Assembly (NCBI GenBank): GCA_012719495.1
Contig: JAAYAG010000011.1
Coordinates: 1 to 64,000, forward strand
DNA: 64,000 bases
DNA from: Bacteroidales bacterium
Lineage (GTDB): Bacteria > Bacteroidota > Bacteroidia > Bacteroidales > Prolixibacteraceae
Reading direction: 5' to 3'
Each line of letters begins with the position of its first letter. Within the stretch, counting starts at the first letter, position 1. The notes beneath the pieces are model-generated. The model was not told the origin of the DNA. It did no database searches and saw only the letters and a list, made by a program, of their open reading frames with translations. This document shows, piece after piece, positions 1-64,000 of this stretch. The translations under genes were made by a program, and so were the position numbers.

Positions 1-323
1 ATAGATTTTAGATTGAAAAGTCGATCGTTGAATGACATATCATCCGTGTTTGCCGATAAATCGGGACACGTTGTGTTTTTCTGCAAACTTGTTCGTTTCA
101 TATTCTCAAGATTTAGGATTAAACAATTATAAACTTTTTGCCTTCCAAAAGCATTCTCAAAAAACAATAATCTATGGAGGTCGTATCATAATCTTAAAGC
201 TTTTTGTAACATAAAATCGTACGTTACTTTCTGTCGATGTAAATCTTGCAAGCTTTGTATGTAGATGAAATTGAATACAAAATAGTTGCGCTCAGGTTGT
301 TAAATTCGCCATAATTTTTTAAA
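1..323. other. non-coding or decayed leading region
   Basis: I see no convincing gene here. A 60-codon open frame at 32-214 (+) has no family resemblance, and its composition looks like AT-rich non-coding DNA. No tRNA, terminator or repeat was recognised. The left neighbour lies outside the window. Confidence 0.4.
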
Positions 324-500
324 ATGTCAAATAAATTGAGTAATTATATAAAACATGAAAATTATTATGCAAATCAAAACACATCACTTAGCTCAGAAGA
401 AAACATATCGTAGCTGATTGTTGAAATGATCGACACCGTGATCTCCAATTTCGAAAACGAAAACAGGATCAATTCAGCACTGGAGAATGCTATTCCTTAG
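324..500 (+). pseudogene. possible small decayed gene with one in-frame amber codon
   Basis: Starting from the ATG at 324 the frame gives 29 codons, then TAG at 411-413, then 28 more sense codons to a second TAG at 498-500. Both halves have a protein-like mix of residues rich in Asn, Glu, Ser and Ile (for example EMIDTVISNFENENRINSA after the amber). I do not recognise the family. It could be a remnant of a short protein, two unrelated frames, or chance in AT-rich DNA. It lies just upstream of the chemoreceptor gene and ends before that gene's promoter. Confidence 0.22.
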
Positions 501-568
501 TGGTTATGGCCTTTGGTAAAATTGCACTTGATATAATACCGAAATTATATTCTCGAACAAATTTTAGA

Positions 569-576
569 TAACTTTG
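569..576 (+). promoter_or_regulatory. -7 promoter element of the chemoreceptor gene
   Basis: TAACTTTG is a perfect match to the Bacteroidota -7 consensus TAnnTTTG and lies 29 bases before the ATG at 606. The matching -33 TTTG is not clear, so the promoter is inferred mainly from the -7 box. Confidence 0.5.
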
Positions 577-605
577 TAATATTAAAGAAAAAAAATTCTT
601 AGAAT

Positions 606-2528
606 ATGCCGAAGAACAATATCAAACTAAAAAACCGGATTAGATTTCGATTTACATATTTACTGATTATTTCGAGTTTCATATTATACGTCTTCATCGT
701 TACATTTATAATTACCCGTTTTAGAAAAGAATCGGTTGAACGCGCCACTTATATTGCAGAAAAACTAGCAAGCGAATATGCCAACATGGCAAAGGCTGAC
801 CTGAATGTAGATATGAACATCACACGCGGAATTAACGTAGCTATAAAATCAAATTGGGAAAACGGAGAAGCATCCAACAAACTTTTTTATAAAACTTTAT
901 TGAAAAATGCAGCCATTGAAAACCCTGATATAATGGCAGTTTGGATAAATATGGAAATTAAAGCCTTCGATAAAAATTATCAAAAGGATTATGGCCGCGA
1001 ACGATTTACCCTAGTAACGGTAAAGGGACAAGAAGGCTTTGTTAATGATATACTTAACACAGAAGGCGATGATCTTTCTTCTGACTATTACTTATTAAAA
1101 CAATCGAAAATTGTTGAATTCAGCGAGCCATATTGGGATTCGTATGGAACAGATCCTCGAGAATACCTAATGTCGAGCGTTTGCGCGCCAATCCTTGACG
1201 ACAAGAACGGCTTTCTTGGACTTACAGGCTTCGATTTTTCGCTCGACAGGCTAACTCCTTTTGTTGAACAACTTGTTCCGTACAAAGGCACCAAAGCGAT
1301 GGTAGTTTCAAACAAAGGAATGATCGTTGCCCACCCTGATGACGATATGAAGATGAAGAGCATCGACGCCATTGTTTCTAAGAAACATCAAAACCTGCAA
1401 AACATCATCAGCCAAGGCAAAGTGAGTTCATTTGAGCAATCAATTAATGGCAAGGATTATTTTGTTGCCATGGCTCCAATAACCTTAAGTAAAAGCTCGA
1501 CACCTTGGTCACTTGTTCTTCAACTACCAAAAAAAGAGGTTTTAGCCACGGTTAACTCCACTATACTAATTTCTGCAATCATCTGTTTGATTGGCTTGTT
1601 CATTCTTGGCACTATTGTGTATTACCTCACCCTTCGGCTAGAAAAACCATTATTGAAATGTGTTGAATATGCCCGAGAAGTAGGCGAAGGCAAACTATCT
1701 GAAACAGTAAGTGTGAATACAAACGATGAGATTGGCCTGTTGGCCGATTCGCTAAACCAAATGGCGGGCCACTTACGAAATATTGTTGAAAACATTGCTG
1801 GAGAAGCCCATGTTTTATCCCGCTCAGCACTAAACCTGTCTGAAAGTTCAAAAGAGTTTATTGAATTAGCCCGTCAACAAGAAAATTCGAGCACTATTGC
1901 TGAAACATCAATTAACGACCTTTCGCAATACTTACAAAATAGCACTCAAAATACAGAGTCAGCATTTCGTCTGTCTAACGAGACCACAGAAAAAGTTAAT
2001 CAAAGCTCAGTACAATTTAAAGAATCTGTAACATCGGTACAGAATATTGCCAACAAAATTCAGGTTATCAATGATATCGCATTTCAAACCAATATTCTTG
2101 CGCTAAATGCAAGCGTAGAAGCAGCGCGTGCCGGGGATTCAGGCCGTGGTTTTGCTGTTGTAGCCGCAGAAGTAAGAAATTTAGCAGATCGAAGTAAAGA
2201 AGCAGCAAACGAAATTGTTATACTCGCCAGTAAAACAAAACAAAATAACGAGACAGCTGGCGATATGATTAACGAGACCTTTAACAAAATTGGCGAATAC
2301 TCAGCAATTGTATCCGAAATGCATAAATACACTATTGTTCAACAAGAAAGCATCTCGAATATTGTAAATATAGTAAGAGAATTAAAATCGATTTCGAGGA
2401 GCAATGCTCAATATGCCAACGATATCGATCATTTTGCGGCAGAGCTTAAAGAACAGTCTGCTAAGTTGAATCTCCTCACTTCAGCATTTTTGATAAAGCA
2501 AAGAAAGAACCAGACAAATACTAATTAA
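606..2528 (+). CDS. methyl-accepting chemotaxis protein with periplasmic Cache sensor
   Basis: This is a transmembrane chemoreceptor that should sense a small ligand outside the membrane and signal to a CheA/CheW complex or a similar output. Residues about 15-38 form the first membrane helix. Residues about 40-310 form a periplasmic double-Cache-type sensor ([12 protein letters not shown] and [12 protein letters not shown] are typical). A second helix lies at about 316-341, followed by HAMP. The cytoplasmic coiled coil has its conserved hairpin tip at about 490-530, with [18 protein letters not shown] and [16 protein letters not shown]. The C-terminus ([10 protein letters not shown]) carries no CheR/CheB-binding pentapeptide. 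No che genes are nearby, so this is an orphan receptor. The family assignment is secure; the ligand is unknown. Confidence 0.93.
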
Positions 2529-2547
2529 ATACTAGTAATGCAACACG

Positions 2548-3285
2548 TTAGCTCTTATGCAAGCCACATTCTTTTTTGCTGCCTTGCTCCCACCACCAGC
2601 GTCCCGACCTGATATCTTCACCAGGAGAAATAGCCCTTGTACATGGTTCGCACCCAATACTTGGAAAGCCTCTGTCGTGTAAAACATTGTAGGGTACATG
2701 GTTCAAAGAGATAAAGTCTCGAACTTGCTCTATGGTCCAATTTATCAACGGATTATATTTTAGTATTCCATAATTCTCGTCATACTCGATCAGTGAAAGA
2801 GACGATCGTGCATCCGATTGCTCGCTACGTAAACCGGTTATCCATACACCATAGCTAGAAAGAAAATTACGCAAAGGCTTAACTTTCCTAATATTGCAAC
2901 ACTCCTTACGGTTTTCAACAGATTGATAAAAACTAAATGGTCCTTTGGCTTTAAGTAAAGCGGAAAGTTCAAAAGCATCAGGATGAACCGTTTCAATTTC
3001 AATCTCATATTTTTCACGAGTTCTTGAAAAAACTTTATAGGTCTCTTCAAATAAGCGACCCGTGTCCAACGTTACCAACGCCACTGGAAGTTGATTACTG
3101 TAAATTAAATGTGTAACAACCTGATCTTCTAAACCAAAACTTGTTGTAAAAACAACTTTTCCCGGATAAGAACAACAAAGCGACCTAAGGTCGGCAACAA
3201 TATCAGTACCAGAAAGTGCTGGCAAATCAACGTTCATTCTTACAGCTTTTTTATGAGTTAATTTATCAAAGAAAACAAATTTCAC
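2548..3285 (-). CDS. cysH: adenylyl-sulfate (APS) reductase, thioredoxin-dependent
   Basis: This cytoplasmic PAPS reductase/adenine nucleotide alpha-hydrolase family enzyme reduces activated sulfate to sulfite for cysteine synthesis. Substrate choice is read from the cysteines: CC at residues 129-130 and CEPC at 212-215 form the [4Fe-4S] ligand set found in APS-using enzymes and absent from E. coli-type PAPS reductases. The conserved C-terminal ECGLH holds the catalytic cysteine at about residue 241. TTSFGLEDQVV near the N-terminus is the nucleotide-binding loop. The start is uncertain: the ATG at 3285 gives 245 residues, while an internal ATG at 3237 (MNVDLPAL) would give a more usual length. 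It stands alone; no sulfate transporter, ATP sulfurylase or sulfite reductase gene is adjacent. It converges with the chemoreceptor gene, with only 19 bases between them. Confidence 0.88.
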   Translation of the reverse strand: MKFVFFDKLTHKKAVRMNVDLPALSGTDIVADLRSLCCSYPGKVVFTTSFGLEDQVVTHLIYSNQLPVALVTLDTGRLFEETYKVFSRTREKYEIEIETVHPDAFELSALLKAKGPFSFYQSVENRKECCNIRKVKPLRNFLSSYGVWITGLRSEQSDARSSLSLIEYDENYGILKYNPLINWTIEQVRDFISLNHVPYNVLHDRGFPSIGCEPCTRAISPGEDIRSGRWWWEQGSKKECGLHKS

Positions 3286-3372
3286 AAAACGATCATTATA
3301 AAAGCATCGATTTTATTGTACTTTTAAATCGGCTACAAGAATTGTAGGTATAAATGCAGAAAACTTATTCGA

Positions 3373-5100
3373 ATGAAACTGAAAACCATAGCAATTATCT
3401 CGGCCTCAATTATGGCTCTATTGATCGTTATTTTTGTTCTTTCAAAGGATAAAACTGAAGAAAACAAGACACTTTATTTCTCATTTCCGATGGAAGGAGC
3501 CTTATTTCCAAAAGATTTCACAGCACCCACTTTTTACTGGGAAGACAAAAAAGGAGCCAATTCATGGGAAATTACGGTCAATGTCCTGGGCAAAAAAGAA
3601 CTGATCAAGAAAACTTCCAGCGACAACCAATGGAAGCCAAGTAAAGAAGAATGGGACTTGATGAAGAAAAAATCGCAGTTCAGGAATATTGAGTTGCTTG
3701 TCAGAAGAAAACAAAACGACCAACCAGATAACAGCGAAATCGGAAAATTGAAAATTAAGATTTCGACCGATGAAGTGGCAGCACCAATTGTTTATCGGCA
3801 AATTCCATTACCCTTTTCCTACGCCGAGGCAAATATCGACAAAACCAGTTACTCCATTATCGATATGACAAGCCCTGAGCCATTTTATAATGTATTGGGG
3901 TCGTTTAAAGTTTGTGGCAACTGCCATTCGTTCTCTGCCGATGGAAATAGCATTGCCCTTGATTTTGATGCAGTTTCGCGTGACAAAGGGGGATATTTTA
4001 TAGCCAACGTAATCCCCGAAACCCAGTTCAATAGAAACAATTACATCTCGTGGTCTAAAATGACTAATCGAAATACTTTTGGGTTATTATCGAGAATATC
4101 ATGGAACGGAAGGTATGTTGCCACCACCGTAAAAGACCGTGTGGTTTCGAAAAAAGTTGACGGACTGCAATCATTGCCTTACTCCCAATTATTTTTCCCG
4201 GTGAACGGAGTAATTGCAATTTATGACACCCTCACTAAAGAGGTAAAAGAATTACCTGGCGCAAATGATCCGAACTTTGTACAATCGAATGCAGTGTGGA
4301 CACCCGATGACAAATACATCATTTTTGCAAGGGCAAAGGCTCTTCCCTTTCCCAAAAATGAAAAGACATACGATTGTTTTGTTCGCGATGAAACCCTAAT
4401 AAACAACTACTTACAAGAAAAAGAAGAATTAAAGTTCGACCTCTATATTGTACCTTTCAATGATGGCAAAGGAGGCGAGGCAAAACCTATAAAAGGTGCT
4501 TCTGGAAACGGGAAAAGCAACTATTTCCCCACAGTCTCACCCGACGGAAAATGGTTAGTTTTCTGCCAAGCGAGTAACTTTATGATGCTCAGGCCCGACA
4601 GCCGCCTCTACATTCTTCCGATAGAAGGAGGTAAAGCCAAAAAGCTCGAATGTAACTTCCAGGATATGAACTCATGGCATGCATGGTCGCCCAATGGAAA
4701 GTGGCTGGTTTATGTTTCGAAAGCCCTTGATATATACACCGATATGTACTTGACCCATATTGATGAAAAAGGGAACGCATCAACCCCTGTGCTTATTGAA
4801 AATGCGAAGCGACAGAATTGTGCAATCAACTACCCCGAATTTATCAACAAAAAAACTGATTATCAATTCACTATGAATTATTCATATGTGAACATCATGG
4901 ACATAGAAGATGCTATTTCGGCAGGAAAACGCGAAGAAGCAGAAGCAATGCTTGAAAAGTACATTTCACAAAAGATTGAAATGCCTGTTGAATTTCACGA
5001 AGTTGGGCGAATGAAAGAACTGCTTGGGCACAAAGATGAAGCAAAACAGTATTACCAGAAAGCCGTTGAAATGGACAAAGAATTTTCGAAAAAAGAATAA
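3373..5100 (+). CDS. TolB-like beta-propeller protein with a CXXCH motif and C-terminal TPR
   Basis: The protein has an N-terminal membrane helix (residues about 5-23), so it is probably anchored and faces the periplasm. A beta-sandwich-like region (about 35-130) is followed by PD40/TolB-type propeller blades, seen as repeats such as AVWTPDDKYIIFARA, TVSPDGKWLVFCQA and AWSPNGKWLVYVS. The last 50 residues look like one TPR unit (GHKDEAKQYYQKAVEMD). Residues 181-185 read CGNCH, a c-type haem attachment motif, placed just before the first blades. Only one such motif is present and no cytochrome c maturation gene is nearby, so haem binding is an inference; the cysteines could instead bind metal or form a disulfide. 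Function unknown. Its stop codon directly abuts the stop of the convergent GNAT gene. Confidence 0.72.
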   Translation: MKLKTIAIISASIMALLIVIFVLSKDKTEENKTLYFSFPMEGALFPKDFTAPTFYWEDKKGANSWEITVNVLGKKELIKKTSSDNQWKPSKEEWDLMKKKSQFRNIELLVRRKQNDQPDNSEIGKLKIKISTDEVAAPIVYRQIPLPFSYAEANIDKTSYSIIDMTSPEPFYNVLGSFKVCGNCHSFSADGNSIALDFDAVSRDKGGYFIANVIPETQFNRNNYISWSKMTNRNTFGLLSRISWNGRYVATTVKDRVVSKKVDGLQSLPYSQLFFPVNGVIAIYDTLTKEVKELPGANDPNFVQSNAVWTPDDKYIIFARAKALPFPKNEKTYDCFVRDETLINNYLQEKEELKFDLYIVPFNDGKGGEAKPIKGASGNGKSNYFPTVSPDGKWLVFCQASNFMMLRPDSRLYILPIEGGKAKKLECNFQDMNSWHAWSPNGKWLVYVSKALDIYTDMYLTHIDEKGNASTPVLIENAKRQNCAINYPEFINKKTDYQFTMNYSYVNIMDIEDAISAGKREEAEAMLEKYISQKIEMPVEFHEVGRMKELLGHKDEAKQYYQKAVEMDKEFSKKE

Positions 5101-5571
5101 TTACAGCAAATATTCCCAAAAATACATGGGCGTGTTACATTCTTTAAATCTCATTTTTTTATAGAGTTTCTGAGCCGCTTCGTTATCGTGCCGAACCTCG
5201 AGGGTTACTTTACAAAACCCCATCCGAAGGGAGTAATCGAAAATACCCCTTATCAATGCTTCTCCAATCCCAAGTTTTCTATACTTCGGTGAAACAGCAA
5301 AATCATGAATATTAACTAGTTTTTTTGCTTTAAATGTTGAAAAATTGACAAAACAATTGGCCAATCCCGCATATTCAGAACCATATTTGGCTAAAAAAAA
5401 GAGATAATTTGGTTGACTCTCTAAACCCAAAACAATCTCTTCAGCCAGTTCATCAGTAAGTCTTCCATGATCCCCCATCGGATCAAGCATATACATTTCG
5501 AGTAAAGCAAGCATGGCAACACGATGCTCTACTAGCCGCAAATCTCCTGTAATTATCTCAATATCATTCAT
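5101..5571 (-). CDS. GNAT family N-acetyltransferase
   Basis: This is an acetyl-CoA-dependent acetyltransferase of the GNAT fold. The acetyl-CoA binding motif A is visible as VSPKYRKLGIGEALI (the R-x-x-G-x-G/A pattern), followed by LEVRHDNEAAQKLYKKMRF, a typical motif B with the NxxAxxLY signature. The substrate cannot be told. I place the start at 5571 (MNDIEIITGD, 156 residues) rather than 69 bases upstream: the extra 23 residues are hydrophobic and unlike the family, and a promoter matching TTTG-N19-TATCGTTG (5582-5612) sits inside that extension. The gene is divergent from araR. Confidence 0.83.
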   Translation of the reverse strand: MNDIEIITGDLRLVEHRVAMLALLEMYMLDPMGDHGRLTDELAEEIVLGLESQPNYLFFLAKYGSEYAGLANCFVNFSTFKAKKLVNIHDFAVSPKYRKLGIGEALIRGIFDYSLRMGFCKVTLEVRHDNEAAQKLYKKMRFKECNTPMYFWEYLL

Positions 5572-5581
5572 ATACAATTCA

Positions 5582-5612
5582 CAACGATATAATTTATAAA
5601 ATAAGTGACAAA
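5582..5612 (-). promoter_or_regulatory. promoter of the GNAT gene
   Basis: Read on the minus strand this is TTTG, 19 bases, then TATCGTTG, a seven-of-eight match to TAnnTTTG. Transcription would begin only a few bases before the ATG at 5571, giving an almost leaderless message and arguing against the longer reading frame. Confidence 0.5.
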
Positions 5613-5641
5613 ATACAAAAATGAAATAAAATACGTTCAAT

Positions 5642-5653
5642 TGTTGTACAACA
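5642..5653. repeat. 12-bp perfect palindrome between the GNAT gene and araR
   Basis: TGTTGTACAACA lies in the divergent intergenic region, just upstream of the araR promoter. Its symmetry and place would suit a regulator's operator, but no partner protein can be named. Confidence 0.35.
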
Positions 5654-5665
5654 TATTTTTAACTA

Positions 5666-5696
5666 TTTGAAAAAATAAAAGTAATTCTGACTTTTG
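5666..5696 (+). promoter_or_regulatory. promoter of araR
   Basis: TTTG at 5666-5669, a 19-base spacer and GACTTTTG at 5689-5696 match the Bacteroidota -33/-7 pattern with one mismatch in the -7 box. The araR ATG follows 24 bases later. Confidence 0.55.
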
Positions 5697-5719
5697 TTCA
5701 AAATAACATTACATCAACT

Positions 5720-6412
5720 ATGCCATATTCCGCAAAAGATAAATTCTACATTGCTGTAGACTGCGTGATTTTCGGATTCGACGGGGAAGATTTAAAACTT
5801 CTGGTATGCAAGCGAGAGATTGAGCCAGAGAAAGGAAAATGGTCGCTAATGGGAGGTTTTTTAAGAGCGGAAGAAACGCTGGATGAAGCAGCCTACCGTG
5901 TTTTAGCCCGTATTACAGGACTGAGAAACATATATATGGAGCAACTATTTACTTTTTCTGCGATAGACCGCGACAGTGAAGACCGGGTAATCAGTACTGC
6001 ATATTATTCGCTCATCAACATAAAAGATTACAAACCCGATGTTCTTAAAAAACACGGTGTTGAGTGGCTTTCATTATCACAATTACCCCAATTGATTTTC
6101 GACCACGACGAAATGGTTTCAAAAGCGCTGAAACGTTTAAAAGCCCGTGCCACTAATCAGCCAATCGGTTTTGAACTTCTCCCCGAAAACTTCACCATCA
6201 CTCAATTAAGAAATCTATATTCAGCCATATACCAAAGAAACCTCGACCCAGCAAATTTCAGGCGCAAATTAATGTCGATGGATCTTCTTGATCAGTTACC
6301 CATTAAAGAAAAAAACGGATCGAAAAAAGGAGCATACCTTTTCTCTTTCAATAAACAAAAATATGAAACCCTCATGTCGAACGGATTTGCCTTTGATTTA
6401 AGCGGAGTGTAA
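5720..6412 (+). CDS. araR: Nudix-type transcriptional regulator of arabinose use (AraR-like)
   Basis: This belongs to the NrtR-like family: an N-terminal Nudix fold (about residues 5-140) fused to a C-terminal winged helix (about 150-230, with FTITQLRNLYSAIYQR and NFRRKLMSMDLL). The Nudix box starts at about residue 44 as GGFLRAEETLDEAAYRVLAR. The catalytic REUxEE stretch has become RVLARI, so hydrolysis is probably lost and the domain serves as a ligand sensor. In Bacteroides a Nudix-family AraR controls L-arabinose genes and responds to arabinose; the position directly before araA supports the same role here. An inverted repeat at 6417-6435 is a candidate operator. The alternative, an active Nudix hydrolase, is unlikely given the degenerate box and the winged helix. 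Confidence 0.85.
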   Translation: MPYSAKDKFYIAVDCVIFGFDGEDLKLLVCKREIEPEKGKWSLMGGFLRAEETLDEAAYRVLARITGLRNIYMEQLFTFSAIDRDSEDRVISTAYYSLINIKDYKPDVLKKHGVEWLSLSQLPQLIFDHDEMVSKALKRLKARATNQPIGFELLPENFTITQLRNLYSAIYQRNLDPANFRRKLMSMDLLDQLPIKEKNGSKKGAYLFSFNKQKYETLMSNGFAFDLSGV

Positions 6413-6416
6413 TAAT

Positions 6417-6435
6417 AAATGTCATTTTAACATTT
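6417..6435. promoter_or_regulatory. candidate AraR operator upstream of araA
   Basis: AAATGT and ACATTT form a perfect 6-bp inverted repeat separated by 7 bases (19 bp in all), 35 bases before the araA ATG and just after the araR stop. Symmetry, size and place fit a dimeric repressor site. No second copy was found elsewhere in the ara locus, so the assignment is inference. Confidence 0.4.
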
Positions 6436-6469
6436 TTATATAGAATAAACATAATAAAAGAATACAACT

Positions 6470-7975
6470 ATGAATTATTTTGAAAATTATGAAGTATGGT
6501 TTGTAACAGGAGCACAGCTTCTGTATGGTGGAGATGCAGTAATATCTGTTGATGCACACTCCAACGAAATGGTTGCTGGCTTAAACGCTTCAGGCAATCT
6601 TCCCGTAAAAGTTGTTTATAAAGGTACGGCTAATTCATCGGCCGAAGTATCAGAAATATTCCGCTCGGCCAATGGCGACACAAAATGCGTTGGCGTAATT
6701 ACATGGATGCATACATTCTCGCCAGCTAAAATGTGGATCCACGGGTTGATGGATTTTAAAAAGCCACTGCTTCACCTTCACACACAATATAATGAAGAGA
6801 TTCCATGGAATGATATCGATATGGACTTCATGAACCTTAACCAAAGTGCTCACGGCGACCGTGAATTTGGGCATATTACCAGCCGTTTGCGCAAGCCCCG
6901 TAAAGTAGTTGTAGGCTATTGGAAAGACAAATCGACTCACCAAAAAATTGCCGGTTGGATGCGTGTTGCTGCTGCTTGGGCAGATGCTCAAGACTTACGC
7001 ATAATTCGCTTTGGCGATAATATGAATAATGTTGCCGTTACCGATGGCGACAAGGTAGAAGCAGAAATCAGGCTTGGTTACCATGTAGACAATGCACCAA
7101 TTGCCAAACTTGTGCCATATATCGAGGCCGTTACTGAAGCAGAAATTGACACCTTAGTTGCAGAATATGAACGCATTTATGATTTTGCCGACGACTGCAA
7201 AAAAGGTACGGAAAAGCACCAGTATGTACGTGATTCAGCGGCTCAAGAAATTGGATTACGCCGCTTTCTTCAAGAGAAAAAAGCAAAAGCTTTCACTACA
7301 AGTTTCGACGAACTTGAAGGAATGAAACAACTTATGGGCTTTGCTTCTCAGCGTCTTATGGCCGAAGGATATGGCTTTGGTGCCGAAGGCGACTGGAAAA
7401 CCGCTGCCCTTTGCCGCACAATGTGGGTAATGGCAAGTGGATTACCTGGTGGAAGTTCGTTCTTAGAAGATTACACATTAAATTTTGACGGTGAAAAAAG
7501 CTCAATTCTACAAGCCCACATGCTTGAAATCAATCCTGAGATTGCCGCAAAAAAACCACGCGTTGAAGTACACTATTTAGGTATTGGAGATTCGGGAACA
7601 TGCACTCGGTTGGTGTTCCAAGCCCACGAAGGGGAAGGAGTAGCTGCAACAATTGTAGATATGGGCAACCGTTTCAGAATGATTGTGAACGAAGTAGAAG
7701 TAATTAAGCCGAAACCACTGCCAAAATTACCCGTTGCTTGTGCACTCTGGATTCCTCAACCAAACCTCGAAGTCGGAGCTGGCGCATGGATAATTGCCGG
7801 AGGAACCCATCACTCAAGTTTTTCATTTTCAGTAACTTCAGAAATGCTTGAAGATTATGCCGAAATTGCTGATATTGAAATGCTTCTTATCGACAAGAAA
7901 ACAACGATAAGAGAGTTCAAAAAAGAACTGAAATGGAATGAACTTTATTATATGCTGAATAAAAGTTTGAGATAA
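6470..7975 (+). CDS. araA: L-arabinose isomerase
   Basis: This enzyme converts L-arabinose to L-ribulose in the cytoplasm, the first catabolic step. The 501-residue length matches the family. The metal and catalytic positions known from E. coli AraA are recognisable: Glu in GFGAEGDWKTAA, Glu in GSSFLEDYTLNF, His in QAHMLEI, and His in AGGTHHSSFSFS. The N-terminus EVWFVTGAQLLYG is also typical. It lies 57 bases after araR and 21 before the symporter, as the first structural gene of the operon. The candidate AraR operator precedes it. Confidence 0.97.
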   Translation: MNYFENYEVWFVTGAQLLYGGDAVISVDAHSNEMVAGLNASGNLPVKVVYKGTANSSAEVSEIFRSANGDTKCVGVITWMHTFSPAKMWIHGLMDFKKPLLHLHTQYNEEIPWNDIDMDFMNLNQSAHGDREFGHITSRLRKPRKVVVGYWKDKSTHQKIAGWMRVAAAWADAQDLRIIRFGDNMNNVAVTDGDKVEAEIRLGYHVDNAPIAKLVPYIEAVTEAEIDTLVAEYERIYDFADDCKKGTEKHQYVRDSAAQEIGLRRFLQEKKAKAFTTSFDELEGMKQLMGFASQRLMAEGYGFGAEGDWKTAALCRTMWVMASGLPGGSSFLEDYTLNFDGEKSSILQAHMLEINPEIAAKKPRVEVHYLGIGDSGTCTRLVFQAHEGEGVAATIVDMGNRFRMIVNEVEVIKPKPLPKLPVACALWIPQPNLEVGAGAWIIAGGTHHSSFSFSVTSEMLEDYAEIADIEMLLIDKKTTIREFKKELKWNELYYMLNKSLR

Positions 7976-7996
7976 AAACTTAATAAAACAAAACTT

Positions 7997-9856
7997 ATGA
8001 ATGCTGGATTTACAACACTCGATTACGCAATATTTATCGTCTATGCGATAGTTATTGTTGGATTAGGTTTATGGCTATCGCGCACCAAAAAAGGCGAAGA
8101 AAAAGACTCTAAAGATTATTTTCTTGCTGGAGGAACACTCTCATGGTGGGCAATTGGAGCCTCACTTATTGCAGCCAACATCTCAGCCGAACACTTTATT
8201 GGAATGTCTGGCTCGGGATTCAGGATCGGATTGGGAATTGCCGCCTATGAATGGATTGCGGCACTTACACTGATACTGGTTGCTAAGTTCTTGTTACCAC
8301 AAATGATCGACAAGAAAATTTTCACCATGCCCCAATTAGCCAACGAACGCTACGGGCAAGGAGTTAGCTTTTTCTTCTCATTCTTCTGGTTACTTGTGTA
8401 TGTTTTCGTTAACCTTACCTCGGTAGCTTGGTTAGGCTCTATAGCCATGGAACAAATCCTTGGAATACCTCGTTCAATTGGAGTTCCCGCATTGCTCATA
8501 TTTGCTGGTGTATACTCAATTTATGGCGGACTTAAGGCCGTAGCTTGGACCGACGTACTCCAAGTAATCTTCCTTGTTGGCGGTGGTTTAATCACTGCAT
8601 GGTTTGCCCTCGACGCAGTTGGCGGAGACGCCGGTGGCGCAATTGAAGGTTTTAAAACAGTACTCAACAGTGTGCGAAATAATCCTGGGGACCTTCATTT
8701 TAATATGATTATCGATCAGGACATCAATGCTACAATTTTCAAAGACCTTCCTGGATTAGCAGTCATTTTTGGAGCAATGTGGCTCACAAATATTGGCTAT
8801 TGGGGTTTCAATCAATACATTATCCAAAAAGGATTGGCTGCTAAAAACCTCAATGAGGCAAAACGCGGACTCATTTTTGCAGGATATTTAAAACTCCTTA
8901 TCCCGCTTCTGGTTGTAATTCCTGGCATTACTGCATACGTATTGTTTACACATCCCGATTTAAGGGGAACATTAGATGGATTAAATGGCAGTATCAATGT
9001 TGCTGACGATGCTTACCCATGGTTGCTTCGTAACTTTGCTCCAAACGGAATTCGTGGGCTTGCTTTTGCCGCGTTGGTTGCAGCCGTAGTATCATCATTA
9101 GCATCAATGCTTAATTCAACATCAACCATTTTTACCCTTGATATCTACAAACCGCTTTTCAACAAACAAGCAACTGAAAGACAGCTTGTTAAAATTGGTC
9201 GGATTTCTGCATTAGTTGCTTTGGTGATTGCCATGGTAGCTGCAAAACCATTATTGGGCGGACTCGATCAGGCATTTCAATACATTCAGGAATACACTGG
9301 TTTTATCTATCCCGGTGTGGTTGTAGTATTTGGTATGGGTATTCTTTGGAAACGGGCTACAAACCGTGCAGCACTTTGGACAACAATAGTAACCCTTCCT
9401 ATAGGTATCTTAATGAAGATTGCCTTACCCGAATTACCATTTATCATTCGAATGGGTTATGTATGTATGATCCTGATTGCAATTGCAATTATACTCACAT
9501 TGACAGACAAGAATCAGGTAAAAGCAGAACCTCTGTCAGAAAAAGACAAGAAAAATTACACCCTTGCCGGTTGGGTTTTTGCCATTATTTCTGCAGTTTG
9601 TATGGTTGCTGGAGTTATCTGGGGAACCAGTCTCTTCGATTTCAACCTGTTACATCTTGGATTCAATTCCATTTTCATGTTAGCCTTCCTGATGGGATTC
9701 CTCTCGATCATGATGTTCACTAACGCAAATTCAACTTCAAAAGACCACAAAGCTTACGACATTAACCCTGCACTTTTCGAAACTGATAAAAAATTCCTTT
9801 TCGGAGCAATGGGCATTGTAATTATCTTTGTTGCACTTTATGCATATTTCTGGTAA
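7997..9856 (+). CDS. sodium:sugar symporter, SSS family (probable arabinose importer)
   Basis: This is an inner-membrane sodium/solute symporter of 619 residues with at least 13 hydrophobic helices. Family marks are the N-terminal membrane entry LDYAIFIVYAIVIVGLGLWL, then KDYFLAGGTLSWWAIGASL and ISAEHFIGMSGSG, which resemble the sodium-binding core of SGLT/vSGLT-type proteins, and later VVSSLASMLNSTSTIFT. Its place between araA and araD implies that L-arabinose is the cargo; the sequence alone cannot fix the sugar. A strong hairpin lies right after its stop codon and may lower expression of araD and araB relative to araA and the transporter. Confidence 0.92.
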   Translation: MNAGFTTLDYAIFIVYAIVIVGLGLWLSRTKKGEEKDSKDYFLAGGTLSWWAIGASLIAANISAEHFIGMSGSGFRIGLGIAAYEWIAALTLILVAKFLLPQMIDKKIFTMPQLANERYGQGVSFFFSFFWLLVYVFVNLTSVAWLGSIAMEQILGIPRSIGVPALLIFAGVYSIYGGLKAVAWTDVLQVIFLVGGGLITAWFALDAVGGDAGGAIEGFKTVLNSVRNNPGDLHFNMIIDQDINATIFKDLPGLAVIFGAMWLTNIGYWGFNQYIIQKGLAAKNLNEAKRGLIFAGYLKLLIPLLVVIPGITAYVLFTHPDLRGTLDGLNGSINVADDAYPWLLRNFAPNGIRGLAFAALVAAVVSSLASMLNSTSTIFTLDIYKPLFNKQATERQLVKIGRISALVALVIAMVAAKPLLGGLDQAFQYIQEYTGFIYPGVVVVFGMGILWKRATNRAALWTTIVTLPIGILMKIALPELPFIIRMGYVCMILIAIAIILTLTDKNQVKAEPLSEKDKKNYTLAGWVFAIISAVCMVAGVIWGTSLFDFNLLHLGFNSIFMLAFLMGFLSIMMFTNANSTSKDHKAYDINPALFETDKKFLFGAMGIVIIFVALYAYFW

Positions 9857-9866
9857 ACAAATACTT

Positions 9867-9889
9867 GGGCACCCTATATTAGGGTGCCC
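9867..9889 (+). terminator. internal hairpin between the symporter gene and araD
   Basis: GGGCACCCTA and TAGGGTGCCC pair perfectly (10 bp) around the 3-base loop TAT. The run after it (ATATTATTAATTT) is U-rich but broken, so this is either a leaky terminator or a 3'-end stabilising hairpin inside the ara operon. Confidence 0.65.
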
Positions 9890-9905
9890 ATATTATTAAT
9901 TTAAT

Positions 9906-10589
9906 ATGGTAGATCAACTAAAAGAAGAAGTTTTTATTGCCAATATCGACTTGGTAAAACATGGCTTGGTAATTTTTACCTGGGGCAATGCCAGCGGAAT
10001 TGACCGTGAAAAAGGCTTGGTTGTAATAAAGCCAAGCGGTGTCGAATACGATTCAATGAAACCAAGCGACATGGTAGTTGTTGATTTGGACGGGAAAGTC
10101 GTGGACGGGAAACTTAAACCCTCGTCAGATCTCATGACCCATTTGGTGCTTTACCGTAATTTTGAGACTATTGGCGGTGTTGTTCACACTCATTCAACCT
10201 ACGCCACAGCATGGGCTCAAGCCGGAAGGTCTATACCCAACATTGGCACAACGCATGCCGATTATTTCGCAAAAGAAATACCTTGCACACGACAAATGAC
10301 TGAAAATGAAATTTTTTCAGCCTACGAATACGAAACCGGGAACGTTATAGTTGAAACATTCAACCAGCTAAACCCGGTAGAAGTTCCTGGGGTTTTGGTA
10401 CAAAACCACGGACCATTTTCGTGGGGAAAGAACGCCCATGATGCTGTACACAACGCTGTAGTCATGGAGCAAGTAGCAAAAATGGCTTCAATTGCATTTG
10501 CTGCAAATCCAGCATTGCAAATGAACCCCTTGCTGATAAAAAAACACTACGAAAGAAAACACGGAAAGAACGCCTATTATGGCCAATAA
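9906..10589 (+). CDS. araD: L-ribulose-5-phosphate 4-epimerase
   Basis: This is a zinc-dependent class II aldolase-fold enzyme turning L-ribulose-5-phosphate into D-xylulose-5-phosphate, the last step of the bacterial arabinose route. The 227-residue length is normal. Visible motifs are WGNASGID (phosphate binding), [14 protein letters not shown] and TTHADYF (zinc histidines), and [12 protein letters not shown] (third zinc histidine). It lies 49 bases after the symporter gene, past the hairpin, and 53 bases before araB. Context separates it from fuculose aldolases of the same fold. Confidence 0.95.
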
Positions 10590-10642
10590 ATAATAAAGGT
10601 TGAACCGTACAAATAGCGTCAATATCAAAAAAATAAATAACA

Positions 10643-12265
10643 ATGAGTAAATACGTTATAGGATTAGATTATGGAACCGATTCGTGCAGGGCACTAATTG
10701 TCGATGCATCGAACGGACAGGAGATGGCAACCAGTGTAAAATATTACCCACGCTGGAAAGAAGGAAAATATTGTGATCCGTCAAAAAACCAATATCGTCA
10801 ACATCCGCTTGATTATCTGGAAGTAATGGAAGCTTCAATTATTGAAGCCTTGTCGAAATGCGACCCTTCGGTAGCAAAAAATGTTACCGGAATAGCCTTC
10901 GACACAACCGGTAGCACCCCTGCCCTAACCGACAATAACGGGACACCTTTGGCTTTGCTTCCCGAATTTGCTGAAAATCCCAATGCGATGTTTATTCTTT
11001 GGAAAGACCATACCGCAGTAAAAGAAGCCGATGAAATCAACGAACTTGCCCGAAAATGGGAAATCGACTATACAAAATACGAAGGCGGTATATACTCATC
11101 TGAATGGGTTTGGGCCAAAGTATTACACACCTTACGCAACGACAAAACAGTTGCTTCAAAAGCATTTTCCTGGGTAGAATATTGCGACTGGTTGCCTGGA
11201 GTACTCACCGGGAACATAAATCCAGCAACTATTCTCAGAGGTCGCTGTGCTGCTGGCCACAAAGCGTTATGGCATCCCGACTGGAACGGACTTCCACCTG
11301 AAGAATTTTTGGTTGCACTTGGTAAAGAATTAAAAGGTTTCCGCGATCACCTTTTCACTGAAACACATACTAGTAAAGAAAAAGCAGGAACCTTAACCCC
11401 AGAATGGGCTACCAAATTAGGCCTCTCTACCGATGTAATTGTGGGAGTTAGCGCTTTCGATTGCCACATGGGGGCAGTAGGTGCAGAAATTGAACCAAAC
11501 ACACTTGTACGGGTAATCGGAACGTCAACTTGCGATATTATCGTTGCATCGAACGAAGATATGGAAGGAAAACTAATCCCGGGCATCTGCGGACAAGTTG
11601 ATGGTTCTGTAATTCCGGGCATGATTGGCCTAGAAGCTGGACAATCGGCCTTTGGTGACGTATATGCATGGTTTAAAAATGTACTTGCCTGGCCGTTGAA
11701 TTTTATTGACGATGCTGAATTGCGCAAGAGTATTGAAGACAAACTTATTCCAGTCTTATCGGATGAAGCGGCTAAAATTCCAGTGGAAGAATCGACCATT
11801 ATTGCAACCGACTGGCTCAACGGACGACGCACCCCTGATGCTGACCAAAATGTAAAGGCAACAATAACTGGCTTAACACTAGGATCATCAGCTCCTAGAA
11901 TTTTCAGGGCACTGGTTGAAGCTACAGCTTATGGTTCAAAAGCAATTGCTGAACGTTTTATTGAAAATGGTATTGAAATAAAACAAGTAGTTGGTATAGG
12001 TGGAGTTGCAAAAAAATCTTCATTCGTAATGCAAACCTTGGCCGATGTAATGAACATGCCAATTAAAGTGGCCCGTGCAGAACAATGTGTAGCCTTGGGT
12101 GCAGCCATGTTCGCCGCAGTAGCTTCGGGATTATACCCTACCGTTGAAGAAGCACAAAAAGCAATGGGACAGGGATTTGAAAAAACGTACTATCCAATTC
12201 AGCATAATGTTGAAGTATATGAAAAACTTTATCGCGAATATCAGCGTGTAGGTTCAATACTATAA
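10643..12265 (+). CDS. araB: ribulokinase
   Basis: This FGGY-family sugar kinase phosphorylates L-ribulose with ATP. The ATP-binding glycine loop is GLDYGTDSCRALIVD near the N-terminus; GIAFDTTGSTPAL and VGIGGVAKKSSFVMQ are typical later FGGY segments, and FDCHMGAVGAE carries the catalytic Asp. At 540 residues it fits AraB rather than the shorter xylulokinases. It completes the arabinose catabolic set with araA and araD. The GH127 gene starts 7 bases after its stop, so translation is probably coupled. Confidence 0.95.
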   Translation: MSKYVIGLDYGTDSCRALIVDASNGQEMATSVKYYPRWKEGKYCDPSKNQYRQHPLDYLEVMEASIIEALSKCDPSVAKNVTGIAFDTTGSTPALTDNNGTPLALLPEFAENPNAMFILWKDHTAVKEADEINELARKWEIDYTKYEGGIYSSEWVWAKVLHTLRNDKTVASKAFSWVEYCDWLPGVLTGNINPATILRGRCAAGHKALWHPDWNGLPPEEFLVALGKELKGFRDHLFTETHTSKEKAGTLTPEWATKLGLSTDVIVGVSAFDCHMGAVGAEIEPNTLVRVIGTSTCDIIVASNEDMEGKLIPGICGQVDGSVIPGMIGLEAGQSAFGDVYAWFKNVLAWPLNFIDDAELRKSIEDKLIPVLSDEAAKIPVEESTIIATDWLNGRRTPDADQNVKATITGLTLGSSAPRIFRALVEATAYGSKAIAERFIENGIEIKQVVGIGGVAKKSSFVMQTLADVMNMPIKVARAEQCVALGAAMFAAVASGLYPTVEEAQKAMGQGFEKTYYPIQHNVEVYEKLYREYQRVGSIL

Positions 12266-12272
12266 AATTATT

Positions 12273-14237
12273 ATGAGGCTGTTAGCTAATTCAATAGTAG
12301 CAATATTGGGACTTGCAGCAATGGTATCCTGCTCGACTCCTGAAACGGAGAAGGCAGGATATCCCATTAAAGCTGTCGGCATTACCAATGTAGAAGTTAC
12401 CGATGCTTTTTGGCTTCCAAAAATACAAGAAGTACAAACCATCACCATCGACCACTCGCTCAAAAAGTGTGAGACAGAAGGCCGTATGGAAAATTTTCTG
12501 GTTGCCGGCAGAAAAAAAGAAGGAACATATAAAGGTAAAATGCCCTTCGACGACACTGATGTGTACAAAATCATCGAAGGAGCTTCATTATCACTCATCA
12601 GCAATCCGAATCCAGTGCTCGAGACTTACCTCGACTCGATAATCTCGATTATTGCTGTAGGTCAGGAACCAGACGGATACCTAACAACATGGTTTACCAT
12701 CGACAGGAAAACTCCTCCGGCCTGGTGGGTAAAACCATCAACGAACCGTTGGGAGAACGAGCAATCGAGTCATGAACACTATAACAGCGGACACATGTTT
12801 GAAGCTGCCGCTGCACATTACCGTGCCACTGGGAAAAGAAATTTTCTGGATATTGCCTTGAAAAATGCTGATCTTTTGACAGAAAGCTTTGGCCCGGGAA
12901 AACTCACAACACCTCCGGGTCATCAAATTATTGAAACAGGATTGATCCAGTTGTATGAAATTACCGGAAACAAAAAATATCTAGATCTGTCGAAATTTTT
13001 CCTTGACGAAAGAGGCGACTCAACCCATCGGCAACTATGGGGTCCATACAATCAAGACCATTTACCTGTAACCCAGCAAACCGAAGTGGTTGGCCATGCG
13101 GTGAGAGCAGTTTATCAATATTCCGGAATGACCGATATTGCTGTACTTTTTCACGACTCGAGCTACCTTAACGCGGTAAATGCACTTTGGGAAAACATGG
13201 TAAATAAAAAAATTTACATCACAGGAGGATTAGGAGCAAGACACGATGGAGAAGCATTTGGCGACAATTACGAACTTCCCAATAAAACGGCCTACAGCGA
13301 AACCTGTGCTGCAATTGGCAGTGTTGATTGGAACCAGCGCATGTTTCAACTTACAGGAAATGCTAAATATGCTGACGTAATTGAACGCACACTTTATAAT
13401 GGGCTTATTGCAGGAATTTCACTCGACGGAACTCAGTTTTTCTATCCCAATCCACTGGAATCGGACGGAGAATATGCTTTCAATCATGGAGCGGCAACAC
13501 GCCAGCCTTGGTTCGACTGTTCCTGTTGTCCAACAAACCTTATCCGTTTTATCCCGTCGATTCCTGAACACATTTATGCTCAAAATAGCAATAACCTGTA
13601 TGTCAATTTATTCATTTCGAGCAAAGCACAAATCAGCCTCGACAAGCAAGCATTGAATGTTGAGCTACAGACCAATTACCCTTATCATGGAAAAATTACG
13701 CTACATGTTTCGCCAGCAAAACCCTCAACCTTTAACCTGAACCTAAGAATTCCAGGTTGGGCACGTAATGAAGTAACTCCAGGCGACTTGTATTCATATC
13801 GTTCTAATTCAACCGATAACATCGTTCTGAAAGTGAATGGGGAAAATGAACCATTGGTGATGAAAAATGGATATGCAGTAATCTCCAGAAAATGGAAAAA
13901 AGGAGATATTGTAAGTGTTGAATTACCTATTGAAGTAAAACAAGTTATTGCGAATGAAATAGTTGAAGAAGATCGTGATAAAATTGCTTTCGAATACGGA
14001 CCGTTAGTATATTGTGCTGAAGAAGCAGATAATGGCACATTGAATGAAATGAAAATCCCAGCTGACATCAGTTTCAACATAGAAGATTTCAGTGTATTGG
14101 ATGAGAAAACAAAAGCATTAACCACGAATATCGGTGGAAAAACGCTAACACTCATCCCCTATTTTGCATGGTCGAACCGGGGAATTGGAGAAATGAAAGT
14201 ATGGTTCGACAGAGACAAAAATGAAACAAATAATTAA
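12273..14237 (+). CDS. GH127 beta-L-arabinofuranosidase, lipoprotein
   Basis: This glycoside hydrolase family 127 enzyme should release beta-linked L-arabinofuranose from arabinan or arabino-oligosaccharides. The N-terminus ends in AAMVSCST, a lipobox, so the enzyme is probably lipid-anchored on a membrane. The catalytic set known from Bifidobacterium HypBA1 (a cysteine nucleophile held by zinc) is present: SETC at residues 342-345 supplies Glu343 and Cys345, and FDCSCCPTN supplies Cys418 and Cys419. The alpha/alpha-barrel body is followed by beta-rich C-terminal domains (after about 440). It sits between araB and the GH51 gene and feeds the pathway with arabinose. Confidence 0.9.
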   Translation: MRLLANSIVAILGLAAMVSCSTPETEKAGYPIKAVGITNVEVTDAFWLPKIQEVQTITIDHSLKKCETEGRMENFLVAGRKKEGTYKGKMPFDDTDVYKIIEGASLSLISNPNPVLETYLDSIISIIAVGQEPDGYLTTWFTIDRKTPPAWWVKPSTNRWENEQSSHEHYNSGHMFEAAAAHYRATGKRNFLDIALKNADLLTESFGPGKLTTPPGHQIIETGLIQLYEITGNKKYLDLSKFFLDERGDSTHRQLWGPYNQDHLPVTQQTEVVGHAVRAVYQYSGMTDIAVLFHDSSYLNAVNALWENMVNKKIYITGGLGARHDGEAFGDNYELPNKTAYSETCAAIGSVDWNQRMFQLTGNAKYADVIERTLYNGLIAGISLDGTQFFYPNPLESDGEYAFNHGAATRQPWFDCSCCPTNLIRFIPSIPEHIYAQNSNNLYVNLFISSKAQISLDKQALNVELQTNYPYHGKITLHVSPAKPSTFNLNLRIPGWARNEVTPGDLYSYRSNSTDNIVLKVNGENEPLVMKNGYAVISRKWKKGDIVSVELPIEVKQVIANEIVEEDRDKIAFEYGPLVYCAEEADNGTLNEMKIPADISFNIEDFSVLDEKTKALTTNIGGKTLTLIPYFAWSNRGIGEMKVWFDRDKNETNN

Positions 14238-14260
14238 TTATCAATAAAATCAGAAAGCTT

Positions 14261-15796
14261 ATGAAAAAGTTAGTCGTATTTTTTATTGCACTTACCGTAT
14301 TTACGGGGCTGCATGCACAAAACAGCATTGTGCTTCAACCCAATAAAGCCCAAACGGTAATCAACAAAAACATTTACGGGCATTTTTCAGAACACTTGGG
14401 AACATGTATTTACGGAGGAATTTACGTTGGTACAGACTCGAAAATCCCAAACATCGACGGGTACCGCACCGATGTGGTAAATGCATTGAAAGAGATGAAA
14501 ATCCCGGTATTACGTTGGCCAGGCGGCTGTTTTGCCGACACCTACCATTGGAAAGATGGTATTGGGCCAAAAGAAAACCGTCCATCCATTGTGAATGTTC
14601 ACTGGGGCGGTGTTACCGAAGACAATAGTTTCGGCACCCATGAGTTCCTCAATTTCTGCGAGTTAATTGGCACAGAGCCCTATCTCAGCATCAATGTAGG
14701 CTCGGGAACTGTTCAAGAAGCCGCCGAATGGGTTGAATATGTTTCTTCATCGAACGAAAGCCCAATGACAGAACTCCGCAAGAAAAATGGCCGCGAAGAT
14801 CCTTGGGACGTTAAGTTTTGGGGAATTGGAAACGAAACTTGGGGTTGCGGTGGCGATATGCGCCCTGAATATTACGCCGACGTCTATCGCCATTTTGCAG
14901 GCTATGTTCGTGGAAACAACTTGCAAAAGATAGCTGTAGGACCATCGTCGAGTGATTATAACTGGACAGAAAAAATGATGATCGGGCTCCAAGATAAAAA
15001 ACAACTTGTACAAGCCTTGTCACTACACCACTATACTTTGCCAACCAACAGCTGGGTTGGCAGCAAAGGTTCTTCGACTGATTTTGGTGAAGACATGTAT
15101 TTTGCTACGTTGAAGAACACATTAGTCATTGAAGAGTTCATCGAAAAACACCTTGCCATTATGGACAAGTATGATCCTGAGAAAAAGATCAGCCTGGCAG
15201 TAGATGAATGGGGAACCTGGTACGATCCACTTCCTGGTACGAACCCCGGATTCCTTCAACAACAGAACACATTGCGCGATGCATTAGTAGCCGGAACCAA
15301 CCTCAATATCTTCAACAATCACGCCGATCGTATTTCAATGGGCAACATAGCTCAGGTTATCAATGTATTGCAATCAGTTATTCTGACTAAAGAAGACAAA
15401 ATGGTACTCACTCCAACTTACTATGTTTTCAAAATGTATAACGTACACCAAGATGCTAAATTGGTACCATTGAGCTTGGTATGTAATGATTATGAGTTTA
15501 AAGGAGATAAAGTTCCTGCAGTAAATGCCTCTTCATCAATTAAAGACGGTGTTTTAAGCATTACCCTTTGTAACCTTAATCCGAACAAAACCGAAACGGT
15601 GGAATGCAGTCTCGACGCAAAAGAATATAAGGTAGTTGGAGGCAAAATCATCAACGCTAAAAACCTTGCAGACTATAACGACTATGGGCAAGCGGAAAAA
15701 GTAAACATGCAAGACTTCACTGTGGCAAAACCCAAAAACGGAAAACTTAGTATTGAACTCCCTGCCCACTCAGTGGTACTTGTTCAACTTCAATAA
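14261..15796 (+). CDS. GH51 alpha-L-arabinofuranosidase, secreted
   Basis: This retaining exo-enzyme removes alpha-L-arabinofuranosyl side chains or arabinan ends. Residues 1-19 form a clear signal peptide (FFIALTVFTGLHAQ), so it acts in the periplasm or beyond. The acid/base residue is Glu192 in GIGNETWGCGG and the nucleophile is Glu316 in AVDEWGTWY, both standard for GH51. RWPGGCFADTYHW is another hallmark. The 511-residue length matches the barrel plus C-terminal beta-sandwich. Together with the GH127 enzyme it covers alpha and beta linkages. Confidence 0.95.
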   Translation: MKKLVVFFIALTVFTGLHAQNSIVLQPNKAQTVINKNIYGHFSEHLGTCIYGGIYVGTDSKIPNIDGYRTDVVNALKEMKIPVLRWPGGCFADTYHWKDGIGPKENRPSIVNVHWGGVTEDNSFGTHEFLNFCELIGTEPYLSINVGSGTVQEAAEWVEYVSSSNESPMTELRKKNGREDPWDVKFWGIGNETWGCGGDMRPEYYADVYRHFAGYVRGNNLQKIAVGPSSSDYNWTEKMMIGLQDKKQLVQALSLHHYTLPTNSWVGSKGSSTDFGEDMYFATLKNTLVIEEFIEKHLAIMDKYDPEKKISLAVDEWGTWYDPLPGTNPGFLQQQNTLRDALVAGTNLNIFNNHADRISMGNIAQVINVLQSVILTKEDKMVLTPTYYVFKMYNVHQDAKLVPLSLVCNDYEFKGDKVPAVNASSSIKDGVLSITLCNLNPNKTETVECSLDAKEYKVVGGKIINAKNLADYNDYGQAEKVNMQDFTVAKPKNGKLSIELPAHSVVLVQLQ

Positions 15797-15822
15797 TTTG
15801 ACAAATAAAAAAATTTACAACA

Positions 15823-16965
15823 ATGAAAAAAGCATTATATATTACCGCAGCGATTGCCATTATTTTCTTGGCCGCTTGCAACAGCAAATCGACTCCGTTT
15901 ACAAAAACAGTTGAAGCAATTTCAGCAACTAATTTCCAAAAAGATATTGACGGCAAAGCCACTTCGCTTTATACCTTAACAAATCAAAACGGGATGGGAA
16001 TTAAAGTGACCAATTTCGGAGCACGTATTGTGGCCCTTTGTGTGCCCGATAAATCAGGAAAACCTGTAGATGTCGTATTTGGATATAGCACTATAGATGA
16101 ATACCTTAATCAACCAGAAAAATTCTACGGTGCTGCAATTGGTCGTTATGGAAACCGCATTGCTAAGGCAACTTTCAGCATCGATAGTGTAAGCTATAGT
16201 TTAGCTGCAAACAACGGGATTAACCATCTACATGGCGGGCCAAAAGGATATTACGATGTGGTTTGGAATGCAGAACAAAGCAGTCCGTCAAAAGTGATTT
16301 TCACGTACAATTCGGCTGATGGCGAAGAGGGATACCCCGGAAACTTAAGTATTTCAATGACATACGAATTAACCGAAGACAATGGGTTGAAAATTGAATA
16401 TGCAGCCACTACTGATAAAAAGACAATCTGCAACCTCACCAACCACTCGTATTTCAACCTTTCGGGCGAAGGCGAAGCTACGATCAACGACCATCTTTTG
16501 ATGATCAAAGCAGACAAATATACCCCGGTTGATTCAACCTTGATCCCTACAGGAGAGCTTGCACCAGTTGAAGGTACTCCAATGGATTTTACAAAACCAA
16601 CAGCTATTGGTTCGAGAGTTGGCGAAAGCTTTGAACAACTATCGTTTGGCGGCGGCTATGACCACAACTGGGTTATCAGCAAAGAAACTTCAGGCGTTGA
16701 ATTAATTGCCTCACTTGAATCTCCTGTTACTGGTATCAAAATGGAAGTTTATACAGACCAGCCCGGCATTCAATTCTACGGTGGCAACTTCTTAACCGAT
16801 AACGACAAAGGAAAATCAGGAAAACCTTACCAATACCGTAGCGGGTTGTGTCTTGAAACACAACATTTCCCCGATTCACCTAATCAGCCAGAGTTTCCAA
16901 CTACTCTACTCGAGCCAGGCCAGAATTATTCGCACACTTGTATCTACAAGTTCTCAGCCAAATAA
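15823..16965 (+). CDS. galM: aldose 1-epimerase (mutarotase), lipoprotein
   Basis: This GalM-family enzyme interconverts alpha and beta anomers of free aldoses. The N-terminus has a lipobox (IIFLAACNS), so it is membrane-anchored and probably periplasmic, where it would equilibrate arabinose released by the two hydrolases before import. Motifs include GRYGNRIAKATF (substrate arginine), INHLHGGPKGY (catalytic His), LTNHSYFNLSG (second His), and YTDQPGIQFYGGNF plus a C-terminal Glu in LCLETQHFPDSP. It is the last gene of the arabinose operon and is followed by a strong terminator. Confidence 0.93.
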   Translation: MKKALYITAAIAIIFLAACNSKSTPFTKTVEAISATNFQKDIDGKATSLYTLTNQNGMGIKVTNFGARIVALCVPDKSGKPVDVVFGYSTIDEYLNQPEKFYGAAIGRYGNRIAKATFSIDSVSYSLAANNGINHLHGGPKGYYDVVWNAEQSSPSKVIFTYNSADGEEGYPGNLSISMTYELTEDNGLKIEYAATTDKKTICNLTNHSYFNLSGEGEATINDHLLMIKADKYTPVDSTLIPTGELAPVEGTPMDFTKPTAIGSRVGESFEQLSFGGGYDHNWVISKETSGVELIASLESPVTGIKMEVYTDQPGIQFYGGNFLTDNDKGKSGKPYQYRSGLCLETQHFPDSPNQPEFPTTLLEPGQNYSHTCIYKFSAK

Positions 16966-16983
16966 AATCTGGAAAACAGATCA

Positions 16984-17019
16984 AAAAAAGGGGTAACCAT
17001 ATTTGGCTACCCCTTTTTT
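16984..17019. terminator. bidirectional terminator between galM and the flavin reductase-rubredoxin gene
   Basis: GGGGTA (16990-16995) pairs with TACCCC (17008-17013), flanked by an A-run and a matching T-run that serve both strands; CCA and TGG extend the stem inside. It closes the arabinose operon on the plus strand, and its far edge meets the stop codon of the convergent gene. Confidence 0.88.
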
Positions 17020-17732
17020 CATATTTCACGGAAATATTCTTTTGAGGCTCGGCAAATCGGACAAATATAGTCTTCGGGCAGCGCATCGAACGGAGTTCCA
17101 GGAGGTATACCATTTTCCGGCTCACCCAATTCCGGATTGTATGTGTAGCCACAAAGAATACAAATATATTCTGAAGCCAACTCTGAAGGGCTAATCAACT
17201 CTTTTCTAGAGACAGAAAGTAATTCAGGTGGTATAAATGTTGGCGCATTTTCAGGTGAAAGCATTTTGTAATGCTCATGGTAATAGTCGTAAGTAAGCAC
17301 TGGTTCTGCGCTCAATTTTTCGCTATGAGCAACCTCTCCGAAGAAAAGGATGTGACTGCCACAATCGACAGAATTTAACACATTACACTCAAAAAAAGCT
17401 ACTGCACAATCGGTTACAACAGGTACTCCAAGCTGGCCTGTCTTATGTGAATAGTTGCTGAATTTATCGAAATCGCGAGATGAACGGAACCCGAAATCCT
17501 GAATCAATGAAACCGGAAGATCACGCCTGAGTACCGATAACGAGAAAACACCGCGTTTGGAAATTATATCACAACTGTAGTTTTTCTTGCTGCAACTGAT
17601 GGCCAGCACCGAAGGATTCGAAGTAACCTGAAACCCGGTATTGGCGACATAGCCAGATTTTTTCCCTTCATATTCGGAACACACAAGATAAACCCCGTAT
17701 GAAAGTGCATGAAAAGCCTTAAATTCTATCAT
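17019..17732 (-). CDS. flavin reductase-rubredoxin fusion (high-molecular-weight rubredoxin type)
   Basis: Residues 1 to about 165 form an FMN-binding flavin reductase-like domain (split-barrel; SYGVYLVCSEYEGKKSG and TSNPSVLAISCSKKNYSC near the start). Residues 187-235 form a rubredoxin with the iron site Cys191-x2-Cys194 and Cys224-x2-Cys227 (CILCGY and CPICR). Such fusions, known as high-molecular-weight rubredoxin in Moorella, pass electrons from NAD(P)H via flavin to partners such as flavodiiron proteins in oxygen or NO defence. No flavodiiron gene is adjacent, so the partner is unknown. It converges with galM and lies 32 bases after the TIGR01777 gene, so the two minus-strand genes are probably co-transcribed. 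Confidence 0.9.
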   Translation of the reverse strand: MIEFKAFHALSYGVYLVCSEYEGKKSGYVANTGFQVTSNPSVLAISCSKKNYSCDIISKRGVFSLSVLRRDLPVSLIQDFGFRSSRDFDKFSNYSHKTGQLGVPVVTDCAVAFFECNVLNSVDCGSHILFFGEVAHSEKLSAEPVLTYDYYHEHYKMLSPENAPTFIPPELLSVSRKELISPSELASEYICILCGYTYNPELGEPENGIPPGTPFDALPEDYICPICRASKEYFREI

Positions 17733-17764
17733 TTTCTTTTTTTCCTTAAATGTAAATACAATTC

Positions 17765-18625
17765 TTAGAAAACAATATTTCTTAATGTCTTTTCAATCGA
17801 ATCAAAGCCAAACACAAAACCATCTTTTTGCAAGCGGGCTGGAAGCACAGCACTACCCTTAAGCATAACACGTGAAGCATTTCCAAATAAAACAAATAAG
17901 ACTATCGACGGAACAAAAAAGACAGCAGGTTTCTTCATTTGCTTAGCCAGAGCTTTGGTAAAATCTTTATTACTTATTATTTGTGGAGCAACCAGATTGT
18001 ATACTCCCGCCGACTGATTATTATTGACAAAGTACCTGAATGCACCCAAAATATCCTCGACATGAATAAAAGGCATTATTTGATTTCCACGGCCAAGAGT
18101 GCCTCCAAATCCAGCTTTAAACACAGGAATAAGCCGACTGATTAACGGCGAATTATTTCCTAAAACAACTCCAAATCGGACAATGACCAATCGAACTAAA
18201 GGATTTTTCAGTTTCATCGCTTCTGATTCCCATTTACGAACCACCATCCCTAAGAAGTTATGACTAAAAGTCTCGTCAGATTCAGTAAAAACCTCTGCAG
18301 AATTATCAGGATATATACCAGTAGCAGAAGCTGAAATAAACAATTTCTTATGTTCTGAATGAGGAAGGGAATTTAGAATAGTTACAATTCGTCGGGTTGT
18401 ATGCACCCGGCTCTCCAATATCTGTTTCCGGTTTCTCGAAGTCCAGCGTCTCGAAACCGGATAGCCTGCCAAATTCACAATAACATCAGCACGTGAAATA
18501 CTATCCCGCCACACTTCATCTGACTCGTCACGCTTCAACGGAAGAAAGACTGCATCGGGGAACGGGGAATGTTCGCGAAAATAGGTGGCAATGTAGCCCG
18601 AAGCACCAGTTAATGCTATTATCAT
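17765..18625 (-). CDS. TIGR01777 family NAD(P)-binding protein (SDR epimerase-like, YfcH type)
   Basis: This extended short-chain dehydrogenase/reductase-like protein of 286 residues has the N-terminal Rossmann motif LTGASGYIATYF (GxxGxxG) and the family features VNLAGYPVSRRW, SASATGIYP, RFGVVLG and MPFIHVEDILGAF. Members (YfcH in E. coli, SulA-like proteins in other bacteria) have no settled reaction. The C-terminal domain of the usual type (GSAVLPARLQKDGFVFGF) is complete. It lies just upstream of the flavin reductase-rubredoxin gene on the same strand. Confidence 0.88.
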   Translation of the reverse strand: MIIALTGASGYIATYFREHSPFPDAVFLPLKRDESDEVWRDSISRADVIVNLAGYPVSRRWTSRNRKQILESRVHTTRRIVTILNSLPHSEHKKLFISASATGIYPDNSAEVFTESDETFSHNFLGMVVRKWESEAMKLKNPLVRLVIVRFGVVLGNNSPLISRLIPVFKAGFGGTLGRGNQIMPFIHVEDILGAFRYFVNNNQSAGVYNLVAPQIISNKDFTKALAKQMKKPAVFFVPSIVLFVLFGNASRVMLKGSAVLPARLQKDGFVFGFDSIEKTLRNIVF

Positions 18626-18694
18626 ATACTCAAGGAATTAATAATAAAAGAATAACAGAAACACACGCAATGATGTTTTTATGAATGATCACAA

Positions 18695-18725
18695 TTTGCA
18701 ATTACAAAACGAAAATATAACTTTA
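18695..18725 (+). promoter_or_regulatory. promoter of the CBM9-like secreted protein gene
   Basis: TTTG at 18695-18698, 19 bases, then TAACTTTA at 18718-18725, a seven-of-eight match to TAnnTTTG. The ATG follows at 18758. Confidence 0.55.
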
Positions 18726-18757
18726 GCAACTTTATCAATTTAACCAAATGTAATATC

Positions 18758-19777
18758 ATGAACAAATTTATTCTTTCCATTTTCATTATAACCTATTGTA
18801 TAACAAGCACATTAGCACAAACACAAAAAGACACCATATATACTCTTTATACAGCAACCCCAATTGTCATCGATGCTTCTGATGCAGACGAGTGCTGGTC
18901 CAAGTCCGAATGGCACCCAATGAAACAGGTTTGGTTAGGAAATGCCATGGCCGAAGGGGACTTTGAAGGTAAGTTCAAAGTATGCTGGGATAAGGATTAT
19001 TTGTACGTATTGGTTGAAGCTATCGATAATATCCTCTCCGACGATCATGCAAACCCAACCACAAATTATTGGGACGACGATTGTGTGGAAATATTTGTAG
19101 ATGAAGATCGTTCGGGCGGAAACCATCAGTATAATAACAGCGCCTTTGCATATCATTGCAGTGTTTTCTACGATGTAATTGACGCTGCCGGACCCAATGG
19201 TGCAACCATTAATTGCAAGAACAACATCATTATGAAGATGGATACTATCGCTGAAAACACCTATCGCTGGGAATTTGCAGTTAAAATGTTTAACAAAAAT
19301 TTCAACTATAATAACCCAGACCCAAGTCGGGTTTTCCTCTCTCCTAACAAATTAATGGGCTTTTCGATTGCTTATTGCGACAATGATGAAACAACAGCGC
19401 GTGAAAACTTCATTGGTTCGGTAGTGATGCCCGCCGGACACGAAAACGACAGCTACATCAATTGCGACTATTTTGGAACCATGCTGCTTGTTGATCCAGA
19501 TGGGAAATATGTTTCCTCAAATCAGTTACCCGGCACAAAAAAAAAGTTCAGCGTATACCCTAACCCGGTAAATAACATGCTAGTGATTGAGAACCAAGGC
19601 GCAAATACCGAAGGTTTTACATTGACTATACTCACAACAAACGGTCAGGTTGTGAGCGAAACCAAGCTTGGCAAAAACAAACAAACCATTGATTTACAAG
19701 GACTATCAAATGGAACTTACCTCGTATCATTACGCGGCGACAATTATATTCAAACCGAAACTATCAGTAAAAAATAG
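18758..19777 (+). CDS. CBM9-like sugar-binding protein with T9SS sorting domain
   Basis: Residues 1-21 are a signal peptide ending in TSTLAQ. Residues about 25-240 resemble the carbohydrate-binding family 9/DOMON-like beta-sandwich (WSKSEWHPMKQVWLG, FKVCWDKDYLYVLVEAID and YWDDDCVEIFVDEDRSGGN are characteristic). The last 75 residues form a type A T9SS C-terminal domain beginning SVYPNPVNNMLVIEN, which directs export across the outer membrane and attachment or release. No catalytic domain is present, so binding of extracellular glycans is the likely job; the ligand is unknown. It stands alone between convergent and divergent neighbours. Confidence 0.85.
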   Translation: MNKFILSIFIITYCITSTLAQTQKDTIYTLYTATPIVIDASDADECWSKSEWHPMKQVWLGNAMAEGDFEGKFKVCWDKDYLYVLVEAIDNILSDDHANPTTNYWDDDCVEIFVDEDRSGGNHQYNNSAFAYHCSVFYDVIDAAGPNGATINCKNNIIMKMDTIAENTYRWEFAVKMFNKNFNYNNPDPSRVFLSPNKLMGFSIAYCDNDETTARENFIGSVVMPAGHENDSYINCDYFGTMLLVDPDGKYVSSNQLPGTKKKFSVYPNPVNNMLVIENQGANTEGFTLTILTTNGQVVSETKLGKNKQTIDLQGLSNGTYLVSLRGDNYIQTETISKK

Positions 19778-19885
19778 GTAAAGAGCCCGTGCTGGTTGAA
19801 TTTTGCGAAGGCTTAATTGAACATTACTTACAGATTTGCTCTATTAGAAAATGTATTCTGAAAACAGAAAAGGATACTATTTTAA

Positions 19886-21250
19886 CTAATTAGCTAATAA
19901 CGAAATTATTTCATCAACCGAAAGCAGTGATTGTTCACCGGTTAACATGTTTTTGAGTGTAAGTTTTCCATCACTAATCTCTGTCTCACCGGCAAGAATA
20001 ACATACGGTATTTGTTTGCGATTGGCATATTCCATCTGCTTTTTCATTTTTGCAGCTTCGGGATATATTTCGCACGAAATGCCAACGCTTCTCATTCGAC
20101 TCACAGCCGGTAACACATATGCTTCTTCATCTTTCCCAAAGTTGATAAACAACACTTTTGCTCCAGCAAGTGCTTCTGTAGGGAATAGGTTAAGTTGTTC
20201 CATTACATCATAAATGCGGTCGGCGCCAAACGAAATTCCTACGCCAGAAACACCAGGTAGCCCAAAAATTCCGGTCAGGTCATCGTAACGGCCTCCGCCT
20301 GTAATGCTCCCAATTTGAACATCGTTGGCTTTTACTTCAAAAATAGCCCCGGTGTAATAATTTAAACCGCGGGCAAGAGTAAGATCCAGTTCAACAGCTA
20401 TACCGAGGTCGAATTTCTTCAGGTAAGAGAAGATTGTATTCATCTCTTCAACACCTTTCATGCCAATTTCTGAACCGGAAATTACAGTGGCAATCTGGCT
20501 CAGTTTTTCTTCTGTCGAGCCACTTAACGCTAAAATTGGTTGTAATTTCTCAATTGCACTTTTCGAAACACCTTTGAGCTCAAGTTCCTGATTTACTTTA
20601 TCGAGGCCAATTTTGTCGAGTTTATCAATGGCAACAGTAATGTCGACAATCCGGTCGGCTTCGCCAATGGTTTCTGCAATTCCTGAAAGAATTTTGCGGT
20701 TATTGATTTTTAGGGTAACACTAATGTTTAAACGGCGATATACCTCGTTAACAATCTGTATCAGTTCAACTTCGTTCAAAAGTGAGTTGCTGCCAATTAC
20801 GTCAACATCGCACTGGAAAAATTCGCGGTAACGTCCTTTTTGTGGGCGGTCGGCACGCCAAACTGGTTGAATTTGGTAACGTTTGAACGGAAACGCAAGT
20901 TCGTTGCGGTTTTGAACCACAAAACGCGCAAATGGAACGGTAAGATCGTAGCGTAATCCCTTTTCAGAAATTTTACTGGTAACTTTTCCCGAATCTTTAT
21001 CTGAAAGAAACTGTTCGTCAACCCCTGAAAGAAAATCGCCCGAATTCAATACTTTAAAAAGAAGCTTGTCTCCCTCATCTCCATATTTTCCCATCAACGA
21101 AGAGAGGTTCTCCATTGCAGGTGTTTCGATAGGTTGAAAGCCAAACAGCTGAAAAACCGATTTAACCGTGTCAAAAATGTAATTCCTACGCGCCATTTGA
21201 AATGGGAAAAAATCACGTGTTCCTTTTGGAATAGAAGGTTTCTGGATCAT
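19886..21250 (-). CDS. hisS: histidyl-tRNA synthetase
   Basis: This class II aminoacyl-tRNA synthetase charges tRNA-His and is essential for translation. Class II motif 1 lies near residues 40-50 ([13 protein letters not shown]), motif 2 is [20 protein letters not shown], and the histidine-specific loops are [14 protein letters not shown] and [13 protein letters not shown]. The C-terminal anticodon-binding domain (about 360-454) includes [17 protein letters not shown]. At 454 residues it is a full-length Bacteroidota-type enzyme. It has its own well-formed promoter. Confidence 0.97.
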
Positions 21251-21270
21251 CTTTTAAGTATTTTGGGCAG

Positions 21271-21301
21271 CAAAATTAATGAAACTATGCAAGCTTACAA
21301 A
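21271..21301 (-). promoter_or_regulatory. promoter of hisS
   Basis: Read on the minus strand: TTTG, exactly 19 bases, then TAATTTTG, a perfect match to the Bacteroidota consensus. It ends 20 bases before the hisS ATG at 21250 and is one of the clearest promoters in the window. Confidence 0.7.
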
Positions 21302-21428
21302 CTTTGCCGAATGTTAACTTAAAATTGAGCAAGGAACAAGATTTCTTAATTTATCGTAAAAAAAAGGCTGTTTACCGATTAGTTTAATAAGATTCCACAA
21401 GAAAACTTTCATCACAAAAATAGTTTTC

Positions 21429-21436
21429 TACTTTTG
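21429..21436 (+). promoter_or_regulatory. -7 element of the TetR-efflux operon promoter
   Basis: TACTTTTG fits TAnnTTTG perfectly, with TTTC at 21407-21410 as a near -33 box 18 bases upstream. Because it covers the TTG codon at 21434, the true start is the ATG at 21458. Confidence 0.55.
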
Positions 21437-21457
21437 CAACTTCCAATATCAAGCAAT

Positions 21458-22075
21458 ATGGATATAAGGGACAGAATATTAAAAGGAGCAGGAAAGTTAT
21501 TCAAAGAGCTTGGAATAAAACAAGTTACGATGGACATGATTGCCCAATCACTTGGAATTTCGAAGCGTACGATTTACGAAAACTTCAGGGACAAGAATGA
21601 TTTGGTAAACAATTTCATCTCACTTGCTATGGTTGACCATAAAAAAAGAGCTTATGAAATTTTAGCGGGGTCGAAGAATGTAATTGAAGCACTCTTCAAT
21701 TTTGGCATTTTCAACCAAAGTGCAATGAAAGACGTAAACCCACTTTTTTTCAACGATTTAAAAAGATATCACGGAGAAGTATTTCATAAGAATATACTAA
21801 CAGGAGAAGCTCGAAATTTCGAATTAACCTATACTATTTTAAGAAGAGGACAAAACGAAGGGGTTTTCATAAAAGAAATCAACCTTGAAATTGCCAACCA
21901 GTTCATTCACTACATGTTCGACTTTTTTCAAAAGATGAAAGAAGACAAGCAGTGCAACCAGAACCTGATATGGACTTCGGTGATATTACCTTACCTTAGA
22001 GGCATTTGCACTGAAAAGGGACAAGATATTTTAGTATTTTTCTTAAAAAACACAGAAAACCAGAATAATATTTAA
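21458..22075 (+). CDS. TetR/AcrR family transcriptional regulator
   Basis: The N-terminal helix-turn-helix (residues about 1-50: DRILKGAGKLFKELGIKQVT, then MIAQSLGISKRTIYENFRDK) is typical of TetR repressors. The rest is an all-helical ligand and dimer domain with no recognisable effector site. It heads a five-gene operon with an outer-membrane channel, an adaptor, an RND pump and a PII-like protein, and probably represses that operon until a toxic compound binds. An upstream TTG codon in frame at 21434 is rejected because it lies inside the -7 box. Confidence 0.88.
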   Translation: MDIRDRILKGAGKLFKELGIKQVTMDMIAQSLGISKRTIYENFRDKNDLVNNFISLAMVDHKKRAYEILAGSKNVIEALFNFGIFNQSAMKDVNPLFFNDLKRYHGEVFHKNILTGEARNFELTYTILRRGQNEGVFIKEINLEIANQFIHYMFDFFQKMKEDKQCNQNLIWTSVILPYLRGICTEKGQDILVFFLKNTENQNNI

Positions 22076-22096
22076 AGTTTTACAACAATAACAGCT

Positions 22097-23521
22097 ATGA
22101 AACAACAAGCATTAATCTTAACATTTTTACTACTGACCGGATTCATTGCCCGAAGTCAGGAGCCCCTTCGCCTATCGCTAAGCGAAGCGGTCGATTATGC
22201 CGTTGAGCATAACAAGACCTTGCAAAATGCCAAACTCGACGTAAAGGCATCCGAACTTAAGGTAAAGGAAACCATTTCGCAAGGCTTGCCACAAATTGAT
22301 GCGGGAGTTGACTTCACTACCTATTTTGGCTATGAAATGGCTTTCGAGTTAGGTGGTGGTTCGGGTAATTACACCGAACAACAGCTTACCGAAGCTTGGC
22401 AGCAAACCTCAGCCCAGTTCCCGGCTTTTACCCAAGCCGATTTAATGAACTACATGGCAGGAAGTACTTACACAGGCATTCTTTCGGCCATGAACCCTAT
22501 GGCAATTAAAATGACCGATGCGTCTACAGGAAAAATCCAGCTAGGTCAATTGTTATTTAGCGGACAATACTGGGTTGGCATTCAAACCGCCAAGCTTGGA
22601 AAGAAAATTGCACAGCAAGGCCTTGAAAGCTCAGTTCTCGATGTGAAACAAAACATCACAAACAGCTATTTTATGGTTTTAGTCACTCAAAAATCCATGG
22701 AAATTTTCGAGCAAAACATTGCCGACTTAAAGAAAATCGAAAACCACACTCGCAAAATGGTCGATACAGGAGTCTCCGAGCAAACCAGCCTCGACCAAAT
22801 TACGGTTCAGGTGAGCATGCTTGAAAATACGAAGAAAACTATGGAAAGAGCGCTTCGGATGGGATACAATCTGTTAAAATTTCAACTTGGGGTAAATGCT
22901 GAAACCGATGTTATACTCTCTGAGTCCTACGACAAATTACTGTCTGAAAACATTTTACAACTTCCATCTGATGGGAATTTTTCGATTGAGAGTAATCTTC
23001 TTTACCAAATGACTGAAACAAATCAGAAAATTTCGGAAAAAATGGTAAAAATGGAACAAATGGCTTATGCTCCAACATTGACAGGGTTTTACGCTTACAA
23101 CCAAAAATTCCTAACTACAGGTTTCGATATGACACCAAACCACATCGCGGGTCTCTCTATGAGTATCCCAATTTTTTCGAGTGGAAGCAGGGCTCACAAA
23201 GTTGCTCTGGCCAAAATTAAATTTGAACAAGCCGGAATCAACAAAGCAATGGTAGCCGACCAACTTTCAATGCAGGAACAACAATTGAAAATGGATTTAA
23301 ACTCAGCTATCGAAAATTATGAGCTGCAAAAAGAAACTGTGAACGTGGCCAAAAGGGTTTTCGACAATGTGAACCGAAAATTTGAACAAGGAATGGTATC
23401 GAGCCTTGAGCTTACCCAGTCGAATTCAAATTACCTTCAGGCCGAGACTAATTTTGTGCAGGCATCTTTCACTCTACTGCAAGCACGGTTAGCCCTCGAT
23501 AAATTATATAACAAACTCTAA
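22097..23521 (+). CDS. TolC-family outer membrane efflux channel
   Basis: Residues 1-20 are a signal peptide (FLLLTGFIARSQ). The mature protein has the two-fold repeated coiled-coil/beta plan of OEP/TolC proteins: LSEAVDYAVEHNKTLQNAKL at the start of the first half and long heptad helices such as ALAKIKFEQAGINKAMVADQ in the second. The C-terminal RKFEQGMVSSLELTQSN followed by YLQAETNFVQASFTLLQARL is typical. It should form the outer-membrane exit duct of the tripartite pump encoded by the next two genes, 12 bases downstream. Confidence 0.93.
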   Translation: MKQQALILTFLLLTGFIARSQEPLRLSLSEAVDYAVEHNKTLQNAKLDVKASELKVKETISQGLPQIDAGVDFTTYFGYEMAFELGGGSGNYTEQQLTEAWQQTSAQFPAFTQADLMNYMAGSTYTGILSAMNPMAIKMTDASTGKIQLGQLLFSGQYWVGIQTAKLGKKIAQQGLESSVLDVKQNITNSYFMVLVTQKSMEIFEQNIADLKKIENHTRKMVDTGVSEQTSLDQITVQVSMLENTKKTMERALRMGYNLLKFQLGVNAETDVILSESYDKLLSENILQLPSDGNFSIESNLLYQMTETNQKISEKMVKMEQMAYAPTLTGFYAYNQKFLTTGFDMTPNHIAGLSMSIPIFSSGSRAHKVALAKIKFEQAGINKAMVADQLSMQEQQLKMDLNSAIENYELQKETVNVAKRVFDNVNRKFEQGMVSSLELTQSNSNYLQAETNFVQASFTLLQARLALDKLYNKL

Positions 23522-23533
23522 AAAAATTACAAT

Positions 23534-24646
23534 ATGAAACGAATTCTAATTTATTCAATAGCTATTCTGTTGTTTTCAGCATGTAGCAACACCGGCACAC
23601 CCGAAGCAAAGCAAAAAAAGATTGACGCAATCAATGCAAAAATCAGAAATCTTGAAACAAAAAAGAGAAGTCTCATAGAGGCAACAGATACAGCTGGCAT
23701 CGATAAAGTTTATCCGATTAAAATTGAAGCTCTTGCAAGCGATACAATATCGAAAATTGTAAGTTTTTCAACAAACCTTACAGCTTACGAAGAAGTATAC
23801 CTTGCCCCTGCATCACCCGGAAAAATTGAGAAAATTTATGTAAAAATCGGCGACCGTGTCAAAAAAGGCGACATTTTAGCCAAAATGGATGAAACCCAGT
23901 TAAACAATTCAAAACTACAATTGGCTCAGTTGGAAACAGATTACGAACGAATGAAAGCATTGCGTGAAACCAACAGTATTTCGGCACAGCAGTTCGAGCA
24001 GATTAAAACCCAAGTTGAAGTGACCCGTGCAAGTGTAACATATATGGCCGAAAACACAAAGCTTGTGGCTCCCTTTAGCGGAGTAATAACCGGCAAATAT
24101 TTCGAAAACGGCGAGCTCTACTCAGGCGCACCGAATACCCAAGCAGGGAAAGCAGCCATTGTGGTACTCCAACAAACTGACCCATTAAAAGCAATAATCA
24201 GTATTTCAGAAAATTACTTTCCTGAAATAAAAGTTGGAACAGCACTCGATATTACCTCCGAAATATATCCAGCGGAAACATTCAACGGAATAATTGAGCG
24301 GATTCATCCAACGATTGACCCACTAACCCGTTCGTTTCAAGTAGAAGTAAGAGTTTCAGGCAATGGAAAATTGCGCTCTGGAATGTTCTCTAAAGCCGAC
24401 CTTAAACTTGGTGAAGTTGCCTCAATAATTGCCCCCGACAATGCAATAATTCAGCAAGAAGGAACTAACATCCGTTATGTTTTCATCAACGAAAACGGAG
24501 TAGCACGTCGGGTTAATGTAACTCTTGGCGAACGCATCAACGATAAAATCGAAATAATTTCAGAGGAACTGAAAGAAGGAGATGAATTAATTGTTACCGG
24601 CCAATCGTTGCTGATGAACGGATCGAAAGTTAAAGTAAGCCAATAA
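23534..24646 (+). CDS. RND efflux periplasmic adaptor (membrane fusion protein), lipoprotein
   Basis: The N-terminus has a lipobox (LLFSACSN), so the adaptor is anchored to the inner membrane from outside. A helical hairpin, lipoyl-like half motifs (GKIEKIYVKIGDRVKKGDIL and NTKLVAPFSGVITGKYFENG) and beta-barrel and membrane-proximal domains (ERIHPTIDPLTRSFQVEVRV) follow in the usual order. It links the TolC-type channel to the RND permease. It lies 12 bases after the channel gene and 22 before the permease gene. The substrate cannot be told from the adaptor. Confidence 0.93.
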   Translation: MKRILIYSIAILLFSACSNTGTPEAKQKKIDAINAKIRNLETKKRSLIEATDTAGIDKVYPIKIEALASDTISKIVSFSTNLTAYEEVYLAPASPGKIEKIYVKIGDRVKKGDILAKMDETQLNNSKLQLAQLETDYERMKALRETNSISAQQFEQIKTQVEVTRASVTYMAENTKLVAPFSGVITGKYFENGELYSGAPNTQAGKAAIVVLQQTDPLKAIISISENYFPEIKVGTALDITSEIYPAETFNGIIERIHPTIDPLTRSFQVEVRVSGNGKLRSGMFSKADLKLGEVASIIAPDNAIIQQEGTNIRYVFINENGVARRVNVTLGERINDKIEIISEELKEGDELIVTGQSLLMNGSKVKVSQ

Positions 24647-24668
24647 CCTAAAAAAGAAATACAATACA

Positions 24669-27600
24669 ATGAGTATATATAAAGAAGCGGTAAAAAAACC
24701 AATTACCACGATACTGATCTTCGTGGGCGTAATGGTTTTCGGGCTGTTCTCGTTGGTTCAGCTGCCGATCGACCTCTACCCAGAGATGGAGCTGCCGGCA
24801 ATTACCATAATGACGCAATACAACGGAGCTAATGCATCTGATATTGAGACAAATATAACCAAGCCGGTCGAAGATGCCATGTCGTCGATCAGCGATATGA
24901 AAGAAGTTAGCTCGGTATCGCGCGACAACCTTTCGCTAGTTTTCGTTGAATTTGAATGGGAAACCGACCTCGACGAAGCGGCAAACGACATCAGGGATGC
25001 TCTTTCGTTTATAGAAAATTATTTGCCCGAAGATGCAGAAGATCCAACAATCTTCAAATTCAATTCGAGCATGATGCCCATCCTGTTCTACTCGGTAACC
25101 GCTACCGAAAGTTTGGATGGCTTGGAAAAAATCCTTGACGAGAAGTTGGTTAACCCGCTGAACAAAATTGACGGAATTGGATCAATCGGGTTATCGGGCG
25201 CCCGCGAGCGCGAAATCAGGATCGAAATCGACCCCGTTCGACTGGAGGCCTACAACCTTACCATTGAGCAAATTGGGAATGCTCTGGCCATGGAAAACAT
25301 CAACATGCCATCGGGTAACGTAAAAATGGGAAAAACCGATTATCCGTTGAGGGTTAAAGGCGAGTTTGTAAATAGCGATGAGATTAAAAATATTGTCGTT
25401 GCCAATTACAACGGAAACATAATCCTTCTGAAAGATGTTGCCGATGTAAATGATACAATGCGCGAAATGAACATCGAGGAAAAAATCGATGGTAAAGATG
25501 GTGCAAGAATGTACATCATGAAAAAATCGGGCGGAAATACTGTTAAAATTGCTCGTGATGTACGCAAAGAACTCGAAAAAATTAAAAAAACACTGCCTTC
25601 CGACATCCAAATTAACACAATTTTTGACTCGTCGGAATTCATCGACAGCTCGATTAAAAACCTGTCTGAAACGTTGTTATACGCACTATTGTTCGTCACA
25701 TTAGTGGTTCTCTTCTTTTTAGGCCGCTGGAGGGCTACGTTTATCATTGTACTAACCATACCTATCGCGTTGGTTGTTGCATTCATTTACCTGTATCTTA
25801 CAGGAAACTCGATCAATATTATTTCGCTTTCGTCGCTTTCAATAGCTATTGGGATGGTGGTTGACGATGCCATTGTGGTACTGGAGAACATTTCGAAACA
25901 CATTGACAGAGGAAGCAGTCCTCGCGAGGCGGCAATCTATGCAACTAACGAGGTTTGGTTAGCTGTAATCGTTACCACACTTACGGTTGTCGCTGTATTC
26001 CTTCCACTTACCTTAGTTGAAGGTATGACTGGTGTTTTATTCCGCCAGTTAGGTTGGGTGGTTACTATTACCATTGTTACATCAACATTGGCAGCAATAA
26101 CCTTAACCCCAATGTTAAGCGCTATGATACTGAAATTGAAACCTAAGAAAGAAGAATACGGACCATTAAGCTACGAACGTACTGTTCTGCCTTTTCTGGA
26201 TAAATTAGATAATTTCTATGGAAGAACATTGCAGTGGGCTTTGAAACATAAATTAATGGTTTCAATGGCATCCTTAGCAATATTCCTTAGTTCGTTCTTA
26301 TTTATCGGAAGTATTGGCACTGAATTTATGCCGCAATCCGATAGTAGTTCAATAAGTGCTACCATTGAATTACAAACAGGTACACGTTTCGAAGAATCAG
26401 CAAAAGTAGCCCGACAAATTGAAGCCTATGTAAAAGAAAGTATTCCTGAGGCAGAACTAAATGCAGTAACAACCGGTAACGACGACCGAGGAGGAATCAG
26501 CTCTATTTTCCAATCATCGGGGTCGAATATTATCAACTACAGTATCAACCTTACTTCACCCGAAGATAGAGATCGGTCTGTTTGGGACATTGCCGAAGTG
26601 CTTAGGAGTTACCTCGGAACGGTGCCTGAAATTGTAAATTATACTGTTTCTACCGAAGGTGGAATGGGTGGTATGGGAGGCGAACAAAACGTAGAAGTCG
26701 CTATTTATGGGTACGACCTCGAAGCTACAACCCTTTACGCTCGCGAATTACAAAGCCGGATAGAAAAAATTAGCGGGGCTCGCGAAGTAAAAATCAGCCG
26801 TGAAAAGTTCAAACCTGAACTTACAGTTAATCTTGACCGCGAAAAATTAGCCCGTCATGGCTTAACAACGGCTATGGTTTCCTCAATGTTAAGAAACAGG
26901 GTTTCGGGGTTAATTGCCACGCGTTTCCGCGAATTTGGCGACGAGTACAACGTTGTTGTTAAGTTTAAAGAAGATGCACGAAACTCGATTACCGACCTTG
27001 AGAACATACTCATTACAACACCAACAGGTAGTAGTTTGAGGTTAAAAGAATTGGGAACAGTTGAACAAAAACTAACCCCTCCGAATATTGAGCGCAAACG
27101 CAAACAACGCGTAGTTACAGTTACTGCTTCTCCATACAAAATTGCCTTGGGCGATTTGGCTGAAAGCATTCAAGGTCAAGTAGATGAGGTAGGTACGCCA
27201 CAAGGAATGTCTGTTGAAGTTGGTGGAGCTTACGAAGATATGCAAGAATCGTTTATGGATCTCGGGTTACTGGCATTACTCTCTATATTACTGGTATTCA
27301 TTGTAATGGCCAGCCAGTTCGAATCTTTCAAGATGCCAATAATCATCATGCTATCTATATTGTTCATCGTTCCGGGTATCGTATTCACGCTGGTGCTTAC
27401 TGGCACAAACCTCAGCATTATTGCAGCCTTAGGCGCAGTATTACTTGTTGGTATCGTTGTAAAGAATGGTATTGTGCTAGTCGACTACATCAATCTTATG
27501 CGTGACCGGGGTATCGAACTGAACAAAGCAATTGTAATGTCTGGAAAATCAAGGTTACGCCCTGTGCTCATGACTGCAGGAACTACCATATTAGGAATGG

Positions 27601-27794
27601 TGCCTATGGCTTTAAGTACAGGCGAAGGTTCCGAAATTTGGAGTCCAATGGGTATTTCGGTAATTGGAGGCTTGGTATTATCAACTGTTGTTACCATGGT
27701 AATTGTTCCGGTTGCTTATGCAATACTTGCAAAACACGGAGAACGCGACAAGGTAATGGCTGTGCGTAAAAAATTCATTTTCATGGACAAATAG
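24669..27794 (+). CDS. RND efflux permease, HAE-1 type
   Basis: This is a proton-driven inner-membrane pump of 1041 residues with 12 membrane helices and two large periplasmic loops. The proton-relay aspartate pair in helix 4 is visible in SIAIGMVVDDAIVVLENI, which resembles multidrug (HAE-1) members more than heavy-metal (HME) members. A Gly/Met-rich stretch, STEGGMGGMGGEQ, lies in the second periplasmic loop. Helix 11-12 marks include SGKSRLRPVLMTAGTTILG. It works with the adaptor and TolC homologue upstream and is followed after 9 bases by a PII-like gene, an arrangement better known for metal pumps. Confidence 0.95.
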   Translation: MSIYKEAVKKPITTILIFVGVMVFGLFSLVQLPIDLYPEMELPAITIMTQYNGANASDIETNITKPVEDAMSSISDMKEVSSVSRDNLSLVFVEFEWETDLDEAANDIRDALSFIENYLPEDAEDPTIFKFNSSMMPILFYSVTATESLDGLEKILDEKLVNPLNKIDGIGSIGLSGAREREIRIEIDPVRLEAYNLTIEQIGNALAMENINMPSGNVKMGKTDYPLRVKGEFVNSDEIKNIVVANYNGNIILLKDVADVNDTMREMNIEEKIDGKDGARMYIMKKSGGNTVKIARDVRKELEKIKKTLPSDIQINTIFDSSEFIDSSIKNLSETLLYALLFVTLVVLFFLGRWRATFIIVLTIPIALVVAFIYLYLTGNSINIISLSSLSIAIGMVVDDAIVVLENISKHIDRGSSPREAAIYATNEVWLAVIVTTLTVVAVFLPLTLVEGMTGVLFRQLGWVVTITIVTSTLAAITLTPMLSAMILKLKPKKEEYGPLSYERTVLPFLDKLDNFYGRTLQWALKHKLMVSMASLAIFLSSFLFIGSIGTEFMPQSDSSSISATIELQTGTRFEESAKVARQIEAYVKESIPEAELNAVTTGNDDRGGISSIFQSSGSNIINYSINLTSPEDRDRSVWDIAEVLRSYLGTVPEIVNYTVSTEGGMGGMGGEQNVEVAIYGYDLEATTLYARELQSRIEKISGAREVKISREKFKPELTVNLDREKLARHGLTTAMVSSMLRNRVSGLIATRFREFGDEYNVVVKFKEDARNSITDLENILITTPTGSSLRLKELGTVEQKLTPPNIERKRKQRVVTVTASPYKIALGDLAESIQGQVDEVGTPQGMSVEVGGAYEDMQESFMDLGLLALLSILLVFIVMASQFESFKMPIIIMLSILFIVPGIVFTLVLTGTNLSIIAALGAVLLVGIVVKNGIVLVDYINLMRDRGIELNKAIVMSGKSRLRPVLMTAGTTILGMVPMALSTGEGSEIWSPMGISVIGGLVLSTVVTMVIVPVAYAILAKHGERDKVMAVRKKFIFMDK

Positions 27795-27803
27795 AAATAT
27801 ATT

Positions 27804-28097
27804 ATGAAATCAGTATTTATAGTATACAACCAGGCATTCTCAGAACGAGTAGAATATATGCTTGACCGACTTGAGATCAGAGGATTTACACAATGGCCCG
27901 ATGTGCATGGCCGCGGCTCTGCAACAGGCGACCCGCACATGGGAACACATACTTGGCCTGAAATGAATAGTGCCACACTCTCAATTGTTGAGGATGAAAA
28001 ATTAGACATCTTGCTCGAAAAAATTAAAAAACTTAATAGTATTAATGAGGAAGTTGGAATCAGAGCATTTGTATGGAATATAGAAAGAACCGTGTAA
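27804..28097 (+). CDS. small PII-like protein co-transcribed with the RND pump
   Basis: This 97-residue protein begins MKSVFIVYNQAFSERVEYML, matching beta-1/alpha-1 of a PII fold. RGFTQWPDVHGRGSATG sits where the T-loop base and GRG motif of PII proteins lie. After a short second alpha-beta segment it ends in EEVGIRAFVWNIERTV, like the closing strand. PII-like trimers of a newer group have been linked to RND transporters, and the 9-base gap here supports functional pairing. It may bind a nucleotide or a metal and tune the pump; His and Asp in GDPHMGTHTWPE could be metal ligands. Fold assignment is by eye. The gene ends just before a strong terminator. Confidence 0.65.
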   Translation: MKSVFIVYNQAFSERVEYMLDRLEIRGFTQWPDVHGRGSATGDPHMGTHTWPEMNSATLSIVEDEKLDILLEKIKKLNSINEEVGIRAFVWNIERTV

Positions 28098-28120
28098 AAA
28101 ACTCGAATATTACTTACAAC

Positions 28121-28153
28121 AAAAAAAGCTGCATATTCATGCAGCTTTTTTTT
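28121..28153 (+). terminator. intrinsic terminator of the efflux operon
   Basis: AGCTGCAT (28127-28134) and ATGCAGCT (28139-28146) pair around a 4-base loop, flanked by an A-run and eight Ts. This is a textbook Rho-independent terminator and could serve both strands. Confidence 0.92.
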
Positions 28154-28523
28154 GTGCTTATACAATAATTATATCATTTCGATTTAATACCAGATGCAAT
28201 TCTAAATCAGTCCGAACCTATTCATGTATAATGTCGATGAATAGAAATGTTCAGTACAATCTTCGCCCACTCGATTGTACTGTTACATTTCTTCAACCGA
28301 TATAATTTCACATTGACATTTGCGAACTCAGATTTAACTCCAATTATCTTATCTACTAATATTTACACATATAATCTCACAATGAGATATAAACTCAAAA
28401 ATTTGAAAATTGAGATGGAATGGATGGGAATTAATTCTTCAAATCTGGCGTTCAAACCGTAGATGCAAAACGAGAGGATGCGTATTTATAAGCATACAGA
28501 CAACAGATCGGCTTCTTTTACAA
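28154..28523. other. intergenic region with no gene recognised
   Basis: About 370 bases lie between the efflux terminator and the stop of the TPR gene. A 71-codon frame on the plus strand (28247-28462) lacks any family character and crosses two strong hairpins, so I do not call it. The only structure seen is the tandem hairpin pair at 28218-28290 and a weak 6-bp inverted repeat near 28374-28388. Confidence 0.5.
28218..28290. other. two adjacent perfect stem-loops, possible structured RNA or mobile-element remnant
   Basis: Hairpin A is CTATTCAT and ATGAATAG (28218-28244) with an 11-base loop. Hairpin B follows at once: CAGTACAATC and GATTGTACTG (28252-28282), also with an 11-base loop, extended outside by AAATGT and ACATTT (28245-28250 and 28285-28290). 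No T-run follows on either strand, so these are not ordinary terminators. No known RNA family was recognised. Confidence 0.4.
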
Positions 28524-29312
28524 TCAAAATTCTAGTTCCAAAAAACGAAACTGCTTTTTATCTGAATCGAGATCGGGCAACAACTCATTCTTAACCCAAA
28601 CATAGTCAGGGTACTCTGCCAGAATCTGCAAATAAAGCTTTCTTGCTTTCTCTTTATCTCCCTGACGGGCATACACCTGGCCAAGCCACGCATACACATT
28701 AAGGTACATCCAATGATTTGGGTCGGTTTTCCGATAAATTTCAAGAGATTTTTCAAAAAGCTCTGCGGCCCTTTTCTTATCGCCACCAACAAACGATGGC
28801 CTAAAATACAGCGAATTAGCCAACTCATATAGTGGCATAGGTTCGTTTTTATGATACTTTATTGCGTTATCGACAGCATCTTTATTATCCCCTCCCAGAT
28901 ATATAGCCTTAAAAGGCTGCAATCCAATTGCATACCCTACCGTAGCGGCCTTGAATGCCCAAAGGGTTGCATTTTTAGGCTGCTTTGCAAGCCGCGAATC
29001 AACATGCTCCAGAAACAAATCGAGTTCTTTTCTGGCCAACGCTTTTTCATCCTTTCCAATGAGGTAGCCCGTTAGCCCATATTCTCCATAGAGCAATTGA
29101 TCATCTTCTGCTTCGGAAATTTTTGCTGCACGAAGACTATCAACAAGGTTTTTCCATGGCCCCATCTCTCCTCTCAGATACAAATGCTGAAAGCGAAGCT
29201 TAAGGCTATCAACATCCTGTGCAACAACTTGCTGGGGCAAAGCAAGCACAAGAATACAAATAGCCACTGCCTCTGTAATCTTTATTATATCTGATATTCT
29301 CTTCCTTTCCAT
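28524..29312 (-). CDS. exported TPR protein at the end of the carotenoid-modification operon
   Basis: An N-terminal hydrophobic stretch (AVAICILVLALPQQVVAQ, about residues 15-32) looks like a signal peptide, so the protein is probably periplasmic. The body is helical with TPR-like units, clearest near the C-terminus (GDKKRAAELFEKSLEIY and GDKEKARKLYLQILAEYPDY). No enzyme motif is visible. Its start overlaps the end of the glycosyltransferase gene by 28 bases, so it is translationally coupled to the carotenoid genes. It could scaffold pigment assembly or be a passenger; function unknown. Confidence 0.72.
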   Translation of the reverse strand: MERKRISDIIKITEAVAICILVLALPQQVVAQDVDSLKLRFQHLYLRGEMGPWKNLVDSLRAAKISEAEDDQLLYGEYGLTGYLIGKDEKALARKELDLFLEHVDSRLAKQPKNATLWAFKAATVGYAIGLQPFKAIYLGGDNKDAVDNAIKYHKNEPMPLYELANSLYFRPSFVGGDKKRAAELFEKSLEIYRKTDPNHWMYLNVYAWLGQVYARQGDKEKARKLYLQILAEYPDYVWVKNELLPDLDSDKKQFRFLELEF

Positions 29313-30382
29313 TCAATAAATCCTTTTCGGTTATTTTTTATATTTCGATAGGCAATTATTGTCAACGCAAGCAATTGCCTGAAGTAAAAGCGGTAGTTCT
29401 TACCTATCGGCTGACGACTAAGATATGAAAATTGACCCCTCATTATCAACTCAATAACAAAAGCCAACAACGCAAACCATGGCGATAAGAGGAAAAACAA
29501 AGCCGGAACACGTATCCATGAGATAAGGACAAAAAAGAACATCCAACACCTGCTGCCTCCAAAATATTGATGAATATTTCGGGCAAAACCGTTAACTGCC
29601 TCGTTATATTCAGTATACATTCGACAAGAAACATCTCTATTTCCTAACAAAACTGCCAGTCTTAATTTTTTCTTTTTCACCATACGGGCAATGGTGATAT
29701 CCTCAACATTAGCTCCTTTCACCATCTGATGCCATAAATGTTCCTGATAACTTTTTGTTTCGAAGAACATAACCTGTCCGTTAGCAGCAGAAAGTGAGGG
29801 AAACCATCTCATTCGCACAAGCGGCAAGGGCAAAAATGAAAGCAAAATCCAGTTCATAATCGGAACAGTACACCATTCTCCGTTTGAAATAATTTGCTGC
29901 TGAGGAAAAACAGAAAGCAATGCCAACTTCCTTCGATAGGCAAAAGAAACTAAGTAATTTATTAACAAAGCACTAACTCGCACATCAGCATCGAGATACA
30001 GCAAATAATCACCTGTGGCTCTTTGAGCCAATTGGTGGCAAGCATAATTCTTACCCCCCCAACCTTCTGGCAATTTTTCCCCTAAAAACCAGTTGAAATT
30101 ACTGTTTGCCTCTTGGAAATCAGACAATATTTTAGAGGTCCCATCGGTTGAATGGTCGTTGCATACAATAACTTCCAGATTAGGATAAACACTAACCGAT
30201 AGGTCGGAAAGCAAATTGGGAAGGTTAGCTTCTTCATTTCGGGCAGGAATCAACACTGAAACTTTTGGCAAATAATCTCCGGAGTTCGTCTTTGGCAAGA
30301 ATGGCTTCGATAACATATTGGTTAATACCACCATGAATCGCAGCATCAACATTATCAACAATATGTATCCTATATAGATCAT
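29285..30382 (-). CDS. membrane glycosyltransferase family 2, probable carotenoid glycosyltransferase
   Basis: A GT-A fold glycosyltransferase is flanked by membrane helices (first at about residues 2-22, more near the C-terminus). The N-terminal strand VSVLIPARNEEANLPNLL, the VCNDHSTDGT loop and the metal-binding LDADVRVS are typical of GT2. Context (hydratase and CrtD upstream, acyltransferase next door) suggests it adds a sugar to a carotenoid tertiary hydroxyl, like CruG of cyanobacteria. I place the start at 30382 (MIYIGYILLI) rather than ten codons upstream, because that gives an ATGA overlap with the acyltransferase stop. The sugar donor and exact acceptor are unknown. Confidence 0.82.
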   Translation of the reverse strand: MIYIGYILLIMLMLRFMVVLTNMLSKPFLPKTNSGDYLPKVSVLIPARNEEANLPNLLSDLSVSVYPNLEVIVCNDHSTDGTSKILSDFQEANSNFNWFLGEKLPEGWGGKNYACHQLAQRATGDYLLYLDADVRVSALLINYLVSFAYRRKLALLSVFPQQQIISNGEWCTVPIMNWILLSFLPLPLVRMRWFPSLSAANGQVMFFETKSYQEHLWHQMVKGANVEDITIARMVKKKKLRLAVLLGNRDVSCRMYTEYNEAVNGFARNIHQYFGGSRCWMFFFVLISWIRVPALFFLLSPWFALLAFVIELIMRGQFSYLSRQPIGKNYRFYFRQLLALTIIAYRNIKNNRKGFIEWKGREYQI

Positions 30383-31002
30383 TCGGTTCGTTGTGCATGT
30401 TTTTCCAAACACTCAGCATAAAAAGTATTGTAGAGATTCTCAACGTTTTCTGTTGAAAAATCATCTTCATCGCTATTCACTTCCTTCAGATAGAAAAATA
30501 AGCTTGGTTTTCTGTTTGAAAAATAATCGACCATGGCAACATAAAACAACAATTGACACGAGGGTTTTTTACGCAAAATCTTTTCAACACCACTTGCGAA
30601 CGAAAATCTAGTATTATATAAGCTATGAAGAATGCCTTGCGGAAAAATGAGAACCATATTTTCTTTGCTTTCCAACAAACATGCAGCATAATTTAAGCTT
30701 TCAACAATACTTCGCGAACCCGGGTTTACCGAAAAAGCGCCAGCCTTTGAAAACATTTTTCGCCGCTGAAGCTGAGATTCCAACATCATGACAAAAAAAT
30801 GTTTTTTTAGAAAACGGTTGTTCAAATACAGCCCGAAAAAACCATCCCACCAACTAAAATGATTTCCAATAACCAAACTTCCCGCAGGTTTACTCTCCCA
30901 CTTTCCCGATACCGTTATCGAATGAAAATCGTTGCGTATAATACGCAAAATATACCAATTGAAGAAACAGGTAACCAATGAGTTATGTTGGGCAGTAATC
31001 AT
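30379..31002 (-). CDS. PlsC-like acyltransferase, probable carotenoid glycoside acylation
   Basis: This 207-residue acyltransferase carries the catalytic HxxxxD in NHFSWWDGF (about residue 48) and a second conserved block VLIFPQGILHS (the PlsC FPEGTR-like site, with Gln in place of Glu). That size and set suit a lysophospholipid-type acyltransferase. Between a hydratase and a glycosyltransferase of carotenoid type, it may instead esterify the sugar of a carotenoid glycoside, as the unrelated CrtO does in staphyloxanthin synthesis. Its start overlaps the stop of cruF by 4 bases (ATGA), and its own stop does the same with the glycosyltransferase gene. Confidence 0.8.
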   Translation of the reverse strand: MITAQHNSLVTCFFNWYILRIIRNDFHSITVSGKWESKPAGSLVIGNHFSWWDGFFGLYLNNRFLKKHFFVMMLESQLQRRKMFSKAGAFSVNPGSRSIVESLNYAACLLESKENMVLIFPQGILHSLYNTRFSFASGVEKILRKKPSCQLLFYVAMVDYFSNRKPSLFFYLKEVNSDEDDFSTENVENLYNTFYAECLEKHAQRTE

Positions 31003-31655
31003 CTTAGAAAGAGATTTAGAATAGCAAAAAAGACAAACTGAGCTATAAAAATCCGGCCAGCTATTCTATTTTCTGTTTTTATTTGGAACAATTCGAATGC
31101 TGAAATAACGAGGGCAGCTACCATAAACCAAACAACATAATTTTGCATCGGGATCTTCGTGAAAACCCACGACCACATGTCGGTTTTCATGGCTACAGGT
31201 TCCATTACAAAATCATAGACAGTCATACACAAAGCCCCAAGTACAACGGTGTATTTTCGGGTTACAGTATTCGACCGCAATAATTCAACGATTCCATAAC
31301 AGAGCATCAACCAGTTAAAACCAATGAGCAATGGGGTTTCGAAAAGCTTAACCGACAACGATTTTCCATAAAAATATTCTCCAAAAATCACCCCCGTATT
31401 AACTCCAACTGCTTCAACAGCAAAAGTGAAAACAACAACTGAAGCAAAAAACAACCAATGCTTCCGATTGTGTGGCTTATGAAATAAAAAAAGCAGGAAC
31501 AGATTAACAATCAGTGAAACAGGAATAAGAACCTCGAAAAGTTGCCTCGTTTGAGGAATCAAAAAACCTGAAATTCCCACGATATAAAAAATTATGAGAA
31601 ACTTTGTGGCCTCTTCAGCAGGTAAAGTCTTGAAGTATTTTACTATTTTACTCAT
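30999..31655 (-). CDS. cruF: carotenoid 1,2-hydratase, CruF/bisanhydrobacterioruberin hydratase family
   Basis: This membrane protein of 218 residues has six or seven hydrophobic helices and belongs to the DUF422/CruF group that adds water to the end double bond of acyclic carotenoid ends, making a tertiary 1-hydroxyl. The conserved acidic and aromatic features are visible in VEAVGVNTGVIFGEYFYG and in YDFVMEPVAMKTDMW. It lies 15 bases after crtD, whose product needs a 1-hydroxy substrate, so the two steps fit in sequence. The reaction is inferred from the family. Confidence 0.87.
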   Translation of the reverse strand: MSKIVKYFKTLPAEEATKFLIIFYIVGISGFLIPQTRQLFEVLIPVSLIVNLFLLFLFHKPHNRKHWLFFASVVVFTFAVEAVGVNTGVIFGEYFYGKSLSVKLFETPLLIGFNWLMLCYGIVELLRSNTVTRKYTVVLGALCMTVYDFVMEPVAMKTDMWSWVFTKIPMQNYVVWFMVAALVISAFELFQIKTENRIAGRIFIAQFVFFAILNLFLR

Positions 31656-31670
31656 ATATTCAACGTGTTA

Positions 31671-33125
31671 CTATTTAATCAATTGGGTTGCAATTTTAGC
31701 CGATGCCAAGCATAAAGGAATGCCGCCTCCGGGGTGAACACTTCCACCCGCAAAGTAAAGGTTTTTATAATGCCGGCTATAATTGGGGTGACGCAAAAAA
31801 GCGGCAAGAGCCCCATTCGAGCTATGCCCGTATAATGAACCATTTACCGATCCGGTATTGGCTTCAATATCAACAGGCGTCACAATACGTTCATTAACAA
31901 TATGCTTTTCAACATCAATACCCAAATGCGATGATATTTTTGACAAAATAACTGACCGGGCTTTAGCCGTTTCAGCAGCCCAATCTTGCCCAACATTTTC
32001 AGGGGCATTAACCATTACAAACCAATTCTCACACCCCTCAGGTGCATCAGATTGAACCACTTTATTGCTAATAAAAATATAAACTGTAAGGTCGTTGCCA
32101 AAATGTTTCTTTTGAAAAAGGGCATCAAATTCGGCCATGTAATCGGCACTAAAAAGAATGTTGTGTAAATCAAGCGATGACTGACACGAAACACCCCAAT
32201 AAAAAATTAAGGCCGACGATGAACGTTCCCGCTTTTCAATACGCTTCAACATCTTCTTTTCAGGCAAAACAGATCGGTAGAAATAGGCTACATCAATAGA
32301 GCTAAGCACAACATCGGCAGGAAAATTCCCCACAGATGATTCTACCGAAGTTATTTTTTTCTTATTGAAGCGAAGACCAGAAACAGTAGTATTATAATGA
32401 AAACGAACACCTTGCTCTAATGCCAATCGCTCAAGGGCCTTAACAATCCCATACATTCCATTGGTTGGAAAAAAAGCACCAGTATTATGCTCCAAGTGTG
32501 CAATCATGTTCAAGGTAGCAGGAGCACGGTAAGGATCACTGCCATTGTACGTTGCATACCGATCGAAAAGCTGTACCAACGGAGAGTTACCAAAGGTTGA
32601 ATTATTTCTCTTATGCATCGATGTAAATGCATCGAGGCGATGAAGTGCTTTCAGGCTTTTTCGTGCAGAAACCCCAAAATAACTTGACAGTTTATGTATC
32701 GAACTAAAAAGGAAAAAATCGCTTGTATAATGATATAAAAATGACTGCCGGTTAAGATAGCGTTCAATGGTTTTTCTGTCAGCCCCAAGGCGAATAGCCT
32801 CTGAAACAAACCGTTGTGTATCACTCCACGCTTTCAGTACCGATCCATCAGCAAAAAAGTACTGGCAAGTAACATCAAGTTGATGCACGTTCAAGTAATC
32901 AGTAGAAGATTTACCAAACAGCGAGAACAATTCATCAACCAAAGCCGGGAGCGTAAACAACGAAGGCCCCATATCAAACCGAAACCCATCAACAGTGAAC
33001 TCAGATATTTTTCCACCTGAACGATACGACTTTTCGAGTATTTCAACATCATAACCTTTAGCAACCAAGCGCAAAGCCGAAGCAATGCCACTTATTCCCG
33101 AGCCTATGATTATCGCTTTCTTCAT
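31671..33125 (-). CDS. crtD: 1-hydroxycarotenoid 3,4-desaturase (CrtD type)
   Basis: This FAD-dependent CrtI-family desaturase has the dinucleotide-binding motif IIGSGISGIASALRLVAKGY at the N-terminus and the carotenoid-desaturase C-terminal signature NLYFAGGSVHPGGGIPLCL. It resembles Bacteroidota CrtD rather than CrtI in segments such as FDMGPSLFTLP, QLFDRYATYNGSDPY and SALIFYWGVS. It should introduce the 3,4 double bond next to the 1-hydroxyl made by CruF. It heads a five-gene minus-strand operon and diverges from crtI-crtB. Assignment to CrtD rather than a second phytoene desaturase rests on similarity by eye plus the hydratase neighbour. Confidence 0.85.
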   Translation of the reverse strand: MKKAIIIGSGISGIASALRLVAKGYDVEILEKSYRSGGKISEFTVDGFRFDMGPSLFTLPALVDELFSLFGKSSTDYLNVHQLDVTCQYFFADGSVLKAWSDTQRFVSEAIRLGADRKTIERYLNRQSFLYHYTSDFFLFSSIHKLSSYFGVSARKSLKALHRLDAFTSMHKRNNSTFGNSPLVQLFDRYATYNGSDPYRAPATLNMIAHLEHNTGAFFPTNGMYGIVKALERLALEQGVRFHYNTTVSGLRFNKKKITSVESSVGNFPADVVLSSIDVAYFYRSVLPEKKMLKRIEKRERSSSALIFYWGVSCQSSLDLHNILFSADYMAEFDALFQKKHFGNDLTVYIFISNKVVQSDAPEGCENWFVMVNAPENVGQDWAAETAKARSVILSKISSHLGIDVEKHIVNERIVTPVDIEANTGSVNGSLYGHSSNGALAAFLRHPNYSRHYKNLYFAGGSVHPGGGIPLCLASAKIATQLIK

Positions 33126-33368
33126 TTACTTCAATAAATATTCAATTTTGATAAACAAAACAGAGAAAAACTAGTTTATTTTTTATCTCTAAATCGAAAA
33201 TTAAAAAACAACTCTGGTATGAATCTAAACAAACAACAGAATAAATTTCTATGAGCCTAAAAAAATAAACACACAAAAACTATGTATAAATTATGCTTAT
33301 TTTTTTAATTCATCATTTTCGAAGCGTAATTTAAGTTAAATTGTAGATGTAAAAAAATAAAACCTGAA
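33126..33368. promoter_or_regulatory. divergent control region between the two carotenoid operons
   Basis: This AT-rich stretch of 243 bases must hold the promoters for both crtD (minus) and crtI (plus). I find no perfect TAnnTTTG; the best -7 candidate for crtI is TTAAATTG near 33336. No palindromic operator or riboswitch was recognised. Confidence 0.4.
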
Positions 33369-34862
33369 ATGAAACAAAAAGAAGTTTTGATTGTGGGAAC
33401 TGGCTTAGCAGGATTAGCCTCGGCATTGCGTTTAACCGCAGCAGGCTACTCTGTTACAATGGTTGAAAAGAACAATCAGCCCGGAGGCCGCCTCAACCTG
33501 CTTGAAAAAGATGGATTTAAATTTGATCTAGGACCAACATTTTTCAGCATGAGTTATGAGTTCGACGAATTGGTGAAAAGTACAGGAATTGAATATCCTT
33601 TTGATTTTATTGAACTTGACCCTCTGTTTACAGTCAATATTGACGGAAACCCTAAAAATTACACGATTTATAAAGACATTGAAAAACTGGCCTCACAATT
33701 CGAGAAAATTGAACCCAATTTTAGGGGAAAGATGGAACATCACCTAAAAAAAACCGGCACACTCTATCACGATACCGAAGATAAAATTGTGCATCATAAT
33801 TTCAATTCGTTTGCCGAATATGCCGGTCAATTAGTGCGAGTTCCGCTAAAACATAGTCCTTTGCTTTTAAAAACTATGTGGCAAGAATTATGTGGCAGTT
33901 TCGAGTCGAAAGAAGCAAGAATGATTTTCTCGCTGGTTGGTTTTTTTCTGGGCGCAACACCCTTCGATACGCCTGCCGTGTATTCACTGCTCAATTATAT
34001 CGAACTGAAACACGACGGGTATCATAATGTACGTGGCGGAATGTACGAAATTGTCAATGGATTAGTGAAAATACTTCAACAAAAAGGAGTTAAAATTCAT
34101 TACTCGACAGAAATTGTTCAGGCAGAAACCCAAGACAAAAAAATCAATGCACTAATAGATCAATTTGGAAATCAATGGAAAGCAGACTATTATATTATAA
34201 ATTCAGATGCCGCATGGTTTAGGGGTAAAGTTTTCAATAGAAAAAAATATAATGAAAAACGGCTCGATAAGATGAAGTGGACCATGGCTCCGCTTACCAT
34301 TTATCTTGGTCTGAATGGAAAACTCGATAAGCTGCAGCACCACAATTATTTCCTCGGAAATAACTTCGACCAGTATGCCAAAGGGGTATTTAAGAATAAG
34401 GTATCTTTCGAGAAACCATACTATTACGTAAACGTCCAGTCAAAAAACAACCCAGAATATGCCCCAGAAGGAAAAGAGAGCCTCTTCATCCTTTGCCCAT
34501 CGCCAGACCTACGGTTTAAGCCAGACTGGAGCGACAGTGAAGAAATTGCACAAAACATAATCGACGATCTTTCAACACGAACAGGCTACCCGATAAACGA
34601 AATGATTATCAGCAAAACGGTGCTTACCCCCGTGCATTGGGGAAAAATGTTTAACTTGTACAAAGGAAACGGACTTGGGTTAGCTCATGACATGAACCAA
34701 ATCGGTTGGTTCAGGCCACACAACCAAGATGAAAAATTTAAAAATGTTTTTTATACCGGAGCCTCAACCATACCAGGGACAGGATTGCCAATGGCCGTAA
34801 TAAGCTCAAAACTAACAACTGAAAAACTTTTTAAATATGATGGAAACCTTCAGACAAAATAA
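33369..34862 (+). CDS. crtI: phytoene desaturase
   Basis: This FAD-dependent desaturase of 497 residues should convert phytoene in several steps toward lycopene. The N-terminal FAD loop is LIVGTGLAGLASALRLTAAG, followed by GGRLNLLEKDGFKFDLGPTF, and the C-terminal signature is FYTGASTIPGTGLPMAVIS. It overlaps crtB by 26 bases, the classical crtI-crtB coupling. Its divergence from the CrtD-like gene suggests that one operon makes the C40 backbone and the other modifies it. No cyclase, ketolase or hydroxylase gene is present in the window. Confidence 0.92.
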   Translation: MKQKEVLIVGTGLAGLASALRLTAAGYSVTMVEKNNQPGGRLNLLEKDGFKFDLGPTFFSMSYEFDELVKSTGIEYPFDFIELDPLFTVNIDGNPKNYTIYKDIEKLASQFEKIEPNFRGKMEHHLKKTGTLYHDTEDKIVHHNFNSFAEYAGQLVRVPLKHSPLLLKTMWQELCGSFESKEARMIFSLVGFFLGATPFDTPAVYSLLNYIELKHDGYHNVRGGMYEIVNGLVKILQQKGVKIHYSTEIVQAETQDKKINALIDQFGNQWKADYYIINSDAAWFRGKVFNRKKYNEKRLDKMKWTMAPLTIYLGLNGKLDKLQHHNYFLGNNFDQYAKGVFKNKVSFEKPYYYVNVQSKNNPEYAPEGKESLFILCPSPDLRFKPDWSDSEEIAQNIIDDLSTRTGYPINEMIISKTVLTPVHWGKMFNLYKGNGLGLAHDMNQIGWFRPHNQDEKFKNVFYTGASTIPGTGLPMAVISSKLTTEKLFKYDGNLQTK

Positions 34863-35673
34863 CTTAACCTGCAGTATTAACACCACCCGTGCATACAGCA
34901 CGTCGTTTTCGCTGGGGGTAAAGCTTATTGGAAAAGAATACCGCGAACATATTTACCGCATCTATGGTTTTGTTAGGTATGCTGACGAAATTGTCGATAC
35001 TTTTTTTGGCTTTGACAGAGAAACCCTTTTTCGTGAATTTAAAGAAGACACATACAAAGCCATCGCCCGAGGCATAAGCTTGAACCCAATCCTCGATAGT
35101 TTTCAAAAAACAGTGAACGAATGCCGTATCGATCGAGAACTGATTGATTCCTTTCTCGACAGCATGGAAATGGATTTAAAATATTCTGAATATACCAACG
35201 ATCAGCTTCAGACATACATATACGGATCAGCAGAAGTAGTTGGCCTAATGTGCCTTAGAGTTTTTTACACCAATAACGAAAACGAATACAACGAACTAAA
35301 GTACCCGGCAAGAAAACTTGGAGAAGCTTTTCAGAAAGTAAATTTTTTGCGCGATGCACAGGACGACTATGCCAACAAAGGGCGCATATATTTTAAGAAC
35401 ATCGATTTCAACAACTTTTCGGTGGAAGCAAAAAAACAAATTGAAGACGACATTCAGTTCGATTTTGATGAAGCATACAAAGGAATTGTCAAACTGAAAC
35501 CTGCCGCACGGTTAGGGGTATATCTGGCTTATCGGTACTATCTCAACCTATTTTATAAAATTAAGAATGCACGCCCTGAAGAAATACTCAAGCAACGCTT
35601 TCGTATATCGAATCGCCGCAAAGGGGCACTAATGTGTAAGGCATTAATCCGAAATGCGATAGGCATATTGTGA
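34837..35673 (+). CDS. crtB: phytoene synthase
   Basis: This squalene/phytoene synthase-family enzyme joins two geranylgeranyl diphosphates head to head. The two aspartate-rich motifs are present: YADEIVDTF (DxxxD) at about residue 50 and NFLRDAQDD at about residue 170. SFSLGVKLIGKEYREHIYRI near the start is typical. The start overlaps the end of crtI by 26 bases. At 278 residues it is a normal length. C30 (dehydrosqualene) activity cannot be excluded from sequence, but the neighbouring hydratase and CrtD favour C40. Confidence 0.93.
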   Translation: MMETFRQNNLTCSINTTRAYSTSFSLGVKLIGKEYREHIYRIYGFVRYADEIVDTFFGFDRETLFREFKEDTYKAIARGISLNPILDSFQKTVNECRIDRELIDSFLDSMEMDLKYSEYTNDQLQTYIYGSAEVVGLMCLRVFYTNNENEYNELKYPARKLGEAFQKVNFLRDAQDDYANKGRIYFKNIDFNNFSVEAKKQIEDDIQFDFDEAYKGIVKLKPAARLGVYLAYRYYLNLFYKIKNARPEEILKQRFRISNRRKGALMCKALIRNAIGIL

Positions 35674-35696
35674 AAATAAGGTTTCTTCAAACAAAA

Positions 35697-36158
35697 TTAG
35701 GAGAGCAAATAACCACGCATCAGTAGAGCAATGGCAAGACCTACCAACGCGCCAACAAAAACTTCGAGCCGGCTATGTCCTAGGAGTTCTTTTAGTTTTT
35801 CATTATTGAATTTGATATGATACTTGTTCGAAAAAACTTCTGTTAACTGGTTAATAACACCGGCATGTTGACCGGCAGCGTTTCTAATGCCGGCAGCATC
35901 GTACATAACAACAATCGCAAAAACCACAGCAATAGCAAAATACGTACTTTCAACACCACATGTAATTGCTACTGCAGTAACCAGCGACACCACCGATGAA
36001 GAATGAGAACTAGGCATGCCCCCGGTTTCCCAAAGCCGCCCCCATTCAAACTTTCGCTTAATGATGCTTGATGTTACAAACTTGTAGAACTGAGCTGCAA
36101 ACATCGAAATGAATACTACATCGAGCGTTTTATTGCCAAAAATTATCCCTGAAGCCAT
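35697..36158 (-). CDS. divergent PAP2 family membrane phosphatase
   Basis: This 153-residue membrane protein carries the two hallmark blocks of the divergent PAP2 (DUF212) group: GGMPSSHSSSVVSL and AAGIRNAAGQHAGVINQL, with GHSRLEVFVGALVGL near the C-terminus. Related PAP2 enzymes cleave lipid phosphates such as prenyl or phosphatidic acid phosphates; the reaction of this subgroup is not settled. It converges with crtB, 23 bases away, which may be chance or may point to isoprenoid phosphate handling. Confidence 0.88.
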   Translation of the reverse strand: MASGIIFGNKTLDVVFISMFAAQFYKFVTSSIIKRKFEWGRLWETGGMPSSHSSSVVSLVTAVAITCGVESTYFAIAVVFAIVVMYDAAGIRNAAGQHAGVINQLTEVFSNKYHIKFNNEKLKELLGHSRLEVFVGALVGLAIALLMRGYLLS

Positions 36159-36318
36159 ATCACAAGTTTAGCAATTTTTATTTCTGAAAAATGATTTTAG
36201 CTTACCCAAAATTAACGAAAACAATTAAATATGTAAACAATTGACAGAAAAGCTTACAATAAGTTGCATGAAAAATGATTGACAGAAATTTCTATCTTCG
36301 TTTATTATTTCAAAGAGC

Positions 36319-37359
36319 ATGAGTACATCTATAGTTTTTCCTGCCGAATGGAACCAGCAAATGGCTGTGCAATTAACATGGCCGCACATCGATTCCGACT
36401 GGGGTTATCTGATTGAAGAAGTTGAAAAATGCTTTGTCAACTTAGCCGAAGCAATTGCTTTGCGCCAGCATTTAATCATTGTTTGCAAGGATATTGACCT
36501 TATTAAATCGCAGGTCGGAGCAAAATATCACAACAATATTTCATTTTTTGAAATTGAATCGAACGACACCTGGGCACGCGACCATGGCGGAATTACCATC
36601 TATGACAATGGCAAACCAGTGATTTACGACTTTTGCTTCAATGGATGGGGCATGAAATTCGCCGCCTGCCACGATAACCAAATTACCCGAAAGCTATTCA
36701 AAGCAGGGGCTTTCCCCGAATACGGATATTCTAACATGAACTTTTTTGTGTTCGAAGGTGGAAGTATAGAATCCGACGGGCAAGGTACATTGCTCACCAC
36801 CGAAGAATGCCTGCTTTCGCCCAATCGAAACGACTCCTTGTCGAAGCAGGAAATTGAAGGTTGCCTGAAACAGTTTTTTGGGGCAGAACGGGTTCTTTGG
36901 TTGAAAAATGGCTATCTCGCAGGCGACGACACCGATAGCCACATTGATACCCTTGCCCGCTTTTGCTCGCCAGACACCATTGCCTACGTAAAATGCACCG
37001 ACGAAAACGACGAGCATTTCGATGCATTGGCAAAGATGGAAGCCGAACTGAAAATGTTCACCCAAGCCAACGACGAACCTTACCAATTGGTAGCCCTGCC
37101 AATGGCAACCCCTGTTTTCGATCCCGATGATGGCCACCGCCTACCTGCAACGTATGCCAATTTCCTGATCGTTAACGGAGCCGTATTGTTCCCTATCTAC
37201 AATTGCGAAACCGATAAAGAAGCAATGGATGCCATAAAAGTGGCTTTCCCCGATCGGGACATTGTGCCCATCGATTGCAGTGTACTGATAAGGCAACATG
37301 GTTCACTGCACTGTGTTACGATGCAATATCCAGCATCGCTGGGTTCAAAAATCAAATAA
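36319..37359 (+). CDS. aguA: agmatine deiminase
   Basis: This guanidino-modifying enzyme (pentein fold) hydrolyses agmatine to N-carbamoylputrescine and ammonia. The 346-residue length and motifs fit: TWPHIDSDWGY near the start, NDTWARDHGGITIY (substrate-binding Asp/Trp), EGGSIESDGQGTLLTT, HIDTLARFCSPDTI (catalytic His/Asp) and the terminal catalytic Cys in GSLHCVTMQYP. With the amidase two genes downstream it forms the plant-type two-step route from agmatine to putrescine. No arginine decarboxylase is nearby. TTGACAGAAA occurs twice upstream, at 36241 and 36279. Confidence 0.93.
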   Translation: MSTSIVFPAEWNQQMAVQLTWPHIDSDWGYLIEEVEKCFVNLAEAIALRQHLIIVCKDIDLIKSQVGAKYHNNISFFEIESNDTWARDHGGITIYDNGKPVIYDFCFNGWGMKFAACHDNQITRKLFKAGAFPEYGYSNMNFFVFEGGSIESDGQGTLLTTEECLLSPNRNDSLSKQEIEGCLKQFFGAERVLWLKNGYLAGDDTDSHIDTLARFCSPDTIAYVKCTDENDEHFDALAKMEAELKMFTQANDEPYQLVALPMATPVFDPDDGHRLPATYANFLIVNGAVLFPIYNCETDKEAMDAIKVAFPDRDIVPIDCSVLIRQHGSLHCVTMQYPASLGSKIK

Positions 37360-37362
37360 CAA

Positions 37363-37380
37363 TCCCGATATATATCGGGA
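37363..37380. repeat. 18-bp perfect palindrome after agmatine deiminase
   Basis: TCCCGATATATATCGGGA is fully self-complementary and lies 3 bases after the aguA stop. With no loop or T-run it is unlikely to be a terminator. Similar CCCGAT-ATCGGG palindromes recur between genes in other Bacteroidota in my recollection; only one copy is seen here. Confidence 0.6.
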
Positions 37381-37403
37381 CAAATTCCAAAGAGTAAAAC
37401 TGA

Positions 37404-37685
37404 ATGAAATACCTGGCTACAGAAATTGAGATTGAAGGGGTTGACTGGAGTAACAGTGATGCCATACTAAAAGAGGAAGCTAAAGTAGCTTTATCGCTTT
37501 TTGAAAGAGGGTTGATCAGGGAGATGTATTTCGATGAAGACCATTGCGCAGTACTGATCCTTGAGTGCCAGTCGAAAACCGAAGCCGAAGAAACCCTTCA
37601 ACAACTGCCTCTGGTAAAAGCAGGAATGATTAAATTTGAAATCAAAGAACTGAAACCCTATACCGGGTTTTCGAGGTTACTTTAA
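37404..37685 (+). CDS. muconolactone isomerase-like small protein
   Basis: This 93-residue protein is of the ferredoxin-like dimeric alpha/beta-barrel type. The end, QLPLVKAGMIKFEIKELKPY followed by TGFSRLL, closely fits the muconolactone delta-isomerase-like family, and ALSLFERGLIREMYFDEDHC fits its middle part. No catechol-degradation gene is present, so classical muconolactone turnover is unlikely. It lies 44 bases after agmatine deiminase and 12 before the carbamoylputrescine amidase gene, suggesting an accessory part in putrescine formation or a small stress protein. Function unknown. Confidence 0.72.
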   Translation: MKYLATEIEIEGVDWSNSDAILKEEAKVALSLFERGLIREMYFDEDHCAVLILECQSKTEAEETLQQLPLVKAGMIKFEIKELKPYTGFSRLL

Positions 37686-37697
37686 TAAACGAAGACA

Positions 37698-38573
37698 ATG
37701 AAAACAGCCATTATACAACAAGCAAACTCTTCAGACATTGAAGGGAACAAAGCAAAACTTGCCGCGAATATTGCCTATTGCACATCGCAGGGTGCCGAAC
37801 TGGTCATTCTTCAAGAACTGCACAACAGCCTCTACTTTTGTCAGGTCGAAGATGTGGATAATTTCGACTTAGCCGAGACCATACCCGGACCTTCTACAAC
37901 TTTCTATGGAGAAATAGCCAAGAAACACAACATCGTGCTGGTTACTTCGCTGTTCGAAAAGCGGGCAGCTGGTTTGTATCACAACACGGCCGTAGTGTTC
38001 GAAAAAGATGGATCGATTGCAGGGATGTACCGTAAAAACCATATCCCCGATGACCCGGGTTTTTACGAAAAGTTTTATTTCACACCAGGAGATTTGGGCT
38101 TCAACCCCATACAAACATCAGTTGGAAAACTGGGAGTGTTGGTTTGCTGGGATCAGTGGTACCCCGAAGCCGCAAGGCTAATGGCGTTGGCTGGTGCCGA
38201 ACTACTTATTTACCCTACCGCCATTGGCTGGGATATGCGCGATACAGTAGAAGAACGCGAACGACAAAAAAATGCGTGGATCACTGTGCAACGCGGTCAT
38301 GCAGTGGCTAATGGGCTACCTGTTGTTGCGGTTAACCGTGTAGGTGTAGAAGAAGACCCAAGTGGGCAAAGCGCAGGGATCAACTTTTGGGGCAACAGCT
38401 TTGTAACTGGCCCTCAGGGTGAGTTTCTGTACGAAGCACCTACCCATGAAGAGGTAAACCAGATCATCGACATCGATTTGAAACGTTCGGAAGATGTACG
38501 CCATATATGGCCTTTCCTGCGCGATAGAAGGATTGATGCGTATAACGATTTGTTGTTGCGCTTCAGGGATTGA
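37698..38573 (+). CDS. aguB: N-carbamoylputrescine amidase
   Basis: This nitrilase-superfamily enzyme hydrolyses N-carbamoylputrescine to putrescine, carbon dioxide and ammonia. The Glu-Lys-Cys triad is visible: Glu in ILQELHNSLYF, Lys in MYRKNHIPDDPGFYEKFYF and Cys in LGVLVCWDQWYPEAARLMA. HIPDDPGFYEK and the 291-residue length are typical for this substrate class. It completes the route started by agmatine deiminase in the same operon. Confidence 0.94.
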   Translation: MKTAIIQQANSSDIEGNKAKLAANIAYCTSQGAELVILQELHNSLYFCQVEDVDNFDLAETIPGPSTTFYGEIAKKHNIVLVTSLFEKRAAGLYHNTAVVFEKDGSIAGMYRKNHIPDDPGFYEKFYFTPGDLGFNPIQTSVGKLGVLVCWDQWYPEAARLMALAGAELLIYPTAIGWDMRDTVEERERQKNAWITVQRGHAVANGLPVVAVNRVGVEEDPSGQSAGINFWGNSFVTGPQGEFLYEAPTHEEVNQIIDIDLKRSEDVRHIWPFLRDRRIDAYNDLLLRFRD

Positions 38574-38642
38574 AAAATGCAGATAGTCAATCTTGTTGTA
38601 AATCATAGTGTTTTCAAGTTGTTGAATTAGCACATCTTTACC

Positions 38643-39569
38643 ATGAACTCACCATTTAAACTTAACCGTGTAAACAAATTCCTGTTGTTGACTTTTGCCG
38701 TTAACTGGGGAATGGCAGGCCTTTTTATCTTACTTTTTCCCGAAAAGCCCAAAGCCCTCTATACTGGAATGGCAGTTTTATACATGTTCATTCCCGCACT
38801 GATGGCCATCGTGATGGATAAGTTCATCGACAAGAAGAAAAATCTAAAGAGTCTGGCCATAAATTTTGTGCCCAATTGGTGGTACATAGCCGCTTGGCCG
38901 GGGGTAATCATCGGGGCATTCTTAATTCTTGGCGTGAATTTGCTTTGGCCAACCATCTCTTTCTCTCCCGATCTTTCAGGTTTTGTTGAACGGATGTCGT
39001 CGCAAATGAGCGGCGAGCAACTTGGGATGTTGAAGGCACAAATTGAGGTCAATAAATCGGTAATTTTTTGGCAAACCTTGGCACAAGCTTTAATCGCGGG
39101 AATTACAATAAATGCCATTGCTGGTTTTGGCGAAGAGTTGGGCTGGCGTGGTTTTCTTGTAAGGGAATACAAAGAATTAAAATTCTGGGATGCCGCCATG
39201 CGCATTGGTTTTATCTGGGGAATCTGGCACGCCCCCATTATCCTGATGGGTCACAACTACCCGCAACACCCGGTGCTTGGCGTAGGGATGATGGTTATCT
39301 GGTGTATGCTGCTTTCTCCACTTTTCCTTTACATCCGAATAAAAACCCATTCGGTATTAGGTGCAGCCATTATGCACGGCACGCTGAATGCTTCGGCAGG
39401 AATTCCTTTGATGTTTATAGCAGGAGGCAACGATTTAACAGCTGGCGCAACCGGTTTTACAGGAATGATTGCATTAGCAATCATCATTGGCATAATGGTT
39501 CTATTCGACCTGAAGTTTTCGAAACATAGCATTACCAATAAGACAATATTGGATGGGATAAAGCAATAA
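38643..39569 (+). CDS. CPBP family intramembrane glutamic protease-like protein
   Basis: This polytopic inner-membrane protein of 308 residues has about eight hydrophobic helices. The Abi/CPBP motifs are in order: EELGWRGFL (EExxxR), then GIWHAPI with the first catalytic-type His, and IMHGTLNASAG with the last His. Family members cleave within membranes or act in bacteriocin self-protection, but the target here is unknown. It stands alone between the putrescine genes and the large sensor kinase; nothing nearby resembles a bacteriocin. Confidence 0.87.
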   Translation: MNSPFKLNRVNKFLLLTFAVNWGMAGLFILLFPEKPKALYTGMAVLYMFIPALMAIVMDKFIDKKKNLKSLAINFVPNWWYIAAWPGVIIGAFLILGVNLLWPTISFSPDLSGFVERMSSQMSGEQLGMLKAQIEVNKSVIFWQTLAQALIAGITINAIAGFGEELGWRGFLVREYKELKFWDAAMRIGFIWGIWHAPIILMGHNYPQHPVLGVGMMVIWCMLLSPLFLYIRIKTHSVLGAAIMHGTLNASAGIPLMFIAGGNDLTAGATGFTGMIALAIIIGIMVLFDLKFSKHSITNKTILDGIKQ

Positions 39570-39653
39570 CCCGCAAACATCCTTTTTTCTACCATACAAT
39601 AATTGCCAATAACCGCTTATACATTTATCAAATAATGGCAAACTTACATTACC

Positions 39654-39661
39654 GACTTTTG
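39654..39661 (+). promoter_or_regulatory. -7 element upstream of the LytS-type kinase
   Basis: GACTTTTG is one base off TAnnTTTG and equals the araR -7 box. It lies 21 bases before the ATG at 39683. No clear -33 box accompanies it. Confidence 0.35.
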
Positions 39662-39682
39662 GGTACATAAACTCAAAAAATC

Positions 39683-42600
39683 ATGACTATGAAAAAGCTG
39701 ATTGTCCTTTCGTCAATATTGTTTCTGTGTCTTATCTCATTAGGGGATAAAGCTGAAAAAAAGATTTACAATGTTACCGCAACAGTCGAAGATACAACAT
39801 GGACATCCAATACGTTGATAACTGATGACCATTATTCTTTTTCTGGTAAATCTCCTATAGAATTTCCCATTCTTAATCTTGAAATTGGCAAAAGCTTCAC
39901 TATTGAAACAATTACACATATCGACACTTCAAGCCAATCGCCATATCGCATTTGGGATGAACAAAAATGGAAAGTTACCCCGTTGTTTTTCGAACTGGAA
40001 AAGCAAGTCTATTGCCTAAAAATTGAACTGACGTATTACAGGCACCTAAAGCATGAAAAAAATGAGGTGCGTGGTTGGCAAGAAAGTGAAGTATATGAAA
40101 CAGGGCATCTTATGTCATACCGTTCACCTGTAGTTTATTTAAACTCATCAAAGGCTCCTGTTATTGTTGAAATCCAGCGTAATGGAGTAATCACTTCATT
40201 TGATTTCTCGGAGTATAATCTTTCTAAGACACCAGACGGAGAACCGCTTAAACTTGCACCATTTGACCAGTCTGATTTGGAGAAACATTTACAACGCCTA
40301 TTTTTTCATAACCCCAGCTACGATGAATGTTCAAAAAACAAAATAGTTGAACCTGGGAAGTATTCTATTCTCAGTGAAGATGAAGATTATATGACACTTA
40401 ATGTCATCAGAGATAAAGATCGGCTTGGGAGAATTGAAGTCATTGACGAAAAAATAGTCCTGAATAAAAAAAACGGTTTGATTGTCCAAAAACAAAGAAA
40501 TTACCATGTAAATAAAATGACTCCTGATAAAACGTGGATACCCAGTGGAATTTTCAACAACGCGGCTCTTTTTCAGAAAAATTACTCAGACATTTCGTTA
40601 GAGAATATAAAAAGTCGTTATCTAAATGGGTATCAATGGGTAGACACAACACTTACTTCAGCAAATACGCTGATCAAATGCAAAATAAACAACCGAATAG
40701 CAGGTGAAGACTCTATTGATGTTTTTATAGGCCTAAACAACAGTGCTTGTTTTAGGATAGCCCTTTCAAGTAATGATGAAATAGAACTAGGACTAACTTT
40801 AGATAAACCAACGCCAATAAGAATTCAATACCCAATAAAACAGCAAAACAAAAACTATCAGCAACTTATAAGAAACATTAATAAATCGATCTTCATTTTT
40901 GATGCAGAAGCTGGCGACCGTATCAACCTTGAGTTGTGTATTACTGATTCGTCGCTCAATTTAGTTTCAGCAAAAGGAATCTTCAGCACTTATTTCAATT
41001 ACGATAAGAAATTCAATCTATTATTGGAAAATGATTTAAGTTTTATACTAACTAATTCCACCTTTATAAATGAAAAAATACTCCCATTACTGAACAAATA
41101 CAAGTATCACGCCGACCCACGTATTTATCTCGATAAATTATTTGAAATCAGCTATTGGGTAGAAATTTTATCAATCGCAAATCACAACAGAGAAATGAGT
41201 CTAATTTCACCTCAGGCAGGACGAGATGAAAATAAAATATACCCCATCGAAAATGTGATCATTAATAATAGCCTGGCCAAAGAAAACTCCCGTTACCTTA
41301 GTTTTCTTCATATCTATCTTAACTATATTTTATCAGATCAGATACAGAATCTAACAGGAGTGCAAACATTCAATTCAAAAACAACTTTAGAAAACAGATA
41401 CTATCTGGCCGAAGCCTTGTTGGCAGAACCAGTAAAATCTAATTATTTGGCCTTCTATATCAGGAATACACTACTCACTGAAGATTCAGAAGTTGTAAAA
41501 GGCATTTTTGAATCATTTCGCCGCAACTACAACGAAAGCTCTGTTTACCCCAAACTAGAAAAGGTGTATAATCAATTTATTGCATTAACTCCCGGAAACG
41601 TTGCCCCAAATTTCACTCTAAAGGACATTTATGGTGAAGAATATTCACTCAGCAACTTTAAAAAGAAAGTTGTTGTTTTGCAGTTCTTTAACTACCAATG
41701 GAGTATGCAAGGAGATGAATACGACCGTACAGAGCGCTTTATCGAAAGGATAGAATTTAAAAATGTGAATACAGCAAATGATTTGATCTACATATACATA
41801 CTGAATAATAAAAACCAAAAACTAATCGAACTGATAAAACAAAAAAAATACAAGGGAATTTTCCTTGTTGCCGAAAATTCAATTAACCCAGCAATTTCAA
41901 AAGTTTTGATCGATTATAATTTTCCATCCAATGGTGCAGAGTTTCTAATTAACAAAAATGGAAAAATTGTGAAAAAAACAAGCACATGGAGAAGTGAAAT
42001 AAACATGCAAGAAATAAACATTGAATTAACTACCCCTTACAAACGCACATACGACAACTTACCAGGATGGATAAAAACCTCAATACTAATCCTTGTTGGC
42101 TTACTAATCGCTATAGGATTGTCTTTTATTTTTTATCGAATTATAAACAAACGCAGGTTGCAAAAAAGCGAACTTAACAAACGGATGCGTGAACTTGAAC
42201 TTACTGCAATAAGGGCACAGATGAACCCGCATTTCATGTACAACTGCCTCAATAGCATCCAAAACTTGGTACAAAAAAACAAAAACGAAGAAGCACACCT
42301 TTACCTTTCAAAATTTGCATCACTCATAAGAAATGCCCTCAATACAAGCAAAAAAGAGGAGATCAGCCTAAATGAAGAACTGGAAACCCTACAAGGATAT
42401 ATTGACTTAGAAAAGCTTAGGTTCGAGTTCGACTTTCGATTGATTGTTAATGAAGATATTGACACAATTTCACTCTTTGTACCTCCAATGCTGCTACAAC
42501 CCATTGTTGAAAATGCATTGCTACACGGCCTTTTACCCAAGCCCGAAAACAGGATACTAACCATCGATATTGAACCAAATACGCACAACATCTGTATCTC

Positions 42601-42805
42601 GGTTGAAGATAACGGCATCGGCCGCATAGCTTCACAGAGTATCAACAAAACAGGAAATGGCAAAGGGTTGGAACTGACAAACGAAAGGTTAACTTTGATG
42701 TCAAACAAATACAAAATCCAATACCAAATGAACATTGAAGATTTGACCGACAGCGACAACCATCCTTTAGGCACAAGAGTAACAATCAGCATAGAAGAGG
42801 AATAA
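39683..42805 (+). CDS. large LytS-type sensor histidine kinase with a thioredoxin-fold domain lacking CXXC
   Basis: This is a 1040-residue membrane kinase. A signal peptide or anchor (residues 1-22) is followed by a long periplasmic region of unknown beta-rich type (to about 630). Residues about 636-775 look like a TlpA/AhpC thioredoxin fold (PGNVAPNFTLKDIYGEEYSL, then KKVVVLQFFNY and EFLINKNGKIVKK). The expected WCxxC is replaced by NYQWSMQGDE, so redox chemistry is probably lost. A membrane helix lies at about 793-815. The cytoplasmic part has the His_kinase box QMNPHFMYNCLNSIQNL with phospho-acceptor His850, and an ATPase domain with LLQPIVENALLHG. The LytTR regulator follows after 2 bases. 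The signal is unknown; the second start, at 39689, is equally possible. Confidence 0.85.
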   Translation: MTMKKLIVLSSILFLCLISLGDKAEKKIYNVTATVEDTTWTSNTLITDDHYSFSGKSPIEFPILNLEIGKSFTIETITHIDTSSQSPYRIWDEQKWKVTPLFFELEKQVYCLKIELTYYRHLKHEKNEVRGWQESEVYETGHLMSYRSPVVYLNSSKAPVIVEIQRNGVITSFDFSEYNLSKTPDGEPLKLAPFDQSDLEKHLQRLFFHNPSYDECSKNKIVEPGKYSILSEDEDYMTLNVIRDKDRLGRIEVIDEKIVLNKKNGLIVQKQRNYHVNKMTPDKTWIPSGIFNNAALFQKNYSDISLENIKSRYLNGYQWVDTTLTSANTLIKCKINNRIAGEDSIDVFIGLNNSACFRIALSSNDEIELGLTLDKPTPIRIQYPIKQQNKNYQQLIRNINKSIFIFDAEAGDRINLELCITDSSLNLVSAKGIFSTYFNYDKKFNLLLENDLSFILTNSTFINEKILPLLNKYKYHADPRIYLDKLFEISYWVEILSIANHNREMSLISPQAGRDENKIYPIENVIINNSLAKENSRYLSFLHIYLNYILSDQIQNLTGVQTFNSKTTLENRYYLAEALLAEPVKSNYLAFYIRNTLLTEDSEVVKGIFESFRRNYNESSVYPKLEKVYNQFIALTPGNVAPNFTLKDIYGEEYSLSNFKKKVVVLQFFNYQWSMQGDEYDRTERFIERIEFKNVNTANDLIYIYILNNKNQKLIELIKQKKYKGIFLVAENSINPAISKVLIDYNFPSNGAEFLINKNGKIVKKTSTWRSEINMQEINIELTTPYKRTYDNLPGWIKTSILILVGLLIAIGLSFIFYRIINKRRLQKSELNKRMRELELTAIRAQMNPHFMYNCLNSIQNLVQKNKNEEAHLYLSKFASLIRNALNTSKKEEISLNEELETLQGYIDLEKLRFEFDFRLIVNEDIDTISLFVPPMLLQPIVENALLHGLLPKPENRILTIDIEPNTHNICISVEDNGIGRIASQSINKTGNGKGLELTNERLTLMSNKYKIQYQMNIEDLTDSDNHPLGTRVTISIEEE

Positions 42806-42807
42806 CC

Positions 42808-43545
42808 ATGATCAAATCAATAATTATTGATGACGAGGTGAACGGAAGAGAAAACCTAAGGGGAGCTCTCGAACGATATTGCCATGAGATCGTTGTGGTT
42901 GGCGATGCAAATTCAGTACTTACTGGCATTGAAGCCATTAATCAACACCACCCTGATTTGATTTTTCTTGATATTGAAATGCCTGATGGCAATGGGTTTA
43001 AGCTACTCGAATTTTTTGAACGACCTGAATTTGGAATCATTTTTGTTACGGCTTACGACCACTATGCCATTCAAGCAATACGCTTCTCAGCCATCGATTA
43101 CCTGCTTAAACCAATCAATATTATCGAATTGAAGAAAGCTGTCGGCAGGTTTTGCAGCAGTCGAAAAGAACAATCTGAAATGATAATGCAACAATTCAAA
43201 CAAAACTTTTTGGTTGATTCACCTTCAAAAAAGATAGCATTACCAACTGCCGAAAAAATTGAATTTCGAGAAGTACAATCAATTATCAGGTGTGAGGGTG
43301 AAGGCAATTATACCCACTTTATCTTCAACGATGGAACAAAATTACTGATCTCTCGTTCGCTCATCGAATTTGAGGAAATCCTTGAAGGTTTTGGGTTTAT
43401 CAGAACACACAAAACCCATTTGGTAAATCAGAGGCATATCAAGTCATTCAACAAAACTGATGGTTGTTCGCTCACAATGAGCAACGGGCAAAATGTGCCG
43501 GTATCACGCCGACGCAAAGAGGAAATTCTTGGAAAATTGAAATGA
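42808..43545 (+). CDS. LytTR-type response regulator
   Basis: This is a two-domain regulator: a receiver (residues 1-120) with acidic pocket Asp8/Asp9 and phospho-acceptor Asp55 in IFLDIEMPDGNG, and a C-terminal LytTR DNA-binding domain (about 145-245) with IRCEGEGNYTHFIFNDG, FIRTHKTHLVNQRHI and VPVSRRRKEEIL. It is the partner of the kinase directly upstream (2-base gap). Its target genes are unknown; LytTR proteins bind paired direct repeats, which I did not find nearby. Confidence 0.95.
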   Translation: MIKSIIIDDEVNGRENLRGALERYCHEIVVVGDANSVLTGIEAINQHHPDLIFLDIEMPDGNGFKLLEFFERPEFGIIFVTAYDHYAIQAIRFSAIDYLLKPINIIELKKAVGRFCSSRKEQSEMIMQQFKQNFLVDSPSKKIALPTAEKIEFREVQSIIRCEGEGNYTHFIFNDGTKLLISRSLIEFEEILEGFGFIRTHKTHLVNQRHIKSFNKTDGCSLTMSNGQNVPVSRRRKEEILGKLK

Positions 43546-43556
43546 AGATATCAGCA

Positions 43557-44600
43557 TCAAAGAACTATCAGTCGTTTTTCGATGCTGCTCTGCATCGCTT
43601 TTTCAATTAGCTCAATGGTAATTTTAGCCTGTTCCGGTTTTACAATCAATTCTTCGTTACCCATAAAAGCATTCAAAACGTTTTCAAAAAAAGCCATGTA
43701 ATTCCCATCAATAGTAGCAAAACGCTCCCTGATAATTCTTCCATTCATTTCTGTGTGAAGAAGCCCCCAGTTCTCTTCCTTATCTTTTCCCAATAAAGGG
43801 TTCCCTGGCAAAAGCCCATCTTTAAGGTTTTGCTCCTGGACGTCGAGCCCATGCTTTACAAATGAACCACGAGTGCCATGCACTATGAACCGAGGACCAA
43901 TTTCGCGGCACATAACACCCGCTTTTAAAATGATCTTCAACCTATGATAAAACAATTGTATTTCGAAATAATCGGGGTTTACGCCTTCGGGACGCTGTAT
44001 CCGAATATCACCAAAAATCATCTCAGGCATTCCGAAAAGACTAAGAGCCTGATCGATAAGATGCGGGCCTATATCGTATAGCAAACTCACCCCTGGATGA
44101 ACCTGATTTTTCCAGTCTGCCCGTTCCCTACCCGGCCGATAACGATCAAAATGTGACTCAAACTTGAGAACTTCACCCAATACATTATTATGAATCAATT
44201 GCTTAATCGTTAGAAAATCTCCGTCCCAACGTCGATTTTGAAAAGGGATCAAAAAAAGGCCCTTTTGTTTTGCAAGTGCTGTCAATTCTTCGGCCTCCAG
44301 GACAGTTGTGGTAAAAGGCTTCTCAACAATAACGTGCTTGCCTTTGATGAGGGCTGCTTTGGCTAAATCAAAATGCGTATAGTTGGGAGAAGCAACCACC
44401 ACCAAATCAATAGTATGGTCCGACAGTAAACTTTCTACAGTTTCATACACCTTAATTCCCGGATATAAAGCCCCAACCAGAGCGGTTTGGGTAGTTGCAA
44501 TACCTTGAAGCATAAAGCCACAATGAGCATTAATGAAAGGCGCAAAAAAATAACGTCCCGAAACTCCGAATCCAATTATTCCTACGTTAAGCTGCTTCAT
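43557..44600 (-). CDS. Gfo/Idh/MocA family oxidoreductase
   Basis: This NAD(P)-dependent dehydrogenase-like protein has an N-terminal Rossmann motif, VGIIGFGVSGRYFFAPF, and the family mark KGKHVIVEKPFTTTVLEAEE. The C-terminal part is the usual beta-sheet substrate domain (KFESHFDRYRPGRERADW and YDIGPHLIDQALSLFG). Substrate unknown, probably a sugar or polyol derivative. I place the start at 44600 (MKQLNVGIIG, 347 residues); the 29 residues upstream in frame are hydrophobic and not family-like. It converges with the LytTR gene. Confidence 0.9.
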   Translation of the reverse strand: MKQLNVGIIGFGVSGRYFFAPFINAHCGFMLQGIATTQTALVGALYPGIKVYETVESLLSDHTIDLVVVASPNYTHFDLAKAALIKGKHVIVEKPFTTTVLEAEELTALAKQKGLFLIPFQNRRWDGDFLTIKQLIHNNVLGEVLKFESHFDRYRPGRERADWKNQVHPGVSLLYDIGPHLIDQALSLFGMPEMIFGDIRIQRPEGVNPDYFEIQLFYHRLKIILKAGVMCREIGPRFIVHGTRGSFVKHGLDVQEQNLKDGLLPGNPLLGKDKEENWGLLHTEMNGRIIRERFATIDGNYMAFFENVLNAFMGNEELIVKPEQAKITIELIEKAMQSSIEKRLIVL

Positions 44601-44851
44601 TTGCCTAATCTTCACAACGGTTAAACGAATGTAAAATACGAAATTGAATTGAAAAATCAACACATGCCAACCAAGACGCCAAGGCAAGATTGAATGTTAA
44701 TCACTCAACAAGAAAATACATAACCCCAGAAAAGTCTTTTGTACCTACAACGAGGCATAAGCAACACGTTAATTTGTTTTTAAATTGTTGATATTATTTT
44801 GGTTTCATGTGAAGAATACTAAGCTGCTTTTCGCTTATTTTATACCCTGAA

Positions 44852-45514
44852 ATGAACAACAAAACAAAATTTACCGTTACCACACTTTTGTCGATCTTGT
44901 TAGGGTTGCTAGGAAGTATCGCAACAGTTAACTACAGGACACTTGGTTGGCCTGAAGGCTTTCTTTTTCCATTACAACCTGTGGCTATATCCCTAAAAAA
45001 CATAGAAATTTACCACGAAATAGCCTTGTTATTCTTTCTCATGCTGTTCAGTATGCTCCTTGGCAAGCGTAGTACCGAAAGGGCTGGCTGGTTTTTCTTT
45101 ATTTTGGCTGTATCCAGAAGTGCCAAATTTCTTTTTCAGTATCTTTTATCAGGCTGGCCCTCTTCATTGGCATCTACCGATTTGATCGGGCTATTTCCAA
45201 CGGCAACTACTTCTCCTGTTTGGGCGTTTCTTGTTCTTTCAGTATTGGTGATTGTTTTAAGCATATTGATTATTAACTTCTCAAAACGAATCAGATATCT
45301 TCGTTTCAGAGGAAAAGAATTATTGTTTTTGATCGTTGGGGCAGCATTATGCTACGCCTCATTCATTACTGACAAGCACTTTTCGATGAGAGATTTCTCG
45401 TCAAAAGAAATTCATGCTGATTTCAACTGGATTTTATATACTATAGGCTGTGTATCAACAGCAATTGGCATGTTATACTTCTTTTTTCACAACAAAAAAT
45501 CACGAAAAAAATAA
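44852..45514 (+). CDS. membrane protein of unknown function
   Basis: This 220-residue protein has about six hydrophobic segments (TVTTLLSILLGLLGSIATVN, IALLFFLMLFSMLLG, VWAFLVLSVLVIVLSILIIN and LLFLIVGAALCYASFIT among them). I do not recognise a family motif. It is single, preceded by about 250 bases without a gene and followed by a hairpin shared with the cytochrome bd operon end. Codon use is like the neighbours. Confidence 0.6.
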   Translation: MNNKTKFTVTTLLSILLGLLGSIATVNYRTLGWPEGFLFPLQPVAISLKNIEIYHEIALLFFLMLFSMLLGKRSTERAGWFFFILAVSRSAKFLFQYLLSGWPSSLASTDLIGLFPTATTSPVWAFLVLSVLVIVLSILIINFSKRIRYLRFRGKELLFLIVGAALCYASFITDKHFSMRDFSSKEIHADFNWILYTIGCVSTAIGMLYFFFHNKKSRKK

Positions 45515-45515
45515 A

Positions 45516-45536
45516 GGGCTGCAAATATTGCAACCC
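45516..45536. terminator. hairpin between the membrane protein gene and the cytochrome bd operon end
   Basis: GGGCTGCAA and TTGCAACCC pair with one mismatch around a short loop. Plus-strand bases after it are T-rich (TCACTTTTCATTC), and the A-rich left side gives a T-rich tail on the other strand, so it can serve both convergent genes. Confidence 0.6.
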
Positions 45537-45543
45537 TCACTTT

Positions 45544-45654
45544 TCATTCTTCAAGTTTTTTTTCAAATCGTTTTAATGCCAGCTTTATCAGGTAATACGA
45601 GACCAGTATTATTGCAGGCCAAAGCATAAAACCAATAATTCCACTTATAATCAT
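45544..45654 (-). CDS. cydX: CydX-like small membrane subunit of cytochrome bd oxidase
   Basis: This 36-residue frame, too short for usual gene lists, starts 23 bases after the cydB stop. It reads MIISGIIGFMLWPAIILVSY, then a charged tail ending KRFEKKLEE: one membrane helix, an aromatic/Pro-Trp centre, and a basic/acidic cytoplasmic end. Place, size and layout fit the CydX/CydS/CbdX microproteins that stabilise the haem site of bd oxidases. Sequence identity to E. coli CydX is not evident, so the name is by analogy. A weak AAGGA lies directly before the ATG. The shared terminator follows, which keeps it within the operon. Confidence 0.62.
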   Translation of the reverse strand: MIISGIIGFMLWPAIILVSYYLIKLALKRFEKKLEE

Positions 45655-45677
45655 TCCTTAATCTTTTTGTTTATTAG

Positions 45678-46808
45678 CTAATATTTATGAGAAGTATCTT
45701 CCATCTCGGTTTTATCTATCTTCTTATTGTTGATCGATTTCCAAGCGTACCAGATATAAGCCGCGACAAAAGGTACCAACAACGATACATACGACATAAC
45801 ATTCAGCGTAAAATGACTCGATGAGCTGTTACGAATGGTAAGCGACGACTGCAAGTCACTGATTGAAGGGTAATAACTTGTGTTATTGTATCCGGCAATC
45901 AGAAATAGCGAGAATACAACCAATACAGTACCTGTACCAGAGAACCAAATACCTCGCCCAACTTTGAAAAACAAATCGTTAGCTATACCCCATACAACCA
46001 TCACCACTCCGGCAAGGAATAAAATCAGCACTAAAGGCATTTCGAGTAGATTATGTAAGTATTTATATTTTTCAAGCGAAACCTCAAGTGTGTCGGCATT
46101 GTATGAGAAACCATCCTTAACAAGCAATATCACAAGAAAATACAAAAAGAAAACCAAAAACAACACAGCGTTATACGCTAGGTGTTTTCTCGAGCGGATA
46201 ACAATCTCATCATCTTCGATCGAGTTTATAAAATACAACAGTCCAAGAACACGGACCAAGAAGAAAACAGCTAACCCTAGGGCCACATTATGAAAAACTG
46301 CCACAGCCTCGAGCCCACGCGATGCGCCTTGCCATATTACCTGATTGTAATCGTTGAGCGAAAAACCAGCACCGTTAAAAAAAGTACCTACTGCTGTACC
46401 TATCAGTATTGGCCCCATCAATCCATTGATAAAGAGAAATATCTCATAGGTTTTCTTTCCAAGAAAATTAGCAGGTTTTGAGCGAAACTCATACGACACA
46501 GCTTGCAAAATAAACGAGAACAAAACGGCAATCCATACCCAGTAGGCCCCTCCAAAACTTGTAGCATAAAACAGTGGAAACGAGGCAAAAAAAGCTCCAC
46601 CAAAAGTAACCAAAGTAGTAAACGTGAATTCCCACTTCCGCCCCAGGGTGTTCACCAGCATAGTTCGCTGCATCTCGGTTTTACCAATGGTAAAAAGCAA
46701 CGATTGCCCGCCTTGAACAAACATAAGAAATACCAGCAACGAGCCTAGCAACGAAATAATTGCCCACCAATATTCCTGTAAGAATGAATAACTTATCGCA
46801 GCAATCAT
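45678..46808 (-). CDS. cydB: cytochrome bd ubiquinol oxidase subunit II
   Basis: This 376-residue integral membrane partner of CydA, with about nine helices, has family features that include WWAIISLLGSLLVFLMFVQG near the N-terminus (the CydB W-x-x-L-x-G-F-like start) and FGGAYWVWIAVLFSFILQAV with RSKPANFLG. It overlaps the cydA stop by 4 bases (ATGA), and a strong Shine-Dalgarno-like AAGGAGG in the last cydA codons precedes its start, unusual among genes here. Together they form a high-affinity oxygen-reducing quinol oxidase. Confidence 0.95.
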   Translation of the reverse strand: MIAAISYSFLQEYWWAIISLLGSLLVFLMFVQGGQSLLFTIGKTEMQRTMLVNTLGRKWEFTFTTLVTFGGAFFASFPLFYATSFGGAYWVWIAVLFSFILQAVSYEFRSKPANFLGKKTYEIFLFINGLMGPILIGTAVGTFFNGAGFSLNDYNQVIWQGASRGLEAVAVFHNVALGLAVFFLVRVLGLLYFINSIEDDEIVIRSRKHLAYNAVLFLVFFLYFLVILLVKDGFSYNADTLEVSLEKYKYLHNLLEMPLVLILFLAGVVMVVWGIANDLFFKVGRGIWFSGTGTVLVVFSLFLIAGYNNTSYYPSISDLQSSLTIRNSSSSHFTLNVMSYVSLLVPFVAAYIWYAWKSINNKKIDKTEMEDTSHKY

Positions 46809-48379
46809 TTTGAGCCTCCTTCCACTTCTTTAGGTCCTATTTTAATTTGCTTAACCATAATTCCTATCTCAGCAATGAGCAGAGTAGTGAAAATAACGGC
46901 AAAAAGCACGAAAGTAATTTTCACCGATGAAGTGCTAATATTCGTCACGGCAGTTGAAGTTGTCATTAAATCCTGAATAATCCATGGCTGGCGGCCAACT
47001 TCGGCAACCACCCACCCCAGCTCTGAAGCAAGATATGCCAGCGGAATGGAAAACAAGGCAATCCACAAGAACCAACGCTGCTTTTCAAGCGATCCTTTTA
47101 TCAGCCACCAGAAAGCCAGTACAAACAAAACAAGGAAGAAAACGCCAAGCATCACCATAATATGAAATGCATAAAACGTAAGGGCGATGTTGGGAATCAG
47201 ATAATTTACATCTTTGATGTGCCCGTAACCCAAGTACTTAAAATTGTTCGATTGGAAGCTGTCGCTAATCAGCAATGTGCGTAATTCAGTGGCTTTTTGC
47301 AGATCACCGCTTTTTTTGGCCTCTTTAAATTCGCTTAGAGTCGACAAAGCAAGTTTCCCGCGTTCAATTTTTTCTGCAACAGGAAGTAACCCTTGCTGTT
47401 CGTTTCCCCCAATAATATCTTTTACCCCTGGCACATAGGCATTAGGGTCGTTTGCTGCCAAAATGGAGAGGAATTTCGGAATTTCAAATTTAAAAACAAA
47501 GTCTTTCAACTTGCTGTATTCCGGGTCGGCTTCGCTGTTCGACAATAATCCAAAAACTTTAATGGCCACTCCATTGCCGCCTTCATAAAGCCCTTCCATA
47601 GCGGCAAATTTCATAGGCTGAACTTTGTACACCTGCTTAGCCGAACCATCGCCGGTGCCAATAACTGCAAGCGTCGATACTATTCCAAAAATCGAGGCCA
47701 CAAGAATACTTTTCCGGGCTAACACAATATGCCGTTTTTTTAGCAGAAACCAAGCCGAAACACCAATCACAAAAACTGCCGAAAGAACAAATCCCGATGT
47801 AATGGTATGTAGAAATTTATTTACTGCTACAGGAGAAAATAACACATCCCAAAAACTAGTCATCTCGTTTCTTGCTGTTTCGGGATTAAATGTTGTTCCA
47901 ACAGGGTTCTGCATCCACCCGTTGGCCACCAAAATCCACAAAGCCGACAGGTTAGCCCCAATGGCAACCAGCCACGACGAGAGTAAATGAAATTTGGGGC
48001 TCACTTTATTCCATCCGAAAAACATTACGGCAATAAAAGTCGATTCCATGAAAAAGGCCATAATGCCCTCAATGGCGAGTGGCGCACCAAAAATATCGCC
48101 CACAAACCAGGAATAATTCGACCAGTTGGTGCCAAATTCAAATTCGAGTATTATACCAGTTGAAACACCAATAGCAAAATTTATCCCAAAAAGTGTCATC
48201 CAGAATTTGGTCATTTTTTTCCATTCGGTATTTCCGGTGCGAACATAAATCGTTTCCATAATGGCAATCATGAATGTTGTACCCAATGTTAACGGAACAA
48301 ATAACCAGTGGTACATTGCCGTTAACGCGAATTGCGCACGCGACCAGTCAACTAACGAAAGATCGATTGATTCAAACAT
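46805..48379 (-). CDS. cydA: cytochrome bd ubiquinol oxidase subunit I
   Basis: This is the haem-carrying subunit that oxidises quinol and reduces oxygen at the cytoplasmic membrane. The haem b595 ligand His sits in ALTAMYHWLFVPLTLGTTFM, and ASELGWVVAEVGRQPWIIQD contains the conserved GRQPW. The periplasmic Q-loop region is altered from the E. coli form: about residues 250-375 carry a Bacteroidota-type insertion with LSILAANDPNAYVPGVKDII. At 524 residues it is complete. It lies 6 bases after the DUF4492 gene and overlaps cydB by 4 bases. Confidence 0.97.
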   Translation of the reverse strand: MFESIDLSLVDWSRAQFALTAMYHWLFVPLTLGTTFMIAIMETIYVRTGNTEWKKMTKFWMTLFGINFAIGVSTGIILEFEFGTNWSNYSWFVGDIFGAPLAIEGIMAFFMESTFIAVMFFGWNKVSPKFHLLSSWLVAIGANLSALWILVANGWMQNPVGTTFNPETARNEMTSFWDVLFSPVAVNKFLHTITSGFVLSAVFVIGVSAWFLLKKRHIVLARKSILVASIFGIVSTLAVIGTGDGSAKQVYKVQPMKFAAMEGLYEGGNGVAIKVFGLLSNSEADPEYSKLKDFVFKFEIPKFLSILAANDPNAYVPGVKDIIGGNEQQGLLPVAEKIERGKLALSTLSEFKEAKKSGDLQKATELRTLLISDSFQSNNFKYLGYGHIKDVNYLIPNIALTFYAFHIMVMLGVFFLVLFVLAFWWLIKGSLEKQRWFLWIALFSIPLAYLASELGWVVAEVGRQPWIIQDLMTTSTAVTNISTSSVKITFVLFAVIFTTLLIAEIGIMVKQIKIGPKEVEGGSK

Positions 48380-48385
48380 AGATGT

Positions 48386-48598
48386 TTATTTTGAGTTAGT
48401 TATGTTTTCAAGCACATGTGAGCCCCGCTCAGCATCAGTATCGAAGTTTTTCTTCAGGAAATTTGGGAAAAAAATCAGCTTCATTATTACAAAGAAGATA
48501 AACAGCTTAACCAGAATAACAATCCACACCGACTTTCCCCAAGTCATGCTTTTAAATCCATCATAGTAAAACCTGAATACCCGTTTAACGATGTTCAT
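48386..48598 (-). CDS. DUF4492 small membrane protein of the cytochrome bd operon
   Basis: This 70-residue protein with one membrane helix (VWIVILVKLFIFFVIMKLIF) begins MNIVKRVFRFYYDGFKSMTW, the typical DUF4492 start. DUF4492 proteins usually stand right before cydA in Bacteroidales and are thought to be part of the bd oxidase assembly, though this is not shown by sequence. I place the start at 48598; 23 extra in-frame codons upstream are not family-like. It is the first gene of the DUF4492-cydA-cydB-cydX operon. Confidence 0.85.
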   Translation of the reverse strand: MNIVKRVFRFYYDGFKSMTWGKSVWIVILVKLFIFFVIMKLIFFPNFLKKNFDTDAERGSHVLENITNSK

Positions 48599-48685
48599 TC
48601 TTGCTGAATTTAGGGTGTTTAAATTAATCTTTATACGCGAGAAAACAAAACATTTTTTACAAACCAAATGTGACTAACGCAAGAA

Positions 48686-48708
48686 AGCCCGGCAAAAGTG
48701 CGGGCTTC
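48686..48708 (-). terminator. hairpin downstream of the isoprenoid synthase-like gene
   Basis: AAGCCCG and CGGGCTT pair around a 9-base loop, followed on the minus strand by TTCTTG, a short U-rich tail. It lies about 100 bases past the stop of the gene at 48813 and before the DUF4492 start. Confidence 0.55.
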
Positions 48709-48812
48709 AAACTGAAAACGATTGCTTAAAAGCTTAATTTAAAAATAGTAAAGTAATGTATGATGAAATAATGATTTAATTTTATTAGGAAAAACTGTCA
48801 GCATAAAAGATT

Positions 48813-50063
48813 TTACGATATTCCTACCACTGCTTTTTCCTTACCGAAAATATAACCTTCAATAGTTTTCATTAACGATATACGACTCGGATCTGAATTA
48901 TTACGTCTCTTACGAATGAAAGAATACCTGAATGGGGAGTGCTGCTCGAATGCAGAGGAATATACCGGCGAGAAAAATTGAACATTCAATGCAACGGCCT
49001 CACTAAGCATCGAGACTACACTCTTCTCCATCAGACCCCTTACAGAAGGCGTAGCACTGGAGCGATAACAATAATTGATTTTTTCCAATACAGAATGCGT
49101 AAACGACAGGGTCCGGTTGGTCAATTCTTCGAGTTTACCAGAAAGGGCACCTCGGGTAAAAATTGTTTCAAGCTGTCCCGAACAATCCTCATTAACATCC
49201 TGTATATCATCTATAAACTGCAACAATGTTCCAAAACCAAAACAAAACCATTCTTGTTCAACGGTCATATCTCCACGAATAAGGTATCCGTCGGCTACAA
49301 CAGAAGTGCCCCCCTTTGCGATACAAACAGACAACAAATCATTGTCAGTCAACGTAGAATCCTTACTCACCAACTGAATACTCCGGGTTTGAGCATCGTG
49401 AATAGCAACAAGGCTTTCGTATACTTTAGGGTAATTTTGGCGGGGCCACTCAATTTCAATCATCGAGACCAAATCAAAGATCTTCTGTTCGTAATTATTA
49501 ACAGCTAATACATTATGCCCATGAAGCCTTGCCGAGAACCGGTTACTGAACGAAATCTTTTCCGATTTGGAAACAGATACATCATCAAGATAGTTATCGG
49601 TATAGGGATATAACATACTGTAAGCAAATGCCGCTGGGCCAACACGAACCGGCTCATCCATTAAAATCTGTAAGCTATTTATAATCCACAAATTACGACA
49701 CGCCTGAAAAATATCATCCATGCTTACAGATGGGTCGAAATTCCGGGCCATGTTCATAAACTCCTTGGTAACACTGGTGAAACCACGCCCCGAGAAGACT
49801 GAAAATTCATCATCATGAAAATCGAAGATATGCTTAAATATCCCGACAACTCGTTGCTTGGTATTCAAAGGAAGATTTGAGCCCCCAAAAACATCTTTAC
49901 CAGTCACTGAGACTTCTCTTTTTGTTTGCTTCATAAATTGCTCAAGCGCTTCTTCGCGTTTAATCTTCTCCTCATGACTAATTACCTCTCCCAACTCAGG
50001 GAAACGAGTATGAGAGTTATTCCATAGTGTGACAAATTCTTCTATATACAATTCGACATTCAT
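48813..50063 (-). CDS. divergent class I isoprenoid synthase-like protein
   Basis: This mostly helical protein of 416 residues has no close family that I recognise by name, but it carries two acidic motifs in the right places for the terpene synthase fold: DNYLDD at about residues 156-161 (compare DxxxD of squalene/phytoene synthases) and DDIQDVNED at about 285-293 (compare the second D-x-x-E-D motif). KGGTSVVADGYL just before the second motif resembles the helix break region of such enzymes. This supports magnesium-diphosphate chemistry on a prenyl substrate, as a cyclase or coupling enzyme. Product unknown. It is not part of the carotenoid cluster. The next gene upstream on the same strand is a thioesterase, 145 bases away. 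Confidence 0.62.
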   Translation of the reverse strand: MNVELYIEEFVTLWNNSHTRFPELGEVISHEEKIKREEALEQFMKQTKREVSVTGKDVFGGSNLPLNTKQRVVGIFKHIFDFHDDEFSVFSGRGFTSVTKEFMNMARNFDPSVSMDDIFQACRNLWIINSLQILMDEPVRVGPAAFAYSMLYPYTDNYLDDVSVSKSEKISFSNRFSARLHGHNVLAVNNYEQKIFDLVSMIEIEWPRQNYPKVYESLVAIHDAQTRSIQLVSKDSTLTDNDLLSVCIAKGGTSVVADGYLIRGDMTVEQEWFCFGFGTLLQFIDDIQDVNEDCSGQLETIFTRGALSGKLEELTNRTLSFTHSVLEKINYCYRSSATPSVRGLMEKSVVSMLSEAVALNVQFFSPVYSSAFEQHSPFRYSFIRKRRNNSDPSRISLMKTIEGYIFGKEKAVVGIS

Positions 50064-50208
50064 ACGTGTATTTTTATGACGTAAAAAGAACAGTACAAAT
50101 CACCGACTTTTATTTCAAACTAAAACCAATTTTAAGGCGAATGGAAGATTTTTACCTGCAGACGGAGAATGAAAAGGGACAAAAAATGCAATCATCCCTA
50201 TTCCCCTT

Positions 50209-50634
50209 TTATTCATTTGAAAGACGAGCTTTGGAAACTTTCTTAAGCGCTTCGGTAATTTCGGGAGAAACAGATAGGCGCCCATTAATAAGACTAGTGG
50301 TTGTAACTATCCCTTTTAGACAAAGTTTCTCGTCGGGTAGACGGTATATGTCCTGATAAAAAACATATTTTACGCCTTCGCTCTCAACCCGCAGGCGAAC
50401 AACAAAAGAATCGCCACTACGAAGCGAAGTTTTGTACGACAAGTCGACTCGGGCTACAACAACAAGTATTCCCCTACTGAAAAGATCGGCAAAATCGAGT
50501 CCAATGGTCTTTATAAATTCATGCCGTGTATGTTCAAGATAATTCTGATACACTGAGTTATTTACAACCCCCTGAAGATCACATTCATAGTCGCGAACTA
50601 TGAACGAAAGTTCGTAATCATATTGTTGAGTCAT
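50209..50634 (-). CDS. hotdog-fold acyl-CoA thioesterase (4HBT/YbgC type)
   Basis: This 141-residue hotdog protein contains the 4-hydroxybenzoyl-CoA thioesterase signature VRDYECDLQGVVNNSVYQNY with the catalytic-type Asp, followed by LEHTRHEFIKTIG. It should hydrolyse an acyl-CoA in the cytoplasm; the acyl chain is unknown. I place the start at 50634 (MTQQYDYELS); 18 extra upstream codons are hydrophobic and unlike the family. It lies between the DUF362 gene and the isoprenoid synthase-like gene, all on the minus strand. Confidence 0.85.
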   Translation of the reverse strand: MTQQYDYELSFIVRDYECDLQGVVNNSVYQNYLEHTRHEFIKTIGLDFADLFSRGILVVVARVDLSYKTSLRSGDSFVVRLRVESEGVKYVFYQDIYRLPDEKLCLKGIVTTTSLINGRLSVSPEITEALKKVSKARLSNE

Positions 50635-50710
50635 ACTTTTAATACTTATAAAAAATGGAATGGCAGGCACGAGCCAAAACCATTCCATTTCAATATTTTA
50701 CAATTTTATA

Positions 50711-52627
50711 CTATTCAATAACCGACATCTTTCCAGAAAGGAAATAATAGCCTTTTACATTTGATACCTTAAGACGATATGTGTATTGACCTGCAGATTG
50801 AGGCAACCCGTTTTGTATGTCCATCAAAACATTGTGATCACCGCTGTTCAATTTCCCTAATGAAAGGGTTGACACATTTCTGCCATCGAGTGAGAAAACC
50901 TGAACATCAACAGTCGATGCCATTTCGAGCGAAAACTGAAGTGTTGTCGATTCTTTCACTGGATTAGGAAAGTTAATTACTAATGAATTTGCCGGTGCTT
51001 TGTACTCTGTTTTACCAACAGAGGTAGTCTTATACAACTCAATACCTTTCCCATCAGGTGAAATATTTCTCGAGTATTTCTTGTCAGAAGCATTGTTCCA
51101 ATGTTCGTGTGTACCAAGGCTACCTAATGCAGAACCATCATCTTCAGGATCGTAAACAATATCAGAAGGTCTGCTGGCAATGTCAGCCGCCTGATGAAGA
51201 TAATCATCAACTCCATTGAAGTGAGGGAAAGGCCCTTTGTCATCGGTAATTTCACCACCTTCGTATTCATTGTATTCATCGAATTCATAATAAAGGAAAT
51301 CGTAACATACCGATTCGATAGCCACAGGGTCAAACGAAGTGAATAATGAATTTGGCCAGTCATTATTAAAAGGTTGCATCGAAAATTTCACCGGTGGATG
51401 TCCCCAATTGGTTGAGCCCCACAATCCATCAACAAGATACAAAATCGTTTTTCCGCCTAGGTCTTGATGCCCCATAATGTCGACAAAACAACGGTAAACT
51501 CCATAGTCTCCATTTATATTTTCTCCGGCACCAAAGGGGGTCGGTAAAGATTCGTGCCAGTCACCATTAGCATAATTTTGCCCGCTAAATGTGTTTATAG
51601 TTCCAACATGATTTTTTGCGCAAATAGAAATACCGGCTCTGTGATGTTTCTTAAATACAGGAATATTAATAAGATAGGTTGCATCGACAAACTCTGCAGG
51701 TAATTCAATGGCATCTGAAATGCCATCGCTATAATGAAATACTTTATTGCCCGACGAAGATACCCTATATTGCCCCCAGCCTGTTCCCATATAGTTAACA
51801 TCAGGAAAATCATCGTGGCACCGGTTGTAGGTTAAATCAGTCATTGTTGTTCCCGGGTCACCTATATAAATATCACTCTCAGCAACACCAGCCACGTTAA
51901 CCAGCTGTTCAATAATAAGATAACAAAGATGCGGCGACGTGTTTACATTCTTTTCTTTAGGCGCATTTCCGTTAAGCCCATTCAAATTTATCTTTATAGC
52001 GATTGCTTCTCCCTTTGAATACCCTACATTCCCACGACCATGAGTCCGGTTATGATAATGGAATATTGAATCCCATGCAGCAGCGTCGTTATCGGTACCT
52101 GTAAGTTTTCGTAATGAGGCCGATAGCATTGTAGAAACCACTTCCTGATTAGTATTCTTATCGTCGGACCAGAAATCATTTCTTCCGTTTGAACATTTTT
52201 CATTTGTTGCATTTACATCGTGTACCCATACTACCCTACCTGGGAAAATACCTTTTGCTTCACCGACAGGTTGATTAACTGGCTGATCTTCGGCCAACGG
52301 GTATGCCTTGGCTTTTTCTGTACTCCCAACAATTGCAACCCCTCCAGCAATAAGTCCAAGAAGAACAAAGCCAAAAGCAGCTATATATTTCGAGCGTTTA
52401 AACCGGTCTTTGGCATGGTGATAAACCACAGCTAAAGAGCCTACTCCAAGCAAGTAACATACAAACGAAGATGCCAAGGGTGCCGCAGCCTTCATACATG
52501 GGTACTGTGCTCTGCTAGGCTTAGGTATAACCCTTACAAGAAACCAGACCAGTGAACCTAATCCGGTAATTAAAAAGATGGTTCTGAACCAATATTTCTT
52601 AAAAAAAGTAAATAACTTGAATAACAT
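50711..52627 (-). CDS. membrane-anchored DUF362 protein with T9SS C-terminal domain
   Basis: Three hydrophobic helices occupy the first 110 residues (FRTIFLITGLGSLVWFLVRV; SFVCYLLGVGSLAVVYH; AAFGFVLLGLIAGGVAIVG). Residues about 130-520 resemble DUF362, with the glycine/asparagine-rich KGEAIAIKINLNGLNG and IYIGDPGTTMTD. The last 85 residues look like a T9SS sorting domain (VINFPNPVKESTTLQFSLEM, then a YRLKVSNVKGYYFLSGKM end). A sorting tail on a protein anchored by several N-terminal helices is odd. A near-perfect Shine-Dalgarno GGAGGAG sits 8 bases before the ATG at 52627, which decides this start over one 72 bases upstream. Function unknown. Confidence 0.8.
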   Translation of the reverse strand: MLFKLFTFFKKYWFRTIFLITGLGSLVWFLVRVIPKPSRAQYPCMKAAAPLASSFVCYLLGVGSLAVVYHHAKDRFKRSKYIAAFGFVLLGLIAGGVAIVGSTEKAKAYPLAEDQPVNQPVGEAKGIFPGRVVWVHDVNATNEKCSNGRNDFWSDDKNTNQEVVSTMLSASLRKLTGTDNDAAAWDSIFHYHNRTHGRGNVGYSKGEAIAIKINLNGLNGNAPKEKNVNTSPHLCYLIIEQLVNVAGVAESDIYIGDPGTTMTDLTYNRCHDDFPDVNYMGTGWGQYRVSSSGNKVFHYSDGISDAIELPAEFVDATYLINIPVFKKHHRAGISICAKNHVGTINTFSGQNYANGDWHESLPTPFGAGENINGDYGVYRCFVDIMGHQDLGGKTILYLVDGLWGSTNWGHPPVKFSMQPFNNDWPNSLFTSFDPVAIESVCYDFLYYEFDEYNEYEGGEITDDKGPFPHFNGVDDYLHQAADIASRPSDIVYDPEDDGSALGSLGTHEHWNNASDKKYSRNISPDGKGIELYKTTSVGKTEYKAPANSLVINFPNPVKESTTLQFSLEMASTVDVQVFSLDGRNVSTLSLGKLNSGDHNVLMDIQNGLPQSAGQYTYRLKVSNVKGYYFLSGKMSVIE

Positions 52628-52634
52628 TATATTC

Positions 52635-52642
52635 TCCTCCAA
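52635..52642 (-). promoter_or_regulatory. strong Shine-Dalgarno sequence of the DUF362 gene
   Basis: On the minus strand GGAGGAGA lies about 7 bases upstream of the ATG at 52627, an unusually perfect ribosome binding site for Bacteroidota, where such sites are rare. Confidence 0.6.
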
Positions 52643-53011
52643 AAATGAATTTATACTAATATTGTTTCTGTTCAAAAAACCAAAGACAAAGCCCTGCATT
52701 GCTTGGTTTTTTATAAAAACCCTTAAAGATTCGAAAAAAATACCAGAAAAAAAAGGAACAATGTCCTTTCATTAATTATATAAATCGTGTTTAAATAAGT
52801 TCTCATTCTAAGGCAATTTCTTATGGGCATGCTAATCATATTGTTTTTTAATCTTGTCTATTTTAACATATACAATTGATAATTTTGCTATTACCATATA
52901 AAAAAAACGAAAATAAAAAAAAAGACATGAATGAAAACTTAATATGACCTATTAAAAAAAACACCAAAAAAACATTGTTTTATGAAAAAGAATGCAAGAC
53001 TCATGAAAGAC
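52643..53011. other. AT-rich intergenic region
   Basis: I see no gene in these 370 bases, which contain long A-runs. On the minus strand AAAGGA and TCCTTT (52752-52769) around a 6-base loop, then eight Ts, could be a weak terminator for the thioredoxin gene. The DUF362 promoter must also be here but lacks a clear consensus. Confidence 0.4.
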
Positions 53012-53341
53012 TTAACTGGAATAAATGTCCAAAATCTTCAAAATTTTTTGTTCAAGAGATTGAAGATCGATGATTCTAACTTCACGAATAAATTCCCGTC
53101 CATCAACAAAAAAGAGAACAGCAGGAATAGTAAATATAGTATGCTGAGCCGCCAGTTCAGGCAATTTTTCAATTCTTATTTCAACCAAACTCACTTGTGG
53201 AAAAGACTGATCGCAGAGCCTCTCCACCCTAGGTTTCATTGCACTGCACACTGAACAACCTTCTCCTGAAAAATAAGCTAATACAAACGTATTAGAACCA
53301 AGCAGTTGTTCAAAACTATCTTTATTATCTACAAGTTGCAT
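53012..53341 (-). CDS. thioredoxin family protein
   Basis: This 109-residue cytoplasmic thioredoxin-fold protein has the redox pair Cys29-x2-Cys32 in SGEGCSVCSAMKPRVERL and the cis-proline region FTIPAVLFFVDGREF. The active-site sequence CSVC differs from the CGPC of general thioredoxins, so a specialised disulfide reductase role is likely. There is no signal peptide. It stands alone, divergent from the Gfo/Idh/MocA gene. Confidence 0.9.
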   Translation of the reverse strand: MQLVDNKDSFEQLLGSNTFVLAYFSGEGCSVCSAMKPRVERLCDQSFPQVSLVEIRIEKLPELAAQHTIFTIPAVLFFVDGREFIREVRIIDLQSLEQKILKILDIYSS

Positions 53342-53392
53342 CTCTTTTTTACAACAAGATAACTATTTTTAGGAAATTAATCACCACTCTAC

Positions 53393-53400
53393 TAGCTTTG
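53393..53400 (+). promoter_or_regulatory. -7 element of the Gfo/Idh/MocA gene at 53424
   Basis: TAGCTTTG is a perfect TAnnTTTG and lies 24 bases before the ATG. A T-rich stretch 23 bases upstream (TTTTT at 53366) may be the -33 box. Confidence 0.5.
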
Positions 53401-53423
53401 GAGAAACCTTAAAAATACGAATA

Positions 53424-54413
53424 ATGAAAACACGCTGGGGAATAATAAGTACGGCCGATATTGGGGTTAACAAAGTGATTCCGGCCATTCAAAAAGCAAA
53501 AAACTGCGAAGTAATAGCCATCTCATCACGCGATGAAGCACTAGCAAGAAAGAAAGCAAAGGAACTGAATATACCCTGTGCATATGGAAGTTATGAAGAT
53601 ATGCTTGAGGACAAAGACATTGATGTGGTTTACAATCCATTACCGAACCATTTACATGTACCGTTTACCATTAAAGCACTTGAAGCAGGCAAACATGTAC
53701 TCTGCGAAAAGCCCATTGCATTGAATGCTTCCGAAGCCCAATTATTATCCGAAACAGCTAGCAAATACCCCACGCTAAAAGTAATGGAGGGTTTCATGTA
53801 TCGATTTCATCCTCAGTGGAAAAGAATAAAAGAAATGATTGCCGAAGGTGCATTAGGTGAAGTAAGAACAATACATTCACATTTTTCGTTTTTCAACATC
53901 GACCCAACCAACACCCGAAATATTCTGGAATATGGTGGAGGTGCACTTTACGACATAGGATGCTACTGCATTTCATTTCCACGATTCTTATTCGACCGAA
54001 ACCCAGTGCGGGTTATATCGCTTATCGAGCGCGACCAAAAAATGAAAATCGACTGGCTAAGCTCAGCGATGCTCGACTTTGGCGAAGGAAAAACCGCTAC
54101 GTTCACCTGCTCTATTCAACTCATGTACGGCCAATGGTGTGAGATCATAGGAACAAATGGGCGTATTGTCGTAGATATTCCAGTGAACGCACCAAACGAC
54201 AGACCAACAACAATTACCTTAACGACCAATAGCGGATCTGAGTTATTCACTTTCGAGGCAATTGACCAATATACCCTTCAGGCAGAAGAATTTGCAAATG
54301 CTATAATTAACAAGAGTACAGTCCCGACTCCTTTAACTGATGCCATTGCAAACCTGCAAGTAATTGATGCCCTTTTTGAAAGTGAAAAAAATAATAGTTG
54401 GATCAAGTTATGA
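53424..54413 (+). CDS. Gfo/Idh/MocA family oxidoreductase
   Basis: This NAD(P)-dependent sugar dehydrogenase-like protein of 329 residues has a Rossmann start, WGIISTADIGVNKVIPAI, and the key family loop AGKHVLCEKPIALNASEA, whose Lys is the usual catalytic residue. Later segments MEGFMYRFHPQWKRIKEMI and YDIGCYCISFPRFLF resemble the glucose-fructose oxidoreductase/trans-dihydrodiol dehydrogenase branch. The substrate is unknown. It is a different branch from the paralogue at 43557. Confidence 0.92.
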   Translation: MKTRWGIISTADIGVNKVIPAIQKAKNCEVIAISSRDEALARKKAKELNIPCAYGSYEDMLEDKDIDVVYNPLPNHLHVPFTIKALEAGKHVLCEKPIALNASEAQLLSETASKYPTLKVMEGFMYRFHPQWKRIKEMIAEGALGEVRTIHSHFSFFNIDPTNTRNILEYGGGALYDIGCYCISFPRFLFDRNPVRVISLIERDQKMKIDWLSSAMLDFGEGKTATFTCSIQLMYGQWCEIIGTNGRIVVDIPVNAPNDRPTTITLTTNSGSELFTFEAIDQYTLQAEEFANAIINKSTVPTPLTDAIANLQVIDALFESEKNNSWIKL

Positions 54414-54534
54414 GAAAAGGGAATAAATAATATTTCCTTCACAACATACACTTAAAAATTTCAGTATTTCATATACGTATAGCATAATCAACAATCTGAC
54501 ACCTGATAAAAGTCGAGCTAAATGAATACAAAAA

Positions 54535-54563
54535 GGGTTACAGCATAGAAATTACTGTAACCC
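54535..54563 (-). terminator. terminator of the sigma-factor gene cluster
   Basis: GGGTTACAG and CTGTAACCC pair perfectly around an 11-base loop. On the minus strand a run of five Ts follows, so this closes the gene ending at 54600. Confidence 0.75.
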
Positions 54564-54599
54564 CGAATTTATTATTAAAACATAAATTTTCGAAAACGC

Positions 54600-55061
54600 C
54601 TACCTATTAAACCTTGGGCCATCATCGCCCCGCTTATATTCTTTAAGTAAGAAACCTTTAAAATTCATCTCAGCAACATATAAACGCACAACCTTTTTAG
54701 GGGGCAACAGCTTTAGAAACTTCTCGTTATATTCTTTAAAAAGATCGCCTTCCAAACTCTGCTGCGCTGAAAATTTACGTGACAGTTCTATATATTTTTC
54801 ATCGTTTAGGTTTTCACTGTTTTTATCGAGCATTAGCTCCATCTTATGACGCTCAATCATAAGAGCAAATTTCTTCTGTTCAAATTCATTATATACTGGC
54901 CAGAATTTTTCTGCCTCTGCTGGAGTCAAATTAATGGCTTCCGTTATGTAAGCAATTTTCTTTGCTTTGAATTTCTCATAATCGAAAGGATTATCAGGCT
55001 GGGCAAAACCCTGCAAAGCAAAAATTGTAAACATCAAGACGATTATAAATTTATTCTTCAT
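54600..55061 (-). CDS. small periplasmic helical protein (Spy/CpxP-like)
   Basis: Residues 1-20 are a signal peptide (IVLMFTIFALQGFAQ). The mature part is charged and helical, with INLTPAEAEKFWPVYNEFEQ, which resembles the LTxxQ-type repeats of Spy/CpxP or heavy-metal sensor proteins. In Bacteroidota such genes often follow an ECF sigma gene and a short membrane gene, as here, and probably serve envelope stress. Function is inferred from pattern and context. It lies 54 bases after the membrane gene on the same strand. Confidence 0.7.
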   Translation of the reverse strand: MKNKFIIVLMFTIFALQGFAQPDNPFDYEKFKAKKIAYITEAINLTPAEAEKFWPVYNEFEQKKFALMIERHKMELMLDKNSENLNDEKYIELSRKFSAQQSLEGDLFKEYNEKFLKLLPPKKVVRLYVAEMNFKGFLLKEYKRGDDGPRFNR

Positions 55062-55115
55062 GATATTTTGTTATAAATTATTGACTATCTTTCATATATA
55101 TTCCAAATCGAAAAA

Positions 55116-55547
55116 TCATTCATTCGAGTTCAAAACAAATAGTTCATATTCATTGAGCGAAGCCATAAGTACTTTTTCAAGCTGATCCTGATCAAGGCTT
55201 TCGTTATCATCTGAGTTCATCGCTTCGAAAACGCTATGATCGTCAGTTGAATAACTGATAAAATATTCCATATCGAATATTGAAGCTTGTTCATTTGCTT
55301 GTTTACCGGGCGAAAAAGTTCTCAATGGCACATAAACCAGCAAAAAAACCAACCCAAACACGGCTGCCAAGCCGAGCAATGGTCTTAGAACGTATATCAT
55401 TCCCGTTTTATGGGTTTCAACTTTTCCAACTTCAACATTAGCCATAATCCGCTGTGGCAAGGTGTCGAAGTAACCATCGGGGACCCGAAATGGGTTAACA
55501 TCCGATTTGTCTCCAAGTTTTATCTTATCATTGTTTTGCATCATCAC
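55116..55547 (-). CDS. small membrane protein of the ECF sigma operon (possible anti-sigma factor)
   Basis: This 143-residue protein starts with a cytoplasmic segment containing NPFRVPDGYFDTLPQRIM, a motif common in Bacteroidota proteins encoded beside ECF sigma factors. One membrane helix follows (LLGLAAVFGLVFLLVYVPL, about residues 57-75), then an acidic outer tail. A membrane anchor with a small cytoplasmic part suits an anti-sigma factor, but no zinc-binding ZAS motif is present. It lies between the sigma factor gene (183 bases upstream) and the Spy-like gene. Confidence 0.65.
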   Translation of the reverse strand: MMMQNNDKIKLGDKSDVNPFRVPDGYFDTLPQRIMANVEVGKVETHKTGMIYVLRPLLGLAAVFGLVFLLVYVPLRTFSPGKQANEQASIFDMEYFISYSTDDHSVFEAMNSDDNESLDQDQLEKVLMASLNEYELFVLNSNE

Positions 55548-55730
55548 TCATTCTCTTTAAAATTGCATTTAAGCTTATAAACATCGATATTAAAACCGAT
55601 TTTAACCTTCAAAACAACAGTGTTGAATTATTGTTTTGAAAGAGCCCCAACAAAGGGTTGTTATTTCTTTAACTTTAATTATCACTTCGACTATTCCTTT
55701 ACAAAAAGGTTTAACCAAACTGTAACAAGT

Positions 55731-56276
55731 TTAATTAACACGATTATTAATAAACTCTTCAATTTTCTTCACAGCATGGTGGTACGAGGCTTTTAGCGCA
55801 CCTGTTGTTACATTTAAAATTTCTGAAATTTCTTCATATTTCATTTCATCAAAGTATTTCATATTAAATACCAATCGTTGCTTTTCGGGAAGCCGTACCA
55901 CAGCTTCCATAAGCATCTTCTGGGCTTGTTCACCATCAAAGTAGTCGTCGGCATGCAATTTCTCGACCAAATATTCATCTTCAGAAAGCGACCAAAAACC
56001 CTTTCTTTTCTTTTTCTGAGCCAGAAATGTAAGCGACTCGTTTGTCGCAATGCGGTAAAGCCATGTAAACAATGATGAATCGCCCCTGAAAGAATCAATA
56101 CTATTCCAGACTTTAATAAACACATTCTGCATTATATCGTCGGCGTCGTCGTGATCAATTACTATTTTACGCACATGCCAATAAAGCTTCTCCTGGTAGG
56201 TAACTACCAATTCATGAAAAGCCATCCGTTTATGAGAAGGATCTTTTAATTTTTGTATAAGATTTTCTTCATTCAT
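55731..56276 (-). CDS. ECF RNA polymerase sigma factor
   Basis: This is a group 4 sigma-70 protein of 181 residues. Region 2 is AFHELVVTYQEKLYWHVRKI, then DDADDIMQNVFIKVWNSIDS and FTWLYRIATNESLTFL. Region 4 is RLPEKQRLVFNMKYFDEMKY, then EEISEILNVTTGALKASYHH. It should direct RNA polymerase to an envelope-stress-type regulon. I place the start at 56276 (MNEENLIQKL); the 27 upstream in-frame residues are unlike sigma factors. It is divergent from the LysM gene and followed by two genes that probably belong to the same system. Confidence 0.93.
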   Translation of the reverse strand: MNEENLIQKLKDPSHKRMAFHELVVTYQEKLYWHVRKIVIDHDDADDIMQNVFIKVWNSIDSFRGDSSLFTWLYRIATNESLTFLAQKKKRKGFWSLSEDEYLVEKLHADDYFDGEQAQKMLMEAVVRLPEKQRLVFNMKYFDEMKYEEISEILNVTTGALKASYHHAVKKIEEFINNRVN

Positions 56277-56368
56277 CGAACAAAAAATAAAGGCATTTTT
56301 CGCAAAACGGCTGCAATTTATAATATTTTCGCTAACACAATGAGTTAAAAGATTCAAAACAATGGCAT

Positions 56369-56401
56369 TTTTGATTTTTTAACCAACCTCTTGTTATATT
56401 T
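56369..56401 (+). promoter_or_regulatory. promoter of the LysM protein gene
   Basis: TTTG at 56369-56372, 21 bases, then TATATTTG at 56394-56401, a perfect TAnnTTTG. The ATG is 88 bases downstream, leaving a leader of about 80 bases. Confidence 0.7.
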
Positions 56402-56489
56402 GCACTGAATTGAGAAAGTATTCGATATGATCGATAGACTAGCAACATGTACTGTTGTTTAAATTTTATCGTCCAACGCAAAAAGTAAA

Positions 56490-58595
56490 ATGAATATGAT
56501 AAAGAGAATTTTGTCACTGCTACTCATTGGTCAACTTATCTTTGCCGGTTTTACTTCGGCACAACAAATAAGCCCAAAAGATCAGCATCAATCATCAGAG
56601 AAAACCATAACTCACATAGCTGAGAAACGTGAAACCATTTTTTCAATTTGCAAGAAATACGATATCGATCAAACTGATCTTTTGAAAGCCAACCCAACGC
56701 TAAAAGACGGATTAAAAACCGGGCAAACAATTATTATTCCACAGAAGAATAAAGTACAACCGGGCAAAAATACACACAAAAACACTGAAGAAGAATTCAT
56801 TAACCATACTGTTGCCAAAGGTGAAACACCTTTTTCCATTTCAAAGCAATATAAAATTCCGATTGAGACCATTGTAAAATTCAATCCTGACGCAAAAGAT
56901 GGTGTAAAAACCGGTCAGGTTCTTAAAATTCCAGGATTTGCGAACGAAGCTGCTGCCAATCAAGTTTCAGTAGTTTATAATACCAACACAGATAAAAAGA
57001 ATTTCATTGAATATGAAGTAGAGGAAGGTGATACATTTTATGGTCTGCTTCGAAAATTTGGCATAACTAAAGACCAGTTATTAACGGCAAACCCAGGAAT
57101 GACGTATGATATTAAGGTTGGACAATCGGTACGGATTCCCAGTATTGAAGAATCATCAAAAAAGAAAGACAGCAACACTAAACATATTGAACACAAAGTG
57201 GAACCAGGCGAAACCATTTATGGAATTTCAACTGAATACGGGATTAAAGTTTATGATTTAATGCAAGAAAACCCCGGATTAGAAGAGCGTGTTCTTGCAG
57301 CGGGCGAAACCGTTTTCATTCCCCGGAGTTCTGAAAATGGAACTAATAATGCAAAAAAAGAAAGTCCAAAAACAAAAAACGATACAGCTTTTCAAAGTCG
57401 AGGGAACGGTAAAAGTGCTTTCGTAAACTCACGCGACACATTCAGCATTGCATTGTTTTTGCCGTTGTTTCTCAAAGAAAATCAGTGGAATAACGACACA
57501 GACAGTTCATCAACAATATTTTCGTCAACCGACAAAAAAGAACGGTCGCTTTACAGCCATTCTCGAAATTTCTTATTCTTTTACGAAGGGTTCCTTGTTG
57601 CCCTCGACTCGATGAAAAAAACCGGGATCAACATTAAAGTTGATGTATATGACAGTCAGTTCAAACAACACGTGGTTGATTCGGTTATTCGGCAACCCAA
57701 ATTCCTGAATACCGACCTTATTGTTGGACCAGTTGATGTTAAACATCAGAAAAACATATCTAGTTATTCTTACAAGAACCAAATCCCCTTAGTTTCTCCT
57801 TTTTCTTCGGATAATGATTTCATGAACACTAACCCATTTTATTTTCAAATTAACCCACCCAAAGACTACATATACAGAAAAACTGCCGATTACATAGGAA
57901 GAACCCATTGGGATAAAAATGTAATAATATTAACTCCTTACAGTTACGAACAAATTTCGGGCGGCGACATTGTAGAACTCGTGCGTGAAAAATTGAAATT
58001 TTATTCCGAAAAAAATAATGGAGGTTCCATTGAATTTTCAAAAATCAGTATCTCTGACGGCTATTATGAAGTAAAAGACAACCTCAAGAAAGACCGCGAA
58101 AACATTATTTTTATCCTCCCGCCATCGAGCAAAACAGAACGCGAGGCCATCTTAAGCCGTGCAATAAATAATCTATATACACTTTCAGAAAATTTCGACA
58201 TAACCCTTTATGGAATGAGTGAATACACTAATTATAAGAGCATTAATGCCGAATATTTCCATAAGTTGAAGTTGCACTATCTTACCCCAAATTTTATTGA
58301 TTATTCTGATCCTGAAGTAAACTACTTCATCAAGAATTTCAGGAAAAAATTTAATGCTGAACCAAACCAATTCAGCTATCGAGGATACGACATTGCAAAA
58401 TTCTTTCTCGAAGCCTATCGCACAAACGGGAAGAATTATCTCAACAAAGCTTCGTCGCTGGACATCAATACATTACAAAGTGGATTCAAAATGAAACGGG
58501 CAAAAGAATTTTCTGGTTTTATGAACCAAGCAATCTATGTTGTTAGCTTTACGAGCGATTACGAGGTGAAAATAGTTTCAAAGCTAACAGATTAG
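56490..58595 (+). CDS. four-LysM protein fused to a periplasmic-binding-protein-like domain
   Basis: Residues 1-25 are a signal peptide (LLIGQLIFAGFTSAQ). Four LysM peptidoglycan-binding repeats follow (about residues 36-85, 100-148, 170-220, 230-277), each with the pattern GETIYGISTEYGIKV and ending in a VFIP-type strand. Residues about 310-700 resemble the two-lobed substrate-binding fold of branched-chain amino-acid receptors (IALFLPLFL, NTDLIVGPVDVKHQKN, IPLVSPFSSDNDFM and YRGYDIAKFFLEAY). So it binds the cell wall and possibly a small ligand or wall fragment. It diverges from an ECF sigma factor gene and may be one of its targets. Confidence 0.85.
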   Translation: MNMIKRILSLLLIGQLIFAGFTSAQQISPKDQHQSSEKTITHIAEKRETIFSICKKYDIDQTDLLKANPTLKDGLKTGQTIIIPQKNKVQPGKNTHKNTEEEFINHTVAKGETPFSISKQYKIPIETIVKFNPDAKDGVKTGQVLKIPGFANEAAANQVSVVYNTNTDKKNFIEYEVEEGDTFYGLLRKFGITKDQLLTANPGMTYDIKVGQSVRIPSIEESSKKKDSNTKHIEHKVEPGETIYGISTEYGIKVYDLMQENPGLEERVLAAGETVFIPRSSENGTNNAKKESPKTKNDTAFQSRGNGKSAFVNSRDTFSIALFLPLFLKENQWNNDTDSSSTIFSSTDKKERSLYSHSRNFLFFYEGFLVALDSMKKTGINIKVDVYDSQFKQHVVDSVIRQPKFLNTDLIVGPVDVKHQKNISSYSYKNQIPLVSPFSSDNDFMNTNPFYFQINPPKDYIYRKTADYIGRTHWDKNVIILTPYSYEQISGGDIVELVREKLKFYSEKNNGGSIEFSKISISDGYYEVKDNLKKDRENIIFILPPSSKTEREAILSRAINNLYTLSENFDITLYGMSEYTNYKSINAEYFHKLKLHYLTPNFIDYSDPEVNYFIKNFRKKFNAEPNQFSYRGYDIAKFFLEAYRTNGKNYLNKASSLDINTLQSGFKMKRAKEFSGFMNQAIYVVSFTSDYEVKIVSKLTD

Positions 58596-58618
58596 ACTTC
58601 AATGTATTATATAAGAAT

Positions 58619-59101
58619 TCAGGAAACAATAAGTTCTTTCACGAAAAAGAAAATCATTAAGCCCGAAACAGTTAGTTTCATAACCAGAGCAATAACAAAC
58701 CCCATGAAAGCCCCAAAACCGGCACGGAGAGCTTCATTAGTTTCCTTGCCTGCCGATAATTCACCCAAAACCGCCCCAATAAATGGGAAAATGATAATTC
58801 CCATTGGAGGAAAAACAAATAACCCGACCAACAACCCAATCACACTCCCCCACATGGCCCTCTTGCTGCCACCATATTTTTTAGTTCCCCAAATTGGGAT
58901 AAAGTTTTCGAGCAAAGAAACAAGCAATGTAATTACAGCCCAAATAATTAAGAAACGAGTTGAAAATTGATATTTCTCCGTAAGATGGAGCAACAAAAGC
59001 CCCACATAACTTAACGGAGGACCTGCCAATCCGGGTAAGATACATCCGGCAAGTCCCAATAAGAGGAAAAAGATTCCACCAATGATAAGTAATATATCCA
59101 T
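58619..59101 (-). CDS. DUF456 family membrane protein
   Basis: This 160-residue protein has four or five hydrophobic helices and the glycine-rich pattern of DUF456: LAGCILPGLAGPPLSYVGLL in the first half and WGSVIGLLVGLFVFPPMGII then FIGAVLGELSAGK in the second. Function is unknown for the family. It converges with the LysM gene (23 bases apart) and stands alone. Confidence 0.85.
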   Translation of the reverse strand: MDILLIIGGIFFLLLGLAGCILPGLAGPPLSYVGLLLLHLTEKYQFSTRFLIIWAVITLLVSLLENFIPIWGTKKYGGSKRAMWGSVIGLLVGLFVFPPMGIIIFPFIGAVLGELSAGKETNEALRAGFGAFMGFVIALVMKLTVSGLMIFFFVKELIVS

Positions 59102-59322
59102 CTTTTTTTGGTGAAAAATACAAAATTTTACTTTACCTATTAACCTGTGTTTTATTTTAATAAGGAATCACCCAAAGATATGATTGCATAGAGATAAGCA
59201 AATCAGCCATCGAAATAGCCAAACTCTCAAAAATGAAGCAAAATCAGTTACTACTGTTAGTTATATAAAGAATTATTGTTATTTTGGGCAATCAAACTTA
59301 ACAGCACCTTTTTGTCCAATAT

Positions 59323-61002
59323 ATGAACCATTTTTCGGAACTACTTCAACTTATCGACTCGTACCTGGGAGGTTCTCAGTGGTTTGTCTTTTTACTTCTT
59401 GGTACAGGACTTTTTTTCACCTTATATCTGAAATTCCCTCAGATCCGCTACTTCAAATATGCGGTGAAAATAGTAAAAGGCAAATTCGACAGGCAAAGCG
59501 ACAAGGGAGATACTTCACATTTTCAGGCACTAACAACCGCACTTTCTGGAACTGTTGGTACAGGAAACATCGCAGGCGTGGCTTTAGCCATCCACCTTGG
59601 AGGCCCTGCTGCTCTCTTTTGGATGCTCGTAACAGCCATGCTGGGGATGACAACCAAGTTTGTAGAAGTAACTCTTTCTCATAAATACCGCGAGATAACG
59701 GCAGACGGTACTGTGGCTGGCGGACCAATGTATTACATGAAAAATCGGATGAAAATGCCTTGGCTTGCAGCAATTTTTGCTGTTGCTACTATATTTTCTT
59801 CGTTCGGTACAGGAAGCCTGCCTCAAATTAATTCCATTTCAAATTCTGTGTTTTCAACCTTTGGAATTAATAAAATAGCAACAGGTGCAGTTCTTTCGAT
59901 TCTTCTTGGTTTTGTTATCATTGGAGGCATAAAACGGATAGCAAAAGTGACTGAACGTTTGGTCCCTTTCATGGCAATATTCTACTTTTTGGGAGCAATT
60001 GCAGTACTACTTTTCAACTACAAAAATTTCTTTCCTGCTTTGCTCTCCATTTTTACTGATGTTTTCACCGGAACAGCAGCGACGGGAGGTTTTTTGGGGG
60101 CAGGTTTTGCGTTTGCCTTTAACCGTGGAGTAAACCGGGGACTATTCTCAAATGAAGCCGGACAAGGCTCTGCGCCAATTGCCCATGCCGCAGCACGCGC
60201 CCATGAGCCTGTTTCGGAAGGACTTGTTGCCATGCTTGAGCCATTTATCGACACCATTATTATTTGCTTTCTTACAGGAATGACCTTGTTAACCTCAGGG
60301 GTTTGGACTGAAAAATTCGACAATCAGTTTCAACAAGCTGACATGACAATCATACAGGGATACTATTCCGAAAAAAATGCAGAAGACTTGCAGGCAATAA
60401 AACTTTTTCTCGACGGAGAAAATACGCTGAAACCTTTTTCAGGTGAACTAAAAGTCGAAAATGGGATTATTACCGCCCCTGTAACCATCATTAACTCTCG
60501 CTCGGTGGCAGAAGATGTTATGGTTATTCGCCAACAAGAAAAATATTCAGGTTTAATTCCTGTAACAAACGGGAAAATTAAAGCTGATGCATCGTATAAA
60601 ATACAAGGGAAATCGCTTTTACATAGTGCACCTCTTACCAATGCAGCCTTTTCCCGAAGCTGGTTTGGAAGCTGGGGCGAGTATGTTGTTACTTTCGGCC
60701 TTCTGCTATTTGCTTTTTCAACAGCAATAAGCTGGTCGTACTATGGAGACAGGGCAACCACTTACTTATTTGGGAACAAATGGGTTATATATTTTAGAAT
60801 AATTTATGTAATCGGTTTTTTTCTTGCAGCGTTTACCGATACCACCGTTGTTTGGATCTTTTCAGGTGTTACAATTGCGTTGATGACCATTCCAAACCTG
60901 TTAGGAATATTATCATTAAGAAAAGAAATTAAAACCGACCTAAAGCTCTTTTGGGAAGAGTGGCGCCAACGGTTTCCAAATGAAAAAACACCAAATTCAT
61001 AA
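59323..61002 (+). CDS. alanine/glycine:cation symporter (AGCS family)
   Basis: This sodium-coupled amino acid importer is in the cytoplasmic membrane. The AGCS signature is visible as [20 protein letters not shown] near residue 70 and as [20 protein letters not shown] around residue 265, followed by [13 protein letters not shown]. At 559 residues it is about 100 longer than most members. The extra stretch (about residues 350-440: [20 protein letters not shown] through [15 protein letters not shown]-like text) looks like a beta-rich loop between two helices, seen in Bacteroidota members. The exact amino acid is not readable. Confidence 0.92.
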
Positions 61003-61061
61003 TCACCATAAAACAAGGACACAAACAAATGACAACCAGATACTAACATAGAACCTTATTA

Positions 61062-63362
61062 ATGAAACCTATTGCAAAATTTTTACAGCTTTTTATCGAT
61101 GATAACTTTCTTTTGAGGCTGAAAGAGCAACTCACTTCACCACTAAAAGAGTTATCTTTTGAACAAACAGAGGCTGATATTTATTTTGACAAGAAAGACC
61201 AGTTCTTTCACAGCCATTGCTTTATTGTCAATAGCAATTGTATTGCAAAATATAGTGAATACCTAGCTAAACTTTCAGTCTTTAATAACATCATTTTTGT
61301 TATACGGGATGAACAGGAATTGTTAGAAAACATTGACTATTTAAAGCTTTTCCATTGGTTAAAATATAATTATACATCAGATGAATTACTTCTTTTGTTC
61401 GAAAAAATGGACTTGAGTAATGAACAAAACATTGTATCATCTGCAAATCAAAAAGACATTTTCGAAGCCCTCTGGTCTTTATCAACAACAGAGTCAACAT
61501 CATCAAAACACTTGTTTATCAAGGATTTAAAAGGTAATTATTTTTTGTATAACAATCATTTTGCCAACAGCTATGCAAACCTTCAAACCAACAAAAATAT
61601 TCCATTACGCAATGTAGATTTGTGGGATACACAAACATCAGCTCTTTTAGAAGAACTAGACTACCTGATCTTATCTTCTGGCAAAGGAATTATTAATCAA
61701 GTTGTTGAATTGATACTAAAATCGGGGCAAACCCAAAAATGTATCATCAGCAAAATGCCGTTAAAAGATGGTAACGGTAAAACATGGTTCATTACAGGAG
61801 CAATTACCACAAAAGAATCGAGTCATGAAGATGAAGAAAAACTTTTCCCCGATTGGAAACTTTTACAGATCTTGATGGACAACATCCCTGATTCTATCTA
61901 TTTCAAAGACCTCGAAAGCCGTTTCATCAGGATAAACCGGGCACAGGCAAAACTCATCGGAATTGAATCTCCGGAAGAAGCCATTGGCAAAACCGATTTT
62001 GACTTTTTCAACATTGAACTGGCAAAGAAAACCATGGCTGACGAACAGCGCATAATCAACACATCAATGCCAATAAATGGGGTAGAATTTGTGGGAACCA
62101 AAGATGGGCGTTTCCGCTGGGTAAGTACATCGAAGGTGCCAATTACCGACAAAAACGGGAAAGTAATCGGAACCGTTGGAATTACGCACGACATAGACAA
62201 AATGATGAGGGTTGAACAACGCTTGAAATCAGAACGCGATATGTTACAATTACTTATCGACCATATTCCCTCACCCATTTATTTCAAAGACACTCAATCG
62301 AAATTTACCCGCGTAAATCTTGCCCAGGCAAAACTCCTTGGTGCCAATTCTCCCGAAGATGTGATTGGAAAATCAGATTTCGACTATTACACCCCTGAGA
62401 ATGCTGACGAATTTTATAACGACGAAAAAAATATCATTGATAAGCATAAACCCCTAATTAATAAAGTAGAAGAATGTTTTCACCCAGGGGATGGGCTCCA
62501 TTGGTTTTCTACTACAAAAATACCATTAAAAAATGAAGATGGCGAACTTTCGGGCATAGTTGGTGTATCGCACGACATTACCGATCAGATACTTATAAAA
62601 AAGAACCTTGAACTGGCCAAAGAAAAAGCTGAGATAGCAAATTCGGCAAAAAGTAATTTTCTGTCGAATATGTCGCACGAAATTCGCACGCCAATGAACG
62701 GGGTAATCGGCATGGCTGAAGTGCTTAATATGACCGATCTGGACGAAGAACAGAAGCGCATTGTGGACCTGATTATCAGATCAGGAAACAATTTATTGAA
62801 TATTATCAATGATATACTTGACCTCTCGAAAATTGAAAGTGAAAAACTAATCATCGAAGCAGTCCCCATCGACATAAAATCGATCGTCAGGGAGGTACAT
62901 GAAATGTTCTATTTCGGGGCTATTGAAAAGAAAATTAATTTCGTTTGTAAAATCGATTCCAACATACCGGAATCCGTTATTGGGGATTCACTCCGTCTGA
63001 AACAAGTGCTTATAAATCTGACCAGTAATGCATTAAAATTCACTCAAGAAGGTGAAATTGTACTTGAAGCAAGTTTCCTTGGGAACAATGATAAAAACCA
63101 CTGTGTGATCTTCAAAGTAAACGATACTGGCATTGGTATTGGTAAAGAACAAAAACAATATCTTTTCGAAGCATTCACCCAAGCCGATGCTTCTACTTCC
63201 AGAAAATACGGGGGAACAGGTTTAGGCCTCGCTATTTGTTCGCGCCTTGTAAAAATGATGGGTGGCAAACTTGATGTAATCAGCGAGTTAGGTACTGGAT
63301 CGACGTTCTTTTTTGATATTTGTTTCAAAAAAATATTTATCGATGACCATGATGCTATTTAA
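61062..63362 (+). CDS. PAS-domain sensor histidine kinase
   Basis: This is a soluble kinase of 766 residues. The first 120 residues (ending in LFEKMDLSNEQ) are of unknown type. A weak PAS-like domain lies at about 140-265. Two closely similar PAS domains follow at about 270-385 and 395-510 (compare LLQILMDNIPDSIYFKDLES with LLQLLIDHIPSPIYFKDTQS). HisKA has the phospho-acceptor His539 in SNMSHEIRTPMNG, and the ATPase domain has LVNLTSNALKF-type and DTGIGIGKEQ boxes and GGTGLGLAICSRLV. No receiver is fused; a separate receiver gene follows after 13 bases. There is no membrane helix, so the signal is intracellular or membrane-permeable. Confidence 0.9.
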   Translation: MKPIAKFLQLFIDDNFLLRLKEQLTSPLKELSFEQTEADIYFDKKDQFFHSHCFIVNSNCIAKYSEYLAKLSVFNNIIFVIRDEQELLENIDYLKLFHWLKYNYTSDELLLLFEKMDLSNEQNIVSSANQKDIFEALWSLSTTESTSSKHLFIKDLKGNYFLYNNHFANSYANLQTNKNIPLRNVDLWDTQTSALLEELDYLILSSGKGIINQVVELILKSGQTQKCIISKMPLKDGNGKTWFITGAITTKESSHEDEEKLFPDWKLLQILMDNIPDSIYFKDLESRFIRINRAQAKLIGIESPEEAIGKTDFDFFNIELAKKTMADEQRIINTSMPINGVEFVGTKDGRFRWVSTSKVPITDKNGKVIGTVGITHDIDKMMRVEQRLKSERDMLQLLIDHIPSPIYFKDTQSKFTRVNLAQAKLLGANSPEDVIGKSDFDYYTPENADEFYNDEKNIIDKHKPLINKVEECFHPGDGLHWFSTTKIPLKNEDGELSGIVGVSHDITDQILIKKNLELAKEKAEIANSAKSNFLSNMSHEIRTPMNGVIGMAEVLNMTDLDEEQKRIVDLIIRSGNNLLNIINDILDLSKIESEKLIIEAVPIDIKSIVREVHEMFYFGAIEKKINFVCKIDSNIPESVIGDSLRLKQVLINLTSNALKFTQEGEIVLEASFLGNNDKNHCVIFKVNDTGIGIGKEQKQYLFEAFTQADASTSRKYGGTGLGLAICSRLVKMMGGKLDVISELGTGSTFFFDICFKKIFIDDHDAI

Positions 63363-63375
63363 TTAACATACAATA

Positions 63376-63780
63376 ATGAATACCGAAAAAAAATACAAAA
63401 TACTTGTTGCCGAAGATAACCACATCAACATTCAAGTGGCCAAATATATGCTCGCGAAAGTTTCAACGGTGCTAGACTTTGTAATGGACGGACAAAGCGC
63501 AGTTGATCAATTTATTAATAATTCATACGATATTATCCTGATGGATATGAAGATGCCCGTTCTCGACGGAATTGAAGCAACAAAAGCAATTCGTGATATT
63601 GAAGCCAGCCGTAACAGTAAAACTCGGATCCCAATAATAGCCATGACAGCCAACAGCGCTTGCGAGAAAGCCGCCGACTGCGAAAAGGCCGGCATGGACG
63701 GGTTTCTTTCAAAACCTTTCAATACCGATGATTTATTACGGGTTATAAAAACAATTGAACAAGACAGACTACAACAATAA
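63376..63780 (+). CDS. single-domain response regulator (receiver only)
   Basis: This is a CheY-like receiver of 134 residues with acidic residues Glu13/Asp14, phospho-acceptor Asp57 in IILMDMKMPVLDG, and the conserved Lys in FLSKPFNTDD. There is no output domain, so it may act by protein contact or relay phosphate onward. It is 13 bases after the PAS kinase gene and is most likely its partner; in many relatives this receiver is fused to the kinase. Confidence 0.93.
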   Translation: MNTEKKYKILVAEDNHINIQVAKYMLAKVSTVLDFVMDGQSAVDQFINNSYDIILMDMKMPVLDGIEATKAIRDIEASRNSKTRIPIIAMTANSACEKAADCEKAGMDGFLSKPFNTDDLLRVIKTIEQDRLQQ

Positions 63781-63784
63781 TTGA

Positions 63785-63792
63785 TATTTTTG
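63785..63792 (+). promoter_or_regulatory. -7 element of the mutS2 promoter
   Basis: TATTTTTG is a perfect TAnnTTTG, 15 bases before the ATG at 63808 and just after the receiver gene stop. No well-placed -33 box is seen. Confidence 0.5.
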
Positions 63793-63807
63793 CATCAAAA
63801 AAAAGCG

Positions 63808-64000
63808 ATGCAGGTAATTTTTCCATCAAATTTTGAACAGAAAATTGGTTTCGATAAAATAAGGCAAAACCTTAAAGACAATTGTCTCAGTGCCATTGGT
63901 GCCGATTATGTCGATGCCATTTCATTCATGAACCAAATAGAAGAAATTGATCTGCAAACCGGACTAACCGAAGAATTTCTTCGCATTATCCGCGAACACG
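63808..64000 (+). CDS. mutS2: endonuclease MutS2, N-terminal fragment cut by the window edge
   Basis: The frame from the ATG at 63808 runs open off the end of the window. The 64 visible residues (MQVIFPSNFEQKIGFDKIRQ, then NCLSAIGADYV and LTEEFLRIIREH) match the start of the MutS2 core domain in Bacteroidota. MutS2 is an ATPase with a C-terminal Smr nuclease domain acting on branched DNA or stalled ribosomes; none of those domains are in view. It is too short to appear in a minimum-length gene list. Confidence 0.8.
   Translation, partial: MQVIFPSNFEQKIGFDKIRQNLKDNCLSAIGADYVDAISFMNQIEEIDLQTGLTEEFLRIIREH

Follow-up and report, generated by a model that had tools for sequence, protein, structure and literature searches.

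A candidate undescribed branch of class I isoprenoid synthases in Bacteroidota

Introduction

The carbon skeleton of terpenoids is set by class I isoprenoid synthases. In this superfamily, two aspartate motifs hold Mg2+ around a prenyl diphosphate, and the departure of the diphosphate leaves an allylic cation, to which the prenyl diphosphate synthases then add IPP. In Bacillus, a class IB synthase feeds a relative of the squalene-hopene cyclase. An enzyme from a family that is absent from the databases searched here may make a terpenoid that nobody has looked for.

Here, we analysed a gene on a 64,000-nucleotide stretch of DNA from a Bacteroidales bacterium of the Prolixibacteraceae (contig JAAYAG010000011.1 of assembly GCA_012719495.1; hereafter the window), for which an original prediction, made from the letters of the window, had proposed an unrecognised class I isoprenoid synthase-like enzyme.

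Results

The proposed ORF is a real, conserved gene, whose coordinates had been given exactly (Table 1), and the alignments of most relatives start near its first methionine and run along its length. In a sample of the window's own family, a match was found in 91 of the 140 genomes (70/103 among the high-quality ones), at one place in 88 of the 91 positive genomes; split or partial genes occur as well, G022 and G980 being examples. The encoded protein was rightly called unrecognised, given that it passed no curated cut-off in Pfam or NCBIfam, and the same profile scans agree with the statement that it does not look like CrtB, IspA or any named cyclase. For three proteins (that of the window and those of loci L099 and L178), PHROGs gave no score better than E 0.1 and PADLOC gave no match, and phmmer with the 416-residue protein returned nothing meaningful among PDB chains. 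Other weak family matches of single members, for example to a Gag1-like clamp (9.3e-4), SagH (0.0034) and BREX-5 PglX (5.3e-4), were taken as chance. Within the open-access PMC literature, no paper on this family was found by title; the NCBI name for similar proteins is, we assume, 'class 1 isoprenoid biosynthesis enzyme'. As Pfam, NCBIfam, PHROGs and PADLOC hold no convincing match, profile-based genome mining would miss the branch.

Table 1. Coordinates of the gene, its predicted elements, its neighbours and the clusters mentioned in the text. Positions are those of the window unless a locus is named.
Feature	Position	Strand	Remarks
Gene for 416-aa class I isoprenoid synthase-like protein (target)	48813..50063	-	ORF, ATG start
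Predicted catalytic core, residues 80-365	48969..49826	-	AlphaFold2 pLDDT 94.5, pTM 0.91
First aspartate motif DNYLDD, residues 156-161	49581..49598	-	end of predicted helix 143-160
KGGTSVVADGYL, residues 250-261	49281..49316	-	at the place of the prenyl diphosphate synthase KT motif
Second aspartate motif QFIDDIQDVNED, residues 282-293	49185..49220	-	aligns with DDxxD of 4f62_A and IspA chains
Hotdog thioesterase gene	50209..50688	-	145 bp upstream of target; Pfam 4HBT_2 1.5e-11
DUF362 protein	50711-52699		beside target
DUF4492-cydA-cydB cytochrome bd genes	45678-48667	-	145 bp downstream of target, same strand
Carotenoid cluster	29285-35673
Five-gene cluster	L225:2820-8946		window genome G000, contig C126, another contig than target
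Five-gene cluster	L228:10680-16914		genome G036
Five-gene cluster	L229:8109-14353
Five-gene cluster	L230:5601-11020		4Fe-4S gene not seen there
Genes upstream of a relative	L102:481-4156		Anaerolineales contig, one strand

Around the window's own genome, 23 of 61 genomes carried a match, all of them from the same family (23/37, own included), and none did among the 24 nearby genomes from other families of the order (0/24). A wider sample of the phylum gave matches in 8 of 395 genomes, again with the window's own included, four of which were full length and four weak and over the C-terminal half. Scanning the GTDB species collection yielded 392 confirmed relatives, and the 80 best were retained. 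Among the groups named in the titles of these 80 are Prolixibacteraceae, Marinilabiliaceae, Labilibaculum, Chloroflexota, KSB1 and Melioribacter; some of the oddly titled relatives may be misbinned contigs, and the cultured Draconibacterium orientale (L072) also has a relative. In a sample of Chloroflexota the gene was rare (3/251 genomes, including the one used as the centre of the sample). In a tree of 45 core sequences, made with a quick method without bootstrap, the window's protein stands among Prolixibacteraceae and most non-Bacteroidota rows fall together. The PLSDB plasmids gave no match, and a single match in the INPHARED phages (E 0.1) was taken as chance.

The weak phylum matches (loci L109-L112) led to sister proteins of ~330 aa. 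In a sample of 295 genomes of the order, 24 matched this short form at E 1.1e-9 or better, a further 3 gave doubtful matches and 4 had the long form, which makes 31 in all. The regions of 20 of these 24 genomes were fetched, and the proteins from 16 of them were aligned with those of L109-L112 (alignment A4, n=20), truncated or masked proteins being left out. D97, K181, Q213, D217, D220 and D224 are invariant in this alignment (20/20), and the position equivalent to D285 of the long form is N or D, in 10 proteins each. When compared by hhalign, the short-form profile matched the long-form alignment A2 (described below) at E 2.3e-16 (98.7%) and the long core, A5, at E 4.4e-17 (98.8%; reversed controls of the A5 comparison 0.4% and 0.5%). 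No plausible family was found for the short form in Pfam or NCBIfam, with weak polyprenyl_synt matches in 5 of the 20 proteins (best 8.5e-4); apart from a few chance matches, most of its PDB matches were to prenyl diphosphate synthases (best E 0.0084). The short form occurs in many families of the order (loci L177-L196 and L109-L112), and many of these proteins carry a C-terminal ICDMEK stretch.

For the long form, alignment A2 (n=47) combines the window's protein with 44 proteins from the 80 retained loci plus two more; near-copies, truncated proteins and the interrupted L040 were excluded, and the 46 relatives are 32-49% identical to the window's protein. Thirty residues are invariant across these 47 proteins, among them Q282, D286, R123, K169 and R208. 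The two metal-diphosphate motifs on which the original prediction was built are likewise fully conserved as D156xxxD160 and D285DxxD289xxxD293 (each of these aspartates in 47/47), with N157 and D161 of the first motif in 45/47 and 39/47 members, respectively. They lie ~130 residues apart on separate helices of the predicted structure. When the protein was shuffled 20000 times, a D[DN]xxD ... [DN]DxxD pair at a spacing of 80-160 arose in 25 cases. In the stretch noted ahead of the second motif, K250 and the following G251 of KGGTSVVADGYL are found in 47/47, and in a profile alignment the K250 region is partnered by K-T-G of chain 4f62_A. The second DDxxD comes with an upstream K and G-x3-Q in every long member, and its spacing is like that of prenyl diphosphate synthases, namely G, Q four residues later, then DDxxD.

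As the original prediction had anticipated, the predicted structure has the all-helical class I fold; models and alignments together make this fold and a putative metal site well supported for the 416-residue protein. The full-length model, built from 22 sequences, is all helix (pLDDT 85.4), with helix 143-160 ending in the first motif, K250 within helix 240-263 and helix 268-288 ending in the second motif; the core model was built from 45 sequences. Indirect support for the acidic motifs facing one pocket comes from their place at the ends of two different long helices and from the second motif, which pairs residue by residue with that of a geranyltranstransferase. A Foldseek search with the core found no PDB match under E 0.001 (best E 1.4e-3 and best TM 0.66 among the matches listed), and the best 50 of 678 matches are all class I isoprenoid synthases. 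The 50 matches listed by VIA-align for the core are also all class I enzymes, at Z 14.9-16.7, which is above the level of Z ~13 given as a warning for common helical arrangements. Prenyl diphosphate synthases, MoeN5, diterpene and sesquiterpene synthases and the class IB enzyme appear there with no clear winner: polyprenyl synthase 4jyx (Z 16.7, 4.1 A, 254 residues), two MoeN5 entries (Z 16.4, 3.5 A, 245 residues; Z 16.3, 3.2 A, 238 residues), diterpene synthase 7e4n (Z 16.4, 3.8 A, 257 residues) and class IB synthase 5yo8 (Z 16.1, 3.8 A, 272 residues). As the scores of the class I branches differ by no more than 1 Z unit, the structure does not say which reaction is catalysed.

Among predicted viral structures, the core matched two uncharacterised proteins, A0A481ZCB8 of Pithovirus LCPAC403 (305 aa; E 8.7e-9, TM 0.70, 23% identity) and A0A6G8MX44 of Cedratvirus kamchatka (293 aa; E 1.8e-8, TM 0.70, 19% identity), both known here from the structure match alone, with alignments spanning 281-283 columns. 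These E-values are much better than that of the best PDB entry, while the gain in TM is small (0.70 vs 0.66). On the strength of this one structure search, the family likely has relatives in giant viruses. In IMG/VR, profile searches with A2 and with A3 (the long profile plus three short members) returned 30 and 3 stretches, none of which is a relative; DNA patterns returned 3, 25 and 0 stretches, and hmmsearch of the resulting 28 loci gave one L198 stretch at E 0.0089.

Next to the target, the hotdog thioesterase gene does lie upstream on the same strand, as described in the original prediction, but a functional tie to it is not supported, as 0/80 related loci carry a hotdog neighbour, and it was set aside as evidence. 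A target was called in 78 of these loci; upstream sequence of 1 kb or more is present in 71 of the 78, and 54 extend at least 3 kb to both sides. The commonest neighbour families, one of which is Gfo/Idh and another presumably YebC, are found in 22-23 of 79 loci (the window and 78 of the 80, L067 and L100 being without a called target). No isoprenoid cluster was recognised by eye near the target in 14 loci that come from other phyla or bear odd titles and in 7 regions, nor near the short form in 20 regions and three of those 7. A check of 1000 long-locus and 335 short-locus proteins, with the prenyl synthase and SQS_PSY profiles, four carotenoid-cluster proteins and four five-gene-cluster proteins as queries, matched a single radical SAM protein, which lies in L093.

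Several other genes were noted in passing. The DUF362 protein beside the target carries a type IX secretion signal (over the NCBIfam cut-off and under that of Pfam), and has no counterpart in the 80 related loci. The DUF4492-cydAB operon downstream recurs in 1 of these 80 (L025). On an Anaerolineales contig, three genes on the same strand lie upstream of a relative, and by eye they resemble those of an aminotransferase, a short-chain dehydrogenase and an AONS-type synthase. The carotenoid cluster of the window encodes a CrtD desaturase (over the NCBIfam cut-off), a Caroten_synth protein, an acyltransferase, an amine-oxidase-type desaturase, a phytoene synthase and a glycosyltransferase nearest to HpnB/CruG (under the cut-off).

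Elsewhere in the window's genome, a five-gene cluster codes for a 4Fe-4S protein, a radical SAM protein, a DUF116-prenyl synthase fusion, a toroid protein with a weak prenyltransferase-toroid match, and a squalene-hopene cyclase-like protein (Table 1). It looks like an undescribed terpenoid pathway. The cluster is also present in genomes G036 and G1077, four of its five genes are found in G1075, whose contig ends there, and in G002, G004 and G005 fusion-sized PF00348 frames have a SQHop_cyclase_N match nearby. In G036, the target is 6.7 kb away from the cluster, on the opposite strand and with other genes between; being one case noticed among 71 genomes that hold both, this nearness is about what chance would give and was not counted. 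Across the 140 genomes of the family, 71 have both the target and SQHop_cyclase_N, 20 the target only, 17 the cyclase only and 32 neither (Fisher p 1e-6, uncorrected for kinship); for the target and SQS_PSY, the corresponding counts are 65, 26, 21 and 28 (p 0.001, likewise uncorrected). SQHop_cyclase_N and SQS_PSY also go together in these genomes, and at the level of 23 genera the p-values are 0.013 (target-cyclase), 0.006 (target-SQS_PSY) and 0.023 (cyclase-SQS_PSY). Given that the target goes with both partners, which are themselves paired, the association is not specific to one pathway, and we set it aside as proof of one; kinship and genome size have probably shaped it.

Discussion

We read the long form and its shorter sister form in other Bacteroidota as one branch of the class I isoprenoid synthases that has so far gone undescribed and whose members would depend on Mg and act on one allylic prenyl diphosphate as a terpene synthase or prenyl transferase; we put the probability of this reading at roughly 0.6. 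In such an enzyme, D156/D160 and D285/D289/D293 would hold the Mg2+ ions, which, together with K250 and conserved arginines, would bind the diphosphate group of a single allylic prenyl substrate. The diphosphate would then be pulled off to give a carbocation, and this cation would either be quenched inside the enzyme, yielding a linear or cyclic terpene or a terpene alcohol, or be passed to an acceptor other than IPP. As nearly all members lack two signatures of the prenyl diphosphate synthases, quenching or another acceptor seems likelier than extension with IPP.

These signatures bear directly on the first alternative, that of a divergent trans-prenyl diphosphate synthase elongating an allylic diphosphate with IPP, which we regard as unlikely even though IspA and octaprenyl diphosphate synthases are closest by profile and GxxxQxx[DN]DxxD is common to 47/47 long members, 17/20 short members and 29/33 synthases. 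In profile searches of the PDB, the best match of A1 (22 members) was the geranyltranstransferase 4f62 over the second-motif stretch (E 0.002); it was again the best match with A2 (47 members; E 0.0093) and with A3, where it improved to E 6.6e-5. Since the latter search also gave the chromatin protein RSC8 at 8.7e-4, through the N-terminal region, E-values near 1e-3 are unsafe. Compared directly with 33 prenyl diphosphate synthases by hhalign, the long core scored 28%, A2 12% and the short form 57% (E 1e-4, 251 collinear columns; reversed 0.3%), and the comparisons with class IB (1 sequence), SQS_PSY (5 sequences) and terpene synthases (1 sequence) were weak; with sets this uneven, and known classes scoring at most 1.8% against each other, the class comparison is blunt. 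Judged by these tests of unequal power, both forms are nearest in sequence, among the classes compared, to the trans-prenyl diphosphate synthases, and nearer to these than to the head-to-head or classical terpene synthases with which the original prediction had grouped the protein.

What speaks against elongation is that RR shortly after motif 1 is found in 1/47 long and 0/20 short members vs 32/33 prenyl diphosphate synthases, and GK after motif 2 in 1/47 and 0/20 vs 29/33, with the caveat that this is a pattern test rather than a structural one and that an IPP site could use other residues, such as R123, K169 or R208. The pattern G[GA].[RK].RP is absent from all 47 long and all 20 short members, but only 14/33 of the control synthases match it. 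PF00348 itself gave no match in the window's protein at E up to 10 and weak ones in 4/47 long members (best E 0.004). The window's genome already holds three PF00348 matches, two in separate genes and one in a fusion, which, along with the absence of RR and GK, favours a single-substrate enzyme or another acceptor. Moreover, the gene was not found in 49 of the 140 family genomes, so it is not the essential prenyl diphosphate synthase.

That the enzyme, like MoeN5 or CqsB4, hands a prenyl group to an acceptor that is not an isoprenoid strikes us as improbable to a similar degree. MoeN5 lies within the tie of the best VIA matches and CqsB4 is among the Foldseek matches listed, but other class I enzymes match equally well, and reading the neighbourhoods by eye, with a minority of their genes profile-scanned, revealed no acceptor pathway.

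A head-to-head synthase of the squalene/phytoene type is very doubtful: SQS, CrtM and HpnC are among the Foldseek matches listed, and the spacing argument put forward originally fits this class too, yet the signature NxxRDxxxD occurs in 0/47 long and 1/20 short members vs 5/5 SQS_PSY proteins from related genomes, PF00494 does not appear in the family lists of the 47 members at E up to 10 (1/20 short members has it at 0.018), and hhalign to SQS_PSY reached at most 0.9% with a set of only 5 sequences. Nor do we give much credence to a protein that is no longer catalytic and acts as a subunit or sensor; no conserved cluster was recognised around the gene, but a dead enzyme would be expected to lose the metal ligands and the lysine, which are invariant across phyla at 32-49% identity.

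Building on the reading as a branch of Mg-dependent synthases, a bolder and rather improbable extension would unite the long and short forms with the Pithovirus and Cedratvirus proteins in one ancient, overlooked class, which in many Bacteroidota and some Chloroflexota would make a terpenoid lipid of the housekeeping type. Within the family of the window, such an enzyme could work with the mostly unlinked five-gene cluster, a partnership that we propose on the analogy of the Bacillus class IB synthase and its cyclase relative.

Set beside the described systems, the family resembles each in part. The Orpheovirus terpene synthase 8jw3, a giant-virus class I enzyme, is a far weaker match than the two viral proteins above (E 0.038 in the viral search; 0.022 in another Foldseek search); it is presumably the enzyme of Jung et al. 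2023. The NSE triad [ND]DxxSxxxE of classical bacterial terpene synthases is absent at motif 2, where D289 takes the S/T place and D293 the E place in 47/47 members; the pattern is found elsewhere in the protein in 2/47 long members, and PF19086 matched 1/47 members (best E 0.027) and, in the smaller set, 2/22 (best 0.0028). MoeN5 (5b00, 5b0i) has a like fold (Z 16.3-16.4) at a sequence identity of 10-11%, and no MoeN5-like gene context was recognised around the family's genes. The class IB enzyme 5yo8, a tetraprenyl-beta-curcumene / beta-prene synthase, is the best VIA match of the full-length model, in a tie (Z 15.4, 4.5 A, 295 residues), and the DYLD/NYLD first motif of its class resembles that of the family by eye. 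The class IB signature DYLDNxxD[RQ] was found in 0/47 long members, DUF2600 (PF10776) is not among the families listed for them at E up to 10 and is present in 0/11 genomes, the window's own included, and hhalign of the family to the single 5yo8 sequence gave 0.4%. Compared with the trans-isoprenyl diphosphate synthases (PF00348, for example 4f62), the family mostly has DN instead of DD in the first motif, carries an extra N-terminal region and is nearly always without RR and GK, while it shares with them the common all-helical fold, in which K, GxxxQ and DDxxD line up.
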